The notes beneath the pieces were generated by a model, which saw only the letters and a list, made by a program, of their open reading frames with translations, did no database searches and was not told where the DNA came from. Shown here piece after piece: positions 1 through 64,000 of a DNA stretch of 64,000 nucleotides (within the stretch, counting starts at the first letter, position 1; each line of letters begins with the position of its first letter). A program made the translations under genes and the position numbers. The stretch comes from Desulfoplanes formicivorans (GTDB taxonomy: Bacteria > Desulfobacterota > Desulfovibrionia > Desulfovibrionales > Desulfomicrobiaceae), in contig NZ_BDFE01000017.1 of assembly GCF_001748225.1 (NCBI RefSeq), positions 62,001 to 126,000 of the forward strand, written 5' to 3'.

Positions 1-514
1 CGCCGAACTGTTCCATGGCAAAATCAGCAGCAACAGGCCCCTGAAAGGGATCAAGAAAGGCGGCCCGGAAAACCCAGGGTCGGTTCAGGGTTGCGTCGGG
101 GTTGGTGGACCAGGGTGAGATCATGGGGGTGCGGTTGTCGTCACAGGCCTGGCCGGCAGGAACCGCCTGCTTGCTTGAATTGGGACCCACAATGGCCAGA
201 ACCTGGTCCTTTTCAATGAGCTTGAGGGCCACGGACACGGCTGACTCGGCCTTGGATTCGTTGTCCGCGTAGACAAAATTCAGTTTGTACTTCTGGCCGC
301 CGACTTCCAATCCTCCGGCCGCGTTGATGGCCTCCTTGAGCATCTCGCCTGCAAACTTGGATTCCTCGCCAACCTTGGGAATGTCGCCGGTCAGGGGAAT
401 GTTGAAACCGATCTTGATTTCCTTGGGGGCTGCACTGTCTTTTTTGGAACAGGCTGTCAGGCACAGGACTGATGCAGCAAAGACCACAACCAACATTGCG
501 AACCATTTTTTCAC
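1..514 (-). CDS. Branched-chain amino acid-type ABC substrate-binding lipoprotein (partial, C-terminus beyond window)
   Basis: The minus strand reads from a GTG at 514, preceded by GAGGAGG about 6 bases upstream, to the window edge without a stop. The N-terminus is a lipoprotein signal: K-K-W, a hydrophobic run, then the lipobox LTAC followed by SKKD. After it comes the Peripla_BP_6 pattern (IKIGFNIPLTGD, then GPNSSKQAVPAGQ and MISPWSTNPD), as in LivJ/LivK proteins that bind amino acids outside the inner membrane and deliver them to an ABC permease. No permease is visible, because the gene runs off the left end. About 171 of an expected ~375 codons are present. The ligand cannot be told from the sequence. 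Confidence 0.9.
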   Translation of the reverse strand, partial: MKKWFAMLVVVFAASVLCLTACSKKDSAAPKEIKIGFNIPLTGDIPKVGEESKFAGEMLKEAINAAGGLEVGGQKYKLNFVYADNESKAESAVSVALKLIEKDQVLAIVGPNSSKQAVPAGQACDDNRTPMISPWSTNPDATLNRPWVFRAAFLDPFQGPVAADFAMEQFG

Positions 515-698
515 GGGCGCCTCCTCGAGTTGGATGAAATAAAACAGGTAGTGGTTTCGTACACAAAAGTGTCAAAAATGAAAAGCGCATTCTCAATTTG
601 AAGTTTATCAGGAAATTGGATAACCACATGAGTCTTTCCCGTGACCGTGAGGATATACTCGGCCAACGGTTCATCATTTCAGCCCCCAAGGATGGTGC

Positions 699-1313
699 AT
701 GGAAGATCGTACCCTGACGATTCTCAAGGAACATGCCGAAGCAGGCGCAACCCTTCGCCAGCGTTTTTTTGAACGCAACGCCGATCTTCTGGCCGAAATT
801 GCCAAATCCATGGCCGTGACCATGGCGCGTGAAGGCAAAATCCTGCTTTGCGGAAACGGCGGCAGTGCGGCGGATTGCCAGCATATTGCCGCCGAATTCA
901 CCAATCGATTCCTTCTTGAACGGCCTCCGCTGCCAGCCTTGTCCTTGACCACGGATACCTCGGCCCTGACCGCCATTGGCAATGATTATGGATTTGATCA
1001 GGTTTTCGAGAAACAGCTGCGTGCCCTCGGGCGTACGGGCGATGTGCTGGTGGCCATATCCACATCTGGAAACAGTGCCAATATTGTCAATGCGGTGCAG
1101 GCTGCCAGGGAAATGGGGATCGTTGTTGTGGGCCTGAGCGGTCGGGATGGGGGTGCCATGGCCCCCCTGTGCGATTATCTCCTCCTTGTTGAGGACAGGA
1201 ACACGCCGCTTATTCAGGAAATACACATAGCTGCCGGACATCTCCTGTGCAGGCTGGTGGACTATTATCTGTTTGAAAATGTCGCCCTGATCCAGCCCTA
1301 TCTCGGTGGATGA
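699..1313 (+). CDS. gmhA: Phosphoheptose isomerase (sedoheptulose 7-phosphate isomerase)
   Basis: This 204-residue cytoplasmic SIS-domain protein converts sedoheptulose 7-phosphate to D-glycero-manno-heptose 7-phosphate, the first step of ADP-heptose synthesis for the LPS core. Visible motifs are GNGGSAADCQHIAAEF (residues 52-67, phosphate-binding loop plus zinc/catalytic His62 and Glu66), STSGNS (121-126) and the C-terminal QEIHIAAGH. Length matches the family (~190-200). The ATG at 699 follows a modest AAGGA. It is first in a loosely spaced plus-strand group with the FmdB protein and hemC. Presence of gmhA indicates a Gram-negative envelope with heptose-containing LPS. Confidence 0.95.
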   Translation: MEDRTLTILKEHAEAGATLRQRFFERNADLLAEIAKSMAVTMAREGKILLCGNGGSAADCQHIAAEFTNRFLLERPPLPALSLTTDTSALTAIGNDYGFDQVFEKQLRALGRTGDVLVAISTSGNSANIVNAVQAAREMGIVVVGLSGRDGGAMAPLCDYLLLVEDRNTPLIQEIHIAAGHLLCRLVDYYLFENVALIQPYLGG

Positions 1314-1393
1314 TCCCTTGGAGCCGGACGAACACGTTGTGGTACAGCCCGGGACAGCATGCCAACATACAACCAGTTTGAGGTTTGACGCAT

Positions 1394-1645
1394 ATGCCTA
1401 TTTACGAATTTGAATGTTTGAAATGCAAAAGTCAGTTTGAAGAAGTGGTTCTTGGAGACAGTGATCAGATCAAGTGCCCCCATTGCGATTCGAGCCAGGT
1501 CAAAAAGCTCATGTCAACAGGGTCCTTTGTCACGGGTGGCCCCATTGTCATGGGCAAAGCCGGTTCAAGCGCCATCACCACCAGGGGATCCAGCCCCTGT
1601 GCCTCCTGCCGGGGCGGGAGCTGTGCAACGTGTGGTGTGAAATAG
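1394..1645 (+). CDS. FmdB-family zinc ribbon protein
   Basis: This 83-residue protein starts MPIYEFECLKC, the hallmark of the FmdB/PF09723 putative regulatory zinc ribbon, with two CxxC knuckles (CLKC and CPHC) in the first 35 residues. The tail carries further cysteines (CASC, CATC). An upstream TTG could extend it by three codons, but the ATG at 1394 gives the conserved family start. It lies between gmhA (80 bases upstream) and hemC (138 bases downstream). The biochemical role of the family is not settled. Zinc or another metal is probably bound by the four conserved cysteines. Confidence 0.9.
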   Translation: MPIYEFECLKCKSQFEEVVLGDSDQIKCPHCDSSQVKKLMSTGSFVTGGPIVMGKAGSSAITTRGSSPCASCRGGSCATCGVK

Positions 1646-1783
1646 GCGCAGAGTATTGCCGCTTCAATGCATCCCTTCATGGGAGCAACCCGAAACAACG
1701 GCGAGCATCTGTGGTGTTCCTTGGGGGCACCATCCCCGATGGGGGATGCAGGACTGCATGGATGCGCCATGAACGAGGAATCA

Positions 1784-2707
1784 ATGGATCAGATTCGCAT
1801 AGCCACCCGAGGAAGCAAACTGGCCCTGTGGCAGGCCGAGCATATCAAGGGACTTCTGCAGGCAACCTACCCGGACATGAAGGTGGGTTTGGTAATCATC
1901 AAGACCAAGGGGGACAAGATTCAGGATGTCCCTCTGGCCCAGGTGGGCGGCAAGGGTCTTTTTGTCAAGGAAATCGAGGAGGCCCTTTTGGACGGGAGGG
2001 CGGATATTGCTGTCCACAGCATGAAGGACGTGCCCACTGAACTTCCCGAGGAACTGATGCTGGGAATCATTCCCCAGCGTGAGGCCTGCGAGGACTGTCT
2101 TGTTTCCATGCGGTTTACCGGGCTTGACGAGCTGCCTGAAAAGGCCACTGTGGGAACGAGCAGTCTGCGCCGGCAGGCGCAGCTTTTGAACATGCGTCCA
2201 GACCTGAACATCGTTGCCTTGCGCGGCAACCTGGATACCCGGCTGGGCAAGCTTGAGCGGGGAGATTTTGACGCCATTGTCGTGGCCAGGGCCGGGCTCA
2301 ACAGACTGAATCTGAGTGCCCCCTGCATGCACACCTTTGCCCCGGACAGATTCCTGCCTGCCGTGGCCCAGGGCGCCCTGGGCATTGAGTTCAGGGCCGA
2401 CCGGTCCGATCTTGCCTCTGTACTGGCCTTTATGGATGACCATCCCACCAGGGTATGCGTGCTTGCGGAGCGTGCCTTTCTGTTCCGGCTGGAAGGCGGT
2501 TGTCAGGTTCCCATTGCCTGCCATGCCGTGATGCATGGTTCGGAGTTGAGGATCACGGGCATGGTGGCCGACGTCACGGGCAGGGAATGCATCCTGCGTT
2601 CGACAACAGGACCGGTTGCCCAAGGGGAACAGATGGGCCGGGAACTGGCCGATGTGATTCTGGATGCAGGCGGGAGAAGGATTTTGCAGGAACTCTATCT
2701 GTCATGA
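1784..2707 (+). CDS. hemC: Hydroxymethylbilane synthase (porphobilinogen deaminase)
   Basis: HemC polymerises four porphobilinogen molecules into hydroxymethylbilane for siroheme, heme and cobalamin synthesis in the cytoplasm. The 307-residue product has the N-terminal [15 protein letters not shown], the catalytic Asp in HSMKDVP (Asp82), the substrate-binding [11 protein letters not shown], and Cys240 in EGGCQVPI, which carries the dipyrromethane cofactor. I chose the ATG at 1784 because GAGGA sits 4 bases upstream and it gives the usual start; an in-frame ATG at 1769 would add five residues. A GC-rich hairpin follows the stop codon. Confidence 0.96.
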
Positions 2708-2712
2708 AGTGG

Positions 2713-2736
2713 GACCCGGTCTGCAGAGACCGGGTC
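2713..2736. terminator. Hairpin between convergent hemC and response regulator
   Basis: A 10-bp perfect stem (GACCCGGTCT / AGACCGGGTC) with a GCAG loop lies 6 bases after the hemC stop and 4 bases before the stop of the convergent response regulator. It lacks a long T-run on either side, so the call as a shared terminator is probable rather than certain. Confidence 0.55.
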
Positions 2737-2739
2737 TGT

Positions 2740-3444
2740 CTACAGTTCCATGATGTTTTTCTGGGTCTTGATGACCAGGCCATGCTTGATGGCATATTCC
2801 GTCAGGGCCGATGCATTGTGAAGGCCTGTTTTTTTCAGGAGATTGGAACGGTGTTTCTCCACGGTCTTGACGCTGAGATGGAGCTGTTCGGCAATGCTTT
2901 TGCTCGTTTTGCCCAGAGCGACCAGGGACAATACCTCGCGTTCGCGTACCGTCAAGGTGGCAAAACTCGGGGAGTATTGCTGCTCCCGTTTGGCCGCCAC
3001 AAAACTCGAGATGATGTGCGATGATATCTTGGGGCTCAGGTAGGGTTCACCCTTGAGCACGGTTTTGATGGCGTGGATCAGTTCATCGCTTGGCTGTTCC
3101 TTGAGAATGTATCCCATGGCTCCGGCCTCCAGGGTGGAGTAAAGATACTCATCGGCATAATGGGCCGTGAGAATGAGAATCTTTGCATCCGGATGGTCGG
3201 TCATGATTTTCTTGGTGGTCAGGGCCCCGTTGAGTCCGGGCATGGAAAGATCCAAAAGCAGGATATCCGGGCACAGGGAATCAAAGGCTTGTATGGTTTC
3301 CAGGCCATCTTTTGCTTCACCCACTACGTTGAACTCATCAAACATGGCCAGCATACTCTTGAGGCCATCCCTGACGATTTCGTGGTCATCGGCAATGAGT
3401 ATCGAATACGGGGCCGAGGTCATGGCTGAATGTTGATTGGTCAT
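2740..3444 (-). CDS. NarL/FixJ-family response regulator (receiver plus LuxR-type HTH)
   Basis: This 234-residue regulator has a receiver domain with the acidic pair DD (19-20), phosphoacceptor Asp65 in LLLDLSMPG and Lys in YILKE. A LuxR-type HTH follows (LTVREREVLSLVALG, then SVKTVEKHRSNLLKKTG). Such proteins bind promoters after phosphorylation by a HisKA_3 kinase, and exactly such a kinase lies at 4721-6223, with a binding protein between them, so the three are likely one signalling unit. The start at 3444 is the first ATG upstream of the receiver fold; 3423 is an alternative. Neither has a strong ribosome site. Confidence 0.92.
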   Translation of the reverse strand: MTNQHSAMTSAPYSILIADDHEIVRDGLKSMLAMFDEFNVVGEAKDGLETIQAFDSLCPDILLLDLSMPGLNGALTTKKIMTDHPDAKILILTAHYADEYLYSTLEAGAMGYILKEQPSDELIHAIKTVLKGEPYLSPKISSHIISSFVAAKREQQYSPSFATLTVREREVLSLVALGKTSKSIAEQLHLSVKTVEKHRSNLLKKTGLHNASALTEYAIKHGLVIKTQKNIMEL

Positions 3445-3672
3445 GAGAAACGCAACCTTGGTTGGGGTACATGCTCTGTATGTGGGGGATATTCGACACG
3501 TCATGAAATCATGCAGAATTCGTATGACTTTTCAGTATCACGACCCTTCATGGTTTTCCAGTGAATTTTGGAGCGCAAAAGTGACCGGCTGGCCAACCAG
3601 GTAAAGCCTGACACACAGGATGGGGCAGAGGCCCTTCAATGATCAGACGAGATACCGTCTGAGGAGAATAGC

Positions 3673-4677
3673 ATGCAAATTGTTCGCATGATCGTTACCC
3701 TAGCCCTTTACCTCGCGTTGGTGGGCGTGCATCTGGCCGGGGCAGCACAGGAGCCCGCCAGTGTGAATATCGCTCAAGGCAAGGGGCCTTTGAGCGTACT
3801 GCTGGTGGTGGCCGAAGAAAAGGGTTTTTTTGTCAAGCACGGGGTCGAGGTTGCCTTGCATACCTACAACCGCGGCATTTTGGCTATCAGGGACGGCATG
3901 ATCCGGGATCAGTGCGATGGCGCTCTTGGCGGAGCCACTGTGGCCACGCTTGAGGCGTTTTCCCATCCCCATGCCTTCAAAATTGTTACCGAGATGGCTT
4001 TTACCGACAACCAGGATACCATCATCGCCCGAACGGACAGGGGGATCACTTCCCCAGGGGATCTCATCGGAAAGAGGCTTGCCGTCCCACGGGGAGGTAC
4101 GGCCCATTTCTTTCTCACGAGCTATCTGGAAAAATGGAATATTCCGGTCAATATGGTTGATGTGGTTTTCCTGTCCAAAAAGGAAATGGTTAAGGCCATT
4201 GCCCAGGGACGCGTGGACGCCATTTGTCAGCATGAGCCCGTGACTGAGAAGGTGCGCAAGGCCCTGCACAACCAGACCGTTGAATTTGAGGAAAAGGCAT
4301 TGACCCGAAAAATAACGGTCCTGCTTTTTAGAACGCCATTCATCAAGGCCCATCCCCAAAAGGTCAAGGCTGTACTTCGCGGCATTACCGACGCCTGGCA
4401 GTACATGCAAGACCATCTTGACGAATGCGTGGAAATTCTTTCCCGAAGAAAAAACATTTCCAAAGAGAATGCCTGTCATTTCCTCGAGCATACCTTCAAT
4501 TTCAGGGGTCTTGGCCTCTCCCAGTCCCTACTTCTCAAAATAGAGTATGCAACTTTCTGGGCCATTTCTGCGGGCTTGGGGGAGAGGGAAAACGCGCCCG
4601 ACTCCTTGAATTTGATAGATTACTCCTTGTTGGAACAGATGGATCCCGGCCGTGTGACTATCATACGCAAGGAGTGA
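3673..4677 (+). CDS. NMT1/THI5-like periplasmic substrate-binding protein
   Basis: This 334-residue protein starts at ATG 3673 behind TGAGGAGAATAGC and has a Sec signal peptide (about 25 residues, ending near AGAAQ). The body is of the SsuA/ThiY/NMT1 type: it opens with KGPLSVLLVVAEEKGFF, has GGATVATLEA and LIGKRLAVPRGGTA, and DAICQHEP in the second lobe. Family members bind sulfonates, nitrate, pyrimidines or similar ligands in the periplasm. No ABC permease or ATPase accompanies it. The next gene, 43 bases on, is a membrane histidine kinase, so it may present its ligand to the kinase instead of a transporter. The ligand is unknown. Confidence 0.85.
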   Translation: MQIVRMIVTLALYLALVGVHLAGAAQEPASVNIAQGKGPLSVLLVVAEEKGFFVKHGVEVALHTYNRGILAIRDGMIRDQCDGALGGATVATLEAFSHPHAFKIVTEMAFTDNQDTIIARTDRGITSPGDLIGKRLAVPRGGTAHFFLTSYLEKWNIPVNMVDVVFLSKKEMVKAIAQGRVDAICQHEPVTEKVRKALHNQTVEFEEKALTRKITVLLFRTPFIKAHPQKVKAVLRGITDAWQYMQDHLDECVEILSRRKNISKENACHFLEHTFNFRGLGLSQSLLLKIEYATFWAISAGLGERENAPDSLNLIDYSLLEQMDPGRVTIIRKE

Positions 4678-4720
4678 TGGGCATGTCCGTTTTCATGACA
4701 AGAAAAAAATTGGAAAATCG

Positions 4721-6223
4721 ATGAAAATTTCATCAAAAATACTTATGGCGTATGTTTTGCTTCTTTTAGAGCATGCATTAGTCATAGGTATTTTTTTCTT
4801 TACAGTGAATTATATAAACCGGTCTATTGAGCAGAACGCGCGTGTTTATACGATCGTGAAGAATGTTTCCGAGCTCATCCAGTTGGCTGATGAAATCAAT
4901 GAGATCAATCAAAACAGAGTGTTCAATCAATGGGATGTCTTGTTGTCACATGTAAGAGAAAATCTTTATCATATTGACAATAATGATAACAAGACAGAAC
5001 GCATCATCCTTGATATTCTCGTTGATATACAAAGAGCAGATGATATCATCAAATCTTTTTCAAAAAAACACATTAAATCATACGGCAAAACATACACCAA
5101 TAAAAACAACATAAATAATATTAATGTTATTTTAAAAAATGTTTCAACATCGTGCGATATTCTTCTTGATGCGTCGTTGCAAAAAGTAGATCAAGTAGAA
5201 AAATGGTGTGAGTCTACCATAGTACTTGTCGTTGTTTTTTTTGCATGTTCTCTTGTTTGGGCGTTCTGGTTCATTGAAAAAAATATTGTTTTTCCCCTGA
5301 ATTTGTTAGCGGCAAAGACCAAACAGATTGGGCAGGGCGATTTCGACTTAACCATGGATGTCGTTTCCCATGATGAAATCGGTGATTTTACCCGATCGTT
5401 CGTGGAAATGGCCCATCAACTCCGGGTTGTTACTGTTTCCCGTGACGCAATGATTCGTGAAGTACAGGCTAGGAAAGATGTCGAACTCCAGCTTAAAAAA
5501 AAGGAATCTTCCCTCAAGGCGTTATCATCGAAGATGATGACCGTTCTGGAGGAGGAACGCAAGAAGATTGGCCGTGATCTGCATGACAGCGTAGTACAGG
5601 ATCTGGTCGGATTGAAACTGCACCAGGAAAATGCTATCCGCGCGCTGCAACGAAGTCATCCGGGAATGGATTTGGCAAGATTCGAACAGAACCTGGCCTA
5701 TATCAACACGGCCATCATTCAATTGCGTGAGATCATCATGGGGCTGAGACCGGCCATTCTTGACGATCTCGGTCTGATCCCGGCCCTGGAATGGTATTGT
5801 CGCGAATTTTCGAAAACGTACGCTCAATTTCGCTTATCTGTTGACATGGACACGCCGAACGTTCCCATCCCCGAGGATGTCGGCACAGCCGTGTTTCGCA
5901 TTGTTCAGGAAGCGTTGAAAAATATTGTCAAACACAGCGATGCCTCTTGCATCATGGTTACCATCAAGTCGGACGACCATGTTCTCGAGGTACGGGTGGA
6001 AGACGATGGTCAGGGTATGGACCTTGAGCGTGACGAAATCGAACTGTTGAGCATGGGATTTTCGGGAATGCGTGAACGGGCGGAAGCTGTTCACGGTGAA
6101 TTCCGTGTTCATTCCAGTCCGGGGGAGGGTGTTGCCATTTGTGTGCTCTTTCCCCTGGATGATTCTCATACCGGGCAGAGCGGGGGTCCAGACGAATCAG
6201 ACAGATCTCTCCGCCTGACCTGA
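4721..6223 (+). CDS. NarX/DegS-type membrane sensor histidine kinase
   Basis: The 500-residue kinase has TM1 at about 9-30, a periplasmic helical region of about 135 residues, TM2 at about 167-186, a HAMP domain (to ~240), a coiled coil, HisKA_3 with phosphoacceptor His288 in EEERKKIGRDLHDSVVQD, and an HATPase_c domain (FRIVQEALKNIVKHS, VEDDGQGMD). Kinases of this class phosphorylate NarL/LuxR response regulators, fitting the regulator at 2740-3444. The first ~580 bases are clearly AT-rich (runs of AAAAA, TTTTT, AAT codons), whereas the kinase half has the composition of its neighbours. This suggests that the sensor module has a separate origin or is under relaxed selection. Confidence 0.93.
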   Translation: MKISSKILMAYVLLLLEHALVIGIFFFTVNYINRSIEQNARVYTIVKNVSELIQLADEINEINQNRVFNQWDVLLSHVRENLYHIDNNDNKTERIILDILVDIQRADDIIKSFSKKHIKSYGKTYTNKNNINNINVILKNVSTSCDILLDASLQKVDQVEKWCESTIVLVVVFFACSLVWAFWFIEKNIVFPLNLLAAKTKQIGQGDFDLTMDVVSHDEIGDFTRSFVEMAHQLRVVTVSRDAMIREVQARKDVELQLKKKESSLKALSSKMMTVLEEERKKIGRDLHDSVVQDLVGLKLHQENAIRALQRSHPGMDLARFEQNLAYINTAIIQLREIIMGLRPAILDDLGLIPALEWYCREFSKTYAQFRLSVDMDTPNVPIPEDVGTAVFRIVQEALKNIVKHSDASCIMVTIKSDDHVLEVRVEDDGQGMDLERDEIELLSMGFSGMRERAEAVHGEFRVHSSPGEGVAICVLFPLDDSHTGQSGGPDESDRSLRLT

Positions 6224-6280
6224 CAACCCAAAAACACCATGATCCGGGATCGCCGTGGGCATTCCAAAAGGGAGATTGCT

Positions 6281-7723
6281 GTGCGCGATGCATCCTTCAT
6301 CAATCTGTGCATCTACCATGTACTGGACGGCCTGCGACAGGGATTATCGCACTATTCCCAGCCAAGCCGGGCCGCCCTGATCTATGCACTGGACGAGCAC
6401 GCCCCTCTTCGCATCTGTGATCCTCAGCATCTTCTCCAGGGCCATGCCGTCAAGTTGAAGAATCATTTTCTTGCATCAGACGCGTGGAAAAAAAAGGTGC
6501 AATGTCCCAAGCATATACGCGTTCTTGAACACGATAAAACAGATACTCTGGCCTTGGCCGGGATTGTCAGTTTCGGGGGGCGGTCCCATTCCCTGCTCTA
6601 TCAGATGTGGTTCACCGAGGAGCATCCGGACATGTGTTCCACGGGTCCCACAGAGCGGTGGCTGGAACATGCAGCCTGGCTGCTGAGTCAGGATATCGCC
6701 TCCAACAGCCCCCTGTATATCGGTACTTCCGGACTTGTGCTGCAGAATTGTGCCACCCATGCGGTCCGCGACTTCCTGGTGGACAAGCGGGCCGAGATCA
6801 TGGGCCTGGATACCCAATTGCGCGTGTATCCGGTTCTGGACGCCATACTGGCTATATCCAAAACCCGAGAGGAAGGAGCCTGGCCCCGGGGCCGACTGGT
6901 GTTTGTGGACCCATCCAAACTGGCAGAGGTTGATTTTTTGGCCTGCTTTGCCCAGCAGGAACGGCCATCCCTTAAAAATTACAGGCACGTACGCAAGCTG
7001 TTGCTGGCAGTGGAACATTCGGCCAGGATTCTGGTTTCCGAAGGGCGGCGCATTGTGGGCATTGCCAGGGGAGGCGTTATTCCCTGCTGCTCGGTCATAG
7101 CCGATTATCGTGGGGAGTACGGATTCGTCCATTTGGACGACATGCCTGTATGCAGTTTTTCCGATGGCATGTTCCATTCATCCATGCGCAAGGCCAAACT
7201 GGTTCAGGTGGAAGAAATCCTTCTTGAAACCGGGTTGCCTTCCGAAGAGCAGACAGATCTGTTCCAGATAGTATCCGATTTGGTGCACAATGCCGAAGAA
7301 CAGAAATTCGGGTGTACCCTGGTGGTTGATTTGAACCCGGTTCCCAGAACCATTGCCGGACAGCATCTGGATACCATCCTTGACTTGCGCGATCCCGAAA
7401 ACCGGGAATTTGCCAAATCCCTTTCTCGGGTGGACGGAGCCCTGCACATTGGTTCGGATCTCTGTCTGCACGGGTTTGCCTGTCTTTTGGATGGCCATGC
7501 CGTAACAGGCGAAAACCGGGCCCGAGGGGCCCGGTTCAATTCAGCACTCAGGTTCACGGCAGAACACGCCAACATGATCGCCGTTGTGGTCTCTTCAGAC
7601 CGACCGGTATCGGTTGTTCAGGATGGCGTTGAACTCACGGCTCAATGCCAATGGCGACAGCCCGTGTTCAGTTGTGTGGAAACACCTCCAACCCTTGAAC
7701 AATGGCTCGAGACTATCGAATAG
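6281..7723 (+). CDS. DisA_N (diadenylate cyclase, DAC) domain protein with an N-terminal sensor-like region
   Basis: The C-terminal ~110 residues match the DAC fold: DGA at 385-387, HIGSDLCLHGFACLLDG, then GARFNSA (416-422), where c-di-AMP synthases normally have G-T-R-H-R-A-A. The first ~370 residues match no domain I know and resemble the poorly characterised sensor regions found ahead of DAC domains. The expected activity is c-di-AMP synthesis from two ATP, but the changed RHR motif (Arg418-Phe-Asn) leaves this open. I chose the GTG at 6281: AAAAGGGAG precedes it by 6 bases, while the upstream ATG at 6239 has no site. Its 3' end overlaps the convergent trpS by 11 bases. Confidence 0.75.
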   Translation: MRDASFINLCIYHVLDGLRQGLSHYSQPSRAALIYALDEHAPLRICDPQHLLQGHAVKLKNHFLASDAWKKKVQCPKHIRVLEHDKTDTLALAGIVSFGGRSHSLLYQMWFTEEHPDMCSTGPTERWLEHAAWLLSQDIASNSPLYIGTSGLVLQNCATHAVRDFLVDKRAEIMGLDTQLRVYPVLDAILAISKTREEGAWPRGRLVFVDPSKLAEVDFLACFAQQERPSLKNYRHVRKLLLAVEHSARILVSEGRRIVGIARGGVIPCCSVIADYRGEYGFVHLDDMPVCSFSDGMFHSSMRKAKLVQVEEILLETGLPSEEQTDLFQIVSDLVHNAEEQKFGCTLVVDLNPVPRTIAGQHLDTILDLRDPENREFAKSLSRVDGALHIGSDLCLHGFACLLDGHAVTGENRARGARFNSALRFTAEHANMIAVVVSSDRPVSVVQDGVELTAQCQWRQPVFSCVETPPTLEQWLETIE

Positions 7724-8723
7724 GAACCAGCCCTACGGCCCGGCGGATTTTGTCCAGAAACGGTCCGCTGATGGCGCGCGCCTTTTGGGCTCCCTTCACA
7801 AGAATCTCTTCAATATCCCCGGGATGTTTCATCAGCTCGTTGTACCGCTTTCTGGGCTCTGCCAGATGATCGTTGATGCAGTCAAACAGGATCTGCTTCA
7901 TCTCCCCCCATGCAATGCCCTCGGCATACCGTTTGCGAATCTCTTCCACCTGATCGGGCGTGGCAAAGGCCTTGTAGATGTCAAACAGGGTGTTGTCCTT
8001 GGTCTCCTTGGGTTCGCCCGGTTCCGAAGAATCCGTCTTGATCTTCATGATCATCTTGCGCAGCTTTTTTTCGGGGCCGAACAGGGGGATGGTGTTGTTG
8101 TAGCTTTTGCTCATCTTGCGGCCGTCAAGACCCTTGAGAATGGCTGAATCATCACTCACCAGGGGTTCGGGCAGGGTTAGGATCTCGCCGTAATGATGAT
8201 TGAACCGGGCGGCAATGTCCCGGGCCATCTCGATGTGCTGGATCTGATCCTTGCCAACCGGGATCTTGTTGGCGCTGAACATGAGGATATCCGCGGCCAT
8301 GAGCACGGGGTAGCAGAACAGACCCATGGTAATGCCCTTGTCCGGATCCTTGGACCGTTTTTCCTCGTTTTCAGCCACCTTGGCCTTGTAGGCATGGGCC
8401 CGGTTCATGAGCCCCTTGGCGGTCATGCAGGTAAGAATCCATGTCAGTTCTGGGATTTCACGGATGTCGGACTGGCGGTAGAAAATGGCTTTGTCCGTAT
8501 CCAGGCCCAGGGCGATCCAGGTGGCTGCGATCTCCCTGGTGGACTGCTTGAGGAGCTCGGGATCCTGATTCTTGATCAGGGCGTGATAATCCGAGAGAAA
8601 ATAGAAGCAGGAGACATTGTCCCGTTTGCTGTTTTCAATGGCCGGGCGGATGGCGCCCGCATAATTGCCCAGATGGGGCGTGCCACTGGGCGTAATACCG
8701 GTGAGAATGATTTCCTTGTTCAT
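7713..8723 (-). CDS. trpS: Tryptophan--tRNA ligase
   Basis: This 336-residue class I aminoacyl-tRNA synthetase charges tRNA-Trp. The HIGH-type motif is PHLGN (about residues 16-20) and the KMSKS loop is intact (GLDGRKMSKS). GITPSGTPHLGNY and PVLMAADILMF are typical of TrpS, and length matches the family (330-340). It is the last gene of a minus-strand group ubiX, M50 protease, trpS, 33 bases after the protease gene. The stop codon lies inside the end of the convergent DAC gene, and no terminator separates the two. Confidence 0.97.
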   Translation of the reverse strand: MNKEIILTGITPSGTPHLGNYAGAIRPAIENSKRDNVSCFYFLSDYHALIKNQDPELLKQSTREIAATWIALGLDTDKAIFYRQSDIREIPELTWILTCMTAKGLMNRAHAYKAKVAENEEKRSKDPDKGITMGLFCYPVLMAADILMFSANKIPVGKDQIQHIEMARDIAARFNHHYGEILTLPEPLVSDDSAILKGLDGRKMSKSYNNTIPLFGPEKKLRKMIMKIKTDSSEPGEPKETKDNTLFDIYKAFATPDQVEEIRKRYAEGIAWGEMKQILFDCINDHLAEPRKRYNELMKHPGDIEEILVKGAQKARAISGPFLDKIRRAVGLVPIR

Positions 8724-8756
8724 GATGATTCCTTGTGCTGGGGTGGTGCGATGTTC

Positions 8757-9419
8757 TCAGAAGAGCAGGGTGTAGACCGAACCGATGATCACCTGGAAAA
8801 AACGTTCGAACATCCCTGTCATGACCAGGACAATGAGGATGATGAACCCGTAACGTTCCAGCTTCATGTAGCTGGCTGCCATGTGGGGGGGCAGCATCAC
8901 GGCCAGGACCTTGCTCCCGTCCAGAGGGGGAATGGGAAACAGATTGAACGTTCCCAGAATGATGTTGACGATGGTACCGGCCGCGGCAATATTGATGACC
9001 GGAAAAATGACATAGGTGGCCACTGCCGGGGAAGAGGTCATGATGACCACGGCAAGGACCCGGTAGAGAAGATAAAATAGGGCCGCGAGCACAAAATTGG
9101 TGGCCGGACCGGCCAGGGAGACCAGAACGATATCCCTGCGCGGGTTCTTGTAATATCTGGGATTAATGGGCACGGGTTTGGCCCAGCCGATCATCCGGGT
9201 GAGCACGAAAACCAGGGTGCCCATGACGTCAAGATGCTTGAGGGGATTGAGGGTCAGCCGTCCGGCGTTCTTGGCCGTGGGATCTCCCAGAAGACAGGAT
9301 ACATAGCCATGGGCCACCTCATGACAGATGATGCCCAACAAAAGCGGGATCGCATAGATGGCGATCTGCTGTATGATATGCGCCAAAGATTCGTTAAACA
9401 TGGACGTAGCGGCTATCAT
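8757..9419 (-). CDS. Site-2 protease family (M50) membrane metalloprotease
   Basis: A 220-residue integral membrane protein with the zinc motif HEVAH (His33, Glu34, His37) in the first hydrophobic segment, and NLFPIPPLDGSK, carrying the third zinc ligand Asp, about 130 residues later. This is the compact rhomboid-like S2P form without a PDZ domain. Such proteases cut membrane-spanning substrates, but the substrate here is unknown. The family often sits beside trpS in delta-proteobacteria-type genomes, as here. A second in-frame ATG at 9401 is possible; neither start has a good ribosome site. Confidence 0.93.
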   Translation of the reverse strand: MIAATSMFNESLAHIIQQIAIYAIPLLLGIICHEVAHGYVSCLLGDPTAKNAGRLTLNPLKHLDVMGTLVFVLTRMIGWAKPVPINPRYYKNPRRDIVLVSLAGPATNFVLAALFYLLYRVLAVVIMTSSPAVATYVIFPVINIAAAGTIVNIILGTFNLFPIPPLDGSKVLAVMLPPHMAASYMKLERYGFIILIVLVMTGMFERFFQVIIGSVYTLLF

Positions 9420-9443
9420 GGACCCGTTGGCCGGGCAAGGCTT

Positions 9444-10025
9444 TTATACCCCGGTCCACGGGGAGGTCAGCCCGTGGTCAATGCCCAGATGATCCAGAAT
9501 GCGCCCGACAACCTGGTCCACCAGGTCGGCAATGGTTTGGGGGCGGGCATAAAATCCCGGGCAGGGGGGAATGATGGTTGCTCCGGCGTCCATGACCGTG
9601 AGCATGTTCTGCACATGGATGCGTGAAAAAGGGGTTTCCCGGGGAACCAGGATGAGGGGACGTTTTTCCTTGAGGCTCACGTCAGCGGCCCGGTGGATCA
9701 GATTGGAGGCAAGCCCGTGGGCAATGGCCCCCAAGGATGCCATGGAACACGGGCACACCACCATGCCGTTGTGGCGCCAGGATCCGCTGGCAGGGGGTGC
9801 GCCAATATCCTTTTCGTCCCAAACAGCCGTGGCGTACCGGGTAAGCAGGGCGAGGCCGTTTTTTGTCTCCGTTTCCAGAACAAGGCGGGCGGCCTGGGAA
9901 ACAATGACATGGAGTTCCCGGAGGGAATCCGAGCCCATGACCTGGGCCAGCCTGAGGGCATAGGGCATGCCACTGGCTCCGGTAACAGCCAGAACATGAC
10001 AACGAGGACGGGCGGATGATGGCAT
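9444..10025 (-). CDS. ubiX: Flavin prenyltransferase UbiX
   Basis: UbiX joins dimethylallyl phosphate to FMN, making the prenylated flavin cofactor of UbiD-type decarboxylases. The 193-residue product shows the FMN/phosphate pattern VTGASGMPYALRLAQ, the core HNGMVVCPCSMASLGAIAHG with SNLIHRAADV, and the late RETPFSRIHVQNML plus PGFYARPQTIADLV. The ATG at 10025 gives the family's usual start and length; the open frame extends 80 codons further upstream but without similarity. It is first in the ubiX, M50, trpS group, with 24 bases to the protease gene. Confidence 0.95.
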   Translation of the reverse strand: MPSSARPRCHVLAVTGASGMPYALRLAQVMGSDSLRELHVIVSQAARLVLETETKNGLALLTRYATAVWDEKDIGAPPASGSWRHNGMVVCPCSMASLGAIAHGLASNLIHRAADVSLKEKRPLILVPRETPFSRIHVQNMLTVMDAGATIIPPCPGFYARPQTIADLVDQVVGRILDHLGIDHGLTSPWTGV

Positions 10026-10216
10026 GAAAGTGTCTTGTTGGAGGTCTTGGAGGTCAACAGGTAGTGGTGGCCAGCCGTTCATGCAGGCAAAGGGCCGCTG
10101 TTTGGGGATGAATTCCTGAATCACATGGCCGGCACGGGAAAAGCAGGGGATACGCCCGATGTGCAATGCATACTCCCTGACAACGAGAAAAAAACGTCTA
10201 CCCCCAAACTGATCAC

Positions 10217-10245
10217 TTGACAACATGCAAAAGAAGGGACTAGAG
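10217..10245 (+). promoter_or_regulatory. Possible tRNA-Arg promoter
   Basis: A consensus -35 TTGACA (10217-10222) is followed after 17 bases by CTAGAG (10240-10245), a weak -10, 15 bases before the tRNA 5' end. The -35 is convincing; the -10 is poor. Confidence 0.4.
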
Positions 10246-10259
10246 AAATCCTCCTTTGT

Positions 10260-10336
10260 GGGCAATTAGCTCAGTTGGATAGAGCGCCAGCCTCCGGAGC
10301 TGGAGGCCGCAGGTTCGAATCCTGCATTGCCCACCA
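10260..10336 (+). tRNA. tRNA-Arg (anticodon CCG), CCA encoded
   Basis: A full cloverleaf is visible. The acceptor stem is GGGCAAT/ATTGCCC, and the D arm contains AGCTCAGTTGGATAGAGC. The anticodon stem CCAGC/GCTGG closes the loop CTCCGGA (anticodon CCG), and the T arm is GCAGGTTCGAATCCTGC. The discriminator A and the CCA end are encoded. A strong terminator follows 43 bases later. Confidence 0.98.
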
Positions 10337-10379
10337 CATATTTCCTTGCGATCTAGGCTGGTTAGTCAATAGATTGCCC

Positions 10380-10412
10380 AAAAAGGGCCGTTCATGCGAA
10401 CGGCCCTTTTTG
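10380..10412 (+). terminator. Rho-independent terminator of tRNA-Arg
   Basis: AAAAGGGCCGTTC pairs perfectly with GAACGGCCCTTTT across a 4-base ATGC loop, followed by a T-run (TTTTTGGTTTT). The stem with flanking A and T runs is typical of an intrinsic terminator. Confidence 0.93.
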
Positions 10413-10708
10413 GTTTTATGGTTTACGAGTTTTCTTCAACTCCTGCGTGATACTTTACTAACGTATTAGACAATTATCTGAGCAAGCGCCCCTATCTGAA
10501 TCATTGTCCCGACTTGAAGGGATTGCATTTAGTCACCATGATCTGAATCCATGCTCCTCGTCACAACCAGGAAAGCCTGCATCAGATCTGATGCAGGCTT
10601 TCCTGTAAGCAAAAGGGTTTGTTCTCCTTGGGGTCGCCAGTACAGTAACCGGTTGGCCCCTTGGAGATCATTCCCGGTCTTTCCTGGGGCATGCAGCCAC
10701 GCACGGGC
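10413..10708. other. Intergenic region without a recognisable gene
   Basis: About 300 bases between the tRNA-Arg terminator and the end of the small secreted-protein gene. The only clear structure is the 38-bp palindrome at 10568-10605. No convincing open frame or RNA gene is seen. Confidence 0.6.
10568..10605. repeat. Perfect 38-bp palindrome
   Basis: The stretch reads identically on both strands, with no loop: a 19-base arm CAGGAAAGCCTGCATCAGA and its exact complement. It lies 104 bases beyond the stop of the minus-strand gene at 10709-11080. It could fold as a hairpin and end minus-strand transcripts, although no T-run follows. A symmetric protein-binding site is the alternative. Confidence 0.85.
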
Positions 10709-11080
10709 TCATTGCAGACTGTAGACTATGGTGATGATGATCTTTCCTGGTTTCTGCTGCGTAACACCGATCATACCTCCGGCCTCGTTATGGCTGAAAA
10801 AAACATTCCACCCCTTTGCATGGCTGGTCTCTATTTCCGTTTTCAGACCGTTGTTCAACAGTTCCCGTTTATAGAACGCCGTCACCTTGTCCATGGAATC
10901 ATTGGTTTGCAGGATGACCTGGGATGAGACTTCAACAGACGTGGTCTGGACAATCTCGGATCCCGGGTATTGGGCTATTTTGCCTTCCATGATGGGAGGA
11001 TAGTGCATGATGGCTTGGGCCGAAGCAGTCAAGACCATCATCAACAATGCAGCCACCAGGAGATGCAACGAAAGGTTCAT
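10709..11080 (-). CDS. Small secreted (periplasmic) protein of unknown function
   Basis: A 123-residue product with a clear signal peptide (MNLSLHLLVAALLMMVLTASAQA) and a mature part of about 100 residues. I chose the ATG at 11080 because AAGGAGGAAAGTAC immediately precedes it; the longer open frame has no such site. The mature region (NDSMDKVTAFYKREL, KGWNVFFSHNEAGG, GKIIITIVYSL) looks like a compact alpha/beta fold and recalls small domains that follow peptides of the form DxxDKVxxFYK in periplasmic proteins. I cannot name a family. It appears to be a single-gene unit. Confidence 0.8.
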   Translation of the reverse strand: MNLSLHLLVAALLMMVLTASAQAIMHYPPIMEGKIAQYPGSEIVQTTSVEVSSQVILQTNDSMDKVTAFYKRELLNNGLKTEIETSHAKGWNVFFSHNEAGGMIGVTQQKPGKIIITIVYSLQ

Positions 11081-11212
11081 GTACTTTCCTCCTTGGTAAT
11101 GGGACCAAATCATGTGGCAGGAAATATATTGATCCTATGAAACGAATTGCACTGCTTGTCCATAAAAATCTGCTGCTTTGCAATAAAAAGGAGGAACTAG
11201 AAGGGGCAGGTG

Positions 11213-12079
11213 TTATCGGTTGGTCAGCCATACCCCGGTCAGGGTCAGGCTGCCCCCGCCAAGCAGGGCAAGGGAAACAGGCTCTTTGAGAATGGCAAAC
11301 CCGAGCAGAACCGCAAAAACCGGCACCAGGTTGATGAAGATCCCGGCCCGGGACGGACCAATGGCCTTGATCCCCTGATAGTACCAGGTAAAGGCCAACC
11401 CCGTGGCAATGACCCCGAGAAAGAGGACATGTCCCCAGTCCCTGGGCAGAGCGTTGGCCATGTCGTGCACCAGACCGTGATACAGGGCAAAGGGGAGTAA
11501 AAGAATATCACCCAGGATGCATGACCAGGTAACGGCCTCAAGGGGATTGATGTGCCGCATGACCCGGTTGCCGGCCAGGGAATAGACGGTCCAGCTGGCC
11601 ACGCATCCGAGAATGAACAGATCTCCCCTGGACAGGGGGGATTGCAGAAGTACCAGGGGATTCCCCTTGGCCAGAACAATGGCCACGCCGGTGAGGGAGA
11701 GAAGCGTGCCCGCGATCTTTTTCCGGGTCAGGGGTTCCTTGAAGATCAGGGCCGAGGCCACGCAGATGATTACCGGGATGCAGGCGATGATCAGGGCGGC
11801 CCGACCTGCGGCAACGGTTTGCAACCCGGAAAAGAAAAAGAAATTGTAGCAGAAGACTCCGCTGACCCCCAGCAGGAGCAGGCCGGGAAAGTGATCGCGG
11901 CTGCAGACGGGCAGCCGTCGGTTCATCCGGCAGGACCAAAGAAAGAGGAACACGGAGGCGGCCAGAAAACGGAGAAAGGCCGCTGAAAACGGCCCTATGT
12001 CCTGGGCCAGGATCCGTCCGGAAATCCAGGTCGCGCCCCAGATGGCCACCGATCCGATCAAAAGAAGATAAATGCGCAT
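11213..12079 (-). CDS. EamA/DMT-family transporter
   Basis: A 288-residue, about 10-helix membrane protein made of two EamA repeats. The first repeat holds IWGATWISGRILAQDIGPFSAAFLRFL, the second SWTVYSLAGNRVM and ATGLAFTWYYQGIKAIGPSRAG, the latter typical of RhaT/YdcZ-type drug/metabolite exporters. The family exports amino acids, nucleobases or other metabolites; the substrate here cannot be predicted. The ATG at 12079 (MRIYLLLIG) begins the first helix; the upstream TTG-started frame adds 14 unlikely residues. It is followed closely by no same-strand gene. Confidence 0.9.
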   Translation of the reverse strand: MRIYLLLIGSVAIWGATWISGRILAQDIGPFSAAFLRFLAASVFLFLWSCRMNRRLPVCSRDHFPGLLLLGVSGVFCYNFFFFSGLQTVAAGRAALIIACIPVIICVASALIFKEPLTRKKIAGTLLSLTGVAIVLAKGNPLVLLQSPLSRGDLFILGCVASWTVYSLAGNRVMRHINPLEAVTWSCILGDILLLPFALYHGLVHDMANALPRDWGHVLFLGVIATGLAFTWYYQGIKAIGPSRAGIFINLVPVFAVLLGFAILKEPVSLALLGGGSLTLTGVWLTNR

Positions 12080-12157
12080 ATGACAATGCCTGGCAGGTTG
12101 CAAAGTGAACAAGCGCAGCAAATTACGCCCTTGAAGGAGAGGAGTAAAGGGGAGAGA

Positions 12158-12754
12158 TCAGTCCCAGGGGCCTGTTAGGGGATGCGTCAGGCGGACATAG
12201 TTCTGGAATATCGCGGTGATCTTTTCCATTGCACATGACTCGGTCCGGCTCAGCTCGTCCGTGCCCAGGGTCTGTCCCTGGTACCCGTTGGCAATGACCG
12301 TATGGGCGTGCTGCATCACGGCGCGCAGGTTTTTGATCCTTCCGGCCTGAAGATAGATGCTCATGTCATTGATGACTAGCAGATCAGGCCTTGGAGCTGC
12401 CAGAACGGCCGCAAACCAGGTTTCAATGCGCTTCTGGTTTTTTCGGGCCAGGGTCAGGACATGTTCTTGTGACAGGCCCATGAGCCGGGGCGGAAGGATG
12501 CCGTTTCGAAAGACCAGGTCCGGGATGGCGGACGAAAACGTGACAAACCCGCCAATGCCCTGTGAACCGGTGCGTTTTTGCAGGTTTACGGGAATGGTCG
12601 GGGCCATGTCCACAACAGTGAGCCGGGGCGTGTCCAGGTACGCCCATAGCATATCGGCCCAGCGTCCGGTCAGGGTGGTCTTGCCCGTGTTGACCTCGCC
12701 GGTGATGAGGGTTCGCCTGCCCATGAGCCTGGCCGGGGGCCAGTCCGGGATCAT
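12158..12754 (-). CDS. P-loop NTPase coupled to the riboswitch-controlled Nramp-like transporter
   Basis: A 198-residue cytoplasmic protein with a Walker A loop TGEVNTGKTT near residues 18-27 and a probable Walker B LLVIND near 130. It has no ABC signature, no SIMIBI dimer motif and no GTPase NKxD that I can see, so its class is uncertain. The ATG at 12754 overlaps the stop of the transporter gene as ATGA, so translation is probably coupled and both are controlled by the TPP riboswitch upstream. A 13000 start is open but lies inside the transporter gene in another frame. The function is unknown; energising or regulating transport of a thiamine-related compound or metal is inference. Confidence 0.75.
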   Translation of the reverse strand: MIPDWPPARLMGRRTLITGEVNTGKTTLTGRWADMLWAYLDTPRLTVVDMAPTIPVNLQKRTGSQGIGGFVTFSSAIPDLVFRNGILPPRLMGLSQEHVLTLARKNQKRIETWFAAVLAAPRPDLLVINDMSIYLQAGRIKNLRAVMQHAHTVIANGYQGQTLGTDELSRTESCAMEKITAIFQNYVRLTHPLTGPWD

Positions 12755-13998
12755 GACATGCCCCCGAGTTTGATCAGAATCCACCGGCCGGCCAGAAACA
12801 GGGTCAGCATCAGGCTGATCACCCCGAGCAGATTGACTGTCAAGCCGTTGGTGTGTTTGCCGGCCCAGGACGGGCTGTTCAGCAGGATCAGGTTCATGGC
12901 GATGATCAGCGGAGTGCCGCACAGGCCCATGGCCAGCATGACCACGAGCATGATCAGCCAGCCGCCCGGCAGCAGGGGACCGGCCAGGCTGACCAGACAT
13001 CCGGCCAGAATGGCGAGATGGAACCGCTTGTCTTCCCGGCTGGCCTTCCAGCCAAAGGTGTCGGCCATAAAAAAACCGCCGGCCATGAAGGTTGGCGTGA
13101 TGGTCGAAAGCACGGCCGCCAGCAGCCCTGCCAGAAAGACTGGACCTGCCAGGGGGCCGAGAACCGGGGTCAGGGCGTGAGCCAGATCAAAAACATTGTG
13201 GATGGCCATATGCCGGGGATGGAGCCAGGCCGCTCCGGTGATGAAAATGGCCGTACTGTACAGGCCAAAGGCCACGAACATGCCCAGAAAGGTATCCAGG
13301 GCAGCCAGAGGAAGATTGTTGGTCTGCCAACCCCGCTGGTTCACGGTGTAGGAGTGCATGGCAATGATGGTGATGTGCACGGCTCCGCCCATGATGGCGG
13401 CCATCATCAGGGCGGCCTGATCCTGATTCGGCAGGGAGGGCACAAGTCCGGCAAGCATGGCCATGGGATCCGGTCGGATGGTGATGGCCGTGATCATGAA
13501 GCAGAGAACCACCAGGGCCACAAGAACCTTGCTCACCCTTTCCAGTAATCCGTATCCGCCCCGCACAAGCAGAAAACCCAGCAGACTTGTCCAGAACAGT
13601 CCCCACCAGGGTGTGGACCATCCGGTGACCAGCCCGGTCACTCCCACCAGGGCCTTCATCAGGGCTGCTGCCGCCAGCCAGGTGGCAACCAGGGCGTCGA
13701 TCATGAGAATCATGGCCCAGGTCCTTCCCCAGCGTTCCTCAACAATGCGGATGATCCCCTTGCCGGCAATGATCCCGGTCTTGGCAGCCATGTACTGGTT
13801 GACGCATGCCAGCAATCCGCTCAGGACCACGACCCACAACAGGGAATAGCCAAAGGTTCCTCCGGCCATGGCCACCGAGGCCATGGTTGCTGGTCCGGCT
13901 GCCACCGCGCTGATGACCCAGGCCGGGCCGAACCGGCTGATCAGGCCGGTGGAAGAAGAAACAGCCGCGTGTGCCTGTGATCCGTCCGTTGCGTTCAT
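12751..13998 (-). CDS. Nramp-fold membrane transporter under TPP riboswitch control
   Basis: A 415-residue protein of about 11 helices. GPAWVISAVAAGPATMASV followed by FGYSLLWVVVLSGL aligns with the Nramp (MntH) TM1-TM2 region. Nramp metal transporters carry DPGN in TM1 and MPH in TM6. Here TM1 has AGPATMAS, and the TM6 segment reads GGAVHITIIAMHS, so by my alignment MPH is replaced while the following His-Ser is kept. Mn/Fe transport is therefore doubtful. The leader holds a TPP riboswitch and an intrinsic terminator, so TPP should shut expression off. GGAG lies about 9 bases before the start. Uptake of a thiamine precursor or a metal linked to thiamine metabolism is inference. Confidence 0.8.
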   Translation of the reverse strand: MNATDGSQAHAAVSSSTGLISRFGPAWVISAVAAGPATMASVAMAGGTFGYSLLWVVVLSGLLACVNQYMAAKTGIIAGKGIIRIVEERWGRTWAMILMIDALVATWLAAAALMKALVGVTGLVTGWSTPWWGLFWTSLLGFLLVRGGYGLLERVSKVLVALVVLCFMITAITIRPDPMAMLAGLVPSLPNQDQAALMMAAIMGGAVHITIIAMHSYTVNQRGWQTNNLPLAALDTFLGMFVAFGLYSTAIFITGAAWLHPRHMAIHNVFDLAHALTPVLGPLAGPVFLAGLLAAVLSTITPTFMAGGFFMADTFGWKASREDKRFHLAILAGCLVSLAGPLLPGGWLIMLVVMLAMGLCGTPLIIAMNLILLNSPSWAGKHTNGLTVNLLGVISLMLTLFLAGRWILIKLGGMS

Positions 13999-14059
13999 TG
14001 GTCATGCTCCGTGGTCATTGATCCCGGGGTGGCGCACGGCAGCCCAGCGTGCAGCCATG

Positions 14060-14093
14060 AAAAAAGCCGCCGTTTCACAAGGAAAGGGCAGCC
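14060..14093 (-). terminator. Leader terminator downstream of TPP riboswitch
   Basis: On the minus strand GGCTGCC pairs with GGCGGC (one wobble) across a loop of about 15 bases, followed directly by TTTTTT. It sits between the riboswitch and the Nramp-like gene, where a riboswitch-controlled attenuator is expected. Confidence 0.7.
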
Positions 14094-14152
14094 ACAGGGG
14101 AGGATACAGCAACGTTGTGCCGTCACGTGTGGGCACGGTGCCGCTATGATCT

Positions 14153-14236
14153 GCGCTTCCCTCCGCCGGCATTACCCGGATCAGGTTCAAAGGGTCGTCC
14201 GAAAACGGACTCTCAGTTACCAACTCCCCTAGCGAA
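14153..14236 (-). promoter_or_regulatory. TPP (THI-box) riboswitch upstream of Nramp-like gene
   Basis: The minus strand carries the conserved THI-box elements in order: TAGGGGAG, CTGAGA, ACCCTTTGAACCTGATC, GGGTAATGCCGGCG and AGGGA. The P1 stem closes with CGCT/AGCG. Binding of thiamine pyrophosphate should favour the terminator at 14060-14093 and reduce transcription of the transporter and NTPase genes. Confidence 0.96.
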
Positions 14237-14289
14237 CGATCTGGATAGACGCGATGATGACCCCTTGTCAATGGACCCACAGCGGCAGA

Positions 14290-14834
14290 CTACCCCTTGG
14301 TTGACGCGTGTGAAGGGGAAATTGTCCCAAGGGTTGTGTTCCAGATGGTGAACATGGAGGCAGTAAAGAGGTAGACCTGGATGGTGCTGATCCCAGATGA
14401 GGGCCCATTTTCCGCAAGGGTGGTCAGGGCTATGCGGGCGGCCTTGTGCGGGGGATACCCGTACACCCCGCAACTGTGATGGCGGAAAAGGCAATGGATT
14501 GCACCCCGTGCTCCCGGGCCAGATTCAGACTTTCCCGGTAGCAGGAAGCAAGCAAAAGGGGTTCCCGGTCGTTACCGCCATGCCAGATGGGACCCACCGT
14601 GTGGATGACATACCGGGCCGGAAGATTGAAACCCGGGGTGATCATGGCCTTGCCCGGGGGCAGGAGACCGTGAGCACGCACATGGGCCTGACCAGCAGCC
14701 AGAAGCTCGGGTCCGGCCGCCTGATGAATGGCTCCGTCGACCCCGCCCCCGCCGGCAAGGCGGGAATTGGCCGCATTGACAATGGCGTCCACCCGGGCCC
14801 GGGTGATATCGCCCTGGATGAGTTGGATATTCAT
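14290..14834 (-). pseudogene. Macrodomain (ADP-ribose/O-acetyl-ADP-ribose hydrolase type) with a frameshift
   Basis: The first ~115 codons from ATG 14834 encode a clear YmdB-type macrodomain: [37 protein letters not shown] and [13 protein letters not shown]. Just where the family has F-P-A-I-S-x-G-V-Y-G-Y-P, the frame reads [12 protein letters not shown] and stops at 14430. In a second frame the missing motif appears intact as [19 protein letters not shown] and stays open to 14290. A two-base gain (or one-base loss) near 14480-14490 explains this. It is either a broken gene or a sequencing error. Intact enzymes remove ADP-ribose or acetyl groups from ADP-ribosylated targets. It lies upstream of the TPP riboswitch on the same strand. 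Confidence 0.8.
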
Positions 14835-14928
14835 GGTCACGAAAAGGGGTTTGTGCTGAACAGAAAAAAGGGGATCGAATCCCTGTCCAATCCCCTTTGG
14901 TATGCATCGGTTACAGCAACGTGGCAGC

Positions 14929-15654
14929 TTAATCAAAGGCCTTGTCCACGGTCCAGGCCTCCCAGACCTTGCCCACCAGATCGGGGCCGGGCTTGAGGGT
15001 GATCTTGCCGGGTTTCCAGCCCGATGGCGTGGCCTGGGTTCCCTTGCTCTCACGCACCAGCTGGAACGCATGGATCTGGCGCAGGGTCTCGTTCACGTTG
15101 CGGCCAACAGGAGGCGTGAGCACTTCCATGGCCTGTACAATACCGTCCGGATCAATGAGGAACCGGCCGCGGATATCCACGCCGCCGTCTTCGTCATAAA
15201 CACCGTAGGCCTGACCCACTTTGCCCCCGGCATCGGAGAGCATGGGAAAGGGGACCTTGCCCTTGGTGATCATCTTGGAAAGTTCATGATCAACCCACAT
15301 TTTGTGGACAAACATGCTGTCAACACTCATGGAAAGCACCTGAACCCCGAGCTTTTCAAATTCCGCATGTTTCTCGGCGACCGCCGAGACTTCCGTGGCT
15401 CAGACAAAGGTGAAATCACCCGGGTAAAAGCAGAGCACCACCCACTTGCCCAGATAGTCGGACAGCTTGACAGAGGTGAATTCCCCCTGAAAAAAGGCGG
15501 GTGAGCTGAAATCGGGAGCTTTTTTGCCGACAGTGACCATAGGGACATCTCCTTGTACGGTTGGTGATGGGGTTGGGGTGTTGTTTTCCACGGGGGCTTC
15601 TCCGACAAGGCCGCCCGTGGGGCGAGCGCAGTTTATGGACTTTTCTTCAGCCAT
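14929..15654 (-). CDS. Selenocysteine-containing peroxiredoxin (AhpC/Prx1-like), UGA read as Sec85
   Basis: Two adjacent minus-strand frames join in one reading frame across an in-frame TGA at 15402-15400. Before it reads [14 protein letters not shown] and after it [14 protein letters not shown], so the TGA replaces the peroxidatic Cys of the Prx motif PxxxTxxC. A hairpin fitting a bacterial SECIS follows the TGA. The protein would be 241 residues. The site of the resolving Cys (V-C-P in AhpC) reads [12 protein letters not shown], so it is probably a one-Sec enzyme reducing peroxides with an external thiol. I chose ATG 15654 with GAGGAGG 7 bases upstream. The N-terminal ~40 residues are an unusual, proline-rich extension. 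yedF and selD lie nearby. Confidence 0.93.
15360..15402 (-). promoter_or_regulatory. Bacterial SECIS element of the peroxiredoxin gene
   Basis: Thirteen bases from the first base of the TGA, the minus strand reads TCTCGGC-GGTC-GCCGAGA, a perfect 7-bp stem with a GGTC loop containing the G and U that SelB is known to need in the E. coli fdhF element. Position and loop fit a bacterial SECIS. Confidence 0.8.
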
Positions 15655-16254
15655 ATGCAGCCTCCTCATGGGTTGGGGTGAACAATTGAAATGATGGTGC
15701 AATATAGAGTATTCTGATACATTCCCGTGAGTATAATCAAATCTTCTTATGAACCGCAAGCTTTGGTCACAATAAATCGGTATATCGTTTCTGTCTTGAC
15801 CACGCGCACCAGGCCAACGAAATGGTGCGGGCGGCACCACTCCAGGGCAGGGAAGAGATGACACTGGCTGCATTCATGCGCAGGCAGCAGGGGCAAGTCA
15901 CCTGAAGGTTGCTTTTATTTCAATCATTTGATTTTACATGGAAAATACCAATTCGGCATGCTGAAAAGTTTGTCGGCGACAGAGGACAGCCTGCTTTGTC
16001 ATAGGCTTTTTCCATGAACATCCAATTTGTGTATCAGTATAATCGATTGGATTTTTTACTACCCCGGTTCCATAGTTTTCAGGCGGATAAGCCGATCGGG
16101 ATTGCCATGTCATGACAAGGATCTGGCAGGACAATACCTCCGCCCTCATGGCGTCCGATCAGATGATTGCCTTTACATGGTGACGTTGCACCGCCTGCCA
16201 GGAAACAGGGGCAGGCATGTTGTGCGCATCCCCAAGCCAACAAGGAGTTGATTT
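15655..16254. other. Divergent intergenic region between peroxiredoxin and yedF-like genes
   Basis: About 600 bases with no convincing gene; small open frames on either strand lack ribosome sites and codon bias. It should contain the promoters of both neighbours. I looked for a tRNA-Sec here because of the selenium genes on both sides and found none. Confidence 0.6.
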
Positions 16255-16875
16255 ATGAGTTGTTGTACCCTTACATGTCAGGGATTGCCCTGTCCGCAGC
16301 CTGTTTTGCAATGCAAGCAGGCCATTGAAAAGGAACCCGGGGTGGAACTGGTCGTGTATGTTGACAATGATGCGGCCAAGGAAAATGTGACGCGGTTTGT
16401 GGGCACCAAAGGATATGAAGTCGTGTCCGCGGAAAAGGACGGAGCTGTCTGGAAGATTATGGCCCGCCCGGGTGCTGGCATGACCACGGGTGTTGCAACC
16501 GGCAGCCAGCATGTGGCCAAGGAGAAGACAGAGCAGGGGAACAGGACCCTGGTGTTTATTTCTTCCTCCTGCATGGGTTCGGGAGACGATGAGCTCGGCC
16601 ACAAGCTCATGGGAAATTTCATCAGCGTTCTGCCCGAACTGGGTGATGATCTCTGGCGGATCATCCTTGTTAATGCCGGGGTGAAGCTGGCGGTTGAGGG
16701 GAGCCCGGTTCTTGCCAACCTCCAGGCATTGGAGGCACAGGGGGTTTCCATCCTGGTTTGCGGTACCTGTTTGGATTTTTTCGATCTTTTGCAACAAAAA
16801 AAGGTCGGAGAGACAACCAACATGCTTGATGTGGTCACCAGCATGCAGCTGGCCGACAAGGTGCTGAGCATCTGA
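16255..16875 (+). CDS. yedF: YedF-like selenium metabolism protein (SirA/TusA-like plus DsrE-like domains)
   Basis: A 206-residue protein with an N-terminal SirA/TusA domain (CQGLPCPQPVLQCKQAIEK, with the C-P-x-P motif) and a C-terminal DsrE-like domain (TLVFISSSCMGSGDDELGHKLM, then VSILVCGTCLDFF). This two-domain layout is the selenium-metabolism YedF family, known to co-occur with selD and proposed to carry a selenium or sulfur species on cysteine. AAGGAG lies 8 bases before the ATG. selD follows 69 bases later, so the two are probably one operon. Confidence 0.92.
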   Translation: MSCCTLTCQGLPCPQPVLQCKQAIEKEPGVELVVYVDNDAAKENVTRFVGTKGYEVVSAEKDGAVWKIMARPGAGMTTGVATGSQHVAKEKTEQGNRTLVFISSSCMGSGDDELGHKLMGNFISVLPELGDDLWRIILVNAGVKLAVEGSPVLANLQALEAQGVSILVCGTCLDFFDLLQQKKVGETTNMLDVVTSMQLADKVLSI

Positions 16876-16944
16876 TCTCGTATCCTGCGTGGCTCAAGCC
16901 GTTGGGCGTGCATGCGTGCAGGGCATCAACCAAGGAAGGATTCA

Positions 16945-17994
16945 ATGGAAAAGATAGAACTGGTCAAATCAGTGAAGGCGGCCGGCTGAGCGGCCAAGAT
17001 TTCTCCAGGGGACCTGGAGGATGTTTTGGCTGATTGCCTGCACCAGGAGGATGACCGACTGCTGACCGGCCTTTCGGACAACGAGGATTCGGCCATTCTC
17101 AGGTTTCCTGCGGGCAAGGCCCTGGTGCAGACCGTGGATTTTTTTACGCCCATTGTGAACGATCCCTACCGGTTCGGCCAGATCGCTGCGGCCAATGCCC
17201 TGTCCGATGTCTATGCCATGGGCGGGGTTCCCTATGCGGCCATGAACATTGTCTGCTTTCCCATCAAGAAATATCCCAAGGAAATGCTCCGTGAAATCCT
17301 GCATGGCGGCATGGACAAAATCCGGGAAGCCGGGGCGGTTCTAGCAGGCGGGCACAGTGTTGAGGACGAGGAAACCAAATACGGGCTGGCCGTGTCCGGG
17401 ATTGTTGATCCGGACCGGTTCGCGTCCAACAAGGGACTGCGCGTTGGCGATCAGCTTGTTTTGACCAAACCCATCGGGACCGGAGTGCTGGCAACGGGCA
17501 TCAAGGCCGGATGGGACGGGGCCGATGGGTTTGAGGATCTTCTGTATACATGGGCGGGCATGCTCAACAAAGCAGGGGGCGAGGTCATCCGGGAATTGGG
17601 CCTCATCGGGGCAACCGACGTGACCGGGTTCGGGCTGGGAGGCCATCTGCTGGAAATGGCCAGGGCCTCCCGTGTGCGGGTTTCCCTTTCCCTGGCAGCC
17701 ATCCCGTTCATTCCCGAGGCCGTGGAACTGGCCGGCATGGGCATGATCCCGGCGGGCAGCTTTGCCAACAGAAATTTTTGTTCATCCCTGGTGCAGGTCG
17801 CTTCGGGATGCGATCCCCTGCTGGTGGACCTCGTGTTTGACGCCCAGACCTCAGGAGGGCTTATTTTGAGCGTGCCCGAGGCCAAGGTGGATGCTGCCGT
17901 GAACATGCTGGAGGCTGGTGGCGCGCTGGCTGCACGCATCGGGCGGGTCACCTCGCCTGCTGAACACGGATGCAGGCTGGACATCACGCCCTGA
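16945..17994 (+). CDS. selD: Selenide, water dikinase SelD, itself a selenoprotein (Sec15)
   Basis: SelD makes selenophosphate from selenide and ATP, the selenium donor for tRNA-Sec. From ATG 16945 (AAGGAAGGATTCA upstream) the frame meets TGA at 16987-16989, then continues without a stop to 17994. The TGA lies in A-G-U-A-A-K-I-S-P, at the place of the catalytic Cys17 of E. coli SelD, with the conserved Lys three residues on. A hairpin follows the TGA. Later motifs are NEDSAILRF, QIAAANALSDVYAMGG, AGGHSVEDEE and GATDVTGFGLGGHLLEM. A conventional annotation would wrongly start downstream of the TGA. The product is 349 residues, the normal family length. Confidence 0.95.
16987..17022 (+). promoter_or_regulatory. 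Probable SECIS element in selD
   Basis: Sixteen bases from the start of the TGA is CTCCAGG-GGA-CCTGGAG, a perfect 7-bp stem. Its distance fits a bacterial SECIS. The loop lacks the usual U, so it may open to a larger loop in vivo. Confidence 0.65.
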
Positions 17995-18057
17995 GGTGTA
18001 CGACTCTTTTTTTGAAAACAAACACCGGTGATCCACTGCTGTGCCGGTGATCAGTCC

Positions 18058-18107
18058 CCCACAAAATAAACCTTCGGCCTGTTCAGACCGAAGGTTTATT
18101 TTGTGGG
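18058..18107. terminator. Bidirectional terminator between selD and cspA
   Basis: A perfect 20-bp inverted repeat (CCCACAAAATAAACCTTCGG and complement) with a 10-base loop lies between the convergent selD and cspA genes. The AT-rich outer part supplies T-rich tails in both directions. Confidence 0.85.
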
Positions 18108-18128
18108 CAAATAGTATAGGGTCGAATA

Positions 18129-18338
18129 TTACTCGACCGTGACAACATTCTCGGCCTTTGTTCCGCGTTCACCTTCAATAATATCGAAACTTACCTTTTC
18201 ACCTTCGCGAAGGGTCTTGAAACCTGGTTTCTGGATGGCAGAGTAGTGCACGAAAACGTCCTCACCGCCGTTCGCCTGTTCGATGAAACCAAATCCCTTC
18301 TTTTCATTGAACCACTTCACTGTTCCTTCATAACTCAT
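18129..18338 (-). CDS. cspA: Cold shock protein (CspA family)
   Basis: A 69-residue single cold shock domain: [17 protein letters not shown] with RNP1 KGFGFIE and RNP2 DVFVHYSAI. It binds single-stranded RNA and DNA and acts as an RNA chaperone. GAGGAGGAAGAGTTTCC precedes the ATG. The ~200 bases upstream contain no gene and probably hold a promoter and a leader, as is common for this family. Cold induction cannot be judged from sequence. Whether this is the cold-inducible or a constitutive paralogue is unclear. Confidence 0.97.
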
Positions 18339-18553
18339 GGAAACTCTTCCTCCTCAAATGATTGCAAGCCACACATTGGCAAAAAAACTTTTTTTTCTAT
18401 GGGACATTTCTGTCAAGTATGCAAGGAGTTTTTTGCATTTTTCCACCACAAAAGATATTTTGCAACCAAAAGGAACGGAACTCTTGTCATCGCACCGTTT
18501 AAGCACTACCTGAAACATGCGGTTACTGTGCCGAGCAGCCGACCGGCCATCAT

Positions 18554-19600
18554 GTGAAGAACCGTGTTCACCCCCATACCTTCAAGGAGCTTTGCCTCGT
18601 GCTGCAAGATCATTTTGGAAGAAAGGTTACCTATGTTCGCATGAGCATTACCGACCGGTGCAACCTGCGCTGTTTGTACTGCCGTTCGGTGCAGGACTGG
18701 GATTTCATCCCCCACGAGGGGATCATGAGATACGAGGAAATGGACTATCTCATCAATATATTGTGGCACGAGGGTGTACGCAAGGTCCGATTCACCGGAG
18801 GAGAACCCTTTGCCCGGCGGGATTTCATCCCCTTTCTGGAAAAACTGGCCGGGACCTATCCCGATCTGGCCATCCATGTGACCACCAACGGTACCCTGAT
18901 CAAGAACAAGATTCACCTGCTCAGAAACCTGGGCCTTGCCGGACTGAACATCTCCCTGGACACCTTGCGCCGGGACCGGTTCAAGCAGATCACAGGACGT
19001 GATTTTTATGCGGATGTCCGCAAGACCATTGATGAGTCCCTCTCAGCTGGTCTGCGCACCAAGATCAACGTGGTTGCCCTGCGTGGGGTCAATGACGATG
19101 AACTGGAAGATTTCGTGACCTTTGCCCGGGAACACCCCCTGGATCTGCGGTTCATCGAATTCATGCCCATTGGTGGAACCTGCCCCTGGGACAAGGAGCA
19201 TTACTGGTCGGCCAGGGACATTCGTGACGCCCTGAAAAAACTGACCCCACTGGTACCGGTACCCGGCCACGAGGCCACACAGGGGCCGGCCCGCATGTTC
19301 GCCCTGCCCGAAGGCCTGGGCAGAATCGGGATCATTTCGGCCATGAGTGACCATTTCTGTGAAGACTGCAACCGACTGCGCGTGACATCCGACGGCAGGA
19401 TCAGACCCTGTCTCTTTTCCGACAAAGAATATCCCGTATTGCCCTTGCTGCGAAAAGATGAAAGAAACAAGGAGGAAATCGTCCGGTTTCTTCACGATGT
19501 GACCTTGAAGAAACCCATGGGCTACATGCTGTTGCAGGCTCTCGAAGCCCGGCAGGGCGTGCATGTCTGTTCGAGGATGATGTCCACCATCGGAGGTTGA
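18554..19600 (+). CDS. moaA: GTP 3',8-cyclase MoaA
   Basis: A 348-residue radical SAM enzyme that starts molybdenum cofactor synthesis by converting GTP to 3',8-cyclo-7,8-dihydro-GTP. The N-terminal cluster is C36-N-L-R-C40-L-Y-C43. The C-terminal second cluster is in FCEDCNRLRVT with a third Cys in IRPCLF, and the protein ends in the conserved Gly-Gly (STIGG). The start is a GTG at 18554, as no ATG lies upstream of the FGRKVTYVRMSITDRC segment; the ribosome site is weak. fdhE follows 37 bases later, linking cofactor synthesis to formate dehydrogenase maturation. Confidence 0.94.
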   Translation: MKNRVHPHTFKELCLVLQDHFGRKVTYVRMSITDRCNLRCLYCRSVQDWDFIPHEGIMRYEEMDYLINILWHEGVRKVRFTGGEPFARRDFIPFLEKLAGTYPDLAIHVTTNGTLIKNKIHLLRNLGLAGLNISLDTLRRDRFKQITGRDFYADVRKTIDESLSAGLRTKINVVALRGVNDDELEDFVTFAREHPLDLRFIEFMPIGGTCPWDKEHYWSARDIRDALKKLTPLVPVPGHEATQGPARMFALPEGLGRIGIISAMSDHFCEDCNRLRVTSDGRIRPCLFSDKEYPVLPLLRKDERNKEEIVRFLHDVTLKKPMGYMLLQALEARQGVHVCSRMMSTIGG

Positions 19601-19637
19601 GCCCCACCAGGTCGGGATTCTATTCAAGGAGGATTTG

Positions 19638-20534
19638 ATGCTCACAAACGATACCCAAGAACTTGTTTTCCAGTCCGTCCGAAAGACCGCAACTGCCATT
19701 GAAGCTGAAAAGCCTGATCTGCACGATGTCCTGACCTCGTTTGTCGGATTGTTCGAGGCCTTTGAAACAATTGAGGCCCAATCGGCTCCCTGGGACATGA
19801 GCGGGCTGGAAATGGACAAAAATCAGTTTGTCCAGGGAAAAAGCCTGCTGGAAATGCTGCCGCTGACGGATTTTGCGTCCCGGGTCCCCCAGGTAAGCGA
19901 GGTCATGTTTCCGGTGCTGGCCAAGAGTTTCTCCACCCTTGGTCCTGTTGTGGACATCATGCAGGACAAGGAATTTGTTGCCAGTGAGGACGGATTGTAT
20001 GCATCCATGTGTCATGTGCTGGAAGGGGACGAACAAGCCCTTGAGGCAACGGCCCGGGAAAAGGGGGTGACTCCCTATGGCTTTGCGTTCGTGCTTGCCC
20101 AACTTGTGGCCCCGCTGCTCCGCAGCCAGTCCAAGGCCCTGGCTGCGCATTTCGACCTGTCCGGGTGGACGCAGGGCTATTGTCCCGTGTGCGGATCCAT
20201 GCCTTCGGTTGCCTATCTCGCGGGTGAAGGCGGCAAGCGCTGGCTGCACTGTTCAACATGTGGCCATGACTGGCGGTTCAGGCGTCAGATCTGCCCTGCC
20301 TGCGGGGACAACGCGGCCAAGGGCCTTGAGTATTTCTATGTGGACGACAGGCTGCACGAACGTGCCTATGTCTGCCATACCTGCAAGAAATATCTTCTGA
20401 CCATTGATATTCGGGAAATGGCGGCCAAGCCCAACATGAACATTGCACCCATCGGCCTGATTCCCCTGGATATCAAGGCACAGCAGGAGGGATATGAACC
20501 CCTGACCGCCTTGCCCTGGAACAGTTTCGAGTAG
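19638..20534 (+). CDS. fdhE: Formate dehydrogenase accessory protein FdhE
   Basis: A 298-residue cytoplasmic protein needed for maturation of selenium- and molybdenum-containing formate dehydrogenases. It has the family's four CxxC pairs: CPVCGSM, CSTCGHD, CPACGDN and CHTCKKY, expected to bind iron or zinc. AAGGAGG sits 6 bases before the ATG at 19638. Together with moaA just upstream, and yedF/selD 1.6 kb away, it indicates that the cell makes Mo/W-selenocysteine formate dehydrogenases. The catalytic subunit is not in this window. Confidence 0.95.
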   Translation: MLTNDTQELVFQSVRKTATAIEAEKPDLHDVLTSFVGLFEAFETIEAQSAPWDMSGLEMDKNQFVQGKSLLEMLPLTDFASRVPQVSEVMFPVLAKSFSTLGPVVDIMQDKEFVASEDGLYASMCHVLEGDEQALEATAREKGVTPYGFAFVLAQLVAPLLRSQSKALAAHFDLSGWTQGYCPVCGSMPSVAYLAGEGGKRWLHCSTCGHDWRFRRQICPACGDNAAKGLEYFYVDDRLHERAYVCHTCKKYLLTIDIREMAAKPNMNIAPIGLIPLDIKAQQEGYEPLTALPWNSFE

Positions 20535-20678
20535 GGGACAGAGGCGGCGAAAGCCTGCCGGGTTCCCTGTTTTTCATTGGAAAAAATGCCTGCACGAGCA
20601 CGTGAAATTACTCATCCAGACCGTATGTCCAGGATGGCTGGCAGGCATACGACCGACAACAAGCAACAGGTTGTACGT

Positions 20679-21317
20679 ATGATGAAAAAATGGTGTCTCA
20701 TGGTGGTGATGCTCTGCCTGGTGCCCCTGACAGGGGCTGCCGAGGAGATAAGCGCACATATTCAGAAACAATATCAGGATCTTGAATCCTTTTCCTCTTC
20801 CTTTGTCCAACGATTGACCAATGCCGCGACCAAGGAGGTGGAGGTTCGTTCCGGCACGATCACCTTTGCCAAACCCAGGCGGATCAGGTGGGAAACCACG
20901 GAGCCGGAAAAGGAACTGCTGCTGGTGGGAAGGGATGTTGTCTGGGATTATTTTCCCGATGAAAACGTGGCCTACAAATATGCGGTGGAGCAGGTTCTGC
21001 AGTCCAAGACCATGCTGCGCTTCATTTCGGGAGAGGCCAATCTGCAAGAAGATTTCGTCATTGAAAATCAAGGGGATGATGCCGGGCTGATCAAGCTCAA
21101 GCTGATTCCCAGGGAGCCGGAGACCAATCTGGTGCTGGCCTACATCTGGGTTCAGCCGACAACAAACATGCTCGGCAAGGTGCTTGTCGTGGACTTCTTT
21201 GGCAACGGCAATGAGCTGGAGTTGAGCAATATGGTCATGAACAAAGCGCTTGATCCCGCGATTTTCACCTTTACGCCCCCCAAAGGGGTCGATGTGGAGG
21301 ATGCCTCCTCTTCGTAA
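20679..21317 (+). CDS. lolA: Outer membrane lipoprotein carrier protein LolA
   Basis: The 212-residue product has a signal peptide (MMKKWCLMVVMLCLVPLTGAA) and the LolA/LolB-like fold. YQDLESFSSSFVQRLTNA, the GTITFAKPRRIRWETTEPE segment (with the conserved P-x-x-R-W), DVVWDYFPDENVAYKY and FTFTPPKGVDV at the end are typical. LolA ferries lipoproteins across the periplasm to the outer membrane. An open frame begins at 20577, but the ATG at 20679 places the signal peptide at the N-terminus. A strong terminator lies 33 bases after the stop. Confidence 0.93.
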   Translation: MMKKWCLMVVMLCLVPLTGAAEEISAHIQKQYQDLESFSSSFVQRLTNAATKEVEVRSGTITFAKPRRIRWETTEPEKELLLVGRDVVWDYFPDENVAYKYAVEQVLQSKTMLRFISGEANLQEDFVIENQGDDAGLIKLKLIPREPETNLVLAYIWVQPTTNMLGKVLVVDFFGNGNELELSNMVMNKALDPAIFTFTPPKGVDVEDASSS

Positions 21318-21350
21318 AAGGGTGATCATCTCCTGCAGGATGTCGTCTTC

Positions 21351-21390
21351 AAGGGATACCTCTAGTCTTTGACAGGGGTATCCCTTTTTT
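21351..21390 (+). terminator. lolA terminator overlapping the end of the convergent pseudouridine synthase gene
   Basis: AAGGGATACC pairs perfectly with GGTATCCCTT over a 16-base loop, followed by a T-run. The stop codon of the minus-strand pseudouridine synthase gene lies inside the loop. Confidence 0.88.
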
Positions 21391-22180
21391 GCTGCACGCT
21401 TTTTTTGAGCTGTCGGACTTCCTCCGGGGTGAGTTCCCTGAAAGCGCCGGGTTTGAGATCGCCCAGGTGAAGGGGGCCCTGACTGGTTCGTTTGAGCTTG
21501 AGCACCTTGAAGCCGAGATCCCTGCACATGCGCCGGATTTGTCTGTTGACCCCCTGACGCAGGACCATGGACAGGGTGGTCCTGTTGCCGCGGGTGCCAA
21601 GGATGGTCACGTCCACCGGCCTGAGACGTTCTCCCTCGGCCAGGGTCATGCCCTGTCGCATGACATGGAGCATGCCCCGGGTGGGCATGCCCAGGATTTC
21701 CACCTCATAGGTCTTGGGATGGTTGTAGCTGGGATGGGTCATCTTCTGGGTCAGATCCCCGTCCGTGGTCAGGAGCAAAAGGCCTTCGGAATAATAATCC
21801 AGCCTGCCCACCGGAAAAACACGCTTCTTTCTGAAAAAGGGGGGGAGCAGGTCGATCACTGTGGGCCGCCCTGCGGGATCCCTGAGGGTAGTCACCGTGC
21901 GGATGGGTTTGTGCAAAAGAAGATAGACCGGGCGGCTTGTCTGTCCGGCAGGGGACACAGGCTTGCCGTCAACACAGATGGTATCCCTGGATGGATCGAC
22001 CTGTAGACCCGGCGAGGTGATCGTACGCCCGTTGACCTTGACCCGTCCTTGGGCAAGGAGCTCGTCAGCCTTGCGCCGGGAGCACACTCCTGCTTGGGCA
22101 ATGGCCTTGTTGATCCGGACGGAAGGCCCCTGCGGGGATGGTGGTGAAGATTGTCTGTTGCGCGAATGGTTCATGGTCAT
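21362..22180 (-). CDS. RsuA/RluB-family pseudouridine synthase
   Basis: A 272-residue rRNA-modifying enzyme. It has an N-terminal S4 RNA-binding domain (RINKAIAQAGVCSRRKADELL, residues ~22-42), the catalytic Asp128 in VGRLDYYSEGLLLLT, and the late NRQIRRMCRDLGFKVLKLKR block. The 16S or 23S target cannot be fixed; RluB-like is most likely by the LHKP and PVGRLD pattern. Its ATG overlaps the stop of the upstream histidine kinase gene (ATGA), so it is the third gene of a translationally coupled operon whose first two genes are a signalling pair, an odd partner for an rRNA enzyme. Confidence 0.93.
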   Translation of the reverse strand: MTMNHSRNRQSSPPSPQGPSVRINKAIAQAGVCSRRKADELLAQGRVKVNGRTITSPGLQVDPSRDTICVDGKPVSPAGQTSRPVYLLLHKPIRTVTTLRDPAGRPTVIDLLPPFFRKKRVFPVGRLDYYSEGLLLLTTDGDLTQKMTHPSYNHPKTYEVEILGMPTRGMLHVMRQGMTLAEGERLRPVDVTILGTRGNRTTLSMVLRQGVNRQIRRMCRDLGFKVLKLKRTSQGPLHLGDLKPGAFRELTPEEVRQLKKSVQQKRDTPVKD

Positions 22181-25002
22181 GATGTGGTTGGTCGGCCCAG
22201 AATGTGCGCAATCTTCTTGCCCACCTCTTCGAGACTGTATGGTTTGGCCAGAATATCGATAAACCCGTAGGATTCGTAATCGGCCATAATCGGATCCTGG
22301 GAATAACCGCTGGAAACAATGACTTTGGCATCGGGATCAAGGTCTAGCACCTTACCCACGGTCTCCTTGCCGCCCATGCCGCCGGGAATGGTCAGATCCA
22401 TAATCACTAAATCAATACGTTTTCCCGATGCGAGATGCTGCCTGTAGATTTCGATGGTTGCAGCACCATCGGGTGTCGTGATCACTTCATATCCCAAAAA
22501 ACCGAGAGTTTCCTCCATGACTTCCCGAATGGAGGCATCATCATCCATGAGGAGAATCGTACCGCGCCCCTCACCGATCTGGAGCGGCGTGCGGGGGATT
22601 GATGTACAGATTTCGGTGTCGATGGCCGGGAGGAAAATGGAAAACGTAGTGCCCTGGCCCGGATTAGAGGTCACTCCGATATGACCGTGATGGTTTTTGA
22701 TGATGGAGTAACTTGTGGCCAACCCGAGGCCGCTGCCGGTTTTTTTGGTCGTGAAATAAGGATCAAATATTTTTTCAAGGTTTTCCAAAGCAATACCAGG
22801 GCCGTTATCTGCGAGCATGATCTTGATGTACTTGCCGGGCCGTAGGGGAAGTGTCGAGCGGTTGCCAACCATGACGTTATGGGCCGTAATGGTAAGCGTA
22901 CCTCCCTTGGGCATGGCCTGACAGGCATTGATGGCAATATTTTCCAAAACCTGGGCGATCTGGCCCGTATCGATTTCCGCGTTCCAGATATCCGGGGCGA
23001 TGGAAATGGATGTTTTGATGTTCGAACCGTGTAAAGCAAAGGTGACCGAGTCAGTAATGAGATCCTTGATACCAGTGAGCTCCACAATGGGCGCTCCCCC
23101 CTTGGAAAAGGTAAGCAGCTGTTGAGTCAGCTGCTGGGCCCTTAAAGCCGCCTTGTGCGCCTTGTTGAGATACTCATAGGGAATAGTGTCAAGGATGGGA
23201 TGTTTCATGGCCAGCAGGATGTAATTGAGCACGGCTGTGAGAATATTGTTGAAATCATGCGCTATACCTCCGGCCAGAATGCCAATGGATTCGAGTTTTT
23301 CCGTTTTGAGGCGTTCCTTTTCCTGGCGTTTGACATCGGTAATATCGCGCATGATGAGCACCTGCCCCTTAATATTGCTCTGTTTGTCATACAAAGGCAA
23401 GACGCGCAGGGCGATCTCTAGAACACGACCGTCATGGGTGGTGAACAGGGCGTTTTGTTCCGTTTCCAAACGTTTGAGCATCATCCGGTCTTGGGAATCA
23501 CGATTCAGGTACAGGGGATGATGGCCGTTGATCATCACATTGAAATGAGTGCAAAATTGGGTATGGACAACCTTTTTGGCGGACCATCCTCCAAGCTGTT
23601 CCATGGCGTGATTGATGAAAAGAATCTTGCCCTGATTATCCAGGGTGATCACGCCGTCGGCAATGCTACGCAATGTTGTCCCGAACAGTTCCTTTTCCAC
23701 CTGCAAGGCGTCTTCGGCTGCCTTGCGGGTTTGCACCTCTTTCCTGAGCAGGGCGTTGGAGGCTTCGAGCTTGTGAGTTCTGCGTTTGATACGAGCCTCA
23801 AGTTCGTTGTTTAATGTCTCCAGTTCGGTCTGGGCCTGTTTGCGCGCGGTGATATCCCGAATAACCAGAATACATTGAACACCGCATTTAAGGGTTATGG
23901 AGCGCAAGGAAAATTCAAGCCATATGGCCGTGCCATCTTGGGTATGGGTGGCCAGTTCGCTTTGAACAACGCCCTTGCGCAGGGTTTCGGGGGTAAAGAC
24001 CATGGATCGGAGTTGGGACGTATAGTCGAGAATGCCCTGCTGCTCCAGATGATGCATGGCCTCGGGATCCAGCAGCTCCGTCAGGGAGTGTATGTCCATA
24101 TTATTGGCTTCCAAACCAAAGATATTCTGGATGGCCGGGTTGAAACTGAGAATTTCGCCCTTTTCATTGGTCACCAGAAGGCCGTCGGCCATATTGTCCA
24201 CCAAGGTGGACAGATACAGGTTGGTATCCTGAAGCTCTGATGTGGCGTTCTGGATCTTTGCCTCAAGACCCTGGATCAGGCCGTTGATGCGTTGGGCCAT
24301 GCCCTGCATGGTCCGGGCGAGCAATCCCAGCTCATCGTTGGAGGCAATGGGAACCATGGCGTCAAAATGGTGGTTGGCCAGTTGATTGGCATATTCCGTC
24401 AGGGTGGTCAGGGGGTGGGAAATCCGCCGGATGAGAAAGAAGGCGATGATCACGCAGATGAGAAGAACAACAAACAAAATGGCCTGCATCTTGACGATGG
24501 CGTCAAAGATGTAGGTGTTGATCATGCTCATGTCCATGCCGATGTGAACGTATCCGGCTTCGCCCATGAGAATGGGTGAACAGACATCAATATAGGATGG
24601 AGTCTGGAGCAAACGGGTTTCCACGAGCCCGGTACGGGGATCCACCGAGGGCGTATTGGCCTCAACGATCTCCAGAATGTCTTCGGGAATATCCGGCGAA
24701 AAGGTGTGGGCGATTATCTCGCCTTGAGCTGTTTTGACAAGGGCATAGGCCACCCCCTTGATGGAGAGATACTGATCAATGATGGACTGGTCGGTTGCCG
24801 CATCGTTCTTGAGAAAGACTTCCGGCAGGGAGGTAGTGATGCTGTTGCCGATGGCAATGGCCTTGGATTCGTACTCGCTGGTGAGATGATCGTACAGAAT
24901 CCAGCCGGCAACAATGGAGCAGGCCGCGGCAATGATCCCGAAGGCAAAGACCATGATGATCAGGGTTCTTTGAAAGAGTTTGGATTTGACGGTCGATATC
25001 AT
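22177..25002 (-). CDS. Hybrid sensor histidine kinase (Cache-HAMP-PAS-PAS-HisKA-HATPase-REC)
   Basis: In this 941-residue membrane kinase TM1 (about 15-37) and TM2 (about 183-200) enclose a periplasmic Cache-like region. HAMP (about 200-255), two PAS domains (about 265-385 and 445-560), HisKA with His582 in GGIAHDFNNILTAV, HATPase_c (DNGPGI, GSGLGLAT) and a C-terminal receiver with Asp869 (LVIMDLTIPGG) follow. No DNA-binding output is attached, so the signal must pass on by phosphotransfer to another protein not seen here. The start overlaps the end of the binding-protein gene (ATGA), and the end overlaps the pseudouridine synthase start. It probably senses ligand through that binding protein. 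Confidence 0.95.
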   Translation of the reverse strand: MISTVKSKLFQRTLIIMVFAFGIIAAACSIVAGWILYDHLTSEYESKAIAIGNSITTSLPEVFLKNDAATDQSIIDQYLSIKGVAYALVKTAQGEIIAHTFSPDIPEDILEIVEANTPSVDPRTGLVETRLLQTPSYIDVCSPILMGEAGYVHIGMDMSMINTYIFDAIVKMQAILFVVLLICVIIAFFLIRRISHPLTTLTEYANQLANHHFDAMVPIASNDELGLLARTMQGMAQRINGLIQGLEAKIQNATSELQDTNLYLSTLVDNMADGLLVTNEKGEILSFNPAIQNIFGLEANNMDIHSLTELLDPEAMHHLEQQGILDYTSQLRSMVFTPETLRKGVVQSELATHTQDGTAIWLEFSLRSITLKCGVQCILVIRDITARKQAQTELETLNNELEARIKRRTHKLEASNALLRKEVQTRKAAEDALQVEKELFGTTLRSIADGVITLDNQGKILFINHAMEQLGGWSAKKVVHTQFCTHFNVMINGHHPLYLNRDSQDRMMLKRLETEQNALFTTHDGRVLEIALRVLPLYDKQSNIKGQVLIMRDITDVKRQEKERLKTEKLESIGILAGGIAHDFNNILTAVLNYILLAMKHPILDTIPYEYLNKAHKAALRAQQLTQQLLTFSKGGAPIVELTGIKDLITDSVTFALHGSNIKTSISIAPDIWNAEIDTGQIAQVLENIAINACQAMPKGGTLTITAHNVMVGNRSTLPLRPGKYIKIMLADNGPGIALENLEKIFDPYFTTKKTGSGLGLATSYSIIKNHHGHIGVTSNPGQGTTFSIFLPAIDTEICTSIPRTPLQIGEGRGTILLMDDDASIREVMEETLGFLGYEVITTPDGAATIEIYRQHLASGKRIDLVIMDLTIPGGMGGKETVGKVLDLDPDAKVIVSSGYSQDPIMADYESYGFIDILAKPYSLEEVGKKIAHILGRPTTS

Positions 25003-26276
25003 GGCTCGGTGACCTGAAATGTTTGGGCATCCACCGGGAACATGGTTGCGTTGGAAAACGCGATGAAATGCACGGCATTGGAGATTTGACTGTGCCCGGG
25101 TTCAATACGCAGGGGATGGCCAATGCCGATATCCTCGCCGTCCAGGGCCGCAAAGGCCCGGGGCAGATCCTTGGGGTCGGGAAAGGAGCCCATGGTTTCC
25201 AGCATGCGCACCAGGAGCTTGGCGTTCAGGAATCCCTCGAAACTGATGGGCCCGGACTGCATGTAATGGTTGATGGGCATTTTGCAACCGGGTCGGGAGG
25301 GAATATCGTGACTGGCGGCAATTAGGGTCATGTATTCCCGGCTGGCAGGTAGGTCGGGATCGGCAAAAAAGGGAACAACCTGGGAGTTGATCAGGTTGGC
25401 AAAATAATTGGTGCCCTGTGGTGAACGCAGGGGCGCTAGCAGGTTGATGAGGGTATTGGGGTCCACAAAGGAAATATTGGCAATGGGGACGTTCATGCCC
25501 GTGTCACGGGCATCCCTGATGAATCCGGCAGCCGCCTCGGATGCGGCAATGGAAATGATCACCTCGGGGCTGGTGGCGGCCAGGGCCGTGACCTGGGGCT
25601 CAAAAGAATCCTCAAAGGCCTGCCCTCGTCGATAGGACGCCTGCCCCACAAATGTGAGATCGTGGTGGGCCAGGGCGTTTTTCATGCTTTGCCAGCCTGA
25701 ACGCCCATAGGCGTCGGCTTGATAGAGGATGGCAAAACGCGAGTACCCGCGTTGTCTGAACAAATCGGTCAGGGCCTTTACTTCGGCCTGATAGGACGTT
25801 CTGAAATCAAAGACCAGATGTTCGTAGGGAGGTTTTCGTTGTGGTTGGGCGCCGGTAAAGGGAAAGAGAAGGTACAGGGGGCGGGAGACGTACTTGCTCA
25901 GCAGGGGTAACATGCGGGTCACTGTGGGTGTGCCCACGTAATTGAACAGGCAGAATACATCGTCAAAATCCACAAAACGGATGGTGTTGGCAATGGTTGG
26001 TTCGGGATTGTAGCCATCATCCAGGGTCAGCAGGACAATGGTGTTGCCGTGCACACCTCCCTGTTGATTGACATGGTGCAAATAGGTCATGGCCCCCTGG
26101 TAGAGCTTGCATCCGAGGTCGCGGCTCGGTCCGGTAAACGCGGCCGACATGCCGAGGAAGATTTCCCGGGATCCAGCCGTGGAAGGTCCGCCAAGCAGGA
26201 TAAAAAGTAAAAAGGCCAGGACCAAAGACCCTGGATGGAACACCCTATTGTGGACAGGAGATGTATGACGTTGCAT
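24999..26276 (-). CDS. Branched-chain amino acid-type periplasmic binding protein paired with a histidine kinase
   Basis: A 425-residue protein with a signal sequence (hydrophobic VLAFLLFILLGGPSTAG) and the Peripla_BP_6 fold: IFLGMSAAFTGPSRDLGCKL, YLHHVNQQGGVHGNTIVLLT and YGRSGWQSMKNAL. Ligands of the fold are amino acids, amides or urea. No transport genes are near. The gene overlaps the downstream hybrid kinase by four bases, so binding protein and kinase are made together. A role as the periplasmic ligand-binding part of a three-component sensor is inferred. It is unlike the lipoprotein at 1-514 in lacking a lipobox. Confidence 0.9.
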   Translation of the reverse strand: MQRHTSPVHNRVFHPGSLVLAFLLFILLGGPSTAGSREIFLGMSAAFTGPSRDLGCKLYQGAMTYLHHVNQQGGVHGNTIVLLTLDDGYNPEPTIANTIRFVDFDDVFCLFNYVGTPTVTRMLPLLSKYVSRPLYLLFPFTGAQPQRKPPYEHLVFDFRTSYQAEVKALTDLFRQRGYSRFAILYQADAYGRSGWQSMKNALAHHDLTFVGQASYRRGQAFEDSFEPQVTALAATSPEVIISIAASEAAAGFIRDARDTGMNVPIANISFVDPNTLINLLAPLRSPQGTNYFANLINSQVVPFFADPDLPASREYMTLIAASHDIPSRPGCKMPINHYMQSGPISFEGFLNAKLLVRMLETMGSFPDPKDLPRAFAALDGEDIGIGHPLRIEPGHSQISNAVHFIAFSNATMFPVDAQTFQVTEP

Positions 26277-26367
26277 AAGGGTTTAAGGGGTTGAGCAAAC
26301 AGGGAGTCGTGACCGTTGTCAGACCGATGCAAATCGATTTTCGTACATGCCATGTATGACAGGAAGT

Positions 26368-27027
26368 TCATAACCTTGTTTGATACGACCTTCTTCCTTG
26401 CTCCACTGCCGTGCGCAGATCCTTCACTGCTCTGGCGGGTGAAGGAGCTGAACAAATGGCCGAAACAACAGCGATTCCATGAGCTCCTGCCCCAATGACC
26501 TGACCGGCATTGTCCTTGGTAATGCCGCCGATGCCCACCAGGGTGTGCACGGATGCTGCGCGGGCCCTGGTGATGCCGGCAATGCCCCATTCCCCGGAGG
26601 TATCCGTCTTGGTGGTTGTGGGGAAAACCGGGCCGATGCCCAGATAATCGAGATCCAGTTGATTGGCCTGGAGCAATTGTTCCCACGTATCAATGGAAAG
26701 ACCGACGATTTTGTCCGGGCCGAGAATCTTTCGGGCGTCGGCAAAGGGCATGTCGCTTTGCCCGATATGCACCCCGTCAGCTCCCACAGCCAGGGCCACA
26801 TCGATCCGATCGTTGATCAGCAAGGGAATCGAGGCCTTGCTGGTAATGGCCCGTACCGACCTGCCCAGTTCCACAAATGCCCGCGTTGAGGCCTGTTTTT
26901 CCCGGAGCTGCACCAGACCGACACCCGCATGCACGGCCTGTCTGACAATATCCAGAAGATCCCGCCCAAGGCACAGGGGGCGATCCGTGACCAGATACAC
27001 GCGGTAGTCCACATGGGCCGGTTTCAT
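26368..27027 (-). CDS. thiE: Thiamine phosphate synthase
   Basis: ThiE joins HMP pyrophosphate and thiazole phosphate to give thiamine monophosphate. The 219-residue TIM-barrel protein shows YLVTDRPLC, VGLVQLREKQ, LLINDRIDVALAVGADGVHIGQSDMP, IGLSIDTWEQ-like VGLSIDTWEQLLQA, YLGIGPVFPTTTKTD and LVGIGGITKDN, all family landmarks. The start codon overlaps the stop of the UspA-like gene (ATGA). No TPP riboswitch is seen ahead of this gene, unlike thiC and the Nramp unit. Confidence 0.96.
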   Translation of the reverse strand: MKPAHVDYRVYLVTDRPLCLGRDLLDIVRQAVHAGVGLVQLREKQASTRAFVELGRSVRAITSKASIPLLINDRIDVALAVGADGVHIGQSDMPFADARKILGPDKIVGLSIDTWEQLLQANQLDLDYLGIGPVFPTTTKTDTSGEWGIAGITRARAASVHTLVGIGGITKDNAGQVIGAGAHGIAVVSAICSAPSPARAVKDLRTAVEQGRRSYQTRL

Positions 27028-27845
27028 CGGGTATACCCCGGTCCGACAATGAGAAGATTGTTGGGAAGAGTCGACTGCAACAATTCCATCTTGCTGCCGA
27101 ACATGACGGTCTTGATCATGCCATGGCCGTATGCACCGGCAATGACCAGGGCGTCGTGCGGAACCGTGTACAAATTGTTTTCAAACGCGGTGTCCGAAAA
27201 AAAGGCCCACCTGGCCTGGCAATGGTTGAGGGATTCCAGGAGCCTGGCATCTTCAATGATGGACCTGTACGCATCAAGAGGTCTGCCCTCGGATTGGATG
27301 TAAATGGTCAGAGGCGCTCCTGTGACTTGGTTGACGGCCATTCCGACCCGCAGGGCGTTGAGGGCATTGGCCGAGCCGCCGAAAAACACGGTCACCTTGT
27401 TCCATTTCTTGAGGACCGCACTCGGGATCAGAACGGGAAAATGGGCTGCCCGCAGGATGGCCCTCACCTTGGGACCGAGGTGACCCAGTCCGATCTTGGA
27501 CGTCCGGTCGCTCACGCTGCGGGGCAGACACATGAACGCATAATCAGACGGGATATCCGGCAGGGTGGAAGCGGTTTGTTCCTCGGGCTGGAGAAACCGG
27601 TATCCTATTTCCTTGGGCCTGACCAGAGATTCGGCATGCTCCCTGGCGGTTTCCGGGGCAAAAAGATAGGAATCGTCCAGATTGATCTGAACAGCCTCAT
27701 GATCAAAGTACATGAGAAACTGCTTTTGCCGGGGAATATAGATGTCGATGTCCAGGTGCATCTGCCGGCAGAAGTACAAGGACTGGAGAAATGTCTCCCG
27801 TCCCATGGGGGTATTGCGGAAAATATGCAGGAGTCTTGGGGCCAT
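27024..27845 (-). CDS. Universal stress protein (UspA superfamily), tandem-type
   Basis: A 273-residue cytoplasmic protein whose C-terminal half ends in the UspA pattern DALVIAGAYGHGMIKTVMFGS followed by LLIVGPG, the nucleotide-binding G-x2-G-x9-G(S) region with some deviation. The N-terminal half (LLHIFRNTPMGRETFLQSLYF) keeps the first-strand pattern but lacks the glycine motif, so it is probably a degenerate tandem pair. It is translated together with thiE through a four-base overlap, an association I cannot explain. The strand switches upstream, where the S1-protein gene begins. Confidence 0.82.
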   Translation of the reverse strand: MAPRLLHIFRNTPMGRETFLQSLYFCRQMHLDIDIYIPRQKQFLMYFDHEAVQINLDDSYLFAPETAREHAESLVRPKEIGYRFLQPEEQTASTLPDIPSDYAFMCLPRSVSDRTSKIGLGHLGPKVRAILRAAHFPVLIPSAVLKKWNKVTVFFGGSANALNALRVGMAVNQVTGAPLTIYIQSEGRPLDAYRSIIEDARLLESLNHCQARWAFFSDTAFENNLYTVPHDALVIAGAYGHGMIKTVMFGSKMELLQSTLPNNLLIVGPGYTR

Positions 27846-28064
27846 ATCATGTTCTCGCGGGATTGTGTGACCGTTCTGTGCGCATCAAGCACCAATGTAT
27901 GCATCACCTAGTCGATTTTTGGAATTTTCTCAATAAATTCCATTTGACGTCATGTCCCGGGTGGTGCTACCTGCCTCATCATGGCGGGAAACCGCCATGA
28001 CCAAGGATCAAGGACCTGTTTGCACGCAACCATTTCAAGAAAAAGCCAGATAGAGGTAGAATCC

Positions 28065-29522
28065 ATGTCTGAGGGCACAAAGAACGAGACCCCCGTCCAG
28101 CCGGAGGAAAATTTTGCAGAGCTGTTCGAATCCTATACCGAAGGTGCCGGTGATACCGTGCGGATCGGGGATCAGCTGCAGGGAACGGTCATTTCCATTG
28201 GAGAAAAAAGCGTGTTCGTGGACACGGGAACCAAGATCGATGGTGTCGTGGACAGGGACGAACTCCTTGATGAGGAAGGCAATCTGACCTGTGCCGTTGG
28301 CGAAAGCCTGACCCTGTTTGTGGTCAAGCGTACGGAAAACGAAATCGTTCTGTCCAAGGCCATTTCCGGTGTGGGAGGCCTCAATCTTCTCATGGATGCG
28401 TTTGCCAGCCAGGTTCCTGTGGAGGGCAAGGTTACGGCTACCTGCAAGGGCGGTTTCACAGTCCAGGTGATGCAGCGCCGGGCCTTTTGTCCCGTGAGCC
28501 AGATGGATACCCATTATGTGGAAGACACCGAGGCTTTTGTGGGCAACACCTATGAATTTTTGATCACCAAGCTCGAGGAAAAGGGTCGCAACATCGTGGT
28601 TTCCCGGCGCACACTTCTGGAGCGGCAGCAAAAGGAAGCGGCCAAGGAATTCATGGAAAACGTGGCCGTGGGGGACATCCTCCAGGGCAGGGTGGTCCGG
28701 ATCAAGGAATTTGGCGCCTTTGTCGAACTGGTGCCCGGTGTGGAAGGCATGGTGCATATTTCCGAACTGGCCTGGTCCCGCGTTGCCCGTCCCGAAGACG
28801 TGGTTGCCCTGGATGACGTGGTCAAAGTCCGCCTGCTGGGCAGCGAACAACTGAATAATGGCCAGCTCAAACTTTCCCTGTCCATGAAACAGGCCATGGG
28901 CGATCCCTGGGACGAGGTGAGTGAACGCTTCAAGCCCGGGGACAAGGTTGTCGGCAAGGTCATGCGCTGCGCTCCGTTCGGTGCCTTTGTGGAACTGATA
29001 CCCGGAGTTGAAGGTCTCGTGCACATCAGCGAAATGAGCTACACCAAACGGGTCCTCAAGCCCGAGGACGAGGTCAGCCCGGGCGAGGCCGTTACCGTGA
29101 CCATCAAGAGCATTGACCCGGACAAACGACGCATCTCCCTGAGCATCCGGGAAACCCCTGGCGATCCCTGGGCCGATGTTGCGGACAAGTATGCCAAGGG
29201 ACAGACGGTGCAGGGCGTTATCGAAAAAAAGGAGCCGTTTGGCTATTTTGTCCGACTCGAACCCGGCATCACCGGTCTCTTGCCCCAGTCGGTGCTGCGT
29301 GCCTCCAAGCATGCCGCAGATATTGAAAAAAAGCAGGTGGGTGAACCCATTACCGTGCGTGTTGAAGCCGTGAATCCCGCAGACCGCAAGATCAGCCTGG
29401 CCCCTGGCGAAGGGAAGGAAACCGGCGAATGGAAATCCTTTTCCAGACCGGCAGCCACCTCGTCCCTGGGCAACCTGGGGGATCTGCTCAAGCAGGCCAT
29501 GAACAGGAAAAACAATTCCTGA
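28065..29522 (+). CDS. S1 RNA-binding domain protein (ribosomal protein S1-like, about five S1 repeats)
   Basis: A 485-residue protein with S1 repeats at about 34-100 and 118-185 (both degenerate) and about 200-272, 287-360 and 374-445. The third and fourth are strong, for example GRVVRIKEFGAFVELVPGVEGMVHISEL and GKVMRCAPFGAFVELIPGVEGLVHISEM. It is shorter than a classical six-repeat S1 and may be an S1 paralogue that binds mRNA. The ATG at 28065 follows AGAGGTAGAATCC; the upstream open frame of 28 codons looks non-coding. The next gene starts on its stop codon. Confidence 0.9.
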   Translation: MSEGTKNETPVQPEENFAELFESYTEGAGDTVRIGDQLQGTVISIGEKSVFVDTGTKIDGVVDRDELLDEEGNLTCAVGESLTLFVVKRTENEIVLSKAISGVGGLNLLMDAFASQVPVEGKVTATCKGGFTVQVMQRRAFCPVSQMDTHYVEDTEAFVGNTYEFLITKLEEKGRNIVVSRRTLLERQQKEAAKEFMENVAVGDILQGRVVRIKEFGAFVELVPGVEGMVHISELAWSRVARPEDVVALDDVVKVRLLGSEQLNNGQLKLSLSMKQAMGDPWDEVSERFKPGDKVVGKVMRCAPFGAFVELIPGVEGLVHISEMSYTKRVLKPEDEVSPGEAVTVTIKSIDPDKRRISLSIRETPGDPWADVADKYAKGQTVQGVIEKKEPFGYFVRLEPGITGLLPQSVLRASKHAADIEKKQVGEPITVRVEAVNPADRKISLAPGEGKETGEWKSFSRPAATSSLGNLGDLLKQAMNRKNNS

Positions 29523-29884
29523 TGAGTGCCCGGCATATAGCCATCAAACCCATGACCTGGGTGTCTCCGGAATTCTCCGTGGCCAGCAAATGCGATGTGG
29601 ATATTCTGGCAACAGACCATGAAACCCTGGTTGTGGCCACGGAGCGCCCGGATAATGAGACAACCGGTCTCCCGGTGAGCCAGGGACCGGGAGTCATTGC
29701 CCAGACCCTGTACCATTGGTATGGCTACGAACCCGAGTCCATGATCTGGCTCGAGTACAACCCCATGACAGGGATCCATACCCGGGTGGATCTGGTCTGC
29801 GCCAATCACCGGGTCACGCACTGGCATCGGTCCCCCTGTTCCCTTCAGGAGGTTGCAGCCCTCAAGGCCCGATTCAGCATGTAA
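29522..29884 (+). CDS. Conserved-looking small protein of unknown function, coupled to the S1-domain gene
   Basis: A 120-residue soluble protein with no signal peptide or membrane segment. Its ATG shares bases with the stop codon of the S1-domain gene (TGATG), so translation is probably coupled. Recognisable features are only WVSPEFSVASKCDVDILATD and YHWYGYEPESMIWLEYNP, with many aromatic residues. I know no family for it. Its context suggests a role next to RNA binding or translation, but that is inference. Confidence 0.75.
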   Translation: MSARHIAIKPMTWVSPEFSVASKCDVDILATDHETLVVATERPDNETTGLPVSQGPGVIAQTLYHWYGYEPESMIWLEYNPMTGIHTRVDLVCANHRVTHWHRSPCSLQEVAALKARFSM

Positions 29885-29950
29885 ATTCCCTACACCACCC
29901 CGGGCCGGACAAGGTGCAACATGTTCCCTTGTCCGGCCTGTTTCTTTGCC

Positions 29951-31660
29951 ATGAACATTCTTCTTGTCTATCCAAGATGCCTGCAGGAACGGGTTTCCAG
30001 CCATGACGATACCGTGGTTCCCATGGGGCTCTTTTCCATTGGTGCCGTGCTCATGGAACAGGGCCACGAAGTCACGGTTGTCAATGAGTACGATCTTGAT
30101 CCCTCCAGGATGACCCCCCAAAAGGTCCTTCAGGAAAAACAGCCGGACATTATGGGCGTGAGCGTGTTCAATGCCAACAGGTTCGGGGCCATGGAGTGGG
30201 CCAGGGCTGCCAAGGAGGTTCTTCCCGGATGTACCACGGTTTTTGGCGGGGTGGCAGCCACCTTTCTCTGGGAGCATCTGCTGGACCAGTGTCCGGCCCT
30301 TGATTGCATTGTCCTGGGAGAAGGGGAAGTCACCTTTGCGGCCCTGGTTGATCGTCTGGAAGGCGCCAAAGCCGGCACGTGTTCTGCCGGGCTGAAAGAT
30401 ATTCCCGGACTGGCCATCAGACACCAGGGGCGGCCTGTGCAAACACCACCCCGTCCCTTTATCCGGGATCTTGATTCCCTGCCCATGGCGGCCCGCTATT
30501 TCACCTATGACCACCTTTCCCTGAGCCGGGGCTGCCCGGGCAATTGCACCTTTTGCGGTTCCCCCCGGTTCTGGCAGCGCAAGGTGCGCTTTCATTCGGC
30601 CCGCTATTTTGTGGACGAGATGGAAATGCTGTATCGCAAGGGCGTTCGCTTCTTTTATGTGTCCGACGACACCTTTACCATGAAGAAGTCTCTGGTCCTT
30701 GAGGTGTGTCAGGAGATTGTGAACCGGAAGCTGGATATCTCCTGGTACGCCATTTCCCGGGTGGATTGCGTGGACGAGAACATCTTGTACTGGATGCGCC
30801 GGGCCGGATGCATTCAGATCAGTTTCGGGGTGGAGAGCGGATCGGCAAAGATCCGCCATCTGCTCAACAAGAACATCACCGAGGAACAGATCATCCGGGC
30901 CTTTGACCTGACCCAATCCTTTGGTATTCTGGCCAGGGCCTATTTCATTTACGCCTGCCCGGGGGAGACCGAGGCCACCATTGAAGAACACATCCGCCTC
31001 ATCAAGCGGATCAAGCCTTTAAGCGTCATCTTTTATATCATGCACCTTTTTCCGGGCACGGCCATGTATGAACAATGGCAGGCCCGCCATCACCTGGGCG
31101 ACGAGATCTGGAATGAACCCATGGAGGATGTGCTCTATTTTGAAAGCGATCCCGCCATGTCCCGGGACATGGTGCTGGCCTGGGGCAAAAAGCTCAGAAA
31201 CGCCTTTCACACCCATCTGCCCCAATTTGCCCTTTCCCTGCAGGTTCGGGAAAACAGGGAATTGAGCCCCCTTCATGCGGATTTCCTGTCCCGGTTGGCC
31301 ATGACCTTTTCCCATGGTGATTACGCCGCCATCCCGGCCGTGCCCGACAAGCAGGAAACAGCGCGCATCCTGTACCAGCGATCCCTGGACTATGGCCCCT
31401 CACCCCGGGCCTATCTCGGTCTGGCAATGCTGGCCCAACAGCAAGGGGACATGGCCGGGTGCATGGACCTGCTCACCAGGGGGTTGCAACATTTTCCCCA
31501 TGATGAGAATCTTCATCAGTGCATGGGCATTGCCCTGATGAACCAGGGGCGGTTCCAGGAGGCCCTGGAGCATTTCCTGCCCTTTGAGCATACGGGGAGA
31601 TCACAACGGTTCATCGACATCTGCACACGCAAGGTGCAGGAAACAGGGAGCAAAGAGTAA
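29951..31660 (+). CDS. B12-binding radical SAM protein with a C-terminal TPR region
   Basis: A 569-residue protein starting MNILLVYPRC. Residues about 1-135 form a B12-binding-like Rossmann domain (GLFSIGAVLMEQGHEVTVVNE, PDIMGVSVFNANRFG). The radical SAM domain has its cluster in SRGCPGNCTFCGSPRFW near residue 195, and the core reads on through ISFGVESGSAKIRHLLNKN. The tail (about 465-560) has TPR-like repeats (SPRAYLGLAMLAQQQGDMAGC, NLHQCMGIALMNQGRFQEAL). This layout is shared with enzymes that methylate or rearrange lipids, antibiotics or cofactors; the substrate is unknown. No obvious partner gene is adjacent. Confidence 0.9.
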   Translation: MNILLVYPRCLQERVSSHDDTVVPMGLFSIGAVLMEQGHEVTVVNEYDLDPSRMTPQKVLQEKQPDIMGVSVFNANRFGAMEWARAAKEVLPGCTTVFGGVAATFLWEHLLDQCPALDCIVLGEGEVTFAALVDRLEGAKAGTCSAGLKDIPGLAIRHQGRPVQTPPRPFIRDLDSLPMAARYFTYDHLSLSRGCPGNCTFCGSPRFWQRKVRFHSARYFVDEMEMLYRKGVRFFYVSDDTFTMKKSLVLEVCQEIVNRKLDISWYAISRVDCVDENILYWMRRAGCIQISFGVESGSAKIRHLLNKNITEEQIIRAFDLTQSFGILARAYFIYACPGETEATIEEHIRLIKRIKPLSVIFYIMHLFPGTAMYEQWQARHHLGDEIWNEPMEDVLYFESDPAMSRDMVLAWGKKLRNAFHTHLPQFALSLQVRENRELSPLHADFLSRLAMTFSHGDYAAIPAVPDKQETARILYQRSLDYGPSPRAYLGLAMLAQQQGDMAGCMDLLTRGLQHFPHDENLHQCMGIALMNQGRFQEALEHFLPFEHTGRSQRFIDICTRKVQETGSKE

Positions 31661-31788
31661 GGGCCACGGCCTTTGTAACGCCTCCTTGTGGACAGATTGC
31701 TGCCGTGCGATCTTGTATCGCTTGTTTTCCTTGTGCATGACCCGGCAGGAATCATTGCACGTTTACCCACCTCAACCCGCTTTTTTTC

Positions 31789-32232
31789 ATGGATCTTTTC
31801 TACATTTTTCTGACCATTGTTGCGGGCTGTCTCATGCCCGTTCAGCCCGGCATCAACTCTTTGCTTGCCGAGGTGACCAGCGGTCCGTACATGGCCTCCC
31901 TCATTTCCTTTACCGTGGGCACCCTGGCCCTGCTCGGCTGGTGCCTGGCATGCCGTCTTGCCTTTCCCACCATGCACACCGTGGCCCAGGTTCCCTGGTG
32001 GTACTGGACCGGTGGTCTTCTGGGGGCCATATTTGTCACGGTCACGGTGGTTGTGGCTCCCCGTCTCGGGGCGGTGAACATGCTCACCTATCTCATTGCC
32101 GGCCAGATGCTCGCCTCCCTGGTCCTTGACCATTATGGCATTCTGGGATTTCCCGAGCACACCCTGAATCCCTGGCGGGTTTTGGGGGTCATCTTTCTCA
32201 TTGTGGGCGTGGTGCTCATCAAAAAATTTTAA
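31789..32232 (+). CDS. DMT-superfamily YdcZ-type transporter
   Basis: A 147-residue protein of about five hydrophobic helices with the YdcZ/DUF606 pattern: VAGCLMPVQPGINSLLAEV near the N-terminus, TGGLLGAIFVTVTVVVAPRLGA in the middle and a final RVLGVIFLIVGVVLIKK. Such half-size transporters usually work as dimers. The substrate is unknown. The ribosome site before the ATG is weak, but the helix pattern fixes the start. A strong bidirectional terminator follows. Confidence 0.88.
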   Translation: MDLFYIFLTIVAGCLMPVQPGINSLLAEVTSGPYMASLISFTVGTLALLGWCLACRLAFPTMHTVAQVPWWYWTGGLLGAIFVTVTVVVAPRLGAVNMLTYLIAGQMLASLVLDHYGILGFPEHTLNPWRVLGVIFLIVGVVLIKKF

Positions 32233-32274
32233 ACGCCTGTTTATCTCCCCTTGGCACCGGGAACCAACAGATGC

Positions 32275-32306
32275 AAAAAAAGGAGGCTTGAGAGCCTCCT
32301 TTTTTT
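32275..32306. terminator. Bidirectional terminator between ydcZ-type and aminotransferase genes
   Basis: AAAAAAAGGAGGCT and its exact complement flank a TGAG loop (14-bp stem), giving an A-run/T-run hairpin that works in both directions between convergent genes. Confidence 0.95.
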
Positions 32307-32330
32307 GTACGTATCTTATGGGAATCTGGT

Positions 32331-33635
32331 TTAACGGCTTGATTCCACATAGGCCTTGACCGCCTTGCCGATGCGGTGCCAGGTGGAGCGTCGTTTGTCA
32401 TCATCGGTTTCCAGAAGGGTAATCCTGAAGCCGTTTCTGTGGCAGCAGAACCCGCTCAAGGGCACCACGCAAATGCCTTCGGAAGCCAGAAGGTAATAGA
32501 CAAAACGTTTGTCAACGGCCACGTTCTTGACCTTTTCTTCCACAAAATCCCTGATCTCCTGGTTGGCCACCTCAAGGGTCTGACGGTCATTGAGCACGCC
32601 CTCGTCGAACAGGACGGCCATGTAAAAGGCCCCCTGGGGACGGGTCACATGGATGTAATCATAGGAATTGATGATATCAAAGGCCTCGTTGGCCCTGGCT
32701 TCGAATATTTTCTTGCGCCGTTCCAGATGGTCCAGATACCTGGGATCGCCAATGACCCGGGGAATGGAATACTGGGGCAGGCTGGTGGAGCAGACCTCAA
32801 GCATCTTGGCGTTCAAGAGGCTGGCTATGTATTTCTGAAAGGCGGGATTCTTGTCCTGGTTGAAGACCTCGATCCAACCGCACCGGGCACCCGGCCAGGG
32901 GTATTCCTTGGAAATGCCGCGCAGAGCCATGCCCGGAACCTCGCCGATGACCTCGCTCAGGTGACAGGTCTGGGCACCGTTGAACACGATATGGGCGTAG
33001 ATTTCATCGCAGATGACAAAAATATCATAACGTCTTGCAATATCGACCATCTTCTCCAGAATATCCCGGGGATAGACCGCGCCCGTGGGATTGTCCGGGT
33101 TGATCAGAAGCAGCCCGGCAATGGAGTCGTTGTATTTGACCTTGTTTTCCAGGTCCTGGAGATCGGGCATCCAATGGTTGTCCGGGTTGAGCTCGTAAGT
33201 CAGATGATCATAACCGGAATGGGCCGCCTCGGCCGAAGAGTGGGTGGAGTAGGCGGGTGAGGGGCCAATGACCCGGGCTTCCCTGCGCAAAAAGCCGAAA
33301 ATCTTGGCCACGGCGTCTCCAAGACCGTTGTAAAAAACAATGTCCTTGGGGGTCATGGTGTATCCGTTGCGTTTGTTGACCTGTTCGGCCAAAAACGCCC
33401 GGGCTTCCCAGACACCTTCGGTGGCCACATACCCATAGGTTCGGTCTTCATCCACCAGTCCCTTGATGATCTCCTTCATCCAGACGGGAAGTTTTTCCCC
33501 CTTTTCTATGGGATCTCCTATGTTCTCCCAGGTGATGGTCACGCCCATGCTCTGAAGCTCATGGGCAACCGCAACGATTCCCCTGATTTCATAGCTGAGT
33601 TGTCCCCATCCAACGTGTTCTATGTTTCTACGCAT
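32331..33635 (-). CDS. Pyridoxal phosphate-dependent aminotransferase (class I/II)
   Basis: A 434-residue fold-type I aminotransferase. NPDNPTGAVYPRDIL, the cofactor-facing VICDEIYAHIVFNG and the lysine in ALRGISKEYPWPGARCGWIE (Schiff base with PLP) are visible. The alanine/aspartate aminotransferase-like family is likely, but the amino donor cannot be read from sequence. It is a single gene with its own upstream region of about 190 bases. Confidence 0.93.
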   Translation of the reverse strand: MRRNIEHVGWGQLSYEIRGIVAVAHELQSMGVTITWENIGDPIEKGEKLPVWMKEIIKGLVDEDRTYGYVATEGVWEARAFLAEQVNKRNGYTMTPKDIVFYNGLGDAVAKIFGFLRREARVIGPSPAYSTHSSAEAAHSGYDHLTYELNPDNHWMPDLQDLENKVKYNDSIAGLLLINPDNPTGAVYPRDILEKMVDIARRYDIFVICDEIYAHIVFNGAQTCHLSEVIGEVPGMALRGISKEYPWPGARCGWIEVFNQDKNPAFQKYIASLLNAKMLEVCSTSLPQYSIPRVIGDPRYLDHLERRKKIFEARANEAFDIINSYDYIHVTRPQGAFYMAVLFDEGVLNDRQTLEVANQEIRDFVEEKVKNVAVDKRFVYYLLASEGICVVPLSGFCCHRNGFRITLLETDDDKRRSTWHRIGKAVKAYVESSR

Positions 33636-33824
33636 GATACGGCCTTGTCGTTAGGAATGATAGGAATGAACAGGCCACGGCGGGTCGGTCCCATCCGGCT
33701 CGGAGTGTCCCTGTACTGCTGACGTGGCCATGCTCTTTAGTCCTCACCGGGACCAAGGGCAAGAAAAAAACCGGGCCATGCTGGCAGGAAGGTGCTGGTA
33801 TCCCCAAAACAAATGTACCCTTCT

Positions 33825-36305
33825 TCATGCACGGCCCAGCATTCCCGCTACCTGATGCGCCGGAAGGGGATGGGAAAAATGGTAGCCCTGTCCATATTCA
33901 CAGCGCATGGAGCCAAGCATTGTCAGATGTCTGGCCGTTTCAATACCCTCGGCAACCACATTGAGGCCCAGGGCATGGGCCAGGGAAATGATCGCCTTGA
34001 CGATCTTGGCATTGTCGTTGTTCTTGTCCAACCCCAGCACAAAGGACCGGTCAATCTTCAGGGTATCCACGGGAAAGCGGTGCAGGTAGCTCAGGGAGGA
34101 ATACCCGGTTCCGAAATCATCAATGCCGATCTGGACGTGCTGTTTCCTGATGGCATCCAGAATGGTCACGGCCCTGTCTTCAAGGGACATGAGCATGCTT
34201 TCGGTGATTTCCAGCTTCAAGCAACGGGAAGGCAGTCCGGTTGTCTGCAGACACGTGCGGACCCGGTCCGGGAATCCGGCCTGTTTCAACTGGATGCCCG
34301 AAACATTCACATGAATGAGCATCTCCTGGTGGGAGGGAAAGCGCTGCAGCCAGTCGTTCATCTGTCGACAGGATTCAAAAAGCACCCATTCGCCCAAAGG
34401 CACGATGAGTCCTGTTTCCTCGGCAATGGGAATGAACTCGTCGGGTCCCACAAGGCCCTTGCGGGGATGATTCCAGCGCACAAGGGATTCAAAACCAATG
34501 ATGGACTGGTCGGTCAGGTTGATGATCGGCTGATAATAGAGAACAAAATCCCTGTGTTTGATCCCCTTGCGGAGTTCATTTTCAATGTCCAGTCGCTGGA
34601 CAGCCATGGTGTGCATGTCTTCATCAAAAATGGCATAACACCCCTTGCCCATGGCCTTGGCCCTGTACATGGCCGTATCCGCATCCCGAATGATCTGCTC
34701 GGCACGCATGTAACGCGATGAGCCCAGGACGATCCCGATACTCGTGCTGATATGGATGGTGTTGCCGTTGACCTCCACGGGCGTCTGCAGACCTTGAAGA
34801 ATGCGCTGGGCAATGCGTACGGGCTGCGGGGGATCGCGAAGGTCCTCGGCAAGAATGACAAATTCGTCTCCCCCGAATCGGGCCAGTGTATCCTCTTCCC
34901 TCAGGCAGGAGCGGACCTTGGCCGCCATGTGGGTCAGCAACCTGTCTCCAATGATATGGCCCAGACTGTCGTTGATGAGCTTGAACCGGTCCATGTCCAT
35001 GAACAGAACCGCAAAATGGTTGTTTCCCCGCTTGGCGCGCCGAATGGCGTGTTCAAGACGGTCCATGAGCAGAAAGCGGTTGGGCAGATTGGTCAGGGGA
35101 TCGTGAAAGGCCTGATGCCTGAGCATGAGCTCGGCCTTCTTGCGTTCCGTAATGTCCAGCAGTGAGACCACCTTGCGGTGGGATCCGCTGAGAGTGGCTT
35201 CTGTGACCACCACATCCCGGATGTCGCCGCCAATGGTTCTGATGCAAAGCTCATGAGGTCCTGTCTGGGTCAGGCAATATTCCGGTCCGGTTGTTCCCGC
35301 ATGAAGGATATGCTTTCTGTCGGACGGGGCCACAATATCTTCAAAGTACAACCCCTGGGAGATGTGGTCGGGTCCATATCCCGTCAGCCTGAAAAATTCC
35401 GAATTGGCCCGGCTGATGCGTTCATCCTTTTCAAGGATCACCGATGCCGTGCCTGTTGTCTCGAAGATGGTCCGGTATTCCTCTTCACTGGCCTGAAGCA
35501 GAGCCTCGGCATGCTTGCGCTGAGTGATATCCACGACCGCCCCTTCGAAATACCGTGGTTTTCCTTCCGAATCATATACCGACCTGGCGTGTTCAGCGAT
35601 CCAGATGATGGTTCCGTCCTTACGGCGGATACGGGATTCGAAATGGGAAACCCGGCCCCGGGTACGCATGTGTTCCAGAAAAACATCCCGCCTGCCGGGA
35701 TCCACATAGAGCTGTTTGCTGATGTCCTGAAGATCGTTGATCAGTTCCTCGGGGGAGTCATACCCGTAGATCCGGGCCAGGGCCGGATTGGCCTCCAGAT
35801 ATCTGCCTTGGGGGGTGGTCTGGAAGATCCCTTCCACCGAATGGGTAAAGATGTCCCTGTACTTGCGTTCGGCTGTACGCAAGGGAGTGATATCCCAGTA
35901 CACGGCCATGCGGGCAATGAGCCTGCCAGCATGCATGATGGGTATGGCCGACAGGTGGACCTGAAGGGGCGTGCCGTCTGCCATGTGCCGGATGGTTTCC
36001 TTGTACACGGGCATGCCCCGGGCAATGGTGGTGTCCACGTGTTCGCCCTCTTCCCTTTGGGAATCCGTGAGAAACAGGGAATTCAGATTCTTGCCAATGA
36101 TGGCGGTGGATGTGAAGCCGAACTGGGCGCAAAAGGCTTCATTGGCTTTCAGGATGCAGCCTGGTTCATTCAGGAGCACAATGGGGCAGGGCGAGGCATG
36201 GAAAAGGGCAAGAAAGGCTTTTTGGCTCAGGAGGGGAGAAATATCCTTGGGGTAGGACAGGTATTCCATGGAGGTCTCTGGAGGATGGTTTTTACAAAGG
36301 TTCAT
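33825..36305 (-). CDS. PAS-GGDEF-EAL protein (cyclic di-GMP turnover)
   Basis: In this 826-residue cytoplasmic protein three PAS domains occupy about residues 20-390. A GGDEF domain follows with an intact FGGDEF at 477-482 and the R-x-x-D-like region ahead. The EAL domain carries ESLVRWNHPRKG (E-x-L), ITESMLMSLEDRA, IDDFGTGYSSLSYLHRFPVDTLKIDRSFV and AEGIET. All main catalytic motifs of both domains look present, so it could both make and break c-di-GMP, controlled by PAS ligands. It lacks a membrane segment. The first ATG at 36305 was kept; one at 36269 is also possible. Confidence 0.94.
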   Translation of the reverse strand: MNLCKNHPPETSMEYLSYPKDISPLLSQKAFLALFHASPCPIVLLNEPGCILKANEAFCAQFGFTSTAIIGKNLNSLFLTDSQREEGEHVDTTIARGMPVYKETIRHMADGTPLQVHLSAIPIMHAGRLIARMAVYWDITPLRTAERKYRDIFTHSVEGIFQTTPQGRYLEANPALARIYGYDSPEELINDLQDISKQLYVDPGRRDVFLEHMRTRGRVSHFESRIRRKDGTIIWIAEHARSVYDSEGKPRYFEGAVVDITQRKHAEALLQASEEEYRTIFETTGTASVILEKDERISRANSEFFRLTGYGPDHISQGLYFEDIVAPSDRKHILHAGTTGPEYCLTQTGPHELCIRTIGGDIRDVVVTEATLSGSHRKVVSLLDITERKKAELMLRHQAFHDPLTNLPNRFLLMDRLEHAIRRAKRGNNHFAVLFMDMDRFKLINDSLGHIIGDRLLTHMAAKVRSCLREEDTLARFGGDEFVILAEDLRDPPQPVRIAQRILQGLQTPVEVNGNTIHISTSIGIVLGSSRYMRAEQIIRDADTAMYRAKAMGKGCYAIFDEDMHTMAVQRLDIENELRKGIKHRDFVLYYQPIINLTDQSIIGFESLVRWNHPRKGLVGPDEFIPIAEETGLIVPLGEWVLFESCRQMNDWLQRFPSHQEMLIHVNVSGIQLKQAGFPDRVRTCLQTTGLPSRCLKLEITESMLMSLEDRAVTILDAIRKQHVQIGIDDFGTGYSSLSYLHRFPVDTLKIDRSFVLGLDKNNDNAKIVKAIISLAHALGLNVVAEGIETARHLTMLGSMRCEYGQGYHFSHPLPAHQVAGMLGRA

Positions 36306-36637
36306 GCATGATGAGATGGATACTTAGCAAGGGACTGACCAAGTCGATCAATGCATGCTCCACAAATTGACAACTAAATGATTTTAAACCTTTTTTATTA
36401 TTGTCACAAGGGTGGCATGCCCATGGGGCAGGAGATGCAACTACCATTTTGTCATCGGAGTTTGCCAGGAATGTCACCAGACGGCAGGACCGTGGATGGG
36501 AACGGAAAAGCGGCAGCCCGCACATCATGCCTGGGCAGGCTGCCGCAAAAGGGAGATGGTTTGCTTTCACATGCAGGCAGAGGGGTATCTGCCTCTTTTT
36601 CCTGGGGACTGTCCAGGACCTGCTGTGCAAAGACGGG
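36306..36637. other. Intergenic region without a recognisable gene
   Basis: About 330 bases between the end of the TPR protein gene and the start of the GGDEF-EAL gene, both on the minus strand. Part is AT-rich (around 36370-36400) and may hold the promoter. Short open frames here have no coding signals. Confidence 0.6.
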
Positions 36638-37741
36638 CTAGCTGTCCAGCAGCCATTGGGGATTATCCGGACCGATCTGCAAAAACTTTTTAATCTGGGT
36701 GGATTTTTTGCTTGTCGTGGACGAGGAAACCTTGAAATGGGTATGGATCAGGACGGGCTGAAACGATTCCTGGCCTGATGAACCGATCATGCCGTTGACC
36801 TGGGCCAGGGCGTACACGATTCCGCTGGCCCAGGATGCACGCTTGCCCCTGTGCACCGGGCAGGATGGGTCCTGGCACAACAGGGAGGCTGCCTTCAGGG
36901 TCAAGGCGGTAAAATCCGTGTTTTCCCGGTGCTGGCAAAAATCCTTCAAAAGCTCGCTGATCTCCTCGAGTACCACGGCCCGTTCCGGGTCAAGGGAGGA
37001 AAGCGTGCCAGAGGGTGGGGCATCAACCGGACGTTCCACATCGTCTTCTGCCGCATCGGTTCGGGCCATGCCCAGCCGGTCCTTGAGGGCCTTCACGCGA
37101 TTCTGGATATCAAACATGTCCCCAGGACACAGGGAAAGAAGCTGCTGACCCACCGCCAGGGCCTCCTGGCCCTGTTTGCAATCCATCAGGGTGGTGAACA
37201 GGGTATTCAGGGCCCGCAGATAGGGGCGGGCAATGGGAATTTCATGCAGTCTGCCCTGCATGTTGTTGACTTGGGGACCGTGTATGCGGGCCCCAAGATC
37301 AACGATGGCTTGCATCCTTCCCAGGATTTCTGCACAATCCCCTTGGGATGTCTCAAAATCATGCCGTGTCTGCCACATGAGGGCATCCATATTGGACAGA
37401 TCCAGTTCCAATGCCTTGAGCATCAATTGTCGGGCACGCAACGGATCTTGGGCGGCCATGGCCCGATAGGCCAGAATTTGAGCCTTTTCCCGGGGCATCT
37501 TGTCCACGCCGAGCAAAAGGGCAAGTTTGTCAAATCGTTTTTCACTGACCAGTTCCTTGATGCGTGCGGTCACCTGGGGAATACTCTCCTGGCCATGGCG
37601 CAGGCTGTAGAGGTACACGGATCTGAGGAGAAATTCCGTAAAATAGGAACCAAGGTCGTCAAGGACCGGAATGGCGTTGTTTTTTTTGCGGAGACGTCGC
37701 TTTAAGGCTTTTTCCTGTTTGCGTTTTCCTTTCGAGGCCAC
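36638..37741 (-). CDS. TPR-like protein with a C-terminal DUF6398-type region
   Basis: A 367-residue cytoplasmic protein. It begins with a highly basic segment (KGKRKQEKALKRRLRKKNN), suggestive of nucleic acid contact. The middle (about 85-225) looks like helical TPR repeats (ARQLMLKALELDLSNMDALMW, KQGQEALAVGQQLLSLCPGD). The end (about 260-360) has CQDPSCPVHRGKRASWASG and IVYALAQVNGMI, which resembles the DUF6398 domain. No enzyme motif is visible. Function is unknown, and the gene seems to stand alone. Confidence 0.75.
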   Translation of the reverse strand: MASKGKRKQEKALKRRLRKKNNAIPVLDDLGSYFTEFLLRSVYLYSLRHGQESIPQVTARIKELVSEKRFDKLALLLGVDKMPREKAQILAYRAMAAQDPLRARQLMLKALELDLSNMDALMWQTRHDFETSQGDCAEILGRMQAIVDLGARIHGPQVNNMQGRLHEIPIARPYLRALNTLFTTLMDCKQGQEALAVGQQLLSLCPGDMFDIQNRVKALKDRLGMARTDAAEDDVERPVDAPPSGTLSSLDPERAVVLEEISELLKDFCQHRENTDFTALTLKAASLLCQDPSCPVHRGKRASWASGIVYALAQVNGMIGSSGQESFQPVLIHTHFKVSSSTTSKKSTQIKKFLQIGPDNPQWLLDS

Positions 37742-37951
37742 GTGATCACTCCATGGGTTGCTTGATTCTAGAGTCTCGTGCGCACGGACCCGGGGGGCAT
37801 GCCATGCGCAAAGCGTGCTCTCCTAGCCTGTATGCTCCCAAAAATAAAGGGGGGCACCAAGGGGGGTTCTCCTCAACCATTTTGCTCTTTCCTCGACAAA
37901 AAAATTCCGGTGCCCAATATCCAAAATCAGCACAACAACCAGGAGCGTTTC

Positions 37952-38698
37952 ATGAGTGTTTATCGCATCCATCCCATTGTTCTGGGGACCAAGCAGTTTG
38001 ACAAGGGGATGATGACCTACCAGCATGACTACGGCAAGCCGTTCACCATCCCCATCTATGCGTGGTATCTGGAGGGCGGGGAGCACACGATTCTGGTGGA
38101 CACGGGGGAAATGCATCCCATCCAGTCCGCCCAGCGGGAAGAGGCCATTGGCGGCCGCATCTACACCTTTGAACAGGGACTGGCGCGCTTCAATCTCAAG
38201 CCCGAGGACATCGACATGGTCCTTCACACCCATTTGCACAATGATCATTGCGAAAATGACTACAAGTGTTCAAAGGCCCGCTTTTATGTCCATGAAAAGG
38301 AACTCGAACATATCCACAACCCCCATCCCCTGGATTTCAGATACCTGGAGGATTATATTGAGGATGTGGAAACAAACGGACAGATCGAGGTGCTCACCGG
38401 GGATCGGGAGATCGTGCCCGGTATCCGCATGGTCCACACCCCGGCGCACACTCCCGGAGGCATGAGCGTGTTCGTCAAGACGGCCAGGGGCACGGCCGTT
38501 ATCACGGGCTTTTGTCTGATCATGGAAAACTTTTTCCCGCCGCCGGCCATCACGGGCATGGAAATGGAGGTCATCCCCCCGGGAACCCATATCAATACCT
38601 ATGCGGCCTATGACATGGTCAAGAAGATCAAGGAGCAGGCAGACATCCTCATTCCCCTGCACGAACCCTCATTTGCCACGGGAGAACCCATCGGATAA
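37952..38698 (+). CDS. Metallo-beta-lactamase-fold hydrolase
   Basis: A 248-residue protein with the zinc motif THLHNDHCEND (HxHxDH) and further ligands in VHTPAHTPGG and the C-terminal LHEP. The general arrangement (short N-terminus, GEHTILVDTG) resembles N-acyl homoserine lactonase-like and related small hydrolases. The actual substrate cannot be inferred. The ATG at 37952 has CAGGAG 8 bases upstream; the longer frame from 37778 has none. It stands as a single gene. Confidence 0.9.
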   Translation: MSVYRIHPIVLGTKQFDKGMMTYQHDYGKPFTIPIYAWYLEGGEHTILVDTGEMHPIQSAQREEAIGGRIYTFEQGLARFNLKPEDIDMVLHTHLHNDHCENDYKCSKARFYVHEKELEHIHNPHPLDFRYLEDYIEDVETNGQIEVLTGDREIVPGIRMVHTPAHTPGGMSVFVKTARGTAVITGFCLIMENFFPPPAITGMEMEVIPPGTHINTYAAYDMVKKIKEQADILIPLHEPSFATGEPIG

Positions 38699-38791
38699 CG
38701 ACCAGCCGGGTCCTGCATCGTTTTGATTCCTGCTGTACGATACGCAAACCGGTCGGCCAAGCCCATTCCTGTTTTTCCGTTGAAACCTATG

Positions 38792-38825
38792 AAAAAAGGG
38801 TGCGATAAGATTATCGCACCCTTTT
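38792..38825 (-). terminator. Terminator of tRNA-Thr
   Basis: On the minus strand AAAAGGGTGCGATAA pairs with TTATCGCACCCTTTT across a 2-base loop and continues into TTTTTT, 9 bases after the tRNA 3' end. Confidence 0.93.
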
Positions 38826-38833
38826 CGGTATTC

Positions 38834-38909
38834 TGGAGCCGGGCATCGGACTTGAACCGACTACCTACGCTTTACGAGAGCGTTGCTCTACCAGATGAGC
38901 TAGCCCGGC
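38834..38909 (-). tRNA. tRNA-Thr (anticodon CGT), CCA encoded
   Basis: The minus strand forms a standard cloverleaf. The acceptor stem is GCCGGGC/GCCCGGC and the D arm contains GCTCATCTGGTAGAGC. The anticodon stem ACGCT/AGCGT closes the loop CTCGTAA (anticodon CGT), the T arm contains GGTTCAAGTCC, and discriminator T and CCA are encoded. Confidence 0.97.
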
Positions 38910-38925
38910 AAAAATCGGAAAAAAG

Positions 38926-38954
38926 CTGATAGCCAAGACAGCACCCCAGGTCAA
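38926..38954 (-). promoter_or_regulatory. Promoter of tRNA-Thr
   Basis: On the minus strand a -35 TTGACC and a -10 TATCAG are separated by 17 bases; the -10 ends 16 bases before the tRNA. This is a good sigma-70 layout. Confidence 0.65.
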
Positions 38955-39071
38955 GCACAAAATGGCCACAATTCCGTGAATCTGCCGATCATCCGATGAG
39001 TGACAAACACGCTGCACGGCCTGAAAGAGGTACAGGACTTATGATGCCTGTTCTCCAGGCTTCTTTCCCGA

Positions 39072-40376
39072 TCAATCGTCAAGCTGGATATCCTTGCCTG
39101 CCAGAATCCGGTTCATGTTCCTGACCGCACACATCTTGCCGCACATGGAACAGGAATCCTGGTGTTCGGGCATGGAGGATTTTCTGTATTCCCGGGCACG
39201 TTTGTCATCCATGGCCAGCTGGAACATGGTCTCCCAGTCCAGGTCGGCCCGGGCCTTGGCCATGGCATCGTCCCAGGCGCGTGCTCCGGGAATGCCCCGG
39301 CCAATGTCTGCGGCATGGGCGGCAATGCGCGTGGCCATGATCCCTTCCTTCAGGTCGTCCAGGCTGGGCAATCTCAAATGTTCGGCAGGGGTGACATAGC
39401 ACAGGAAATCGGCTCCGTGCTGGGCGGCAATGGCGCCGCCAATGGCCGCTGTAATGTGGTCGTACCCCGGGGCCACATCCGTGACCAGGGGGCCGAGAAC
39501 ATAAAAGGGCGCGCCAAAGCAGAGCCGTTTTTCCAGCATCATGTTCCCCGGGATTTCGTTCATGGCCATATGCCCCGGTCCTTCGATCATCACCTGGACA
39601 TTGCGTTCCCAGGCCCGTTTGGTCAGCTCACCAAGGGAGATCAGCTCCTGGACCTGGGAGGCGTCGGTGGCATCGTGCAGACACCCGGGACGGCATCCGT
39701 CTCCCAGACTCAAGGTGACATCATGCTGTTCACACAGATCCAGCAAACGATCATAGTGCTGGAAAAAGGGGTTTTCTGCGTCATTGAGTTCCATCCAGGA
39801 AAAAAGCAGGGCACCGCCGCGGGAGACGATGTTGGTGATCCGTTGCTGCTTTTTGATCTTTTCGGCCGTGGCCCTGTTCAGCCCGGCATGAATGGTCAAG
39901 AAATCCACCCCATCCACCACATGCTGCTCAACAACCCTGAACCAGTCATCCACTGTAATGTCCCGCAGATTCTTGTCGCAAAAGCCCACGGCATCGTAAA
40001 CAGGCACGGTGCCGATCATCACCGGGGACATGTCCACCAGCCGTTTGCGAAATGGTGCGGTCTTGCCGTAGCAGCTCAGGTCCATGATCGCCTCGATGTG
40101 CATGCTCAAGGCGGTCCTGACCTTGTCAAGCTCGGCCTCCATATCCTGACAATCCTTGGAAATGCCCAGATTGACATTGACCTTGATCCGCAACCCCTCG
40201 CCGACTCCCTCGCCCTGCAGGCTGGCGTGGTTCTTGTTGGCCGGGATAATGACGGAACCTCTGGCCATGCGATCCATGAGATCTTCCATGGGCACCTTTT
40301 CCTTGGCGGCTACGGTCTGCATCTGGGGGGTGACAATGCCCTTGCGGGCGGCGTCCATTTGGGTGGTGAAGCTCAT
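39072..40376 (-). CDS. thiC: Phosphomethylpyrimidine synthase ThiC
   Basis: ThiC converts aminoimidazole ribotide to HMP phosphate in a radical SAM reaction for thiamine. The 434-residue product is the shorter bacterial form. It shows [63 protein letters not shown] and the C-terminal cluster motif CSMCGKMC. I chose ATG 40376 because CAGGAGTTTCCA precedes it; the longer frame runs into the riboswitch leader. Expression is expected to fall when TPP is abundant, by the riboswitch and terminator directly upstream. Confidence 0.96.
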
Positions 40377-40585
40377 TGGAAACTCCTGAAAAGTGAGAGG
40401 ATGGGTTGTTGCACGGGTGCCGGGGATGAACGGACATGTGCCCGGTTGGGTGGTGTGCAGCACAAACGGGGGATATGGCTCAGGAGAAACGGGAAAGGAG
40501 GTGCCACCAACGACCCGCAGGAAGCAGGGCGGCCACAACTGTCGTGCAAGACAGGGCAGGGGGGCGATTTTTTCGGAACCTTCCG

Positions 40586-40613
40586 AAAAAAAAGACTTGT
40601 CTGACGACAAGTC
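40586..40613 (-). terminator. Leader terminator of thiC
   Basis: On the minus strand GACTTGTC pairs with GACAAGTC over a 4-base loop, followed by eight Ts, 30 bases after the riboswitch and 210 bases before the thiC start. It is placed as an attenuator controlled by TPP binding. Confidence 0.88.
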
Positions 40614-40642
40614 CGGTTCATGGCATGCAAATGTCTTCAACC

Positions 40643-40721
40643 GGCTTTCCTACGGCAGCATTACCTGCATCAGGTCCAAGGGTCGGGCCTTGCCCTTCTC
40701 AGCCTTGCGGCTCCCCTAGCC
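40643..40721 (-). promoter_or_regulatory. TPP (THI-box) riboswitch upstream of thiC
   Basis: The minus strand has all THI-box elements: CTAGGGGAGCC, GGCTGAGA, ACCCTTGGACCTGAT, AGGTAATGCTGCCG and AGGAA. P1 closes as GGCT/AGCC. Confidence 0.97.
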
Positions 40722-41121
40722 AAAGCAAAAACATGCCATGACGCCACGCTGTTGTAAAGATGGTTCCGGATACGCAAATCAGGCGCAATTCCTGAAATTC
40801 ACAGGAAAAACAAGCGCGTGCACCCGTGGCCATGAACATGGTCCCGGGAAAAATATACTGGACATTCCTTCCGGATGAGCGCAAAAAGTCCGATTTATGA
40901 CCTTGTTGTAATCAGCAAGGCGGGTAAGCGATTCGTTTTCTGGTTTGTCTCTCACTCTGGATTGCTTGTTTCACACTGGTGTCCCTTGCCTGTCCCTGCT
41001 CGGCGCACGGGAAATGCGATACAGGTACTGACATTTTTTGTGTCAGGCAAAGAAATGGAACAGTCCTGTTGCTGCTACAACCGAAGTGAAAGTCGTCCAG
41101 GCCAACAACAGGTGTGACTGC

Positions 41122-42447
41122 ATGATGCAAAATTTGAAGAAAAAGTACGGATTCTGGACCGCAACCGCCATGGTTGTGGGCATTGTCATCGGATCGGGGG
41201 TCTTTTTCAAGGCGGATGACGTTCTCAAGGCCTCGGGCGGTGATCTGCCCACGGCGCTTTTCGCATGGTTGATCGGGGGATCAATCATGGTCGTCACCGC
41301 GTATGTGTTTTCGAAAATTGCCACGCGCATCGAACGGGTCAATGGCGTGGTCGATTATTTTGAAGAAGCCTACGGTCAAAAGGCCGGCTACCTGGTCGCC
41401 TGGTTCATGACCTTTATCTATTATCCCACACTTGTGGCTGTTCTGGCCTGGGTCTCTGCCAATTATACCGCCAATCTTCTGGCCATGCCCCAGGCCGTCT
41501 GGATGATTTCCTTCGTATATCTGACCGGATTCTTCCTGCTCAATTACTATTCGCCCGTGCTGGCCGGAAAATGGCAGGTTACCTCAACGGTCATCAAGCT
41601 GATTCCCCTGGCATTGGTGGCCGTGGTCGGCGGAGTTGTCGGGATTGAAAGTGGACAGACCATTGCCAATTTCGCTCAGGCCGCCCAAACCGTTTCCAGC
41701 GGAGGAGGGTTGGCCGTGGCCACCTTGTCCACGGCCTTTGCCTATGAAGGATGGATCATTGCCACGTCCATCAACGCCGAACTCAAGGATGCCAAAAAAA
41801 CACTTCCCAGGGCATTGGTGGTTGGAACCATTGCCGTGGTCTGTTTCTACATGCTCTATTACATGGGTATCTCCGGGGTCCTGACCAACGACCAGGTTCT
41901 GGCCGAAGGCGATGCCGCTCCCGTCAGGGTCATTGCCCTCATATTCGACCGGTTGAGCGGAACCGTGCTCACGATCTTTGTCATCATTTCCTGTCTGGGG
42001 ACCCTCAATGGACTGATCATGGGTTCGGCCCGGGGCATGTACTCCATTGCCTCCCGGAATCTGGGGCCGAAATCCGAGTTTTTCAGCGTTGTCAATCCCA
42101 GAACCAACAGTACCATCCATTCGGCCCTGTTCGGGTATATCCTCTCCAGCATGTGGCTGGTTGTCTGGTACGGTAACTTTGCCGGATGGTGGGGTCAGTT
42201 CATGGACATTTCCGAACTGCCCATTGCCTTTCTCTATGTCATCTACATTTCCATCTACATATGGGTCATGAGGACCTTCACCAATCTTGGCGGATTCAGC
42301 CGCTACGCCTGCCCCCTCATGGCCGGTGCCGGCTCCCTCTACATTATTTGGGGAGCCATCCAAAAGGACATGTTCATGCATTTTCTGATCATTTCCCTGG
42401 TGATTCTGGTTCTTGGATACCTGCTCATGAAGGGTACCAAACGGTAG
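41122..42447 (+). CDS. APC-superfamily amino acid permease
   Basis: A 441-residue, about 12-helix transporter. The N-terminal AMVVGIVIGSGVFFKADDVL is the APC TM1 motif with the unwound G-S-G, and FAYEGWIIATSINAELKDAKKTLPRAL is the TM6-TM7 loop typical of L-type amino acid permeases (AAE/YfnA and LAT-like). It probably takes up or exchanges amino acids; the substrate is unknown. ATG at 41122 (or 41125) begins directly before the cytoplasmic N-terminus. A strong terminator follows. Confidence 0.92.
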   Translation: MMQNLKKKYGFWTATAMVVGIVIGSGVFFKADDVLKASGGDLPTALFAWLIGGSIMVVTAYVFSKIATRIERVNGVVDYFEEAYGQKAGYLVAWFMTFIYYPTLVAVLAWVSANYTANLLAMPQAVWMISFVYLTGFFLLNYYSPVLAGKWQVTSTVIKLIPLALVAVVGGVVGIESGQTIANFAQAAQTVSSGGGLAVATLSTAFAYEGWIIATSINAELKDAKKTLPRALVVGTIAVVCFYMLYYMGISGVLTNDQVLAEGDAAPVRVIALIFDRLSGTVLTIFVIISCLGTLNGLIMGSARGMYSIASRNLGPKSEFFSVVNPRTNSTIHSALFGYILSSMWLVVWYGNFAGWWGQFMDISELPIAFLYVIYISIYIWVMRTFTNLGGFSRYACPLMAGAGSLYIIWGAIQKDMFMHFLIISLVILVLGYLLMKGTKR

Positions 42448-42484
42448 TCTTCCCGGGATGGTGTAGCGTTTTCAACCACATCAG

Positions 42485-42522
42485 GGGTTCGCATGGGATC
42501 TGATTCCATGCGAACCCTTTTT
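42485..42522 (+). terminator. Terminator of the APC permease gene
   Basis: GGGTTCGCATGG pairs perfectly with CCATGCGAACCC over a 9-base loop and is followed by TTTTT. Confidence 0.93.
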
Positions 42523-42548
42523 CGTTCATCTCTATCCCCCATCCTGCC

Positions 42549-43529
42549 ATGCCTCTTTTACCCACTCCTGCCTACAAGCCTGTCTGGCCGTTGACCAACG
42601 GCCATGTTCACACGGTTTACCCCACCCTGTTCAGACCCACGCCACAAACATGGCCCTTGCGCAAACGCATTGCAACACCGGATGGTGATTTCCTGGACAT
42701 CGATGTGCACCGTGGTTCCCGCCAACCTGCGGATACCGTTGTCATCATCAGCCATGGACTCGAGGGAAATGCCCGCAAGAAATATCCCCTGGGCATGGCC
42801 AGGGCCATGAACCGCATGGGGTACGATGCCGTGTGTCTGAATTTCCGGGGATGCTCCGGGGAACCGAACCGGTTGCTGCGCATGTACCACAGCGGGGTGA
42901 CCGATGACCTCCATACCGTGATCATGCATGCCCTCACAGAGGGCACGTATCAGCACGTTCTGCTTGTGGGCTTCAGCATGGGCGGCAATCAGACCCTCAA
43001 GTATCTCGGGGAAGAACCCGACATGGTTCCCCAGGAGGTCAGGGGGGCGGTCGTCTTTTCCGTACCCTGCGACCTCAAGGGTTCTGCCCGGGTCATGGAC
43101 AGGCCGATAAACAGGATCTACATGGAATATTTCATGAAAGGGCTCAGGCAGAAAGTTCGGACCAAGGCGGCCATGTTTCCCGGCATGATCGACACAAAAG
43201 GGCTGGACAGCATTCGGACCTTTTCCGTGTTCGATGATCGGTACACGGCTCCCATCCACGGCTTTCGCAATGCCCTTGATTATTACACCAAGGCATCCTG
43301 CAAGCCCTTTCTCCCGACCATCCGCATCCCGTGTCTGCTGGTTCAGGCCCGGGATGATCCTTTCATGTCCCCTTCCTGCTATCCTGTTGCATGCGCCACC
43401 AACAACCCGAACCTGTATCTTGAAATACCGCCATATGGAGGCCATGTGGGTTTTCATCTTCCCGGCAGGGACAATGTGTATTGGATGGAAAAACGGGCAT
43501 GCGCCTTTATGCAGCAGCTTATGGGCTGA
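42549..43529 (+). CDS. YheT-family alpha/beta-hydrolase
   Basis: The 326-residue protein starts PTPAYKPVWPLTNGHVHTVYP, the YheT N-terminus. Further family landmarks are VVIISHGLEGNARKKYPLGMA, AVCLNFRGCSGEPNRLLRMYHSG, the nucleophile elbow VGFSMGGN, and the catalytic Asp/His regions ARDDPF and YGGHVGF. Presumably an esterase or lipase-like hydrolase; substrates are unknown in bacteria. The ATG lies 27 bases after the permease terminator, so it needs its own promoter or read-through. Confidence 0.92.
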   Translation: MPLLPTPAYKPVWPLTNGHVHTVYPTLFRPTPQTWPLRKRIATPDGDFLDIDVHRGSRQPADTVVIISHGLEGNARKKYPLGMARAMNRMGYDAVCLNFRGCSGEPNRLLRMYHSGVTDDLHTVIMHALTEGTYQHVLLVGFSMGGNQTLKYLGEEPDMVPQEVRGAVVFSVPCDLKGSARVMDRPINRIYMEYFMKGLRQKVRTKAAMFPGMIDTKGLDSIRTFSVFDDRYTAPIHGFRNALDYYTKASCKPFLPTIRIPCLLVQARDDPFMSPSCYPVACATNNPNLYLEIPPYGGHVGFHLPGRDNVYWMEKRACAFMQQLMG

Positions 43530-43781
43530 ACAAGCAGCGGGCTGCAGGATCTGGCGGTGTGAGGGCGCTCCCAGGAGCGCATCACCAAAGGGAAGCTTCA
43601 TGGAGGTGTACGTTCGAGCATGCCGCCATGACCGGGCCGGAATGCCTGCCCGGGTCCGGTTACCCCATGCAGCAGGTACCGGACAAAACGGCCCTGTTCA
43701 TGCCGTTCAAGGGAAAACGTTCAATGGCAAGGGGGAATGGAGCCGGTGCACCTGCTTGCTGGAGGACAAGATCCGGCTTGT
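43530..43781. other. Gap between yheT-type gene and pgl
   Basis: About 250 bases with open frames that I could not support as genes. A small hairpin (GCGCTCC/GGAGCGC, 43565-43580) lacks a T-run but may end the convergent transcripts. Confidence 0.5.
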
Positions 43782-44546
43782 TTATCGCAGAATGAGCCAG
43801 AAGAGCTCCTTTTCCGCGCCAATGCATCCTGCTGGCAGCCATGTTCGCTGACCAGACGAAGATGCATGGACCCGTTCAAGGGCTGCTTGCTTGCCCTTGG
43901 CCCCCACAAGAAAGATCACGGTCCTGGCTGATGAAAGCAGGGGAGCGGTCATGGTCAGGCGGGGAACACGGGGAGGAATTTCCGGACAGGATACCGGAAG
44001 AACCCACCGTCTCGTATCAAGGGCCGGGGAACCCGGAAAAATGGAAGCGGTATGCCCGTCCGGACCCATACCCAAAAGGACAATGTCGAACCTGGGGAAC
44101 ATGAGAGGGCCGCTTTGATCCCAGGCTGCCGGAAAGGCCGGCAGTCCGAATGAGCCGGCAATGGTGTATTCGTAGTTCTGAGCGGCCAGTTCGGGATGCT
44201 TGGACTCGCCATGCATGCGATGAATATTCCGTTGCGCCACCCGCACCTTGTTCAGAAAAATCGAGGCAGCAAGTCCGTAGTTGCTGTGTTCTGATTCCGG
44301 ATCCACCATGCGTTCGTCCCCCCAGAAAATTTCGGTCTGCTCCCAGGGAATGTCCGGAGGATTCGCGGTATCAGCAAAGCGCCGGTACAAGGGAAGAGGC
44401 GAGGTCCCGCCGGAAAGAACCAGGCGGAAGATGCCGTTGGCAACCACATGTTCCTGGGCGCGCCTGGCAATGAGGTCACTGGCAAAATCGACCATGGCCT
44501 CGGAGCTTGAAAAGGAAAGGCGTTGCAAGGATGAGGGGATGCGCAT
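43782..44546 (-). CDS. pgl: 6-Phosphogluconolactonase
   Basis: A 254-residue DevB/Pgl-type enzyme hydrolysing 6-phosphogluconolactone in the oxidative pentose phosphate pathway. FRLVLSGGTSPLPLYRRFAD, EIFWGDERMVDPESEHSNYGLA, FDIVLLGMGPDGHTASIFPGS and the later RLTMTAPLLSSARTVIFLV are all family motifs. It is last of gnd, zwf, pgl. About 110 bases separate it from zwf, which is looser than the spacing between gnd and zwf. Confidence 0.95.
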   Translation of the reverse strand: MRIPSSLQRLSFSSSEAMVDFASDLIARRAQEHVVANGIFRLVLSGGTSPLPLYRRFADTANPPDIPWEQTEIFWGDERMVDPESEHSNYGLAASIFLNKVRVAQRNIHRMHGESKHPELAAQNYEYTIAGSFGLPAFPAAWDQSGPLMFPRFDIVLLGMGPDGHTASIFPGSPALDTRRWVLPVSCPEIPPRVPRLTMTAPLLSSARTVIFLVGAKGKQAALERVHASSSGQRTWLPAGCIGAEKELFWLILR

Positions 44547-44659
44547 GGTGTACTCCGGGATGATTCAGCAATACCAAATTTCCTGATGATGGGCCGGGTT
44601 GTCCGACTGCAGAAGTCAGACCCCCGGCACCGGCCAAAAGGGACAGAGGGCAGGCATGA

Positions 44660-46198
44660 TCACGGTTTAATGCGCTGGGCCTCCTGCGGTCCGTTGGTCC
44701 CTGCCCGGTACAGATAAATGGTCTTTCTGCGGTCCGGACAATCGCATTCTTCCAGAATGGGTGTCAGAAACCCCCAGCACAATTCAACGGCATCCTGTCT
44801 CCAGAACAGGGTCTGATCGCCCAGCATGCAGTCCAGAAGGATTTTTTCATAGTCGTCGAACAGGGGCCCTCCATATCCCTTGGCATAATCAAAGTGCATG
44901 TTCACGGGCCGCAGGCACACGCGGGTTCCCGGGGCCTTGGTCTGAAAGGTCAAGTCAACGCATTCGTTGGGATGAATGCCCAGGACAAGGCGGTTGGCAG
45001 TAATATGATCGCCGAGAATGCGGTGGAACATGGAACAGGGGACTTCCTTGAACTGGATCACGATCTCGGTCCGTTTTTCGGCCATGCGTTTTCCCGAGGT
45101 GAGGAACATGGGTACGCCCTGCCAGCGCCAATTATCAATAAAGACCTTCATTCGGGCATAGGTTGGAGTGAGAGATCGGGGATCCACTCCGGGTTCCTCC
45201 ACATAGCCGGGCACGGGCCGACCGTTGATGATGCCTGCTGCATACTGGCCCAGTACCAGTCGTTGGTCGATTCTGTCCACGGGAAAGGGCTGCATCGCCC
45301 TGTAAACCTTGGAACGCTCGTCACGCACCCGTTCGGATTCGAAAAGGGACGGGGGTTCCATGGCACACAGGGCCAGAAGCATCATCATGTGATTTTGAAA
45401 CATGTCCCGCAAAACACCAGCCCGGTCATAATACCCGGCCCTGTGCTCCACGCCCAGAGACTCCCAGGCGGTTATTTCAATGTAATCAATATAGCTCCGG
45501 TTCCAGATGGGTTCGAACATGGCGTTGGCAAATCGGAACATGAGAACGTTTTGCACGGTTTCCTTGGCCATGTAATGATCAATCCTGAATATCTGATGCT
45601 CCTCAAACCATGTGTGCAAGGTCCTGTCCAGTTTTCTGGCCGACTCGAGGTCCCTGCCAAAGGGCTTTTCAACAACAAGGCTGATGCGCCCATTGCCCTT
45701 GACGTATTCCCTTGACAGACCTGCTTTGCCAAGCTGTTCGGCAATAAGTGCATAACTGTCCGGGGGCACGGCCAGATAAAAGAGGATGTTGCCTTGTGTC
45801 CGTCCGTCCGGATCCAGGGCTTTGAGGGTGCGTTTGAGTTTGGCGTAATCCTGGGGACGGGTGTAATCCATCTGCAGATAGGAAATGGACCGGGCCATGA
45901 CCTCCCAGGCTGAGGGATCCACCTTGTGCGTTTTGGCCAGAGCAGCCTGCATGTTGTGCTGAAACATGGACGATGTCAGCTCGGATCGTCCTATGCCCAG
46001 AATCAGAAAAGGGTGGGGCAGGGTATGGGTGCGCATTAGATTGTACACGGCCGGAAAGACCTTGCGTGCGGTAAGGTCGCCGGTTGCCCCGAAAATGACC
46101 AGAATCAACGGATCCTTGACGGTTTCGAGCATGCAGTCCTGATTGGTCCCATCGGAAACCACCTGTGAAAAGGTGATGTCGGTGGCTTGTTTGGACAT
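44660..46198 (-). CDS. zwf: Glucose-6-phosphate 1-dehydrogenase
   Basis: A 512-residue enzyme oxidising glucose 6-phosphate to the lactone. ILVIFGATGDLTARKVFPAV is the nucleotide-binding G-x-x-G-D-L, and VVEKPFGRDLESARKL plus FRIDHYMAKETVQNVL give the substrate and catalytic region (the family has R-I-D-H-Y-L-G-K; here Ala replaces Gly). ATG 46198 follows CGGAGGTGCTC; an upstream in-frame ATG at 46216 lacks a site. It starts 14 bases after the end of gnd, so the two are co-transcribed. Confidence 0.96.
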   Translation of the reverse strand: MSKQATDITFSQVVSDGTNQDCMLETVKDPLILVIFGATGDLTARKVFPAVYNLMRTHTLPHPFLILGIGRSELTSSMFQHNMQAALAKTHKVDPSAWEVMARSISYLQMDYTRPQDYAKLKRTLKALDPDGRTQGNILFYLAVPPDSYALIAEQLGKAGLSREYVKGNGRISLVVEKPFGRDLESARKLDRTLHTWFEEHQIFRIDHYMAKETVQNVLMFRFANAMFEPIWNRSYIDYIEITAWESLGVEHRAGYYDRAGVLRDMFQNHMMMLLALCAMEPPSLFESERVRDERSKVYRAMQPFPVDRIDQRLVLGQYAAGIINGRPVPGYVEEPGVDPRSLTPTYARMKVFIDNWRWQGVPMFLTSGKRMAEKRTEIVIQFKEVPCSMFHRILGDHITANRLVLGIHPNECVDLTFQTKAPGTRVCLRPVNMHFDYAKGYGGPLFDDYEKILLDCMLGDQTLFWRQDAVELCWGFLTPILEECDCPDRRKTIYLYRAGTNGPQEAQRIKP

Positions 46199-46212
46199 GA
46201 GCACCTCCGGAA

Positions 46213-47127
46213 TCATTTTTCGGAATCAGCCGGGAACACGGCGTGCCCCCCGAACCGGTTGCGCAAGGTGGCCAGGAGCCTGTCGGCAAAGCTGTTTTCT
46301 TCACGAGACCTAAATCTCTCCATCAGGGCCATGGTCAATACAGGAGCCGGAGTCGATGAGGCCAGGGCGTGTTGAATCGCCCATTTCCCCTCGCCAGAAT
46401 CCTGCACAAAGGCGCGCACCTTGGTCAGTTTGGGATCATCGGCAAAACCCTGCTCAGCGAGTTCCAGAAGCCAGGAACGGATCACGCTGCCCTGGTTCCA
46501 CAAATGACTCAGGGCCTGGTAATCAAGGGTTGGCCCATACGGGGAATGCTCAAGCAGATTGAAGCCTTCGGCATAGGCCTGCATCATCCCGTACTCGATG
46601 CCATTGTGAATCATTTTCACGAAGTGCCCGGCGCCGTGATCGCCACAGAACATGTAGCCGTCCTGGGCTGCCAGGTCATCAAGAATGGGCATCAGGGTCT
46701 CGAAGTCCGAAGGGTTTCCTCCCACCATGAGACAGAATCCGAGTTTTCGCCCCCAAATGCCGCCGCTCACACCAATATCCACATAGGCTATTTGTTGCGT
46801 ATTCAGGGACCGACTACGACGGAGATCGTCCTGATAATTGGTATTGCCGCCATCAATGATCATATCCCCGGGTTCAAGGATTTCGGCCAGGGAGTTGACG
46901 ATCTGTTCCGTTGGATTCCCTGCAGGAAGCATGATCCAGACGATACGGGGAACAGGAAGCAGTGTCTTCAAGTCAACCAGTCGTTCGCAGGGGATCGCCC
47001 CCTGTGTAACGATTTCCTCGACTTTGGAATGGGTTCGGTTCCAGGCAACTACTCGGTGTCCTGCACCCAGAAGACGTCCGGCAATGTTCATGCCCATGCG
47101 GCCAAGCCCGACTATCCCTATATCCAT
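46213..47127 (-). CDS. gnd: 6-Phosphogluconate dehydrogenase, short (GntZ/YqeC-like) form
   Basis: A 304-residue enzyme oxidatively decarboxylating 6-phosphogluconate to ribulose 5-phosphate. MDIGIVGLGRMGMNIAGRL is the coenzyme-binding end, DGGNTNYQDDLRRSR and YVDIGVSGGIWGRKLGFCLMVGG carry the substrate residues, and HFVKMIHNGIEYGMMQAYAEG the catalytic Lys. The ~300-residue length marks the NAD-preferring short subfamily. The final ~60 residues are also of this type. It lies 46 bases downstream of the flavoprotein gene and just upstream of zwf. Confidence 0.95.
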   Translation of the reverse strand: MDIGIVGLGRMGMNIAGRLLGAGHRVVAWNRTHSKVEEIVTQGAIPCERLVDLKTLLPVPRIVWIMLPAGNPTEQIVNSLAEILEPGDMIIDGGNTNYQDDLRRSRSLNTQQIAYVDIGVSGGIWGRKLGFCLMVGGNPSDFETLMPILDDLAAQDGYMFCGDHGAGHFVKMIHNGIEYGMMQAYAEGFNLLEHSPYGPTLDYQALSHLWNQGSVIRSWLLELAEQGFADDPKLTKVRAFVQDSGEGKWAIQHALASSTPAPVLTMALMERFRSREENSFADRLLATLRNRFGGHAVFPADSEK

Positions 47128-47173
47128 GCCATCCTCCTATTGCGCACAAAGGTTGTCCCCTTACCCGTGTTTC

Positions 47174-48640
47174 CTAGTTATCCTCGGGCAGGGGGCACGC
47201 CCTTCCCTTGAATTGAAAAAAGAAAGTTAAAGCTCTACTTACAGTTTTTGAAAAAATCTTGGGTGCTAAATACGACCCGGCAACCCGTTTGTTGATTTCG
47301 CCCAGGGTGGGGTAGGGGTGGACCGAAGCGGCCAGGGTGGAAAGCTTCATGCCTGCGTTGAAAAAGGCCACCCACTCGCCCAGAAGTTCCCCGGCATGGG
47401 GACCGATGATCTGGACGCCAATGGGTTTATCTTTACTGTCCAGGACAAGTTTGAGCAGGCCTGTCGTGTTGTTTTCGGCCAGGGAACGATCGTTGGCGGC
47501 AAAGGTTTCCGTGATCACCCTGTATTGTATATTGTTGGCCCGGGCCTGATTTTCCGTATAACCGATCCCTGCCAATTCAGGGTCCGTATAGGTGCACCAG
47601 GGCATGAACGTGTAATCGACTTTGCGGGGCAGGTGAAAGGCCGCATTGGACACCACAATGCCTCCTTCGTACCCGGCTGCATGGGTGAACAAAAACCTGC
47701 CTGTGACATCTCCGGCCGCATAAATATGTGACTGGCTGGTGCGCAGTCGCTGATCCACGTTGATGCCCTTGGAGGTATAGTCCACCCCTGCCTGATCCAG
47801 TCCCAAATCCATGATATTGGGTGTTCGTCCCAGGGCCACCAGGAGTTTTTCAGCTTCAAAAAGGAGGTTTTTCCCCTGCCCATCCCGGGCCTTGACCCGG
47901 ATGACCTGATCCTCGGCACTCACCCGGGCTATGGCCAGGCCCGTACGCACCAGCACGCCTTCCTCTTCCAGACACCGGGTGATGATGGCCGCCATGTCCG
48001 GATCTTCGCGCGAAAGGAGCTGGGCACTGCGCTGGATGATGGTTACCCTGGTGCCGAGTCTGGCAAAGGCCTGGGCCATTTCCACGGCAATGGGACCGCC
48101 GCCCAGAATGATCATGGATTGGGGCAGGCTTTCCAGGGAAAAAAGATCCCTGTTGGTGAGAAAATCCACCTCATCCAGTCCGGGTACATCCGGACGTGCA
48201 GGACTTGATCCCGTGGCCACCACCCATTTGTCGGCAGAGAGTCGGGTTCCATCCTCAAGGATTATCTGGTGCTCGTCGGCAAAGGTCGCCTTGCCCGTGT
48301 GCACGGCAGCTCCCAGTTTGCAGAATCGTTCCCTGGAATCGTGCTTTTGAATCTGTTCAATGACCTCCCTGATACGTCGGGCAATACGCTTGAAATCCAC
48401 CGGAGGAACGTCCAGTGCGGGCAACCCCAGGGACCGGGTTTGTCCGAGGAGGTGATAGACCCGTGCCGTATGCACCAGGGTTTTGCTGGGCACACACCCG
48501 TAGTGCAGACAATCGCCACCAAGTTCTGCTTCTTTTTCCACCACAATGGTTTTGGCTCCCACCTGGGCACAACCTGCGGCAACGGTCAGCCCGGCAGCGC
48601 CCCCGCCAATAATGCCTATATCATAATCATACGATGCCAT
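47174..48640 (-). CDS. Flavoprotein disulfide reductase (mercuric reductase/lipoamide dehydrogenase-like)
   Basis: A 488-residue class I pyridine nucleotide-disulfide oxidoreductase. It has the FAD-binding DIGIIGGGAAGLTVAAG, the redox pair GGDCLHYGCVPSK (C-x4-C), the NAD(P) loop ILGGGPIAVEMAQAFARLG, ATGD-like YAAGDVTG, and the C-terminal base HPYPTLGE. Extra mercury-binding cysteines at the C-terminus are missing, so it is not a true mercuric reductase. It resembles the sets seen next to TVP38/DedA-like membrane proteins, one of which is directly upstream. The substrate is unknown. Confidence 0.9.
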   Translation of the reverse strand: MASYDYDIGIIGGGAAGLTVAAGCAQVGAKTIVVEKEAELGGDCLHYGCVPSKTLVHTARVYHLLGQTRSLGLPALDVPPVDFKRIARRIREVIEQIQKHDSRERFCKLGAAVHTGKATFADEHQIILEDGTRLSADKWVVATGSSPARPDVPGLDEVDFLTNRDLFSLESLPQSMIILGGGPIAVEMAQAFARLGTRVTIIQRSAQLLSREDPDMAAIITRCLEEEGVLVRTGLAIARVSAEDQVIRVKARDGQGKNLLFEAEKLLVALGRTPNIMDLGLDQAGVDYTSKGINVDQRLRTSQSHIYAAGDVTGRFLFTHAAGYEGGIVVSNAAFHLPRKVDYTFMPWCTYTDPELAGIGYTENQARANNIQYRVITETFAANDRSLAENNTTGLLKLVLDSKDKPIGVQIIGPHAGELLGEWVAFFNAGMKLSTLAASVHPYPTLGEINKRVAGSYLAPKIFSKTVSRALTFFFQFKGRACPLPEDN

Positions 48641-48700
48641 AATTGTTCCTCCGTTCGATTACCCACCAGTTGGGCATGAACCCACCCGTCAGAAAGTGGA

Positions 48701-49417
48701 TTACGTATCATCATGCGACTTTTTGCGGGCAAAGGCCATGATTTTCTTGGTTGCCAGGGGAAACAGTCCCACAATGACGAAGGCGATGATCAATGAAGGC
48801 GAAAGAATACCCTGCAGGGATTCCAGTTTGCCCAGTTCCCGGCCCGCATTGACGTAAACCATGGTCCCCGGGAGCATGCCCAGCTGGGAGACCCAGTAAA
48901 AACGGGACAGGGGGAGTTTGGTCAACCCCATGAGCAGGTTGATGGCAAAAAAGGGAAAAACAGGGATGAGCCGCAGGGTGAACAGATACAAGGCCCCCTC
49001 ACGAACAATGCCCTGATCAATTTTATCAAGGGTCCGGGCAAACCTGATCTTGATGAGATCACGAAACAGGTATCTGGCCACAAAACAGGCAATGGTCGCG
49101 CCTATGGCGCTGGCAAAAGAGACCAGAATCGAGCCCATCCAGAAACCAAAAAGCGCGCCGGCTGCCAGGGTCATGACCGTAGCCCCAGGCAGGTTGAGGG
49201 CAACCACCACAATGTAAAAGCAAAAATAGCCCATGCCCACCAGAAAAGGATGGGTCACCTGCAGATCCCTCAGGGTCTGCCGCGACTGCTTGAGGGTTTC
49301 CAGGGTCAGATAGTCGTTGAGGTCAAGGGCGAAAAACAGGGCCACCCCAACAACACCTATTCCGAGAATGACATATTTTTTCCAGGCATGCGAGGTCGTA
49401 TCAGGCAGTCCGCTCAT
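48701..49417 (-). CDS. TVP38/TMEM64 (VTT domain) membrane protein
   Basis: A 238-residue membrane protein of about six hydrophobic segments with the VTT/SNARE-associated pattern: LNLPGATVMTLAAGALFGFWMG, ASAIGATIACFVARYLFRD and LRLIPVFPFFAINLLMGL, ending PGTMVYVNAGREL. Function in bacteria is not established; relatives scramble or transport lipids. AAGGAAGG precedes ATG 49417, which overlaps the glk stop by four bases. The adjacent flavoprotein is a common neighbour of this family. Confidence 0.92.
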   Translation of the reverse strand: MSGLPDTTSHAWKKYVILGIGVVGVALFFALDLNDYLTLETLKQSRQTLRDLQVTHPFLVGMGYFCFYIVVVALNLPGATVMTLAAGALFGFWMGSILVSFASAIGATIACFVARYLFRDLIKIRFARTLDKIDQGIVREGALYLFTLRLIPVFPFFAINLLMGLTKLPLSRFYWVSQLGMLPGTMVYVNAGRELGKLESLQGILSPSLIIAFVIVGLFPLATKKIMAFARKKSHDDT

Positions 49418-50373
49418 GAATTGCCTTCCTTGTGCAGTTGTTGCCGTGCACACTCGGCCGCTCCCCAAAGACCCATGTCCTCATCACGGTTCAACACAAT
49501 CGGGATGTTTTTCAAAAAATCCCGATAATTCATGACATGGAGAAATTCCGCAATAAATGCGGGGTGGGCAATCATTTCAGGATGCTTGGCGGCCAGGCCT
49601 CCGCTAATGAACAGCCCGCGTGTGGGCAGAACATTGAGGCAGTATTGACGGCAGGCCCTGCCGTAAAACCGGGCAAACCACTCCAGGGTGTTGGGAAACC
49701 GGTGGAAATGCCGGGCCACCTCGGCAGGGGAGAGAAGGGGGCCGTTCAAAAAGGCGTGGAGCATGGACAACCCGGAACCCGAGACAATCATGTCGCCCAC
49801 CGGATAGTCCTGACCCGTTTGTGCACGCAGGAAATCCAGGTAGTCAGCCTCATGAGGACCATACAGAGGAAAAGCGGCATGACCCGCCTCGGACGCAATC
49901 GCCACGTGGCCCCCATGTCCGTCGGGAACAAGGAGACAATGGCCCAGACCTGTACCCGCGCCCAACACGGCCAGCACGCCATCAGGATCGGGTACTCCCG
50001 GCTGGATGGACATGGCATGGTCGGCCAGGGGAGTTTGGCAACCAAAGGCCTGGGCCTGGAAATCGTTGAGCAGAATATGCCTGGGAAAGTAGGCGGCAAT
50101 CATGTCCCGGTGCATGTCCCACGGGATGTTGGGCGGATGCACACCACCACCGGGCTCAACGGCACCAGCCACGGCAAACGCGGCCAGCCGGATGTCCCCC
50201 TCAGGACCGGAAGTACTGACATGCCGGAGCATATCCCTGAAACACGCGCTGTCTGCGGTACGCAACCGCAGATGTTCGATACATTCAAGACAACCATTGC
50301 GGATTGCGAACCATCCGAATCGGCTGAACGTTCCGCCGATGTCGGCGGCAAGAATACAAGGGGTGGGTTGCAT
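49414..50373 (-). CDS. glk: Glucokinase
   Basis: A 319-residue ROK-independent (Glk-type) kinase phosphorylating glucose with ATP. LAADIGGTFSRFGWFAI near the start is the phosphate-binding motif, LLNDFQAQAFG carries the catalytic Asp, and VLGAGTGLGHCLLVPDG and SEAGHAAFPL complete the site. I chose ATG 50373 (MQPTPCILAADIGGT); the longer frame is non-coding. It is the first gene of the glk, VTT, flavoprotein, gnd, zwf, pgl run, supplying glucose 6-phosphate for the dehydrogenases. Confidence 0.94.
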   Translation of the reverse strand: MQPTPCILAADIGGTFSRFGWFAIRNGCLECIEHLRLRTADSACFRDMLRHVSTSGPEGDIRLAAFAVAGAVEPGGGVHPPNIPWDMHRDMIAAYFPRHILLNDFQAQAFGCQTPLADHAMSIQPGVPDPDGVLAVLGAGTGLGHCLLVPDGHGGHVAIASEAGHAAFPLYGPHEADYLDFLRAQTGQDYPVGDMIVSGSGLSMLHAFLNGPLLSPAEVARHFHRFPNTLEWFARFYGRACRQYCLNVLPTRGLFISGGLAAKHPEMIAHPAFIAEFLHVMNYRDFLKNIPIVLNRDEDMGLWGAAECARQQLHKEGNS

Positions 50374-50637
50374 GGGGAGCCCGATGGGGTTGGCGACTGA
50401 TGGATGCATGTATCCGGTTATGGCAAATCTTCCTCTTTGGCACAAGAGCTGAAGTGCAAAAAGGGAAAAGGCAGGGTTCCCAGCCAGCCATGGCAGGGAT
50501 GCCCGGGACAAGAGGTGTTCAGGGCAAAGCAAGCGGGACGGTCATGTTTCCGGATCGCGGACAGGACATGCTTTTCCATGGACTGGAAAAACAGCGTACC
50601 TGGACTGCAGATACGTCAGCAGGGAAGGGAAAGGGGA

Positions 50638-51114
50638 TTATTCGGGATCGGCCAGACTGATCTCCACCACAAGATCACCATCGTCTGAAGTAAAGGGAAT
50701 GCTCAAGATGGGGGCAGCCGGAATATGGGCAATGGGTTTACCCTTGCCCGTGACCACCGATGGAGTTGACGCCTGAAAGGTCATGCCCATTTCAGAGAGA
50801 CTGCTGCGAGCGTGGCCGGAAATCATGTTGGTCAACTCGCCTACGGCATCCGCAATGTCGTCGTTGATTTCCGTATAATTTTCAAAAAGCATATTGTTGA
50901 CGATTTTCAAAATAACGGATTTGCTCAAACTGACAGCAATGACCCCCTGGGCAAATCCTTCAATGGCTATTTGCCCGGTAATATCGCCAACGGCTTTGCC
51001 GTTCTTGTTTAGATATGGGGTAGCCGGTTTGACCTCGACCCCTGCCATGGTCGAAAGCACCTTTAATACGGCGTCAAGCAACGGATTTATAAAATTAACA
51101 TTATAAGAAGACAT
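50638..51114 (-). CDS. cheX: CheX-type chemotaxis phosphatase
   Basis: A 158-residue single-domain protein of the CheC/CheX family that dephosphorylates CheY or related receivers. The family helix with the catalytic E-x3-N is present in ADAVGELTNMISGHARSSL (Glu and Asn three residues apart). It follows the HDOD gene by 34 bases, in one group with cheR. No cheA or cheY lies in the window, so the unit may serve a signalling path other than the flagellar motor. Confidence 0.92.
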   Translation of the reverse strand: MSSYNVNFINPLLDAVLKVLSTMAGVEVKPATPYLNKNGKAVGDITGQIAIEGFAQGVIAVSLSKSVILKIVNNMLFENYTEINDDIADAVGELTNMISGHARSSLSEMGMTFQASTPSVVTGKGKPIAHIPAAPILSIPFTSDDGDLVVEISLADPE

Positions 51115-51148
51115 GGTCTGTCATTTACGTGTGACAATAGAGTTGTTC

Positions 51149-52375
51149 TTAACTATTTGTGAGAAACGCCTTCAAAACCTGCTCAATGCAGCGGTCATGC
51201 TCGTTACATATTTCCTGAAGTTGGCTCCCTTGTAAACCCAGTAGCTTCCAATCATTTTCTTGCATCCCTGGCAAAACAAACGTGGAACCTGAGGGAATGG
51301 CCATAGCATTGGCCAGATTGTCGGCCAATTGGACAATGGCTGCGTTTTGAGGATCCCCAGCGTTTGTTGGATCGTGATGATTTGCAACAATATCCCGCAA
51401 AAACTCAGGCATTTGCCATTCCCTAAAAAGAAGGTCGCCCACCTGAGTATGATCGTAGCCTAGAACCTGTCTTTCCGCCTCCACCAAGGGTAGCATCTCG
51501 CTACGTGCTGTCAACAAGGTTTGAACCGAACCATAAGGCATATTCTTGAAAATGATCAATCTTCCGGCATCATGAAGCAGTCCCGCCGTGAAAAATCTTT
51601 CTCCAGAATGCCCCATGACCAAGGCAATGAGTTTGCAATAGATGGCACAACTCAAGCTATGCCGCCAGAAGACGCGCATGTCGATGAGTTCCGGGGGGAT
51701 GTCCTTGAAGAAGTTGATTGCGGAAACACCAAGAGCCAAGGTGCTGACTTCCCTGTTGCCCACAAGGGAAATAGCCCTGTCTATGGAATCGATTGTGGAA
51801 CTGAAATTGTAGAAGGAGCTGTTTACCAATCGCAATATTTTCGCTGAAAGGCCGATATCTGTGGACACGATCTTAGCCAGTTCCGATGCCGAGCAGTCCT
51901 GGCTTTCCAGGAGATCCTTGATCTTGAAATAAATGTCTGGAAACGAAACCAGGGATGTTTCATGCCTAACAATGTCTTCGGGAACGCCTTCACCCTTGAA
52001 AAAAAGATCGCGCATATATTCAACATCGGTTGCGCGTAAATCCTTGGCACAGGGAAGATTCCAATTAATAGAAGCCTCCGCAAGCACCTTGCTCAAACTA
52101 AGACGATACAATTCATTGAAAAGATTGCTCTCGGGATTGACGTACATGAAAAATTGATACGTATATTCGTCACAACGCCGCAACAAATCTTCGTGGTCCT
52201 TTTGTTTGCCTCGTGATGCAATGTACACGTACCCCAAGTCCAAATCTCGCAGCATGACTATATCGTCATCGCTTAACAAACGTCCCTTGGCAAACAAAGT
52301 ACTGTTGTCGGCACCAGGAACATCTTTGGCCAAGACCATTTCAGGCTGGAGATGTTCTGTACAGATCTTATGCAC
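51149..52375 (-). CDS. HDOD-domain signalling protein
   Basis: A 408-residue cytoplasmic protein. An HDOD domain covers about 145-345: VSTDIGLSAKILRLVNSSFYNF, HDAGRLIIFKNMPY and VANHHDP. The first ~120 residues hold a region seen in similar regulators (PEMVLAKDV, LLSDDDIVMLRDL). HDOD proteins bind c-di-GMP or act as scaffolds, usually with little hydrolysis. The GTG at 52375 with CGGAGGGCAGTT before it is the likely start; the longer frame would run into the end of cheR. It sits between cheR and cheX. Confidence 0.88.
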   Translation of the reverse strand: MHKICTEHLQPEMVLAKDVPGADNSTLFAKGRLLSDDDIVMLRDLDLGYVYIASRGKQKDHEDLLRRCDEYTYQFFMYVNPESNLFNELYRLSLSKVLAEASINWNLPCAKDLRATDVEYMRDLFFKGEGVPEDIVRHETSLVSFPDIYFKIKDLLESQDCSASELAKIVSTDIGLSAKILRLVNSSFYNFSSTIDSIDRAISLVGNREVSTLALGVSAINFFKDIPPELIDMRVFWRHSLSCAIYCKLIALVMGHSGERFFTAGLLHDAGRLIIFKNMPYGSVQTLLTARSEMLPLVEAERQVLGYDHTQVGDLLFREWQMPEFLRDIVANHHDPTNAGDPQNAAIVQLADNLANAMAIPSGSTFVLPGMQENDWKLLGLQGSQLQEICNEHDRCIEQVLKAFLTNS

Positions 52376-52409
52376 AACTGCCCTCCGTTTCGAACTTGGC
52401 AAGTGGGAG

Positions 52410-53288
52410 TTATTTTGCCTTTTGGTATATGATCCCACCGGGATTAGCCTGGGGGATAAAAAAACGAGCGTATTTGTGAAGACTTTCGGAATGACCGATA
52501 ATCAAATACCCCTTGGGCAAAAGATTGTCGTAAAACTGATTGACCACCTTGCGTTTCATGACATCATCAAAATAGATGATAACATTGCGGCAAAAAACAA
52601 AATGTGATCTTGGAATCCGCTTGATAGCCAAGGTGTCGTTAAGGTTGAGCATCTGAAAGGTGACAAATTTTTGTACCTTGGGATGAACCTTAAAACCGCC
52701 TGGCTCGGGTATGAAATACTTATCAATGATTTCTTTGGGAGTGTTACGAAGGGAATATTCGCTGTATAATCCGCGCTTGGCCTTGGCAATCATGGCTGCG
52801 GACAAATCGTTGGCAAAGATGCTGATTTTCCAGCCAATGATGGACATCTTCAACACCTCGTACAGCATGATGGAAAGGGTGTAGGCTTCTTCTCCTGAAG
52901 AACAGCCAGCACACCAAATATTAAGCTCCTTGTTGCCTGACTTGATCTGGGCATCCAGAACAGGTTTGAGGGCATATGTCTTAAAAACATCAAGCTGCCT
53001 GATATCTCGAAAAAAACTTGTTTCATTAGTGGTAATCTTTTCAAAAAGCAGTTCCAGCTCTTTTGTGCGATGGGGTGATGCTGTCAAATATTGGAAATAT
53101 TCCGAGAAATTGCGCAGTTCAAGTGCCTTGAGCCTGGTCCCAAGCCGTGTCTCAAGAAGATACTTTCGACGTTCAGAAACATGAATCCCTGTCCGCTGAT
53201 AAATAAAATCCCGTAAATTACGAAATTCGGCGTCAGTAATGGTAGGTGTTTTGTGTAGGCTTATGGGAGAAGACGAAAGAAGTGACAT
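52410..53288 (-). CDS. cheR: Chemotaxis protein methyltransferase CheR
   Basis: A 292-residue enzyme methylating glutamates of chemoreceptors with S-adenosylmethionine. It has the N-terminal all-helical CheR domain (FRNLRDFIYQRTGIHVSERRK) and the catalytic Rossmann domain (NIWCAGCSSGEEAYTLSIML, DLSAAMIAKAKRGLYSEYSL, FVFCRNVIIYFDDVMKRKVV). It is first in the cheR, HDOD, cheX group. About 530 bases without a gene lie upstream. Confidence 0.96.
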   Translation of the reverse strand: MSLLSSSPISLHKTPTITDAEFRNLRDFIYQRTGIHVSERRKYLLETRLGTRLKALELRNFSEYFQYLTASPHRTKELELLFEKITTNETSFFRDIRQLDVFKTYALKPVLDAQIKSGNKELNIWCAGCSSGEEAYTLSIMLYEVLKMSIIGWKISIFANDLSAAMIAKAKRGLYSEYSLRNTPKEIIDKYFIPEPGGFKVHPKVQKFVTFQMLNLNDTLAIKRIPRSHFVFCRNVIIYFDDVMKRKVVNQFYDNLLPKGYLIIGHSESLHKYARFFIPQANPGGIIYQKAK

Positions 53289-53824
53289 GTTCTTTTCCGC
53301 TGGTTGTTATATGTCGATTCCCAATTGATATGGAAAAAACACACAATCATTTAGAGGAACCGATCATCAATGTAAATCATTATTAGCCTCCGCAGCCTAG
53401 AGACAGAACCGACTGCAGTGGTTTTGGCACATGTTTGTGGTCAGGACCGGGCGGCCTAAGCACATCGCCAATAGGATAGGCACGAAATAGGTGAACAGGG
53501 CGACTCAAAATATTTATAACCATTTCAATGCGATAAAAAATGAGAACTCGGAAATCTCAAGTCTTTCATGAAGATTTAAAACCTAAAGTATTAAATGAAT
53601 AATTGAAAATATTTTGTGGCTGATCATCATTTCGTCAAAAAAGATCTAAAAATTACGGTGCGCCCCAAACCGGCTGCAGGTACCTGCACGTGCTGCATGA
53701 GTCTTAAACTGGAACACAAAAGGAGCCCCCTGGTGTTCGTCACAGCCCCGTCTACCGGATGCTGCCAGATATCCAACGTCGGTACGTACCACACAGATCA
53801 ATGATGCTAACACACAATCTGGTG
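53289..53824. other. Upstream region of cheR without a recognisable gene
   Basis: About 540 bases between cheR and the CI-like repressor gene, AT-rich from 53500 to 53640. It should hold the promoter of the cheR group. A plus-strand frame at 53616-53804 (62 codons, cysteine pairs) has no ribosome site and is not supported. Confidence 0.6.
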
Positions 53825-54331
53825 TCATCCAACCCGTTCACCCTTTGCCTGGCGCTTTTGAAAGGCCGCAAATGTTTCCAGCATTTCGCTGCTCAGGGAA
53901 TCCATCTGCTTTTCCGTGAGCATGGCTCGGTGCAGCGCATTGATAATGTTTTCCAGGGATTCGGCATACTCGGTTTGGGACTCGAGGATTTCAATGGCCT
54001 GGGAAATAATGGCAGCCACATCAAAGGAACGTGGCTTGGGAGCAGGGTGGCGTGGGATTCGCGCGGCCCGTCCCCCAGATGTCCGCGAGGGAGGAGAGGG
54101 CAGTGGGTCGTCGGCCTGCTGGACCGGTTCCGAGCCAACCAGCCAGGCGCGGGACACTCCTGTTTCCCGACAGATCTTCTCAAACCAGGATTCAGGAATT
54201 TTTTGTTTCTTTTTCACGCTGCTCACGCCGGCAGGTGTGATGGCAAGAAATTTCGCCAGGGCTGAATCGGTTTGGGCATTAATGGCCCCAAGCATCCGCT
54301 GCCAGGTCTGATAAAAGGAAGTATTGGTCAT
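53825..54331 (-). CDS. Bacteriophage CI repressor-type DNA-binding protein
   Basis: A 168-residue protein whose first ~70 residues match the phage CI repressor N-terminal HTH (PF07022 type): a short helix, LAKFLAITPAGVSSVKKKQKIP, then WFEKICRETGVSRAWLVGSE. A low-complexity linker rich in proline, serine and arginine follows (QQADDPLPSPPSRTSGGRAA), then a helical tail (about 105-165) likely to oligomerise. There is no peptidase S24 domain, so it is not cleaved like LexA or lambda CI. The AT-rich region directly upstream has inverted repeats that could be its operators. No other phage gene is seen. Confidence 0.85.
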   Translation of the reverse strand: MTNTSFYQTWQRMLGAINAQTDSALAKFLAITPAGVSSVKKKQKIPESWFEKICRETGVSRAWLVGSEPVQQADDPLPSPPSRTSGGRAARIPRHPAPKPRSFDVAAIISQAIEILESQTEYAESLENIINALHRAMLTEKQMDSLSSEMLETFAAFQKRQAKGERVG

Positions 54332-54404
54332 GGTACTGCCAGAGAGCTAAAGGAGAAGTGCACAAATGCAATCACGGATAAGTGGCGTTTGTCTATCTCA
54401 AAAA

Positions 54405-54419
54405 GTTAACTTTATCAAC
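54405..54419. promoter_or_regulatory. Operator-like repeat upstream of the CI-like gene
   Basis: GTTAACTTTATCAAC, 74 bases before the start codon of the CI-like gene, matches the perfect repeat at 54875-54889 in 13 of 15 positions and has GTT/AAC outer arms. Confidence 0.5.
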
Positions 54420-54454
54420 TTAAAAATATGATTTATCTGTGGAGACTGGAAATA

Positions 54455-54478
54455 GTTAATTCAGCGCATGAATTTAAC
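54455..54478. promoter_or_regulatory. Operator-like inverted repeat
   Basis: GTTAATTC and GAATTTAAC face each other over 7 bases; one unpaired T apart, the arms match. Confidence 0.45.
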
Positions 54479-54874
54479 CTGGGACAGGATGGTTGATTAA
54501 CTTAATTCGGTCTGTTTGTCCGTAGCGGTCTGCCTTGACAGAAACACCAAAGCGTCTGGTGCTCCAGGTTGATGACCGACCATCTGTCTGCCAGTCAATG
54601 GATCTCCCATACAATGAATCAGGTGGTACATGTCCTGGTTCACAGCATTTTCCAGTGCCTTGCCTTGCACAGGTATTCGGGTGGGTTAATGGAAAACTCA
54701 ACCTGATGCTTTAAGTTTATCTGTTTACCTGTTCCTTGAACTTTTTGAAAGTATTTCCCCGAAACATGCCGATTTTCTGCTGGCAGATTGCCATTGGCAA
54801 AAGACACGGGGTACTGATAGAGGCTTGATTACCAAGTCCATGTTCCGGTTGAAAAGCGTATATCCAACAGCCTT

Positions 54875-54889
54875 GTTAATCTTATTAAC
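54875..54889. promoter_or_regulatory. Operator-like perfect inverted repeat
   Basis: GTTAAT-CTT-ATTAAC has perfectly matching 6-base arms. A second pair with the same arms, GTTAAT and ATTAAC, spans 54907-54930 with a 12-base spacer, and GTTAAC recurs at 54949. Confidence 0.5.
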
Positions 54890-55310
54890 TTAAACTGCTT
54901 GTATGAGTTAATCAATCCTGAGATATTAACTTAATTTAATCTCGATTAGTTAACCCAAAAATCCTGATTTAACAGGGTTTTCCCTGAGCTTTCCACTTTT
55001 CTCTGACAGCGCATGGACAAACAGCCTGCCGTCTCCGTGGTTGTGTTGCGCAGGATCAGGTATGTTGCAGTCATGGATTCAAAAAACTAACATCTTGAAA
55101 TAGAAATATATTTTTCTTGACACGCTTTGCTTGTGACTCACCCTGGTACAACGCTTATCTGTATTGTGCCTCCATTTCTTGTCTCCGGTATCTGTTGGTG
55201 ACATTGTCCCGATTGAAAACCCAATCTTTTACTTGAAATTTCATAAACCTTTTTTGTTCATTCTTTACTTTATGTTTTTGCACAGACCTGGGAGAGACGC
55301 ATGATTTTTC

Positions 55311-55360
55311 CACCCCAAAACAGGATGGTTGTCATGCGCATTTTGTCTGTTTTGGGGGTG
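55311..55360. repeat. Inverted repeat (13-base arms)
   Basis: CACCCCAAAACAG faces CTGTTTTGGGGGTG over 23 bases; the match is complete except for one extra G in the right arm. Confidence 0.75.
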
Positions 55361-55460
55361 CGCTGATCCGGATGATCACCATATTTGCAAAAGTCACCAT
55401 GTCTGGCTGCTGACCCTGCAGTGTGGCCGGCTCGTTGATCGCGCATCAGCACCCAGACGG

Positions 55461-55520
55461 CCAAATGTTCAGGCCTCGCATCCGGTTGCCAATAATCGGA
55501 TGCGAGGCCTGAACATTTGG
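55461..55520. repeat. Perfect 24-bp inverted repeat with 12-base loop
   Basis: CCAAATGTTCAGGCCTCGCA plus TCCG is exactly complementary to the right arm at 55497-55520. The loop is GTTGCCAATAAT. There is no T-run beside it. Confidence 0.9.
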
Positions 55521-55573
55521 GAAGCGGACCCAATGGATGATGTGGTCAAGAAGGTGTCAGCTGTCCACCCGAA

Positions 55574-55618
55574 CCGGGGGTACAGGAATACCCCGGCCTG
55601 ATCTGGTCGGGGTATTCC
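55574..55618. terminator. Overlapping alternative hairpins after the kinase gene
   Basis: GGAATACCCCG (55585-55595) pairs exactly with CGGGGTATTCC (55608-55618). Its TACCCCGG part can instead pair with CCGGGGGTA at 55574. It lies 24 bases beyond the stop of the minus-strand kinase gene and may end its transcript, though a T-run is missing. Confidence 0.5.
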
Positions 55619-55641
55619 CTGCTAGCATCAAGGTATCTGTA

Positions 55642-57183
55642 TCAGACGGACAGAATGGATGGGGATTCGTCCAGCTCCAGTATGGGGGAAAAGGCCAGGG
55701 TGACAGTGGTTCCCACTCCCTTCTGGCTTTGCAGGTCAATGGTTCCTCCGAACTCTTCCACTGCCTTGCGGATCATGGGAAGCCCCAGACCATATCCCTT
55801 GGATTTGGTGGTATGAAAAGGGCTGAACGCCATTTCGATCTCATCTTCGGACATGCCCACGCCCTTGTCGGCTATCACCACAAACACCTTGTCCTGGTCA
55901 AAGCCGGTGGTGATATCGATCCTTGCCCCATCCGGTGTTGCCTCCATGGCATTTTTGACAATATTCAAGATGCATTGCTTGAGAATATCCATCTTACCCT
56001 TGAGCATGGGGATATCATCCTTGAGTTCCACATGAAAGGTATGTCCCCGCAGGTTGTAGCCGATGTCAATCAATTCCAGGGTTTCCTTGACCACCTCGTT
56101 CATGTCCACTTCTCCGAATTCCTTGGCATCCCGGCGGGTGAAATTGAGGATATTCTGGAGCACGGCATCAAGCTTGCCCGTTTCTTCATCAATGATCCGG
56201 ATTTTGGAGCGTTCCTTTTCCGAAAGATGGGGGGATTTGAGAAGGGATTTGGTAAACCCCCCAATAACGCACAGGGGATTGCGGATTTCATGGGCCAGAT
56301 ACATGGACATGGAGGCCATGATGGACAGTTTTTCCTTTTCCTGGGCCTGCTTTTCCTTGTGCGTGCGCGAGGTAATGTCCCTGCGCATGACCAGGACCTG
56401 GGCCAGCTCTCCCTGGGCATTGAACATGGGATAGGAATAGACGCGATAATACAGCAGGTGCCCATCCTCACTCACACGGGTAATGAGGGATTCGGCTTTC
56501 TGCTTGGTGAACAGGGTGGTTGCCACCGGACATTGGGGATCCCTTCTGGAGCAAAAGGGACTGCCCCCGGGTAATGATTGGGCATCCCAGCAATGCTTGC
56601 CCACAATATCTTCCTTGCTCTTCCTGATCCTGTGGGCAACATTGTCATTGAGGTCCACTATCCGATAATCCTTGTCCAGCAGAAGGATGTCCTCCCGGAT
56701 GTTCCCGATGATGGCGTCCAGCAGGGTCTGATGACGATTCAGATCCACCTTGCAGTGGGAAGCCGTCTGAAACATGTTGTGCAAACCGCAAAAGAAAATG
56801 GACGTGTCATGGTCCAGAAAGGAAACACTGTCCGGCAGAGCCTTGCGTATCTGGGAGGACTTGAACTTGAATCCGGAAACATCCACCAGCAGGTTGATGT
56901 CGGGATGTTTGTCCAGCATGGTTTCCCATGAAGTATACAGGGGAACATTGAGACTCTGCACATAGGAGCGTTTTGACGGGGCATTATCCTGGCTGGCAAG
57001 GGTAATGGCCACAAGACGCAAGGGAGGGAGAAAGTCCTGATATTCCTTGGACGCTATGAGATCAAGGATGGTTGTGAATCCGGCACCGGTCCCCAGAAGA
57101 CCGATACGAAATTCAAAGTCTTCAATTTCCCACAAACAGAAATCGTTTTTGCCCATGCTGTTCGTGTTCATCGTGTCGGTCAT
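55642..57183 (-). CDS. Soluble histidine kinase with a Rossmann-like N-terminal domain and a cysteine-rich PAS domain
   Basis: In this 513-residue kinase without membrane segments residues about 25-145 have a dinucleotide-binding look (FRIGLLGTGAGFTTILDLIA; then HPDINLLVDVSGFK and SVSFLDHDTSIFF), like an oxidoreductase NAD domain. A PAS domain (about 165-275) contains HCWDAQSLPGGSPFCSRRD plus QCPV, a cysteine group that could bind metal or sense redox state. HisKA has His298 in YLAHEIRNPLCVIGG; HATPase_c ends with GYGLGLPMIRKAVEEFGG. Sensing NAD(H) or a redox state is inference. It is last of an operon with the 58-residue protein and the PEP-synthase-like gene. Confidence 0.88.
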   Translation of the reverse strand: MTDTMNTNSMGKNDFCLWEIEDFEFRIGLLGTGAGFTTILDLIASKEYQDFLPPLRLVAITLASQDNAPSKRSYVQSLNVPLYTSWETMLDKHPDINLLVDVSGFKFKSSQIRKALPDSVSFLDHDTSIFFCGLHNMFQTASHCKVDLNRHQTLLDAIIGNIREDILLLDKDYRIVDLNDNVAHRIRKSKEDIVGKHCWDAQSLPGGSPFCSRRDPQCPVATTLFTKQKAESLITRVSEDGHLLYYRVYSYPMFNAQGELAQVLVMRRDITSRTHKEKQAQEKEKLSIMASMSMYLAHEIRNPLCVIGGFTKSLLKSPHLSEKERSKIRIIDEETGKLDAVLQNILNFTRRDAKEFGEVDMNEVVKETLELIDIGYNLRGHTFHVELKDDIPMLKGKMDILKQCILNIVKNAMEATPDGARIDITTGFDQDKVFVVIADKGVGMSEDEIEMAFSPFHTTKSKGYGLGLPMIRKAVEEFGGTIDLQSQKGVGTTVTLAFSPILELDESPSILSV

Positions 57184-57212
57184 GGTCAGAGCTCTTGGAT
57201 CAGGTCACGGGG

Positions 57213-57389
57213 TCATGGTTTCCGGTTGTCCAAACGGTATTTGGTTACTCCGGCCAGAATACCGCACACAAAACCCGTCAGCAGGGCGCGCAGGGGATGC
57301 ATGCCGAACCATCCGGCAATAAGACCGATGGAACCGCCCAGAAGAAGACCGCGCATGACAGCCTGACCAAGTTCGTTATTTTGTTGCAT
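57213..57389 (-). CDS. 58-residue membrane protein between PEP-synthase-like and kinase genes
   Basis: Starting at ATG 57389 (AGGA 9 bases upstream), the frame encodes MQQNNELGQAVMRGLLLGGS followed by a second hydrophobic stretch with Gly-Trp-Phe-Gly, ending KYRLDNRKP. Two short hydrophobic helices (about 12-27 and 34-50) with glycines and a basic C-terminus are predicted. It fits the gap between two same-strand genes (104 bases after the PEP-synthase-like gene, 29 bases before the kinase). It resembles small AtpZ-like or holin-sized proteins in form only; I know no family for it. Confidence 0.65.
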   Translation of the reverse strand: MQQNNELGQAVMRGLLLGGSIGLIAGWFGMHPLRALLTGFVCGILAGVTKYRLDNRKP

Positions 57390-57493
57390 GATTCAGTCCT
57401 GATAATGTGTACAAGGCATGAAAAACATTCGCATCCATCAAGCAGAAAACGCATATCATTCCTAGAGCATCCCAAGGGCCGTGTCCAGATACG

Positions 57494-60226
57494 TCAGGAC
57501 CGTCTCTCTGACGCGTCTCGTGCTTTGCCTTCCGTCCCCGAGGGGGCCTTTTCCCGGTACATCTCAAGCACCGTTTCAATATCTTGAAGGATCTTCTCCC
57601 GATACTGGGCAACAACGGTTTCATTAGACATGATCATGTCCAATTGTCGGGTATGCAGGAGCAGGTAGCCGAGAATCATCAACCGGGTTTCAAGAAACGA
57701 CTGTTCGTAATCGTCCATGCGCGCGAACAGGGCGTCTTCCCGGACTCTTGTCCGAAAATCGTAGCGCTCCAGAATTTCTCCGATAAAGGCAGCCCGCCGG
57801 ACTTTTCTTGCATGATCAGCAGCCCCTCCCTTGAACTGGAATCGGAGATAGTTTTCCCGAACCCGTTCTCCCACCAACCCCTCGATGCTGGTAAAATGAT
57901 ATCCGAATCGCGACTGCAGATTGCAAAAGTGCTTGGAAATCATGAAATAATTGCGATTGGTAAAATCCGAGGCAACGGCCGGATTGAGCTGTGGGTTGGT
58001 GGCTGATTGCATCATCACGTTCATGAATCCCTTTCGATCCAGGCTGGGAGGACCTTCCCAGGGAATGGCCACACAACCCTTCCAGATGGCCAGCATGGGA
58101 ATGGAAGCAATATTGTCCAAATCCACGTATTTCCCGCGAACTTCATGCTTGAATCCGTCATCCAGGTTGATGATCCACCATTGCAGGGGCACCTTTGCCT
58201 TCAGCTGTTTGCTCGAACGGGGAGAAAATGGGTTGGCCTTGCCGAAATCGAACATCTCCTGGACGGATTTTTCATGAGCAAACCGGGTGATGTCATGATA
58301 GGTCCGGCATGAGGACGGTTTGAAATCAAGGGAGTCAGGATCAAGAAGATGCAGGGGCAGGATATGCCGGGAGACATTCTTGAGGGTGTTGTAGACCGGG
58401 CTGCCCTGCATCAGGGAGGCATGGGGCACGCGGTCCTTGAGCAGGGCTTCAACCCTTCCCGGATAAATGGTCCGGCCGTCGGCATCCAGGGTGATTTCCT
58501 GACCGTTTTGAAGAATGGAGGTGGCGTCCTTGACCCCGAACAACGCGGGGACGCCAAACTCCCGGGCCACATTGGCCAAGTGACCGGCCACGCTGCCGTG
58601 TTCGGTAATCACTCCCCGAGCCTTGCCCAGAACCGAGGCCCATCTGGGCAGTGAGCGAGAGGAAACCAGCACGGCATTCTCCGGAAAAAGCAGGATGTCC
58701 ACGTCCTTGTGAACGATGAACACCTTGCCGCTGCTCACGCCGACACTGGCCGTGCTCCCGCCGGTGCAAAGGGGTTCCACTCCCGGAGAGATCCTTGCTG
58801 CTTCGGAAACGGCTGGGGAAGACGCATGCTGCTTGAGGGGACGGCTTTGGAGCAGGAAAATCCGATCTTCTGTATCAATGGACCATTCCACATCCTGGGG
58901 TTGTCCGTAATGCGACTCAATGAGATCGGCCAGACGTGCCAGCTCGCTTGCTTCATCATCGGAAACGGATTGGAGGGAGCAGGTAACGTCATCAAGATCT
59001 TCGCGGCGAACGCCTTCGCCTTCGTCACAGGACAATTTCTGATTCTGGGCCCGGATGTCCTTGTGCAGAACCGGGTGGGGGGGGATTTTGTCCACAACAA
59101 GCTGATCCGTTGCCACGGAACCGTCGACCACGGATTTACCCAGTCCCCAGACCGAATTGATGTACACGTTTTTATCCCTGATATCCAAGGGGTTTCTCGT
59201 GTACATGACCCCTCCGGCGCGTGCGGGAACCATGACCATGCACCCGACACACATGGGAACGTCCTCGTCTCTGATGCCCCGATTGTATCGATAGGTAAGG
59301 GCCCTGAGGGAGTACTTGCTGGCCACGATATCCTTGTAGGCCTGAATGATGTTTTCCCGTTCCACATTGAGTTCGGACCGGTACTGACCGGCAAAGGATG
59401 TATCGGCCATGTCCTCGCCCAATGCACTGGAACGCAGGGAAACCCGGCTGGGAGTGCCGACCTTCTCGCAAAGATGATCATAGGCATCCAGGATCGCCGA
59501 TTCCAATTCCTCGGGAACGGATGCCCTGGCAATGAGCCCCTGTATCTGAGCGCTGACCTCGAACAGATTGGTCGGGTTGCCATCCGCCAGACATGCCCTG
59601 GAGGCACCATCATCCTGCTCGTCGTTGCCACCAACAGCATCAATGGGAGTGGCCTGGATGAGGCAATTGACCCGATCCTGAAGACCCTGATGGTTCATGA
59701 AAAGATGGTACCCGCGCGTGGTGACCACGAATCCATCGGGAACACGCAGGTGCAGGCGGTTTTTGAGCTCACCGAGATTGGCCATCTTGCTTCCCACCTG
59801 ATCGGCCGATTCCTTGGTGATTTCGGAAAACTTCAGGATGAGCCGGTCACCGGCAACAGGCCCGGCAGACATCAAGTGTCCTGACACCTTGTGCTGAATC
59901 TCCTTGAAAACGATTTTCAGCCCCTGATAGTCCTCCGGATTGAGCTCGCACAGGTTGTGAATGATCCGATAGACATTGGTTGAAATGGCCGTACATCGGG
60001 ATCTGATAAAGGACATGCCAAAGGGACGGTTGCCTTGCAGGGCCTCTTCCATGTCCGTCATCAGCTCCAGGGTCTTGTTGTTGGCCGCCAGCAGCTGCCT
60101 GAAGGCATGATACCGGGTCTTGAACACATGGGCCTGGGATTCTTCGTCCGGAACATCCTTGGGGTCCCGTGATCTCCGGGTCAAAAGGGCGGCTATGCGC
60201 CGCATAAAGGCATTAAGTGATTGCAT
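57494..60226 (-). CDS. PEP/pyruvate-binding (PEP synthase-like) protein lacking the C-terminal barrel
   Basis: A 910-residue cytoplasmic protein. After ~125 novel residues comes the ATP-grasp-like PPDK_N domain (LGELKNRLHLRVPDGFVVTT, RVSLRSSALGEDMADTSFAGQY, QPQDVEWSIDTEDRIFLLQSRP). The swivelling phosphohistidine domain (about 495-590) has His549 in EHGSVAGHLANVAREFGVPA. PEP synthase and PPDK then have a PEP-binding TIM barrel; here the last ~310 residues are different (a region with WIINLDDGFKHEV, helical at the end). It could phosphorylate its own His, but pyruvate/PEP may not be the partner. ATG 60226 gives MQSLNAFMRRI; the upstream extension is unlikely. Confidence 0.85.
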   Translation of the reverse strand: MQSLNAFMRRIAALLTRRSRDPKDVPDEESQAHVFKTRYHAFRQLLAANNKTLELMTDMEEALQGNRPFGMSFIRSRCTAISTNVYRIIHNLCELNPEDYQGLKIVFKEIQHKVSGHLMSAGPVAGDRLILKFSEITKESADQVGSKMANLGELKNRLHLRVPDGFVVTTRGYHLFMNHQGLQDRVNCLIQATPIDAVGGNDEQDDGASRACLADGNPTNLFEVSAQIQGLIARASVPEELESAILDAYDHLCEKVGTPSRVSLRSSALGEDMADTSFAGQYRSELNVERENIIQAYKDIVASKYSLRALTYRYNRGIRDEDVPMCVGCMVMVPARAGGVMYTRNPLDIRDKNVYINSVWGLGKSVVDGSVATDQLVVDKIPPHPVLHKDIRAQNQKLSCDEGEGVRREDLDDVTCSLQSVSDDEASELARLADLIESHYGQPQDVEWSIDTEDRIFLLQSRPLKQHASSPAVSEAARISPGVEPLCTGGSTASVGVSSGKVFIVHKDVDILLFPENAVLVSSRSLPRWASVLGKARGVITEHGSVAGHLANVAREFGVPALFGVKDATSILQNGQEITLDADGRTIYPGRVEALLKDRVPHASLMQGSPVYNTLKNVSRHILPLHLLDPDSLDFKPSSCRTYHDITRFAHEKSVQEMFDFGKANPFSPRSSKQLKAKVPLQWWIINLDDGFKHEVRGKYVDLDNIASIPMLAIWKGCVAIPWEGPPSLDRKGFMNVMMQSATNPQLNPAVASDFTNRNYFMISKHFCNLQSRFGYHFTSIEGLVGERVRENYLRFQFKGGAADHARKVRRAAFIGEILERYDFRTRVREDALFARMDDYEQSFLETRLMILGYLLLHTRQLDMIMSNETVVAQYREKILQDIETVLEMYREKAPSGTEGKARDASERRS

Positions 60227-60785
60227 GGATAGGTCAGGTTTCTCAAAAGCGTTGCAAAAAATAAAACAACACAGCACAACCCTTCCATTTTCATGCCGTG
60301 CGAGAAACAAGGAGGGTACGATTACGAGCAGCAATCCAGGGCCTGTCTTGCCGGGCTGCAGACCCGCCTGGATGTGTCATCACCCCTTGAATGATTCTGT
60401 CAGCTATCTTTACAGTCTGTAAAACCGAAAAAAGCCCCTTTGCAAGGGTGATTGTCAAGACATGTTTCCACCTCTTCCTGGCATTATTCCCTGTCCTGCC
60501 TGGCGTCCAGCCCTGTGTGACGCCTTTTGTGTTCCCTGTTGAGCCTCGTGGCGAGCATTGCCTCTTTCCGTTTGGGAAACGATCTCCAACGCTTTTTCGA
60601 AAAAAAACAAAAGGGAGTGTCGTACGAAAAAACATGTATTTCGTATGGATAGAATGATCCCTGCGATCTCTTGCATCCATTGGCCAGCTGGACTCCCGGT
60701 CTTGGCATACCGGTTGCTCATTATGGAGCGAATTGTTCCGCTTTTCACAAATCATGTTCAGACAGCACGGGATGACGATTAGGCC
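60227..60785. other. Divergent intergenic region between PEP-synthase-like and Cache-kinase genes
   Basis: About 560 bases that should hold promoters for both directions. Open frames here are short and lack ribosome sites. No hairpin or other structure stood out. Confidence 0.6.
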
Positions 60786-62447
60786 ATGGAAAACAACCAA
60801 TTCAGAAAACTCGGAGCCAAAATCACCGGGCTTACCGTGGGGTTCTCGGTCATTCCCCTGCTGCTTCTCGGCATTACCATCTATTATCAGTTCAGCAAAA
60901 CCTACACGGCCAAGATCACCGAGAACCTGGCTACCCTGGTAACCAACAAGGCACGGGCCCTGGATCTCTTTCTGGATGAAAGGATCGCCCAACTCAGGAT
61001 CATTGCCGGAACCCAACCCTATGCCAAGGTCAGTCAGGCCGAACATCTGGAAGACATCCTCCGGATCATCCGGCAGGGATCGGAATCGTTCATTGATCTG
61101 GGTGTCATTGATCAGCAGGGCAACCACGTCGCCTATTGCGGTCCCTACAATCTCCAGGGAATCAATTACAAAAACGAAAAGTGGTTCCACGAAGTCATGG
61201 CCAGAGGAGTGTACGTGAGTGATGTCTTCATGGGTTTTCGAAAATTTCCCCATCTGATCATCGCGGTCATGTATCGGGAGGGAAACACCAGCTGGATACT
61301 GCGGGCAACCATTGACTCGGGAGTTTTCGAATCCCTGGTTCGCTCCATCCAGCAGGGTACCCATGGGGACGCCTATCTGGTCAATGCAGCCATGCAGTTT
61401 CAAACCACACCCCGATTCGGTCTGACATCTTCCCTCAAGGATCATCTTGGCACACCTTCCCGTTTTTCCGGTCCACGCATCATTGCAACCTCTTCCCCCT
61501 CGGGAGACAGCCTTTTCGGACTGCAATGGCTCCAACGCAAGGACTGGATGCTCATTGTTCGCGAAGACCCCAAGGAGGAACTCTCTCCTTTGCTGCGTAC
61601 CCAGCATTATGTCCTCGCCACCGGACTTGCGGGCATGCTGATCATCCTCATGGGGACCCTGATCCTGACCCGGCTCATGATCCGTCAGCTCATGCGTGCT
61701 GAACAGGAAAAGGCCCTGCTCGACGAGAGTCTGCTGCAGTCCAGCAAGATGGCCGCCCTGGGCAAGATGGCTGCCGGTGTTGCCCACGAAGTGAACAATC
61801 CCCTGGCCGTGATCAAGGAAAAGGCCGGCTGGATTCGCGATCTTCTGGAAGAGGAAGATGTCAAAAATAGCGAAAATTTCCAGGAATTCAGAGATTCCGT
61901 GGACAAAATTGAAACCCACGTGGATCGCGCCAAAAAAGTTGTTCACCGGTTGCTCGGGTTTGCCCGGAGGATGGAACCCCTGCGCGAAAAAGTGGATGTG
62001 AATGCGGTTCTTGAACAGACCCTCTCCTTTCTGGAAAACGAGGCCAAATACCGCAATATCAGCATCACCACCAGCATGCAGCAGAATCTCCCGCGCATTC
62101 TCAGCGATACCTCCCAGTTGCAGCAGGTTTTTCTGAATATCCTGAACAACGCCATCGACGCCATTGGCAAGGGTGGTGACATCTCCATCAGCACCCAGGC
62201 CGATCTGCGAACCAAGGAGCTTCACGTGACCATTACCGACAGCGGTCCGGGCATTCCCCGGGACATCGAGAAAAAGATCTTTGATCCCTTTTTCACCACC
62301 AAACAGGTGGGCAAGGGAACCGGGCTCGGTCTGGCCATCAGTTACAGCATTATTGACAAGCTCGGCGGTACCTTGCGCCTTGAAAATGCCCGGAACAAAG
62401 GTGCTTCGTTCATCATAACCCTACCTCTGACCCCTCAGGAAGGATAG
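60786..62447 (+). CDS. Cache-domain sensor histidine kinase
   Basis: In this 553-residue membrane kinase TM1 (about 13-35) and TM2 (about 278-300) enclose a dCache-like periplasmic domain ([40 protein letters not shown]). A coiled-coil HisKA with His334 ([15 protein letters not shown]) and HATPase_c ([29 protein letters not shown]) follow. There is no HAMP of usual length and no receiver domain. Four bases separate it from a single-domain receiver, with two more receivers behind, so the kinase probably phosphorylates several of them. Confidence 0.94.
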
Positions 62448-62451
62448 TTTC

Positions 62452-62832
62452 ATGGATGCCATTCGCGTACTCATAGTCGATGACGAACCGGATTTGCTCG
62501 AGACCATGGTGAAACGGTTGAACAGACGGGGACTGGAGGTCACGGGCGTGGATAATGGTGAAAAATGTCTGGAATACCTGCGCACCAACAAGACAGATGT
62601 GGTTGTTCTGGACGTTAAAATGCCCGGAAGAGATGGGCTGGAAATCCTTGAGGAAATCAGAAAAATGCATCCGTTTGTCCAGGTACTCATGCTCACCGGT
62701 CATGCCTCGGTCCGTTCCGGCGAGCGGGGCATGGCCCTGGGTGCCTTTGACTACATGATGAAGCCTGTTTCCATTGACGAACTACTGGAGAAAATCCGTC
62801 AGGCATGGATCAAAACCCGGAGCCGGAGCTAG
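62452..62832 (+). CDS. Single-domain response regulator (receiver 1 of 3)
   Basis: A 126-residue CheY-like receiver with the acidic pair DD (10-11), phosphoacceptor Asp54 in VVVLDVKMPGRDG, Thr/Ser in MLTGHAS and Lys in YMMKPVS. It has no output domain, so it acts as a phosphorelay or binds a partner. It starts 4 bases after the kinase stop and ends 2 bases before the next receiver. Confidence 0.95.
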   Translation: MDAIRVLIVDDEPDLLETMVKRLNRRGLEVTGVDNGEKCLEYLRTNKTDVVVLDVKMPGRDGLEILEEIRKMHPFVQVLMLTGHASVRSGERGMALGAFDYMMKPVSIDELLEKIRQAWIKTRSRS

Positions 62833-62834
62833 CC

Positions 62835-63215
62835 GTGAACAGGGATGAGCAGGGTCTGCGCCTTCTTCTTGTGGATGACGAAACCGCCTTTCTGGAAAGT
62901 GCGGCCAAGGTTTTCCGGCGCAAGGGGATCAAGGTTCTGACGGCAACCAGAGGAAGCAGTGCCCTGGACATTCTGGCTGCAAATCCTGTGGACGTGGTCA
63001 TTTTGGATGTCAAAATGCCCGGCCTTGACGGGATCAAGACCCTGGAGCGGATAACGGCCAGTCATCCCGAAACCAGAGTGATCCTGCTCACGGGACACGC
63101 CACCATGGAATCGGCTGCCCAGGGAATGCAGCACGGGGCAGCAGGGTATGTGGTCAAACCCGCGGATCTGGACGAACTTCTAGACAAAGCCAAAAAAGCC
63201 TGTGGTCATCGTTGA
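62835..63215 (+). CDS. Single-domain response regulator (receiver 2 of 3)
   Basis: A 126-residue CheY-like receiver from GTG 62835, which follows CCGGAGCTAGCC and starts 2 bases after the previous stop; the in-frame ATG at 62805 would overlap the previous gene. It has DD at 14-15, Asp58 in VVILDVKMPGLDG, LLTGHATMES and VVKPADLDE. It is about as long as receiver 1 and clearly related to it, suggesting a local duplication. Confidence 0.94.
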   Translation: MNRDEQGLRLLLVDDETAFLESAAKVFRRKGIKVLTATRGSSALDILAANPVDVVILDVKMPGLDGIKTLERITASHPETRVILLTGHATMESAAQGMQHGAAGYVVKPADLDELLDKAKKACGHR

Positions 63216-63292
63216 TCATCCGACTACGGCATTTGGAAATACATGACACCAATAGGCATCTTTACCACGGTTCGACCAAAAGGAGGTAGGTA

Positions 63293-64000
63293 ATGGCGAA
63301 GAAAATCAAGGTGTTGATGGTTGATGATGAAGAGCGGTTCCGCTCGACAACATCCAAGATCCTGGAACGGAAAGGGTATGAGGTTTCCATGGCCGCAAGC
63401 GCAGAGGAGGCCCTTGATATCCTGAAAAGGACCACCCATGACGTTGTGGTTCTGGATATCAAGATGCCCGGACTCAGCGGCGAAGAAGCCCTTCCCAGGA
63501 TCAAGGAAATCGACGCGGACATTCAGGTCATCATGCTCACGGGGCACGGGGGCATGGAGTCGGCCCAGAAATCCCTGACCAAGGGGGCCTTCGACTACCT
63601 GAACAAACCCTGCGACATTGATCTGTTGTCCGCCAGGATCAATGATGCGTACATGTCCGTGCATACGCGCATTCCCAAGGAAAAAACAGCTGCCGAGATC
63701 ATGATTCCCATTGGGGAGTATACATCGGTGCAGGCCGACAGCACGGTCAGAGAAGGCATTGAAAAGCTCAAGGACGCCTATGAGGCCTTTTTATCCACGG
63801 ACAAGGTCATGGAAAGCGGGCATCGGGCCATCATTGTCTTTGACGGCAACGAGGTGGTTGGCGTGCTGACCATGCAGAAATTGCTCGAAGCCATCCGTCC
63901 CGAGTATCTTTCCGCGCCCAAACCGTCCATGGCTGAATCCATGCAGTATTCAACCATGTTCTGGAGCGGTCTGTTCTCCAGCCAGGTCAAGAAACTCAAG
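63293..64000 (+). CDS. Response regulator with a CBS-like domain (receiver 3 of 3; partial, runs off the window)
   Basis: Starting at ATG 63293 behind AGGAGGTAGGTA, the receiver covers residues 1-125, with DD (11-12), Asp55 in VVVLDIKMPGLSG, MLTGHGGMES and LNKPCDID. After a linker, AAEIMIPIGEYTSVQADSTV and AIIVFDGNEVVGVLTMQKLL form a CBS-type region, which in other proteins binds adenosyl nucleotides. The product is 236 residues or longer. A receiver joined to CBS suggests that output depends on energy charge. Confidence 0.9.
   Translation, partial: MAKKIKVLMVDDEERFRSTTSKILERKGYEVSMAASAEEALDILKRTTHDVVVLDIKMPGLSGEEALPRIKEIDADIQVIMLTGHGGMESAQKSLTKGAFDYLNKPCDIDLLSARINDAYMSVHTRIPKEKTAAEIMIPIGEYTSVQADSTVREGIEKLKDAYEAFLSTDKVMESGHRAIIVFDGNEVVGVLTMQKLLEAIRPEYLSAPKPSMAESMQYSTMFWSGLFSSQVKKLK

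Follow-up and report, generated by a model that had tools for sequence, protein, structure and literature searches.

The window (the whole stretch of 64,000 nucleotides from Desulfoplanes formicivorans that was analysed) carries on its minus strand a TPP riboswitch followed by the genes for an NRAMP-like membrane protein and a P-loop NTPase. The riboswitch aptamer (THI element, RF00059; 14141..14240, minus strand) was matched by cmscan over the complete model (105/105 positions, E 1e-12) at 74.0 bits, where the gathering score is 54.3, in agreement with the sequence-only reading, which had placed a complete THI-box riboswitch upstream of the NRAMP-like gene. Between the aptamer and the NRAMP-like start codon lies a candidate intrinsic terminator (14060..14093, minus strand), consisting of a stem-loop of -13.8 kcal/mol followed by U6; 10 of 500 shuffles of the stem-loop were equally or more stable. 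In the ligand-free minimum-energy fold the 5' arm of this hairpin is base-paired to aptamer sequence, which fits attenuation. A simple terminator scanner made no call for the hairpin and its U6, and folding of the whole leader showed no excess stability over shuffles (z -0.11). With these two negative results, the hairpin is to be regarded as no more than a plausible intrinsic terminator of the leader, which the earlier reading had taken as given. A ribosome-binding-site-like GGAG, read from the sequence (14007..14010, minus strand), is located 8 nt 5' of the NRAMP-like start codon.

The NRAMP-like protein of 415 aa, a proposed thiazole importer, is encoded at 12751..13998 (minus strand), and the NTPase of 198 aa, a proposed non-orthologous hydroxyethylthiazole kinase, at 12158..12754 (minus strand; ATG at 12754, stop at 12158). 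The stop codon of the first gene and the start codon of the second share an ATGA, a 4-nt overlap that confirms the gene overlap described previously. An EamA/DMT permease gene (PF00892; 11213-12076, minus strand) lies about 80 bp downstream of the NTPase gene in the same orientation; the gap contains no more than a weak terminator-like site, and the permease gene could be a third member of the riboswitch unit. Directly upstream of the riboswitch, also on the same strand, is a macro-domain gene (PF01661; 14430-14999, minus strand), and at 16255-17994 (plus strand) by-eye reading of the translation found a TusA/YedF-like gene and then a selenophosphate-synthetase-like gene.

Genome-wide there are two TPP riboswitches, the one described above (14240-14141, minus strand) and a second found by RF00059 search (40630..40727, read 40727-40630 on the minus strand), which belongs to the same regulon and lies ahead of thiC. 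The latter gene, of the de novo HMP branch, occupies 39072..40499 (minus strand, start not fixed; Pfam ThiC_Rad_SAM, E 4e-191), and thiE, for thiamine-phosphate synthase, lies at 26368..27027 (minus strand). ThiE requires thiazole phosphate. While ThiC and ThiE are present, single searches of this 100% complete genome gave no match for ThiG, Thi4, ThiM or TenA, so that the organism appears, judged from its gene content, to be incapable of making thiazole. A thiazole-auxotroph pathway variant, Az, has been described as comprising ThiC, ThiD, ThiE, ThiM and ThiL (PMC6593275); compared for ThiC, ThiE and ThiM, the window's genome shares the first two and lacks the third. A thiazole importer together with a replacement kinase would complete such an Az-like pathway.

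The transporter and NTPase proteins

The NRAMP-like protein matches Pfam Nramp (PF01566) with an E value of 1.7e-70, and its predicted structure matches NRAMPs with a TM score of about 0.8 and approximately 25% identity to DraNramp entries (Foldseek E 1e-16), in line with the Nramp fold proposed from the sequence. Nramp was its only match, and there is no homology to ThiW (PF09512/TIGR02359). In alignment with DraNramp, the TM1 motif DPGN is replaced by GPAT (D56 = G35, N59 = T38) and the TM6 motif MPH by HIT (M230 = H208, H232 = T210). With G35, T38 and H208, the protein thus lacks the SLC11/NRAMP metal site DxxN-AxxM. The family alignments show no variation at G35 or H208, the TM1 Asp being Gly in every aligned member. 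As these metal ligands are lost and the TM1 Asp is described as universal in SLC11 (PMC8806188), it is unlikely on sequence grounds that the protein binds metals in the known way. The possibility that it imports a divalent metal (Mn, Mg or Fe) for thiamine enzymes, with the NTPase as its regulator, is nevertheless raised by its NRAMP sequence and fold and by its relative YcsG, reported to be a Mn importer in Bacillus subtilis (PMC10448178). The Gly found in all aligned members in place of a universal Asp and the change of the TM6 Met to an invariant His speak against this, and a transporter that can be exchanged for ThiW or an MFS protein beside the same NTPase (see below) is ill-suited to metal. 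Metal supply to thiamine enzymes, one of the functions offered by the sequence-only reading, is hence disfavoured and very unlikely.

The NTPase has the Walker A motif GEVNTGKT but was matched by no Pfam or NCBIfam family. None of 29 members matched ABC_tran (PF00005), the family expected of an ECF/ABC transporter ATPase, and no Pfam match was found to HK (PF02110), the ribokinase-like family of ThiM; a PDB profile search returned P-loop noise only. The predicted model (pLDDT 90.5) is a single-domain, RecA-type P-loop protein, for which the best structural matches were CobA, Rho, CobU, RadA, FlaH and type II thymidine kinase, with similar Z scores. CobU and thymidine kinase are examples of the RecA-type fold phosphorylating small molecules, but KaiC and F1 ATPases, like Rho and RadA, match about as well, and the predicted fold alone does not prove a kinase over an ATPase. 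Across 77 members from two domains of life, the invariant or nearly invariant residues are G-x4-GK[TS], an acidic residue at 49, P52, G68, P89-R90, N106, N129-D130, N156 and E172. The conservation of R90, N106, N129, D130, N156 and E172 suggests that these residues may form the substrate pocket.

Relatives and genomic neighbourhoods

A first genome scan with the NRAMP-like sequence alone as query gave no relatives. Searches of the 198 further genomes drawn from the class gave no NTPase, and those of the further family genomes no NRAMP-like protein. The first impression from these missing relatives, of an orphan gene pair, was overturned by profile search. The absence from other genomes of the class and family suggests that the pair was acquired by transfer or is a retained relic. 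A genome scan for relatives of the NRAMP-like protein gave 511, the best 80 of which were, with one exception, archaeal, haloarchaea among them; the closest was that of a Deltaproteobacteria MAG. In this MAG, genes for ThiD-ThiN, TenA, an ABC system with a THI5-like binding protein, the NRAMP-like protein and the NTPase form a co-directional run behind a TPP riboswitch. On haloarchaeal plasmids, searched by tblastn, NRAMP-like and NTPase genes also adjoin, and the neighbours of the pair include genes for tenA, TenA-like proteins, thiD and thiamine-phosphate synthase. Variants of the arrangement occur: in a Halarchaeum locus (L012) a DMT permease gene precedes the NRAMP gene, and on a Haloferax larsenii plasmid (L013, 5093-7290) the NRAMP-like gene stands right behind a TenA-family gene without an NTPase, as in other Haloferax, in which ThiM is present.

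Strong NTPase profile matches were obtained in 36 of 395 Desulfobacterota genomes. Together with the Deltaproteobacteria MAG this gave 37 loci to read, one of them cut by a contig end, and each of the 36 whose upstream side is available has a transporter gene immediately ahead of the NTPase. These partners are of three unrelated types, namely NRAMP-like (17 loci), ThiW (15) and MFS (4). ThiD-ThiN is frequently found downstream of the NTPase, and several of these operons include CytX, a predicted HMP transporter. Eight of the ThiW loci have an ECF ATPase and T component, the latter sitting between ThiW and the NTPase, and seven have neither. LarE, a sulfur transferase, is in view in six of these seven, and LarE, ThiW and the NTPase stand in a row at L133, L144, L148, L154, L156 and L160, L153 being cut by the contig end; at L148 a cysteine-synthase-like gene lies ahead of the three. 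A further locus, L142, has a ThiS-ThiF fusion gene (4616-5512) as the first gene of an operon that is under a TPP riboswitch and also includes ThiW, ECF parts, the NTPase and ThiD-ThiN. The genome concerned (G227) gave no true ThiG or Thi4 match, leaving the ThiS-ThiF sulfur carrier without a known thiazole synthase partner.

A same-strand TPP riboswitch lies upstream at 15 of the 37 NTPase loci (three of them below the Rfam cut-off), where chance would be expected to give about 0.04 such loci among 35, given genomes of about 4 Mb with some 1.5 riboswitches each. For the bacterial NRAMP-NTPase pairs, a riboswitch is found upstream in 9/17 and none nearby in 7/17, with one pair cut by a contig end. 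The concern that such pairs might occur mostly without THI-box leaders is thus not borne out among bacteria; the haloarchaeal loci have no TPP riboswitch upstream of the pair, but are linked to tenA. ThiW is a predicted HET (thiazole) transporter (PMC6593275). Since the small ATP-binding protein is constant while the transporters beside it vary, one being a predicted thiazole transporter, the arrangement points to an enzyme that traps the imported compound.

Distribution of the NTPase and ThiM, and a proposed role in thiazole salvage

A role of the NTPase as thiazole kinase predicts that it replaces ThiM. Fifty haloarchaeal genomes with the NRAMP gene were divided into NTPase-positive and NTPase-negative groups from the neighbourhood table before ThiM was searched for, absence of the NTPase being judged from the neighbourhood of the NRAMP gene only. 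ThiM was present in 25/25 genomes without an adjacent NTPase and in 3/25 with one (Fisher p 5e-11). The pattern is clustered on the haloarchaeal tree and reduces to five independent contrasts, of which about 4.8 agree and none oppose, and the lowest value that a sign test can reach with five contrasts is 0.0625, never 0.05. One NTPase-free Haloferax has a thiE-thiM-thiD-like cluster some 8 kb from, and not adjacent to, its NRAMP gene. A published survey found thiM in all Natrinema and in only two Haloarcula (PMC12029414), which agrees with the reciprocity of NTPase and ThiM. The signal in Desulfobacterota has the same direction and is weaker: 75 genomes lack both ThiG and Thi4, and ThiM was found in 2/13 of these with the NTPase and 35/62 without it (p 0.012, kinship ignored). 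Both proteins occur together in three haloarchaea and four Desulfobacterota, one of these ThiM being a fragment. ThiG is missing from 34/36 NTPase-positive Desulfobacterota, and Thi4, which could make thiazole, is present in 22/36, so that salvage would be optional in those organisms.

The reading preferred here, to which a probability of about 0.65 is assigned, is that the pair constitutes a TPP-repressed thiazole salvage module in which the NRAMP-like protein imports thiazole and the NTPase serves as a non-orthologous thiazole kinase. At low TPP the leader would be read through, and the NRAMP-like protein would bring in thiazole, as hydroxyethylthiazole or a closely related compound, for phosphorylation with ATP by the co-translated NTPase; ThiE could then couple the resulting thiazole phosphate to HMP-PP from the ThiC route. 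We infer from comparative evidence what the transporter carries, which reaction the kinase catalyses and that the riboswitch works as an OFF switch. Uptake of thiamine, HMP or thiazole had been proposed from the sequence; precursor uptake is supported, and the evidence narrows the choice to thiazole.

In an alternative scheme the pair would take up thiamine itself, or thiamine that has been phosphorylated or degraded by base, and the NTPase would be a thiamine kinase or an energiser. In its favour, thiamine transporters too are under TPP riboswitches, TenA, which handles degraded thiamine, is a frequent neighbour, and thiamine could sustain a thiazole auxotroph. The reciprocity, however, is with ThiM, a thiazole kinase, the alternative partner ThiW is assigned to thiazole, and the same operons already contain CytX and THI5-like ABC systems for the HMP and degraded-pyrimidine routes, making thiamine import unlikely. 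The NTPase might otherwise serve to energise or regulate the transporter as an ATPase, with no role as a metabolic kinase, as its strict adjacency, the overlapping genes and the RecA-like ATPase fold could imply. Against this, the NTPase is found with transporters of three unrelated folds, some of them ECF systems equipped with ATPases of their own, and its presence follows the absence of ThiM; this role is considered quite unlikely, and a salvage kinase in place of ThiM describes the NTPase better than a part of the transporter. A further proposal, quite improbable as well, is that the NTPase is, beyond a salvage kinase, a docking kinase at the cytoplasmic mouth of NRAMP-like, ThiW and MFS proteins alike, where vectorial phosphorylation (group translocation) would drive thiazole uptake.

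Vitamin B1 metabolism has two gaps, the missing thiazole transporters and thiazole salvage without ThiM, and thiazole salvage by this pair would provide candidates for both. In one gut survey ThiW accounts for no more than 64% of the thiazole auxotrophs (PMC6593275). If the proposal is correct, an organic heterocycle joins the substrates of the NRAMP family, members of which carry the label of divalent metal transporter in haloarchaeal genome annotations, and bacteria and archaea have a new family of P-loop kinases in common. A literature search found no NRAMP-type transporter for thiamine precursors; Rodionov 2002 (J Biol Chem) and 2017 (archaeal ThiR) were outside its scope, and either gene may already be named there.

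Comparison with known systems

The closest functional counterpart of the proposed module is ThiW with ThiM (ECF S component TIGR02359 and kinase PF02110), which would have the same job of thiazole import and phosphorylation and is often controlled by TPP riboswitches. The two systems differ in that there is no homology between them, the window pair having an NRAMP-fold transporter and a P-loop kinase of no named family. CobA/BtuR, CobU and type II thymidine kinase rank among the top structural hits to the NTPase model, with Z 11-13 across 115-151 residues, but share only 10-16% identity with it and differ from it in proposed substrate, and similar scores against the model are reached by Rho, Rad51 and F1 ATPases. 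MntH/NRAMP (SLC11) proteins such as DraNramp belong to the same family as the NRAMP-like protein by sequence and predicted fold, and are distinguished from it by their metal site, DxxN-AxxM as opposed to GxxT-GxxH, and by the first TM6 His, which is Thr in the NRAMP-like protein. That an NRAMP-family protein can serve an organic substrate has a precedent in PxpT of Corynebacterium, which is needed for uptake and use of 5-oxoproline (PMC13274462) and to which YcsG is related. PxpT and YcsG differ from the NRAMP-like protein in operon, substrate and sequence group, YcsG having 14% identity to it in the structure match.
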